Assembly: GCA_003644275.1 (NCBI GenBank) | Contig: QNBY01000013.1 | Location: 1-12,844, forward strand | Direction of reading: 5' to 3' | From: Planctomycetota bacterium | GTDB taxonomy: Bacteria; Planctomycetota; B143-G9 | DNA: 12,844 nucleotides | Shown here: positions 1-12,844 of the stretch, piece by piece | Layout: every line of letters begins with the position of its first letter | How positions within the stretch are numbered: the stretch's first letter is position 1 | The notes under the pieces: generated by a model | Told to the model about the DNA's origin: nothing | Database searches by the model: none | Seen by the model: the letters and a program-made list of their open reading frames with translations, nothing else | Translations under genes and position numbers: made by a program

Positions 1-1280
1 GCCAGTTCGCGGGTGGTCAGGCCGTAGTCGATGTCCTTGAAGCCGGAGTCACACATTTCCGGGCGGTTGCATTCGTACTTCTTGGCCGAGCAGGGCATCA
101 GCGCGACGGTGACGATGTCCTTGGGATCGATGCCCGCCTTCTGGGCGTAGTAGGTCTTGATGACGGCACCGAACATCTGCTGGGGACTTTTGGCGGAACT
201 GACGTTGGGGATGTACTGCGGATAGAAATGTTCGAGATATTTCACCCAGCCCGGCGAGCAACTGGTGAACTGGGGCAGGGCGACGTCGGGGTCTTTTTCG
301 ACCAGGGCCTTGTACAACCGCAACAGCAGTTCCGTGCCTTCCTCGATGATGGTCAGGTCGGCGGAGAAGTTGGTATCGAAGACCTTGTCGAACCCGCAGC
401 GGCGCAGGGCGGTGTTCATCTCGAAGGTCAGCGGCTGGCCCGGCTCCAGGCCGAAACACTCGCCGATGCCGGCGCGGGGACTGGGGGCGGTCTGGATGAC
501 CACGTGCTTGGTCGGGTCGTCGATGGCGGCCCAGACCTCGTCGGTCGGGTCGTTGGCGCGCAGGGCGCCGGTGGGGCAGCGGTTGATGCACTGGCCGCAG
601 TTGATGCAGACGACATCCGAGAGCGGCTTGTTCATGAAGGTGGCTATCTCGGTCTGATCGCCGCGGTTCACGGCCTCGAGGACGCCGACTTCCTGCATGT
701 CGATACAGGTCCTGACGCAGCGGCGGCAGAGGACGCACTTGTTGTTGTCGCGGACCACGGCGTAGCTGGAGCGGTCTATCTCGAAGCGGGGCTCCTCGGG
801 ATGGCCGAAGCGGAAGTAGTCCACGCCGTATTCCTTGGCGAGGGTCTGGAGCTCGCAGTTGTTGTTGCGGAAGCAGGAGTAGCACTCGCCGTAGTGCTCG
901 GAGAGGAGCAGGTCTATGATGTGGCGCCTGGCCTTGCGCACCTTCTGGGAGTAGGTGCGGACCACGATGGGGCCGGTGATGGGGAAGGCGCAGGCGGCCT
1001 GGAGGGTCCTCTGGCCCTCGACCTCGACCACGCAGAGGCGGCAGACGCCCGCGATGCAGAGATCCTCATGGTAGCAGAGGGTGGGAATCTTGACGCCTAT
1101 CTTCTTCGCTGCCTCGAGTATGGTGGTGCCGAGGGGGACCTTGGTCTGTATTCCGTCTATGGTGACGGTAACCTGCGCCCCGATCGCGTTCGGATCGTCG
1201 CCGCCGTCCACCCGGTGCGGCTTCTGGCTTTTCGGCGCCCGGTTAGTCGGAGACGTGATGGGTTCTTTCTTTTCGCTCAT
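1..1280 (-). CDS. hydA: [FeFe] hydrogenase catalytic subunit HydA/HndD-like, 3' end cut by the window
   Basis: Catalytic subunit of a cytoplasmic NAD(H)-linked [FeFe] hydrogenase (2H+ + 2e- <-> H2). The 426 visible residues show, in order: a polar N-terminal extension (1-35); a plant-type [2Fe-2S] domain (C69, C80, C83, C97); a His-Cys cluster H129-x3-C133-x2-C136-x5-C142; two [4Fe-4S] sites (C182/185/188/192 and C225/228/231/235); and the start of the H-cluster domain. That domain has L1 as TSCSPGW (339-345) and L2 as MPCSAKKYE (395-403). The last signature (L3) lies off the window; HndD-type proteins usually run to about 580 residues. The ATG follows a TAAGGAGG site that overlaps the hydB stop, 10 nt away. 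Odd points: the second L1 cysteine is Ser342, and codon use changes sharply near residues 220-240. The domain assignment is very secure; the electron partner is inferred from the operon. Confidence 0.96.
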   Translation of the reverse strand, partial: MSEKKEPITSPTNRAPKSQKPHRVDGGDDPNAIGAQVTVTIDGIQTKVPLGTTILEAAKKIGVKIPTLCYHEDLCIAGVCRLCVVEVEGQRTLQAACAFPITGPIVVRTYSQKVRKARRHIIDLLLSEHYGECYSCFRNNNCELQTLAKEYGVDYFRFGHPEEPRFEIDRSSYAVVRDNNKCVLCRRCVRTCIDMQEVGVLEAVNRGDQTEIATFMNKPLSDVVCINCGQCINRCPTGALRANDPTDEVWAAIDDPTKHVVIQTAPSPRAGIGECFGLEPGQPLTFEMNTALRRCGFDKVFDTNFSADLTIIEEGTELLLRLYKALVEKDPDVALPQFTSCSPGWVKYLEHFYPQYIPNVSSAKSPQQMFGAVIKTYYAQKAGIDPKDIVTVALMPCSAKKYECNRPEMCDSGFKDIDYGLTTREL

Positions 1281-1290
1281 TCCTTCCTCC

Positions 1291-2478
1291 TTACCGGCAA
1301 ACGTGGACGCGACCCAGGATTTCGTCCTGGAAGTGCTCGATTATGGACAGGAACGCGTTGGGACTGCTCTGGCCGAGGCCGCACTTGGAAGCGACCTGCA
1401 TGGTGCGGCAGAGCTCGATTATCTCGTTGAGGTACTCGATGGAGCAGCGGCCTTCCTCGAGCATCTCGATGCATTCGAGTATCTTGACGTTCCCGACGCG
1501 ACAGGGGGTGCACTGGCCGCAGGATTCCTCGACGAAGAACTCCATGAAGTTCTTGGCGACGGCGAGCATGTCGCGGCCGGGGCCGAAGACGATGATGGAG
1601 CCGCCGGTGGGGACGTCCTCGTAGGCGATGGTGCGGGAGAAGTCCTTGCGGGGGACGCAGTGGCCGCTTGCGCCGCCTATCTGGACGGCCTTGGCGTTCT
1701 CGCCCCCGACGTGTTCGAGGAGCTCGGCGACGGTGATGCCCATGGGGAGTTCGTAGACGCCGGGGCGCTCGCAATCGCCGCTGACGCTGAAGAGTTTGGA
1801 GCCGGTGGAGCGGTCGGTCCCGACGGCCTTGAACCAGTCGGCGCCCTTCGCGAGGATGTGGGGGGTTACTGCGAAGGTCTCGACGTTGTTGACGATGCTG
1901 GGGCAACCGAGGTAGCCCTGGGTGACGGGGTAGGGAGGCCGGTTGCGGGGCTCGCCGCGGTGTCCTTCGAGGGACTCTATGAGGGCGGTTTCCTCGCCGC
2001 AGACGTAGGCGCCCGCGCCCATGAAGATGGTGATGTCGAAGTCGAAGTCGTCCTTGCCGAGGATTCCCTTGCCGAGCAGGCCGTTCTCGCGCCTGGCGGC
2101 CAGGACGCCCTCGAGGTGGCTCCGGAGGTAGGCGTACTCACCGCGGAGGTAGAGGATGCCTTCCTTCGCGCCGACGGCGTAACCGGCGATGGTCATTCCC
2201 TCGAAGACGAGGTCGGCGTACTCGGCGAGGAGGACGCGGTCCTTGAAGGTGCCGGGTTCGCCCTCGTCGGCGTTGCAGATGACGAACTTCCTGTCGCCCC
2301 TGGCGCTGGCGGCGAGGTTCCACTTGACGCCCGTGGGGAAGCCGGCGCCGCCGCGGCCCTTCAGGCCGGAGTTCCTCACCTCGGCTATAGTACCGGGACG
2401 CCCCTTGTCGAGGGCGGTCTTGAGCCCGGCAGAGGGCTCAATGGCGGAGAAGATGATGGGGCCTTGCCTGTTTGCCAT
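1291..2478 (-). CDS. hydB: NuoF-like NADH-binding subunit HydB of the hydrogenase, minimal form
   Basis: FMN- and NADH-binding flavoprotein subunit of a trimeric hydrogenase, 395 residues, NuoF/HndC family. Visible motifs: GRGGAGFPTG (41-50, NADH site), CNADEGEPGTFKDR (68-81, FMN site), GAGAYVCGEETALIESLEG (154-172), and a [4Fe-4S] site C320-x2-C323-x2-C326 with C366. The protein stops soon after that cluster. It therefore lacks both the N-terminal thioredoxin-like [2Fe-2S] domain and the C-terminal 2x[4Fe-4S] ferredoxin-like domain of long HydB proteins such as that of Thermotoga maritima. I chose ATG at 2478 over an upstream in-frame codon at 2529: it has an AAAGGAGG site 7 nt upstream and overlaps the hydC stop as TAATG, whereas the 2529 start would run 52 nt into hydC. 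It should pass electrons between NADH and HydA. Confidence 0.95.
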   Translation of the reverse strand: MANRQGPIIFSAIEPSAGLKTALDKGRPGTIAEVRNSGLKGRGGAGFPTGVKWNLAASARGDRKFVICNADEGEPGTFKDRVLLAEYADLVFEGMTIAGYAVGAKEGILYLRGEYAYLRSHLEGVLAARRENGLLGKGILGKDDFDFDITIFMGAGAYVCGEETALIESLEGHRGEPRNRPPYPVTQGYLGCPSIVNNVETFAVTPHILAKGADWFKAVGTDRSTGSKLFSVSGDCERPGVYELPMGITVAELLEHVGGENAKAVQIGGASGHCVPRKDFSRTIAYEDVPTGGSIIVFGPGRDMLAVAKNFMEFFVEESCGQCTPCRVGNVKILECIEMLEEGRCSIEYLNEIIELCRTMQVASKCGLGQSSPNAFLSIIEHFQDEILGRVHVCR

Positions 2479-2993
2479 TACCGAGCCTCCTTTTCCTGAA
2501 GCGTGTAAGGGCCGAACTGCTTGCGGCACTCGGAGATTATCTCGTGGACCTTACGGGGGGTGAGCTGGGTGAAGACGACGTCGTTGACCATCATGGCCGG
2601 TCCCTGGTCGCACATGCCGAGGCAGTTGGTCCATTCGAGGGTGAAGCGGCCGTCGGGGGTGGTCTCTCCGAAGCCTATGCCGAGCTCGTTCTCGAGCTGG
2701 CGGGCGATGGCGTCCTTTCCGGCCATGTCGCAACTGATGGTGCGGCAGAGGCGGATGATGAAGTTGCCCTTGGGCTCGGCGGAGAGGAAAGCGTAGAAGG
2801 TGACCACGGAGTACACCTCGACGGGGTGTATGCCGAGGCCGTCGGCTATTTCCTGCATGGCGACGTCGGAGACGTGGCGGTACTTCTCCTGGACGGCTTC
2901 GAGAATGGGGAGGAGATAAGCGCGGTCGTGGCCGTACTTTTCACAGAGCTCGGCGATGTCCTTCCGCAGCAGGTTGCGTTCGGATTCCAGCAT
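2478..2993 (-). CDS. hydC: NuoE-like [2Fe-2S] subunit HydC of the hydrogenase
   Basis: A 171-residue thioredoxin-like [2Fe-2S] protein of the NuoE/HndA family, the small electron-transfer subunit that pairs with the NuoF-like HydB. The four cluster ligands are in the family pattern: C83-x4-C88 (LCRTISC) and C124-x3-C128 (NCLGMCDQGP). The N-terminal helical part (about 1-75) with YLLPILEAVQEKY and GIHPVEVYSVVTFY is typical. Length is normal for the family. The ATG at 2993 has an AAGGAGGG site inside the end of the upstream receiver gene, with only 2 nt between that stop and this start. Its own stop overlaps the hydB start by one base (TAATG). This points to tight translational coupling and equal subunit supply. 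Confidence 0.95.
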   Translation of the reverse strand: MLESERNLLRKDIAELCEKYGHDRAYLLPILEAVQEKYRHVSDVAMQEIADGLGIHPVEVYSVVTFYAFLSAEPKGNFIIRLCRTISCDMAGKDAIARQLENELGIGFGETTPDGRFTLEWTNCLGMCDQGPAMMVNDVVFTQLTPRKVHEIISECRKQFGPYTLQEKEAR

Positions 2994-2995
2994 GC

Positions 2996-3373
2996 CTATC
3001 CCTCCTTCTCGAGAAGCTTCTTGACCTTGGCGAGGAGCACGGCGGGCTCGAGCGGCTTTTCCGCGAAGTCGTCCACGGGGACCATCTCGTCGTCCTTGCC
3101 GAACTCCATACCGAACGCCTTGCCGACGGAAGTGAGCATGAGGATGGGGGTCCTGATGCCGTCGGCCCTCGCTTCCTGGGCGAGGACGAATCCGTCGTCG
3201 GGCTGCTCCATCATGACGTCGAGGATGATGAGATCGGGCTTCTCTTCCCTGATGGCCCTCTTACCATCCGCGGCGCTCGACGCGGAGACCACCTCGTAAC
3301 CCTCTTTTTCGAGGACGATAGAGGTGAATTCCACCACGTCCGGATCATCGTCGATGATCAGAATCCTTGGCAT
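2996..3373 (-). CDS. Stand-alone response-regulator receiver protein in the hydrogenase operon
   Basis: A 125-residue CheY-like receiver with no output domain. The acidic pocket D8-D9-D10, phospho-acceptor D52 (IILDVMM), switch residue T81 (MLTS) and K106 (EKP) are all present, so it should be phosphorylatable. The loop between T81 and K106 is longer than usual and rich in charge (KAFGMEFGKDDEMVPVDDFAEKP begins at K85). From memory, a similar loop occurs in receivers encoded beside NADH-linked hydrogenase or NuoEF-type genes; I could not check this. Its ATG overlaps the regulator-methyltransferase stop by one base (TAATG), behind an AAAAAGGAGG site. No histidine kinase lies in the window. Its role is unknown: a phospho-signal on the hydrogenase or on the adjacent regulator is possible, and it cannot bind DNA by itself. 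Confidence 0.93.
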   Translation of the reverse strand: MPRILIIDDDPDVVEFTSIVLEKEGYEVVSASSAADGKRAIREEKPDLIILDVMMEQPDDGFVLAQEARADGIRTPILMLTSVGKAFGMEFGKDDEMVPVDDFAEKPLEPAVLLAKVKKLLEKEG

Positions 3374-4431
3374 TACTCCTCCTTTTTTCGGGTGTCGTTG
3401 CCGTAAATCTCACGCGCAGCGCCCGACCCGCCGGGAGCGTGCGCGGTGAAAGCGTAAACGGGAGCCCTCTCGCAATCTTCGAGGATGAGGCCGGCGGAAC
3501 AGAGGAGCCTCTTGAGGCGGCCGCCTGCGGGGAGCTCGGCCTTGAACGGGAGGGGGGGAGAGGGCCAATCGAACACGTAGAGCCTTCCGCCGGGCCGCAG
3601 GGCGCGCCTGGCGGAGCGGAGGAAGGCCGACTTGTCCTCGAGTATTCCGAAGGTGTCGTGACAGAGGACGAAATCCACGCTTGCGGGGAGGACGGAGAAG
3701 GAGGCGAGGTCGTCGCGGCGCAGCTCGGCGCGGGCTCCCACGCGGGAGCGGGTCAGCTCGACGGCCTTCGAGGAGAAGTCCACCGCGATGACGCGGCCGC
3801 CGGGCGAGACGAGCTCGAGGAGGAGGGCGGTCGAGGCACCGGTGCCGCAACCGGCGTCCAGCGCCACGGCTCCGGAGAGGGGGAAGGCCTGGAGGCGGGA
3901 ACGCAAGAGGGCCATTTCCTCCGGGGCGGGCTCGATGTGGGCGTCTTCCCTCTCGAAGTATTCCCTCAGGCCGGAGCGGCGCGGCCTTTCCGGAGCGCTT
4001 CCGAGCCGGGCGCGCGGGAGGAGGACGGCCTCGGCGTGCTCGACGCCGTCCACCGCGCGGAAGGCGTCCACCATGCGGCTGACGGTGGGCCGCTCGCCGT
4101 AGAGGCCCATGACGAGGACGGAGCTTCCGAAGCGAAGGGGAATCTCGAGGCCGCTGAGGACGGCGGAGGCGAAGCGGTTCCTGAGGGCGGCGAGCTTTTC
4201 CTCCACGCCCGGGACGGCGCGGGAGAAGAAGACGCTGAGGACGGCGGCGACCTCGCCCTCGAGGTCGTCCCAGCGGTGTTCGGCCATGTGGCCGCGGATG
4301 ATCTCGCGTATGGCCTCGGAGCGGTTTCGGAAGCCGGAACGCTTCACGTAGCCGTCGAGTTCGGCCACGAGAGCGGGCTCCATGGAGACTCCGAACCTGT
4401 AAACGTTTGTGTCTCTGCCGCCTTTGGACAT
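3373..4431 (-). CDS. NikR-like ribbon-helix-helix regulator fused to a class I SAM methyltransferase
   Basis: First gene of the hydrogenase operon, 352 residues. Residues 10-50 form a ribbon-helix-helix DNA-binding domain of NikR type (YRFGVSM, then the helix GFRNRSEAIREIIRGHM). Residues 55-139 align without gaps to the NikR C-terminal ACT-like domain. Residues 185-330 are a class I methyltransferase: motif I LDAGCGTG (191-198), acidic ribose-binding D218 in VIAVDFS, DL at 241-242, VDFVLCHDTF (252-261) and LRPGGRLYVFDW (278-289). The E. coli NikR nickel ligands H76, H87, H89 and C95 map to N85, E96, P98 and S104, and residues 55-139 hold no Cys and one His, so NikR-type nickel sensing is unlikely. 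ATG 4431 is preferred to GTG 4440, which lies upstream of the predicted transcript start; the mRNA would be nearly leaderless. The ligand and methyl acceptor are unknown. Codon use is even across the fusion. Confidence 0.9.
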   Translation of the reverse strand: MSKGGRDTNVYRFGVSMEPALVAELDGYVKRSGFRNRSEAIREIIRGHMAEHRWDDLEGEVAAVLSVFFSRAVPGVEEKLAALRNRFASAVLSGLEIPLRFGSSVLVMGLYGERPTVSRMVDAFRAVDGVEHAEAVLLPRARLGSAPERPRRSGLREYFEREDAHIEPAPEEMALLRSRLQAFPLSGAVALDAGCGTGASTALLLELVSPGGRVIAVDFSSKAVELTRSRVGARAELRRDDLASFSVLPASVDFVLCHDTFGILEDKSAFLRSARRALRPGGRLYVFDWPSPPLPFKAELPAGGRLKRLLCSAGLILEDCERAPVYAFTAHAPGGSGAAREIYGNDTRKKEE

Positions 4432-4433
4432 AC

Positions 4434-4460
4434 GTAGCACGATTATAGGATTCGTGCTAC
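4434..4460. promoter_or_regulatory. Perfect 9-9-9 inverted repeat, candidate operator of the NikR-like fusion
   Basis: GTAGCACGA (4434-4442), 9 nt spacer, TCGTGCTAC (4452-4460). The 27 bp element covers the whole -10 box and 13 of the 15 spacer bases of the operon promoter, ideal for repression. The outer hexamers GTAGCA and TGCTAC lie about 21 bp apart centre to centre. That is close to the two-turn spacing of the E. coli NikR operator (GTATGA-N16-TCATAC), as expected for two RHH dimers bound on one DNA face. The link to the adjacent regulator is inferred from family knowledge and position. Confidence 0.75.
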
Positions 4461-4468
4461 ACTGTCAA
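4442..4468 (-). promoter_or_regulatory. Promoter of the regulator-hydrogenase operon
   Basis: On the minus strand a perfect TTGACA (4468-4463) and a perfect TATAAT (4447-4442) are separated by 15 bp, which is shorter than the 17 bp optimum. A T-tract followed by CC sits directly upstream of the -35. Transcription should start about 4434-4436, only a few bases before the ATG at 4431, so the first gene would be read from a leaderless or near-leaderless mRNA with no Shine-Dalgarno site. The short spacer may make the promoter weak or regulator-dependent. Confidence 0.75.
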
Positions 4469-4531
4469 GGAAAAACTCGATTTTTTTCTCGATTCGCCCT
4501 CCGCGCGCTCCAGGCCCGAAAAAAGCCCGCA

Positions 4532-4554
4532 AGTTTGGGAACGTAAACTATAAT
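4532..4554 (+). promoter_or_regulatory. Feo operon -10 box with overlapping inverted repeat
   Basis: A TATAAT at 4549-4554 should start transcription near 4561-4562, on or next to the ATG at 4562, giving a leaderless mRNA. No good -35 is visible at the expected place. An inverted repeat AGTTT-N8-AAACT (4532-4549) touches the -10 and is a candidate operator for the DtxR-family protein encoded immediately downstream. It does not match the classic DtxR box closely, so this is a positional guess. Confidence 0.5.
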
Positions 4555-4561
4555 GGGGGAG

Positions 4562-4993
4562 ATGGACTGCTCATCGAAGAAGACCACATCGTCCCAAGAG
4601 GACTATTTGGAAGCCGTGTTCCTGCTCGAGATGAGGCACGGCTCCGCCCGGGTGTCCGACATCGCGGAGATGGTGGGGGTGGGGAAGTCCGCCGCCTCGC
4701 TGGCGGTGAAGGCGCTGCAGGAACGTGGGTTCGTGCTGCACGATTCCTACGGGAGGGTGCGCCTCACGCCGCAGGGGAGGGAGATAGGGGAGAAAGTGAG
4801 CCGCCGCCACTTCATAATTCGGGACTTCCTCCACGAGGTGCTCGGCGTTCCGATGGAGGAGGCCGAATCCGCCGCCTGCGGGATAGAGCACGTGGTATCC
4901 GCGCTGGTGATACAACGCTTTTCCGAGATGCTCGCGGCTTTCCGCAGCGGCGTACCCTTTCCCCGCAAGGAGATCAAGGAGGACTCGAAATGA
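4562..4993 (+). CDS. DtxR/MntR-family metal-dependent transcriptional regulator of the Feo operon
   Basis: A 143-residue metalloregulator with an N-terminal winged helix (about 10-75: EDYLEAVFLLE, RVSDIAEMVGVGKSAASLAVKALQERG, then the wing GRVRLTPQG) and a metal-binding dimerisation helix pair (76-125). It lacks the C-terminal SH3-like domain, so it has the short MntR-like form. Candidate metal ligands are D14, E17, H83, C106, E109 and H110. D14/E17 resemble MntR D8/E11, while C106 takes the place of MntR E99, as in the iron sensor DtxR (C102). Because feoAB follow directly, iron is the most likely signal. I prefer ATG 4562 to ATG 4553, because 4553 lies inside the TATAAT box and would not be in the transcript. 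Its stop overlaps the feoA start (ATGA). Confidence 0.9.
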   Translation: MDCSSKKTTSSQEDYLEAVFLLEMRHGSARVSDIAEMVGVGKSAASLAVKALQERGFVLHDSYGRVRLTPQGREIGEKVSRRHFIIRDFLHEVLGVPMEEAESAACGIEHVVSALVIQRFSEMLAAFRSGVPFPRKEIKEDSK

Positions 4994-5253
4994 CCGGCTC
5001 CAGGGTCGCACCGCACGAGTTTTCGCTTTCGGAGGCCGCAGCGGGTTCGTCCGTGGTGCTCGTCAGGTTCTCCGGCGGCCGCGCGCTTGTCGCGCGCCTC
5101 GCCGCCCTGGGCGTCGTCCCCGGCACTTCCTTCACCGTGCTCAAGAACTCCTTCTTCGGCCCGGTGATAATCGCCCTGGAGGGCTCGCGCCTCATGGTCG
5201 GGAGAGGGGAGGCGGCGAAGATGATCGTCCGCGCCGCACTGCCCGCCACATAG
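4990..5253 (+). CDS. feoA: FeoA-type SH3-like ferrous iron transport accessory protein
   Basis: An 87-residue protein of the FeoA family, a small SH3-like beta-barrel that assists the FeoB permease. The family pattern is visible: an N-terminal LSEAAAGSSVVLVRFSGG strand pair, then ARLAALGVVPGTSFTVLKNSFFGPVIIALEGSRLMVGRGEAAKMIV, where the Gly-Val-x-Pro-Gly turn and the closing L-x-x-G-x-x-x-A stretch are hallmarks. The ATG overlaps the stop of the preceding regulator (ATGA), and feoB begins 10 nt after its stop. It should act at the cytoplasmic side of the membrane. Length and layout are normal for the family. Confidence 0.93.
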   Translation: MTGSRVAPHEFSLSEAAAGSSVVLVRFSGGRALVARLAALGVVPGTSFTVLKNSFFGPVIIALEGSRLMVGRGEAAKMIVRAALPAT

Positions 5254-5263
5254 GAAGGGAAGC

Positions 5264-7354
5264 GTGAAGCCCCGTTTCACGGTCTGCCTCGCGGGGAACC
5301 CGAACAGCGGGAAGACCTCCCTTTTCAATCACATAACCGGCCTGCGCCATCACACCGGCAACTATCCCGGCGTCACGGTGGAGATAAAGGAAGGCGTCCT
5401 CGAACTGGAGGGGACGCCCGTCCGTTTCGTGGACCTGCCGGGGACGTACAACCTGTCGTGCTTCTCGGCGGAGGAGACGGTGGCCCGCGATTTCCTGCTG
5501 GATCACCGCCCGGACCTGGTCGTGGACGTGGTGGACGCCACCAACCTGGAACGCAACATGTACCTGGCGGTGCAGCTCATGGAGATGGGGATGCCGCTGG
5601 TCATCGCCCTCAACATGTCGGACGTGGCCGAACGCCAGGGGATAAGGATAGACCACGAGCTGCTCTCGGCGAAGCTGGGGGTGCCCGTGGTGCCCACGGT
5701 GGGGCACCGCGGGAGGGGGATACCGGAGTTGCTGAAGGTGGTGAGGGGCTCGCTCCACTCGCCGCCCTCCCCCGCCCTGCGCATAAATTACGGGCGGGAG
5801 ATAGAGAAGGAGATAGAGGGCATCGAGAAGGCCGTGAGGGAGATAGGGATAGAGGGAGGTGATGACGGCCTTCCGCCCAGGTGGATAGCGATAAAGCTGC
5901 TCGAAGGGGACGAGGTGCTGGCGGAGCGGCTGTCGCGCATCCACAAGCGGATACCGAAGCTGCTGGGGAAGGCCGCGGAGGCGCGCAAGCGGATAGAGGG
6001 CCTCTTCAGGGACACCGTGGAGGTGGTGCTCGCGGAGAGGCGCTACGGGTTCATAAGCGGAGCGTGCCATCCCGCCGTGGTGTGCACGCCGGAGGCCAGG
6101 CACCGCTTCTCGGACAAGATAGACGTGGTGCTCACGGGGAGGCTCACGGGGATACCCATCTTCCTCATGCTGATGTACCTGGTGTTCACGCTCACCTTCA
6201 AGCTGGGGGAGATACCGATGGGGTGGCTGGAGAGCGCGTTCGCCGGTCTGTCCTCGTGGATAAACGACGTGTGGGAGCCCGGCCGTATGGACATGCTGCG
6301 CTCGCTGATCACCGACGGCGTGATAAGCGGCGTGGGCGGGGTGCTCGTGTTCCTGCCCAACATATTCATATTGTTCCTGGCGATATCGCTTCTGGAGGAC
6401 ACGGGCTACATGGCGCGCGCGGCCTTCCTGATGGACCGGTTCATGCGGTTCATGGGGTTGCAGGGCAAGAGCTTCATCCCCATGCTGATAGGGTTCGGGT
6501 GCACGGTTCCGGCGGTGATGGCGACGAGGACGCTGGAGTCCCGGCGGGACCGCCTGCTCACCATACTCGTTCTTCCGCTGGTGAGCTGCGGGGCGCGGCT
6601 GCCGGTTTACACGCTGGTGATTCCCGCGTTTTTCCCAGCGGCCTGGCAGGGGCCGATGCTGTGGACGATATACCTCGTGGGGATACTGCTCGCCGTGCTG
6701 ATAGCGAGGGTGCTCCGCTCCACGCTGTTCAAGGGGGAGGACTCGCCGTTCGTGATGGAGCTTCCGCCCTACCGCATACCGACGCTGCGCACCCTGTTCA
6801 TCCACGCCTGGGACCGCGCGAAGGAATACCTGTACAAGGCGGGGACCGTCATCCTCGCCATATCCGTGCTGTTGTGGATACTGGGCAACTTCCCGGCGCC
6901 GCCCGAGGAGGCCGTTGCGGGACTGCCGCCCGAACGGGCGGCCGCGGTGCGGACCGAGAACGCGGCGCTGGGGTGGATAGGAAGGGCGCTGGAGCCTTTC
7001 TCGAAGCCGATAGGGTTCGACTGGAAGATAAACACCGCCCTACTGGGGGCCGCGGCGGCCAAAGAGGTGTTCGTGGCCCAGATGGGGATAATCACCTCGC
7101 TCGAGAACGCGCCGGACGAGCCCGAAAAGCCCCTGAGGGACCGGCTGAAGGACGAGTACACGCCGCTTACGGGGCTGTCGCTTCTCATCTTCATACTGAT
7201 CGCCTCGCCGTGCATAGCGACGTTCGCGGTGGTGAGGAAGGAGACGGGCTCGTGGCTGCTGCCCGCGGCCCAGTGGACGGGATTGACGGTGCTGGCGTGG
7301 GTTTTGAGCTTCCTGGTCGTCAGGTGTGGTATCCTGTTCGGGATGACGACATGA
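5264..7354 (+). CDS. feoB: Ferrous iron transporter FeoB
   Basis: Inner-membrane Fe(II) permease with an N-terminal GTPase domain, 696 residues. GTPase motifs: G1 GNPNSGKT (11-18), switch region HTGNYPGVTVE (30-40), G3 DLPG (57-60), G4 NMSD (117-120), and a late TVGHRGRG in the G5 area. A helical GDI-like segment spans about 165-265, followed by many hydrophobic membrane segments. The two conserved gate regions are present, GFGCTVPAVMATRTL (C413) and SCGARLPVY (C442), along with SPCIATFAVV near the C-terminus. The start is GTG 5264, with a GGAAGGGA site just upstream that overlaps the feoA stop. The stop overlaps the following small gene (ATGA). It looks intact and would supply iron for the Fe-S-rich hydrogenase encoded divergently. 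Confidence 0.97.
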   Translation: MKPRFTVCLAGNPNSGKTSLFNHITGLRHHTGNYPGVTVEIKEGVLELEGTPVRFVDLPGTYNLSCFSAEETVARDFLLDHRPDLVVDVVDATNLERNMYLAVQLMEMGMPLVIALNMSDVAERQGIRIDHELLSAKLGVPVVPTVGHRGRGIPELLKVVRGSLHSPPSPALRINYGREIEKEIEGIEKAVREIGIEGGDDGLPPRWIAIKLLEGDEVLAERLSRIHKRIPKLLGKAAEARKRIEGLFRDTVEVVLAERRYGFISGACHPAVVCTPEARHRFSDKIDVVLTGRLTGIPIFLMLMYLVFTLTFKLGEIPMGWLESAFAGLSSWINDVWEPGRMDMLRSLITDGVISGVGGVLVFLPNIFILFLAISLLEDTGYMARAAFLMDRFMRFMGLQGKSFIPMLIGFGCTVPAVMATRTLESRRDRLLTILVLPLVSCGARLPVYTLVIPAFFPAAWQGPMLWTIYLVGILLAVLIARVLRSTLFKGEDSPFVMELPPYRIPTLRTLFIHAWDRAKEYLYKAGTVILAISVLLWILGNFPAPPEEAVAGLPPERAAAVRTENAALGWIGRALEPFSKPIGFDWKINTALLGAAAAKEVFVAQMGIITSLENAPDEPEKPLRDRLKDEYTPLTGLSLLIFILIASPCIATFAVVRKETGSWLLPAAQWTGLTVLAWVLSFLVVRCGILFGMTT

Positions 7355-7545
7355 AGCCGTTCGAGATGGTGATCATAGTTTCCGCCGGGTTCGTCGCGCT
7401 GGTGTACGTGCTTCTCTACCTCGCAAAGAGGACGGGCGTGTCGGAGGAGGAATGCGACGGGGACCCGGCGAAGTGCTCCGGCTGTCCCATGGCGGGCGGC
7501 TGTTCGGCCGGAAAGCGGCTGACGCGGCCCGGACCGGGGGACTGA
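7351..7545 (+). CDS. Small FeoB-associated Cys-rich membrane protein
   Basis: A 64-residue protein whose ATG overlaps the feoB stop (ATGA). It has one N-terminal membrane helix (about 5-24, MVIIVSAGFVALVYVLLYL), a short basic segment, and a cysteine cluster (C35, C42, C45, C51; core KCSGCPMAGGC). This layout matches the family annotated as FeoB-associated Cys-rich membrane proteins, which follow feoB in many anaerobes that lack FeoC. The cysteines could bind iron, hand it over, or hold an Fe-S centre; the function is unproven. Overlap with feoB supports its being a real gene, although the C-terminal tail is low complexity. Confidence 0.85.
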   Translation: MKPFEMVIIVSAGFVALVYVLLYLAKRTGVSEEECDGDPAKCSGCPMAGGCSAGKRLTRPGPGD

Positions 7546-7549
7546 GGGG

Positions 7550-8290
7550 CTATCCCTTCCCGCCCTTCGTCTTGGGCTCGGCCTTTCTTATTCTGCCGCC
7601 GAGCTTGAAGAGTTCCTTGAACATGCGGAGGATGACCGAGAGCTTCGCGCCGGTGGGCTCGCCCGCCTTGCGCTCGAAGTGATGGACGCCCACCTGCTTC
7701 CAGCGGAAACCGAACTTCTTGGCCTTGGCCATGAGCTCGGCGTTTATGAGGGCGCCGGTGGACTCGAGCTCCATGGAGTCGAGGACGCGGCGGTGCATGA
7801 GCTTGAAGGCGCAGTCGAGGTCCTTCACCTTGACGCCGAGGGCGAGGGGGACGAGTATCCGGCCGTAGGCCCAGGCGTTGAACTTCCTTATGAGCCCTTC
7901 CTTCCTGTCGAGGCGGTAGCCTGCGGCGATGTCCACCCCTTCCTCGCGGATGAGGGGGATGAGGAGCTCGATTTCGTTCATGTCGAACTGGCCGTCGCCG
8001 TCGGTGAAGAAGACGTATTCCTTGGTGGCGGCGTCGAAGCCGGCGCGGACGGCGCCGCCGTAGCCGCGGTTGGGGCGGTTGTGGACGACCTTGACCTCGG
8101 GGTGCTCGGCGGCGAGTTTGTCGGCTATCTCGCCGGTGCGGTCGCGGCTGCCGTCGTCCACGATTATGACCTCGAGGTCGTCGGTGAAGCGGCGGCCCGC
8201 GGAGAGGGCGTTGGCCACCGTGCGCTCGACGTTGGCCTCCTCGTTGTAGCAGGGAAGGACGATGGAAAGCGAGGGAAGGGGTTTGCTCAT
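7550..8290 (-). CDS. GT2 glycosyltransferase, polyprenyl-phosphate-sugar synthase (DPM1-like) type
   Basis: A 246-residue GT-A-fold family 2 glycosyltransferase that probably transfers a sugar from an NDP-sugar to polyprenyl phosphate. Motifs: SIVLPCYNEEANV (9-21), VIIVDDGSRDRTGEIA (41-56, nucleotide site with D45-D46), NRPNRGYGGAVRAGF (71-85) and TDGDGQFD (96-103, the DxD-type metal site). The segment DLDCAFKLMHRRVL is typical of DPM1/DPG-synthase-like enzymes. No membrane helices are seen, so it is cytosolic or membrane-associated. ATG 8290 is chosen because GGAGG lies 7 nt upstream; a GTG at 8359 in the same frame has no such support. It lies 70 nt downstream of the peptidyl-prolyl isomerase gene and may belong to that operon. 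The sugar and acceptor cannot be read from sequence. Confidence 0.92.
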   Translation of the reverse strand: MSKPLPSLSIVLPCYNEEANVERTVANALSAGRRFTDDLEVIIVDDGSRDRTGEIADKLAAEHPEVKVVHNRPNRGYGGAVRAGFDAATKEYVFFTDGDGQFDMNEIELLIPLIREEGVDIAAGYRLDRKEGLIRKFNAWAYGRILVPLALGVKVKDLDCAFKLMHRRVLDSMELESTGALINAELMAKAKKFGFRWKQVGVHHFERKAGEPTGAKLSVILRMFKELFKLGGRIRKAEPKTKGGKG

Positions 8291-8317
8291 GTCGTGTCCT
8301 CCGGTGGCGTCTGTCCG

Positions 8318-8326
8318 ATTGTAACA
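8318..8326 (-). promoter_or_regulatory. Possible extended -10 promoter ahead of the glycosyltransferase gene
   Basis: On the minus strand TG-T-TACAAT (8326-8318) fits an extended -10 element. The -35 at 17 bp (TTACTT) is poor. It could give the glycosyltransferase gene its own transcript in addition to read-through from the floA promoter. Weak evidence. Confidence 0.3.
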
Positions 8327-8360
8327 ACGCGGGCAGCGGAAAGTAACGGGTTCGTTCACC

Positions 8361-9788
8361 TCACTTCGGAGGGCGCAATCCCTCGAAAAAGACGGCGAGC
8401 AACTGGGGGGCCGACATGTTCCGGGCGTGCTTCTCGCGGCGGAGGTCGGAGAGCCATTTCTTTCGTATCTCCACGCGCATCTCGTGCAGGACCTTGGCCT
8501 GGACTTCCTCGAAACTCTTGTCCTTCACGCCCTCTATCCTCACGAGATGGACGCCGTACTTCGACTCTATGGGCCCCATTATCTCGCCGGGCTTGCCCTT
8601 GAATATGACCTTGAGCTCGGGCAGGTAGCGGAAGATGGCGGAATCGTCCTTGAGGGGCATTCCCACCAGGCCGCCGGATTCCTTCAGGCCCGCGTCCTGC
8701 GCGTACTGCTTCGCCAGGTCCTCGAATTTTTCGCCCTTTTTCAGGCGTTCCACTATCTCTTTCATCTGTTCGAGGACGCTCTCGCGGGTGACGCCCTCCC
8801 TCGGGCGGCCGCGTTCGTCGCGGTAGTAGAGGGAGATTATCCTTATCATCACCTCGCGGTCGGCGAGGGCGGCGCGGTGGGCCTCGAAGTACTTACGCTG
8901 TTCCTCCACGGAGATGGGATGCGCGGCGTCGCACGCCTTGCGAATCATGGCCCGCAACTGGAAGCCGGGCTCGTTCATCAGGTCCTCGATGGTCGTCTTC
9001 TGGGCGGCGAGGATGTCCATGAGGGGCACGCCGTTGAACTTGGGGTCCTCCTTCACTTCCTCGCTGAGGCGGTGGAACTCGTCGAGCAGGTCCTCGCGGG
9101 TGAGGGGTTTGCCCATTTCCTCGAGCTTGCGGCGGACGAGGTGGAAGTTGGTGAGCTCCTCGAGGAAGTCCTCTATCTCCTCGTCGCTCTTGCGGCGCAG
9201 TATCTGCCTGACGAGTTCCTTGACGCCGATGGGCTCGCCGTTCACCTCGGCGCAGTTGACGAGGGGCTGGTCGGGTTTGAGGGAGAAGCGGACGATGCGG
9301 GATTCGTTGCGTTTTTCCTCCAGCCAGAGGGGGATGGCGTTCACCACGAGGTCCTCGCTCACCTTGCGGTCGGCCATGACCATTTTTTTCAGGGCGAGCC
9401 TCATCCTCACCTGCTGTTCGAGCTCGGGGCGGGTGAGCCTGCTGATGTAGAGGAGTTCGTCGAGGTCGGCCGCCTCACCGCGCTTGATCATCTCGGCGAC
9501 ATACTTTTTGAGGCTGCTTTCCACCTCCGCGTCGTCCACCCTGACGCCGCGGGCGCGGGCCTGCTGGGCGACGATGACGCGGTTGATGAGTATCTCCCTG
9601 TCGTCGTGGTAGCCGAGGAGGAAGAGCTTGCGGGCGAATTCCTCGCCGGTGACGGAATACCCGTCGAGGGAGGCGACGACCGCCTTCCGCCAGGAGTCGG
9701 GGGCGGGTTTCGCTTCCTCGCCCCATAACAACGGGAGGGACAACCCTCCCATTGCGAGCACCAGTAATGCGGCGAAGAAGGCCCTCAA
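8361..9788 (-). CDS. Exported SurA/PrsA-like peptidyl-prolyl isomerase (parvulin domain)
   Basis: A 475-residue exported foldase. Residues 1-23 look like a signal peptide (Arg2, then a hydrophobic stretch to about LPLLWG), with no lipobox cysteine. Residues 35-310 are charged and mostly helical with SurA-N-like features: a [14 protein letters not shown] start, repeated again near residue 190 as [14 protein letters not shown], so there may be two such units. A parvulin-type isomerase domain spans about 312-424 ([21 protein letters not shown], then [20 protein letters not shown]), followed by a helical tail. The start is TTG 9788, whose bases overlap the floA stop (TTGA). A GGGAGGG site 8 nt upstream and the resulting signal peptide support it over the ATG 12 codons later, which would cut the signal peptide. 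It probably helps fold envelope proteins. Confidence 0.88.
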
Positions 9789-10696
9789 ATCCCCACCCTC
9801 CCGGCGCGGAAGGCCTCTGCGACGGCGACGGGGACGAGCGCCTCAGCCGCGAGCAGCTCCGCCTTCATCTCCACCACCTTTGCGCGGTTTTCCTGTTCCT
9901 CGGCCACCGCCATGGCGCGGCGTTCCTCGGCGCGGGCCTGTGCGACGCGCATGTCGGCCTGGGCCTGGTCGTACTGGAGCTGAGCGCCGACGTTGACGCC
10001 GATGTCCACGTCGGAGATGTCGATGGAGAGTATCTCGTAGGCGGTTCCGACGTCGAGGCCCTTGTCGAGGACCACCTGGGATATCTTGGCGGGGCTCTTG
10101 AGAATTTCCTCGTGGGACTCGGCGGATCCGATGGTGGTGACGATGCCCTGTCCGACGCGGGCGATGATGGTTTCCTCGGTGGCGCCGCCGATGAGCCTTT
10201 CGATGTTCGTGCGGACGGTGACGCGGGCGCTGGCGAGGAGTTGGATGCCGTCCTTTGCGACCGCCGCCACCTTGCGGCCGCCGCCGGGGCACTCGATGAC
10301 CTTGGGGAGCACGGAGGTCTGGACGGCGTCCTTGACGTCGCGGCCGGCGAGGTCGATGGAGCAGGCGCGGCCGAAATCGAGTGATATGCCCGCGCGGCTG
10401 GCGCTGATGTAGGCCTCGATGACGTTCATCACGTTTCCACCGGCGAGGTAGTGGGATTCGAGCTCTTCTATGGAGACCTTCAGTCCCGCCTGGACGGCCT
10501 TGATGCGGGCGTTCACCACCTGGTTGACGTCCACGCGGCGGAGCTTCATTCCCACGAGCTCGAAGAAGCTGACGGGGGCGTTGTTGAAGCGGGCGCGGAG
10601 CCAGATGCCGAAGAAATAGGCCACCACCAGGATGACCACGAGGAAGACGGTCCCCGCAAGTATCCCCAGGATCAACAAAATGGTAGCCGTTTTCAT
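9785..10696 (-). CDS. floA: FloA-type flotillin-like membrane scaffold protein, short C-terminus
   Basis: A 303-residue SPFH-type protein of the FloA (YqfA, formerly UPF0365) family, which forms membrane microdomain assemblies. A hydrophobic N-terminal hairpin (about 4-33) is followed by the family core: [96 protein letters not shown], and the coiled-coil region [40 protein letters not shown]. The protein ends at [10 protein letters not shown], so it lacks about 25-30 residues that follow this point in Bacillus FloA. The ATG has an AGGAGG site 5 nt upstream and a near-consensus promoter. The usual NfeD partner gene is not adjacent. The stop overlaps the isomerase start, so the two are probably translated together. 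Confidence 0.93.
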
Positions 10697-10719
10697 CGAA
10701 ACCTCCTCGCTTTGTGGGA

Positions 10720-10748
10720 ATTATAGCCCTGCGGACGGCGCGCGTCAA
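10720..10748 (-). promoter_or_regulatory. Promoter of the floA operon
   Basis: On the minus strand TTGACG (10748-10743), 17 bp spacer, TATAAT (10725-10720). A T5-CC tract precedes the -35. Transcription should start near 10713, leaving a leader of about 17 nt that contains the AGGAGG site at 10707-10702. Confidence 0.85.
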
Positions 10749-10750
10749 GG

Positions 10751-10791
10751 AAAAAGGCCCGTCCCGAGGGAAGGGGACGCGCCGTTTTTTT
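10751..10791. terminator. Bidirectional terminator-like hairpin between divergent promoters
   Basis: A run of five A (10751-10755), a stem GGC-C-CGTCCC (10756-10765) pairing with GGGACG-C-GCC (10774-10783) with one mismatch, an 8 nt loop, then seven T (10785-10791). Seen from either strand it looks like an intrinsic terminator. It fills the gap between the -35 boxes of the two divergent promoters, where neither operon has an upstream gene to terminate. It may instead serve as an insulator, an AT-rich upstream element for both promoters, or a protein site. Confidence 0.5.
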
Positions 10792-10792
10792 C

Positions 10793-10821
10793 TTGACAGG
10801 TTTTTCGCCCGTTCCTATAAT
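10793..10821 (+). promoter_or_regulatory. Promoter of the PQQ-propeller gene
   Basis: A perfect TTGACA (10793-10798), a 17 bp spacer and a perfect TATAAT (10816-10821): a full sigma-70-type consensus, directly preceded by T7-C. Transcription should start near 10828, giving a leader of about 45 nt with an AGGAGGG site at 10862-10868. This predicts strong, possibly constitutive expression. Confidence 0.9.
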
Positions 10822-10872
10822 AGCCTCGCGTATCGACTCGTGATGGCAACACCACATTCCCAGGAGGGTTCG

Positions 10873-12093
10873 ATGAGAAGGCTCGCCGTCGTTGTTCCTC
10901 TCTTGCTACTCGCCGTGTTGATCGCCGCAGGCGCCTCGTATGCGGACGGCAAGAGACCGTACCTGGAGCCTCCCAAGAAGGCCACCGGCACCGACAAATC
11001 CGCCAATCAGGACGAGCAGACCTCGCTGGAGAAGCTCATCTACGACAACGTGCCGGCGGACTTCCAGCTCGAGCTGAAGTGGCCCTTCTACAGCAGGAAG
11101 CTCGGCAAGATCGTCAGCATGTGGTATCAGCCCACCGCCAAGTTCTACATCGACGCCAACACCACCGCCGAGATAGCCGGGAACATATACGTCCAGACCG
11201 ACAAGAACACCTTCTGTTCCCTCTCGCTCGAAGGCGCGCTGCAGTGGGCCACCAACCTGCGCTTCCGTCTGACCGCCCCGCCGAAGGCGACGGCCTTCGG
11301 GCTCTACATCACCAACCTCAGCACCATACTGGCCCTCGACAGGCGCAGCGGGCAGACGAAGTGGATGAAGACCTACGACCTCACCCTCGCGACGCCCATC
11401 CACGCCACGCCCACCATGCTCTACGTCGGGACCTGGAACAAGCTTCTCGTGGGGATAGACAGGCTCACGGGCGAGGTTGCCTGGACCTACACCCTGGACG
11501 GCGACATAGTGGCGGAGCCCAACGATCCGTTCGCTCCCAAGCCCGCCGACTACGTCCTCGCGCCCTGCACCGACGGCTACCTTTACGCCGTCAGCTCCGC
11601 CGGGAAGCTTCTGTGGAAGTACAAGAGCTACGGCCGCCTTCTCGCCCAGCCGGTGATAACCCGGATAGGGGAGGACCCCCACGTGCTGTTCGGCTCGCAG
11701 GACACCAACCTCTACTGCGTGAACGCCGTTTCCTCCCAGAAGCTGTGGGAGTTCCGTTCCGGAGCGCCCATCGAGACGTCGCCCGTCGTGGTGCGCAACA
11801 AGGTGTTCGTGCGCAACATAAGCGGCGAGTTCTTCTGCCTGGACCTCAAGACGGGCGCGAAGCTGTGGTCCATGAAGGACGCGCGCTACGTCATCGGCGT
11901 CACCTCCGCGGGAGACATCTACCTGCTGTTGGGCAAGAACACCATCGCCGCGGTGAACCCGGACAACGGCAACGTGCACTGGAAGAGGAAGCTCTCGAAG
12001 TTCACCTACTTCATGCCCAACTGCTGGGATTCCTCGGTGTACGCCGTCACGGCGGAGGGATTGCTGCTCGCCTTCAAGGAGCCCGTCAAGTAA
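10873..12093 (+). CDS. Exported PQQ-type beta-propeller protein (BamB-like fold)
   Basis: A 406-residue protein with a signal peptide (1-25, ending near ASYA-DG), a polar linker to about 55, and a beta-propeller of PQQ/BamB type. The repeat signature (strand, turn, then G-x-x-x-W) occurs seven times with tryptophans at W125, W164, W204, W248, W292, W332 and W370, plus a degenerate final strand set (387-402). No lipobox cysteine follows the signal peptide, unlike E. coli BamB, so it is likely soluble and outside the cytoplasm. Nothing shows that it binds PQQ or is an enzyme; a scaffold or assembly role is equally likely. Strong promoter, good AGGAGGG site 4 nt from ATG 10873, and its own terminator suggest a monocistronic, well-expressed gene. 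Confidence 0.88.
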   Translation: MRRLAVVVPLLLLAVLIAAGASYADGKRPYLEPPKKATGTDKSANQDEQTSLEKLIYDNVPADFQLELKWPFYSRKLGKIVSMWYQPTAKFYIDANTTAEIAGNIYVQTDKNTFCSLSLEGALQWATNLRFRLTAPPKATAFGLYITNLSTILALDRRSGQTKWMKTYDLTLATPIHATPTMLYVGTWNKLLVGIDRLTGEVAWTYTLDGDIVAEPNDPFAPKPADYVLAPCTDGYLYAVSSAGKLLWKYKSYGRLLAQPVITRIGEDPHVLFGSQDTNLYCVNAVSSQKLWEFRSGAPIETSPVVVRNKVFVRNISGEFFCLDLKTGAKLWSMKDARYVIGVTSAGDIYLLLGKNTIAAVNPDNGNVHWKRKLSKFTYFMPNCWDSSVYAVTAEGLLLAFKEPVK

Positions 12094-12118
12094 GACCGCG
12101 ATCGAACGCGAAAACGAG

Positions 12119-12149
12119 AGAAGGGAGGCGCGAGCCTCCCTTCTTTTTT
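12119..12149 (+). terminator. Rho-independent terminator of the propeller gene
   Basis: A perfect 11 bp stem (12119-12129 with 12134-12144) closed by a GCGA tetraloop of GNRA type and followed by a T-run (12144-12149), 25 nt after the propeller stop. On the minus strand the same hairpin is followed only by a short T4 interrupted run, so it may weakly terminate the inositol-phosphate synthase transcript as well. Confidence 0.92.
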
Positions 12150-12169
12150 CGGCGGATACGGAGGGGGAT

Positions 12170-12844
12170 TCAGGAGTTGCGGTAGAAGTCCACCAGCGCG
12201 TCGAATTGGGCGTGGAAATCGTGCTCGTCCACGCCGATGGGATTCTTGAAGAAGGGGGCGAGTTGCTTCTGCAGCCCGCGCCCTCCCCTGGCGGCCTCGA
12301 AGGCGACGAAACGCACCAGGTCGAGCACGAGCGGCGCGGCGAGCATGGAGTCGCAACCCTGCCAGAGGAAGGACATGCTCATGCGGGTGCCGAGGAAGCC
12401 CTCGAAATGGATGTAGTCCCAGGCCACCTTCCAGTCGTCCAGCGAGGGGACGTAGTCTATGCGGGTGCGTGTGTGCATGTCCGGATCGGTGATGATGGAG
12501 CGCAGCACCCTGTCCTTGTTCGCGCGTTTGGCCGCGTTGCTGCCGGGATCGTCCAGAATCAGGCCGTCCCTGTTGCCCAGCATGTTGTAGCCCTCCCACG
12601 AGAGCACGCGGAAGTTGCGCATGACGAACATGGGAGCGAGGACGGTTTTCAGGAGGGTTTCGCCCGTCTTGCCGTCCTTGCCCACGTGGACGATTCCCGC
12701 TTCCTCGGCGGCCTGGGCGAGGTCGGGCCTGTCGGTGCCGGGCGAGGGGGTGAAGTTGACGAAGGAGCATCCTTCCTCCACGGCGGCGAGGGCGTAGAGG
12801 ACGGAGGGGGAAAGGCCCTCGCGGTCGTTTTTCTCTATGGCCCC
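12170..12844 (-). CDS. ino1: Myo-inositol-1-phosphate synthase, C-terminal part; 5' end off the window
   Basis: The open frame runs to the window edge and shows 224 C-terminal residues of an inositol-3-phosphate synthase (EC 5.5.1.4), which converts glucose 6-phosphate to 1L-myo-inositol 1-phosphate with NAD+. Recognisable segments are AIEKNDREGLSPSVLYALA at the visible N-terminal end, EGCSFVNFTPSPG, the hallmark GKDGKTGETLLKTVLAPMF with conserved lysines, SWEGYNMLGNRDGLIL, and DYVPSLDDWKVAWDYIHFEGFLG. The NAD-binding N-terminal part and start codon are beyond 12844. In bacteria such enzymes supply inositol for phospho-inositol lipids, solutes or thiols; which of these applies here is not visible. 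It converges with the propeller gene. Confidence 0.94.
   Translation of the reverse strand, partial: GAIEKNDREGLSPSVLYALAAVEEGCSFVNFTPSPGTDRPDLAQAAEEAGIVHVGKDGKTGETLLKTVLAPMFVMRNFRVLSWEGYNMLGNRDGLILDDPGSNAAKRANKDRVLRSIITDPDMHTRTRIDYVPSLDDWKVAWDYIHFEGFLGTRMSMSFLWQGCDSMLAAPLVLDLVRFVAFEAARGGRGLQKQLAPFFKNPIGVDEHDFHAQFDALVDFYRNS

Follow-up and report, generated by a model that had tools for sequence, protein, structure and literature searches.

Gene organisation of the locus

The window analysed here, a stretch of 12,844 nt from an uncultured Planctomycetota bacterium (contig QNBY01000013.1), carries on its reverse strand an operon in which the genes follow the order fusion, receiver, hydC, hydB and hydA, with TAATG junctions linking the fusion and receiver genes and hydC and hydB (Table 1). 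NuoE-like, NuoF-like and H-cluster subunits are all encoded within this one operon, which is hence of the HydABC type, and the fusion gene heads this [FeFe] hydrogenase operon, as an earlier note made from the sequence alone had claimed. The best match of HydA was to the NCBIfam model 'NADH-dependent [FeFe] hydrogenase, group A6', with 551.9 bits relative to a cut-off of 765 and an alignment reaching up to the window edge; the gene is cut there, which hides the last H-cluster motif and keeps the score below the cut-off. Genes for a DtxR/MntR-like regulator, FeoA and FeoB (4553-7354) share an intergenic stretch with the fusion gene, and a supply of iron for the iron-sulphur-rich hydrogenase is a plausible link between the feo and hyd genes. 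Further along, at 12170-12781 on the reverse strand, lies a gene whose product has a weak match to a model for inositol-3-phosphate synthase (33.4 bits against a cut-off of 638).

Table 1. Positions of the features discussed in the text, numbered along the window (a dot marks a feature without a strand)
Feature	Position	Strand	Remarks
HydA, [FeFe] hydrogenase catalytic subunit, group A6-like	1..1280	-	Cut by window end
HydB (NuoF-like FMN/FeS subunit)	1291..2478	-	Start set at TAATG junction with hydC
HydC (NuoE-like [2Fe-2S] subunit)	2478..2993	-	
Stand-alone response-regulator receiver protein	2996..3373	-	Overlaps fusion gene by TAATG
RHH-NikR_C(ACT)-methyltransferase fusion gene	3373..4431	-	Encodes 352 aa; coordinates include the stop codon
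Class I SAM methyltransferase domain, residues 171-335	3427..3921	-	Motif DAGCGTG, D218, D241
Linker, residues 141-170	3922..4011	-	Poorly conserved
NikR-type ACT domain, residues 59-140	4012..4257	-	N85, E96, P98, S104 at nickel-ligand positions
Ribbon-helix-helix (RHH) DNA-binding head, residues 9-50	4282..4407	-	YRFGVS invariant in 5/5 fused members
Candidate NikR-type operator, perfect palindrome GTAGCAC-N13-GTGCTAC	4434..4460	.	9-bp arms, 9-bp centre
TATAAT, -10-like hexamer within palindrome	4442..4447	-	Spacer of 15 to TTGACA
TTGACA, -35-like hexamer	4463..4468	-	
Divergent DtxR/MntR-family regulator	4553..4993	+	
feoA and feoB, ferrous iron uptake	4990..7354	+	

The fusion gene runs from an ATG at 4431 to a stop codon at 3375-3373 without internal stops; the mechanical list of open reading frames also gives an alternative GTG start at 4440, three codons upstream of the ATG and within the palindrome described below. 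The encoded protein matched RHH_1 over residues 12-46 (25.3 bits, Pfam curated cut-off 20.5), NikR_C over residues 62-136 (25.8 bits, cut-off 22) and, inside residues 191-286, both Methyltransf_25 and Methyltransf_11 (64 bits each, above the Pfam cut-offs), such that the single 352-residue frame joining an RHH domain, a NikR-type ACT domain and a class I methyltransferase, as originally described, was recovered. With both RHH_1 and NikR_C exceeding the Pfam gathering scores, and a fold that matches those of solved NikRs, the N-terminal half belongs to the NikR family; the NCBIfam equivalog models for nickel-responsive NikR are not reached (69.5 vs 105, 48.7 vs 83 and 39.4 vs 175.45 bits). The C-terminal half has the Rossmann core, the GxGxG motif and the acidic residue after strand 2 of a class I methyltransferase, and reached no curated substrate family among the NCBIfam families listed.

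Structure prediction, which the earlier note had proposed, gave an AlphaFold2 monomer model with a mean pLDDT of 86.7, values under 50 being limited to the N-terminus, residues 147-150 of the linker and the tail; the ACT fold of the model matches solved NikRs, and the NikR half aligns to one of these (2bj1) across 129 residues without gaps. Cysteines are found only at positions 195, 257, 311 and 320, leaving none in the ACT domain, in agreement with the earlier reading. The observation that leucine codons are mostly CTC on both sides of the junction also stands, with 12 of 13 in residues 1-140 and 20 of 25 in residues 171-352, and third-position GC content is likewise alike in the two segments (0.89 vs 0.85).

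A rare family of fused proteins

A search for the same architecture across databases, another of the earlier proposals, was made with the full-length protein against 5.8 billion proteins (7992 candidates scored) and revealed four further proteins (P0002-P0005) with identical domain architecture, 334-366 aa long and around 40% identical to the window protein (P0001), two of which carry the names of Planctomycetota MAG proteins. A profile search (7995 candidates scored) recovered the same five among its eight matches at E <= 1e-12, the remaining three being methyltransferases. When residues 1-150 of P0004 were used to look for long NikR proteins, 10 of 642 candidates matched; P0004 and P0002 were found, P0001, P0003 and P0005 were missed, and the other eight rows had HHHC ligands and no methyltransferase domain by Pfam. 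The family therefore numbers at least five, as a search with P0004 alone missed three known members. No full-length relative was present among the matches listed from 98 other genomes, in 391 other genomes of the phylum (a set overlapping the 98, with the best five candidates scored in most), in 75 genomes of one class, or in a phylum search repeated from another centre, which sampled largely the same genomes; the source genome is the sole member of its class among those compared. Six loci from GTDB contigs matched the NikR half only, not the methyltransferase half. A methyltransferase gene lying 4 kb from nikR in another genome (G137) was considered as a split version of the fusion and rejected, given the intervening frames and a NikR with the HHHC ligands.

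The five fused proteins form one clade in the trees of both halves: that of the NikR half (55 rows) with support of 100/99, where the bootstrap had not converged and where the P0001 row is long and unusual in composition, and that of the methyltransferase half (41 rows) with support of 99/95. P0002, P0005 and P0004 cluster together in both trees. As four homologues share the architecture and both halves are monophyletic, an assembly artefact can be set aside, and the established fusion for which the earlier note had argued is confirmed as a real, rare and conserved family of NikR-derived proteins. No NikR-methyltransferase fusion was found by title in the open-licence PMC literature, where searches concerning RHH-methyltransferases, NikR/RHH/Geobacter, methyltransferase-fold effectors and Rv2258c also found nothing; the available excerpt on the SahR regulator (PMC4239095) mentions no methyltransferase domain.

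Loss of the nickel site

The nickel ligands of E. coli NikR are His76, His87, His89 and Cys95 (PMC7055735, in part), and the gap-free NikR alignment again placed at these positions the window residues named in the earlier note (Table 1). Across the five fused proteins, the equivalent residues are NEPS, GSPG, QVPY, SDPC and GSPG; position 98 is thus an invariant proline. None has histidine at any of the three histidine positions, and only P0004 keeps the cysteine, so the relatives restore no histidine, and the proposed loss of all four ligands applies to four of the proteins, that of the window among them, with P0004 the exception. By comparison, HHHC is kept in 57 of 58 rows of unfused NikR proteins, equivalent to 50 of 51 distinct genes, seven rows being second copies of the same gene. 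No second NikR_C match was detected in the source genome, which is 77% complete.

The sole unfused exception (L007:1501-1830) is an RHH-ACT protein on a very long branch that has GRRD in place of the four ligands, apparently a separate event in another genome. An unusual database protein of 485 aa (P0052) has a ligand-complete NikR following a PF06791 domain, which we take to be of the phage tape-measure type, and may be an assembly chimera.

Conservation amongst the five fused proteins is highest in the DNA-binding head (66% mean pairwise identity, 19 of 42 columns invariant), followed by the methyltransferase core (57%, 42 of 119 columns) and then the ACT domain (39%, 14 of 82 columns). All five have motif I, DAGCG(T/S)G, together with the acidic residues D218 and D241, bearing out the earlier description of the methyltransferase core as complete, as well as an N/D-T-F motif after strand 4; residues 290-335, following strand 5, are poorly conserved, at 31% mean pairwise identity. 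Since the best conserved parts are the head and the methyltransferase core, and the ligands have been lost, it appears that these proteins have retained the binding of DNA and SAM and given up the nickel site. Small and diverged as the family is, with five proteins around 40% identical to that of the window, the constrained residues are already visible.

A candidate operator upstream of the fusion gene

A perfect palindrome, GTAGCACGATTATAGGATTCGTGCTAC, lies at 4434-4460 and ends two bases upstream of the ATG of the fusion gene; it is absent from the earlier note and new in the present analysis. A TTGACA hexamer and a TATAAT hexamer adjoin and overlap it respectively. The usual spacer between such hexamers is 17, and a promoter scan accepting spacers of 16-18 gave no hits; the two hexamers here are 15 apart. 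AGGAGG-like sequences precede all four genes downstream of the fusion gene; none is visible before the fusion gene itself, which, taken with the position of the TATAAT hexamer, suggests that the transcript of the operon is near-leaderless.

By itself, the palindrome is only moderately unlikely by chance, as shuffling the 121-bp intergenic stretch 3000 times produced perfect inverted repeats with arms of at least 9 in 42 cases. Allowing up to three mismatches, it occurs once in the window and once in the 77% complete genome, at this one place where the fusion gene has hyd and feo genes as its neighbours. The only longer perfect inverted repeat in the window, with 11-bp arms and a 4-bp loop, lies at 12119-12144 between convergent frames (10714-12093 and 12170-12781), and is perhaps a terminator.

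Sites for delta-proteobacterial NikR have the form GTGTTAC-N13/14-GTAACAC, spanning 27-28 bp (PMC545781, in excerpt). The half-site in the window shares four of seven bases with this consensus and the layout, two half-sites within 27-28 bp, is identical; hence we consider the palindrome a candidate operator of the NikR layout. Perfect GTnnnAC-N13/14 palindromes were detected at seven places, of which five are distinct, including that of the window, in 547,024 bases of loci that were by design enriched for nikR neighbourhoods and include duplicates. Two of these are immediately upstream of unfused nikR genes (L004 and L009), one follows nikR upstream of genes including cbiM (L016), and one is upstream of a TonB-receptor gene around 2 kb from nikR (L033). 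In the accessible text on Caldithrix abyssi (PMC5317091), NikR-like sites are reported to lie beside nikR, genes for TonB receptors and cbi/nik transporter genes.

Palindromes of this type with one mismatch were found at 13 places, six of them before nikR or cbiM (L039, L040, L057, L058, L059 and L065:7777, where L065:7777 and L039 represent the same gene). The L057 site, GTGGCAC-N13-GTGCTAC, is upstream of cbiM and two genes from an ordinary nikR, and shares 13 of 14 half-site bases with the window palindrome. The other seven (L012, L043, L060, L061, L063, L065:14265 and L091) lie elsewhere, some within open frames; the left side of that at L063:7759 closely resembles the window palindrome, and was set aside as it is in a coding frame.

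Other hydrogenases and HydABC clusters without the fusion

The source genome encodes further hydrogenases. A second group-A6-like HydA is cut at the start of contig C113 (L071:1-5532) and is followed by a 747-aa open frame combining a hydrogenase-like domain with a histidine kinase, then by receiver and receiver-kinase proteins, making a hydrogen-sensing system possible. Contig C51 (L100:2063-4996) encodes the large subunit of a [NiFe] hydrogenase, in which both cysteine motifs, RICGVC and DPCHAC, are present and whose best model is VhuA (433.9 bits, cut-off 800); FlpD and small-subunit genes lie alongside.

Relatives of HydB at E <= 1e-110 were present in 14 of 245 other genomes. Neither the NikR half nor the fusion was matched at E <= 1e-3 in any of ten HydB neighbourhoods from other genomes, one of which (L093) starts at hydB and so is missing its upstream side. 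In four of the ten (L088, L089, L096 and L097), HydA aligned through its H-cluster part; in the other six, the alignment was only to the N-terminal HoxU-like part. The closest operon, L088 (5781-9418), has 61% identity in the receiver, 64% in HydC, 67% in HydB and 81% in HydA, and both it and L089 have the order receiver-hydC-hydB-hydA without a fusion gene. In L097, the receiver gene comes after hydC, and a gene for the redox repressor Rex (10522-11208, over the NCBIfam cut-off, in another genome of the phylum) is upstream of the hyd genes on the same strand. No GTnnnAC-N13/14 palindrome with up to one mismatch was found in L088, L089, L096 or L097. As these four HydABC clusters have neither the fusion nor the palindrome, the receiver is evidently an ordinary HydABC companion, the fusion gene an addition, and the palindrome an accompaniment of the fusion; that HydABC operons need the fusion gene is refuted by the clusters in other genomes.

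Proposed function and alternatives

On balance, we favour the view that the fusion protein derives from NikR and locally represses the operon that encodes it, independently of nickel, with the methyltransferase domain as a putative ligand module; the regulator would probably now respond to a signal other than nickel. Like NikR, the protein would contact the palindrome as a tetramer with its paired RHH domains, and once bound would block RNA polymerase at the promoter of its own operon. Nickel would no longer govern DNA binding, and the methyltransferase domain would instead hold SAM, SAH or a methyl-accepting small molecule, thereby altering the geometry of the tetramer. The DNA target and the loss of nickel are read from the sequence, and we infer repression and the ligand; the operator and operon were examined in one genome.

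The maturases HydE and HydG, which act on the H-cluster, are radical-SAM enzymes, which would make SAM a sensible signal, since its supply might report whether new hydrogenase can be matured. More tentatively, a metalloregulator may have been rewired into a SAM/SAH-sensing hydrogenase repressor, losing its metal site and gaining a methyltransferase, with the DNA-binding head and operator layout kept and an older nickel switch replaced; we regard this fuller scheme as possible, though doubtful. The fusion protein may go back to a NikR that used nickel to switch between [NiFe] and [FeFe] hydrogenases, a plausible ancestor; such a switch has been predicted (PMC545781, excerpts), and the source genome has both kinds of hydrogenase. 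In D. desulfuricans, the same excerpts predict a NikR site before the hydAB2 [Fe] hydrogenase operon and its repression by nickel-bound NikR, with nickel switching isozymes. The earlier statement that nickel sensing makes little sense at such an operon was therefore too strong, given this predicted precedent and the [NiFe] hydrogenase of the source genome.

Were the SAM/SAH reading true, hydrogenase synthesis would be tied to the supply of SAM that HydE and HydG need. A well-studied metal sensor would have swapped its signal yet kept its type of DNA target, an [FeFe] hydrogenase operon would gain a dedicated regulator with a testable ligand, and a NikR-type ACT domain free of metal ligands, with a fold like that of TM1266, would be found within a DNA-binding protein encoded in a hydrogenase operon.

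The strongest of the alternatives, albeit an unlikely one, sees in the methyltransferase half a functional enzyme that uses SAM as a substrate rather than a signal and whose target is a small molecule or protein; the NikR half would then only tether this enzyme or match its own supply to demand. Retention of the SAM-binding and N/D-T-F motifs by all five members would suit catalysis, and the nearest named families among the best 25 of 50 (the DVU_1556 family, arsenite methyltransferases, CpaM and UbiE) are enzymes, all scoring below their cut-offs. However, no substrate family was reached among those listed, the divergence of residues 290-335 hardly points to a single dedicated pocket for a substrate, and the gene heads a hydrogenase operon, where no gene for biosynthesis was recognised beside it on the same strand. 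The present evidence fits a SAM sensor as well as it does an active enzyme.

It is improbable that the palindrome belongs to another regulator, either the DtxR/MntR-family protein or HrcA acting through a CIRCE-like element, with the fusion protein acting elsewhere or nowhere. The CIRCE consensus, TTAGCACTC-N9-GAGTGCTAA (PMC545781, in part), has the same 9-9-9 layout, and the palindrome arms share TAGCAC with it; nevertheless, only six of nine bases per arm correspond and neither HrcA nor CIRCE (up to three mismatches) was found in the 77% complete source genome, hence this candidate was rejected. The DtxR-family gene is divergent from the fusion gene, yet the palindrome is 92 bases from the start of its frame, as opposed to two from the fusion ATG, and the four remaining distinct perfect GTnnnAC-N13/14 palindromes in the loci compared are all by nikR, cbiM or TonB-receptor genes.

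Slightly less probable again is that the protein is still a metal sensor, responding to iron or nickel through other ligands such as His132, His165 or cysteines of the methyltransferase half. The divergent DtxR-feoAB iron-uptake genes would fit an iron signal, whilst the [NiFe] hydrogenase and the prediction in the excerpts of PMC545781 that NikR places an [Fe] hydrogenase under the control of nickel would fit a nickel one; against this, no member has a histidine at the four ligand positions, where position 98 is invariably proline, neither His132 nor His165 is invariant, and the only invariant cysteine is C195, within the SAM motif. A decaying or meaningless fusion, in which a NikR that had lost its function ran into an adjacent methyltransferase gene, or the two were joined by misassembly, would accord with so rare a family (at least five proteins, and no full-length copy among the other genomes covered) and is very improbable, in view of the four proteins of the same architecture at around 40% identity, the strong conservation of both functional cores and the monophyly of both halves.

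Relationship to known systems

For the nickel-independent repressor that we favour, the closest relatives are the NikR proteins of E. coli, P. horikoshii and H. pylori, which also have the RHH head and ACT domain. The predicted ACT fold superimposes on NikR structure 1q5y at 1.2 A over 83 residues, and the operators likewise share a layout in which two half-sites of 7 bp are separated by 13/14 bp (PMC545781, in part). Unlike NikR, the fusion protein has no His/Cys nickel site and carries a C-terminal methyltransferase, and its gene is found at hydrogenase rather than nickel-transport genes. The D. desulfuricans hydAB2 operon resembles that in the window in having a NikR-type site before an [FeFe] hydrogenase operon; there, however, an ordinary nickel-responsive NikR was proposed, and the available excerpts mention no fusion (PMC545781).

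The predicted ACT fold is also close to TM1266 (PDB 2nzc; 1.3 A over 79 residues), at a sequence identity of 15%, though the 2nzc chain is just 80 residues long and, unlike the fusion protein, lacks an RHH head and a methyltransferase. This likeness emerged from the fold search alone, the ACT segment having no sequence match to TM1266 among PDB sequences or NCBIfam. The TM1266 family is named 'iron-only hydrogenase system regulator', and its orthologue in Thermotoga neapolitana is presumably the gene beside hydG. In that species, a gene annotated as iron-only hydrogenase system regulator has a locus tag adjoining hydG (PMC7039931, in excerpt).

Rv2258c (PDB 5f8c/5f8e) matched the structure of the methyltransferase part only, with no NikR-like part seen. 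MetJ is a SAM-responsive RHH repressor and so is linked to SAM in the manner proposed for the fusion protein, to which the earlier note had also likened it; however, in MetJ it is the RHH dimer itself that binds SAM, and there is neither an ACT nor a Rossmann methyltransferase domain, whereas the fusion protein would bind SAM in a separate domain of enzyme type.
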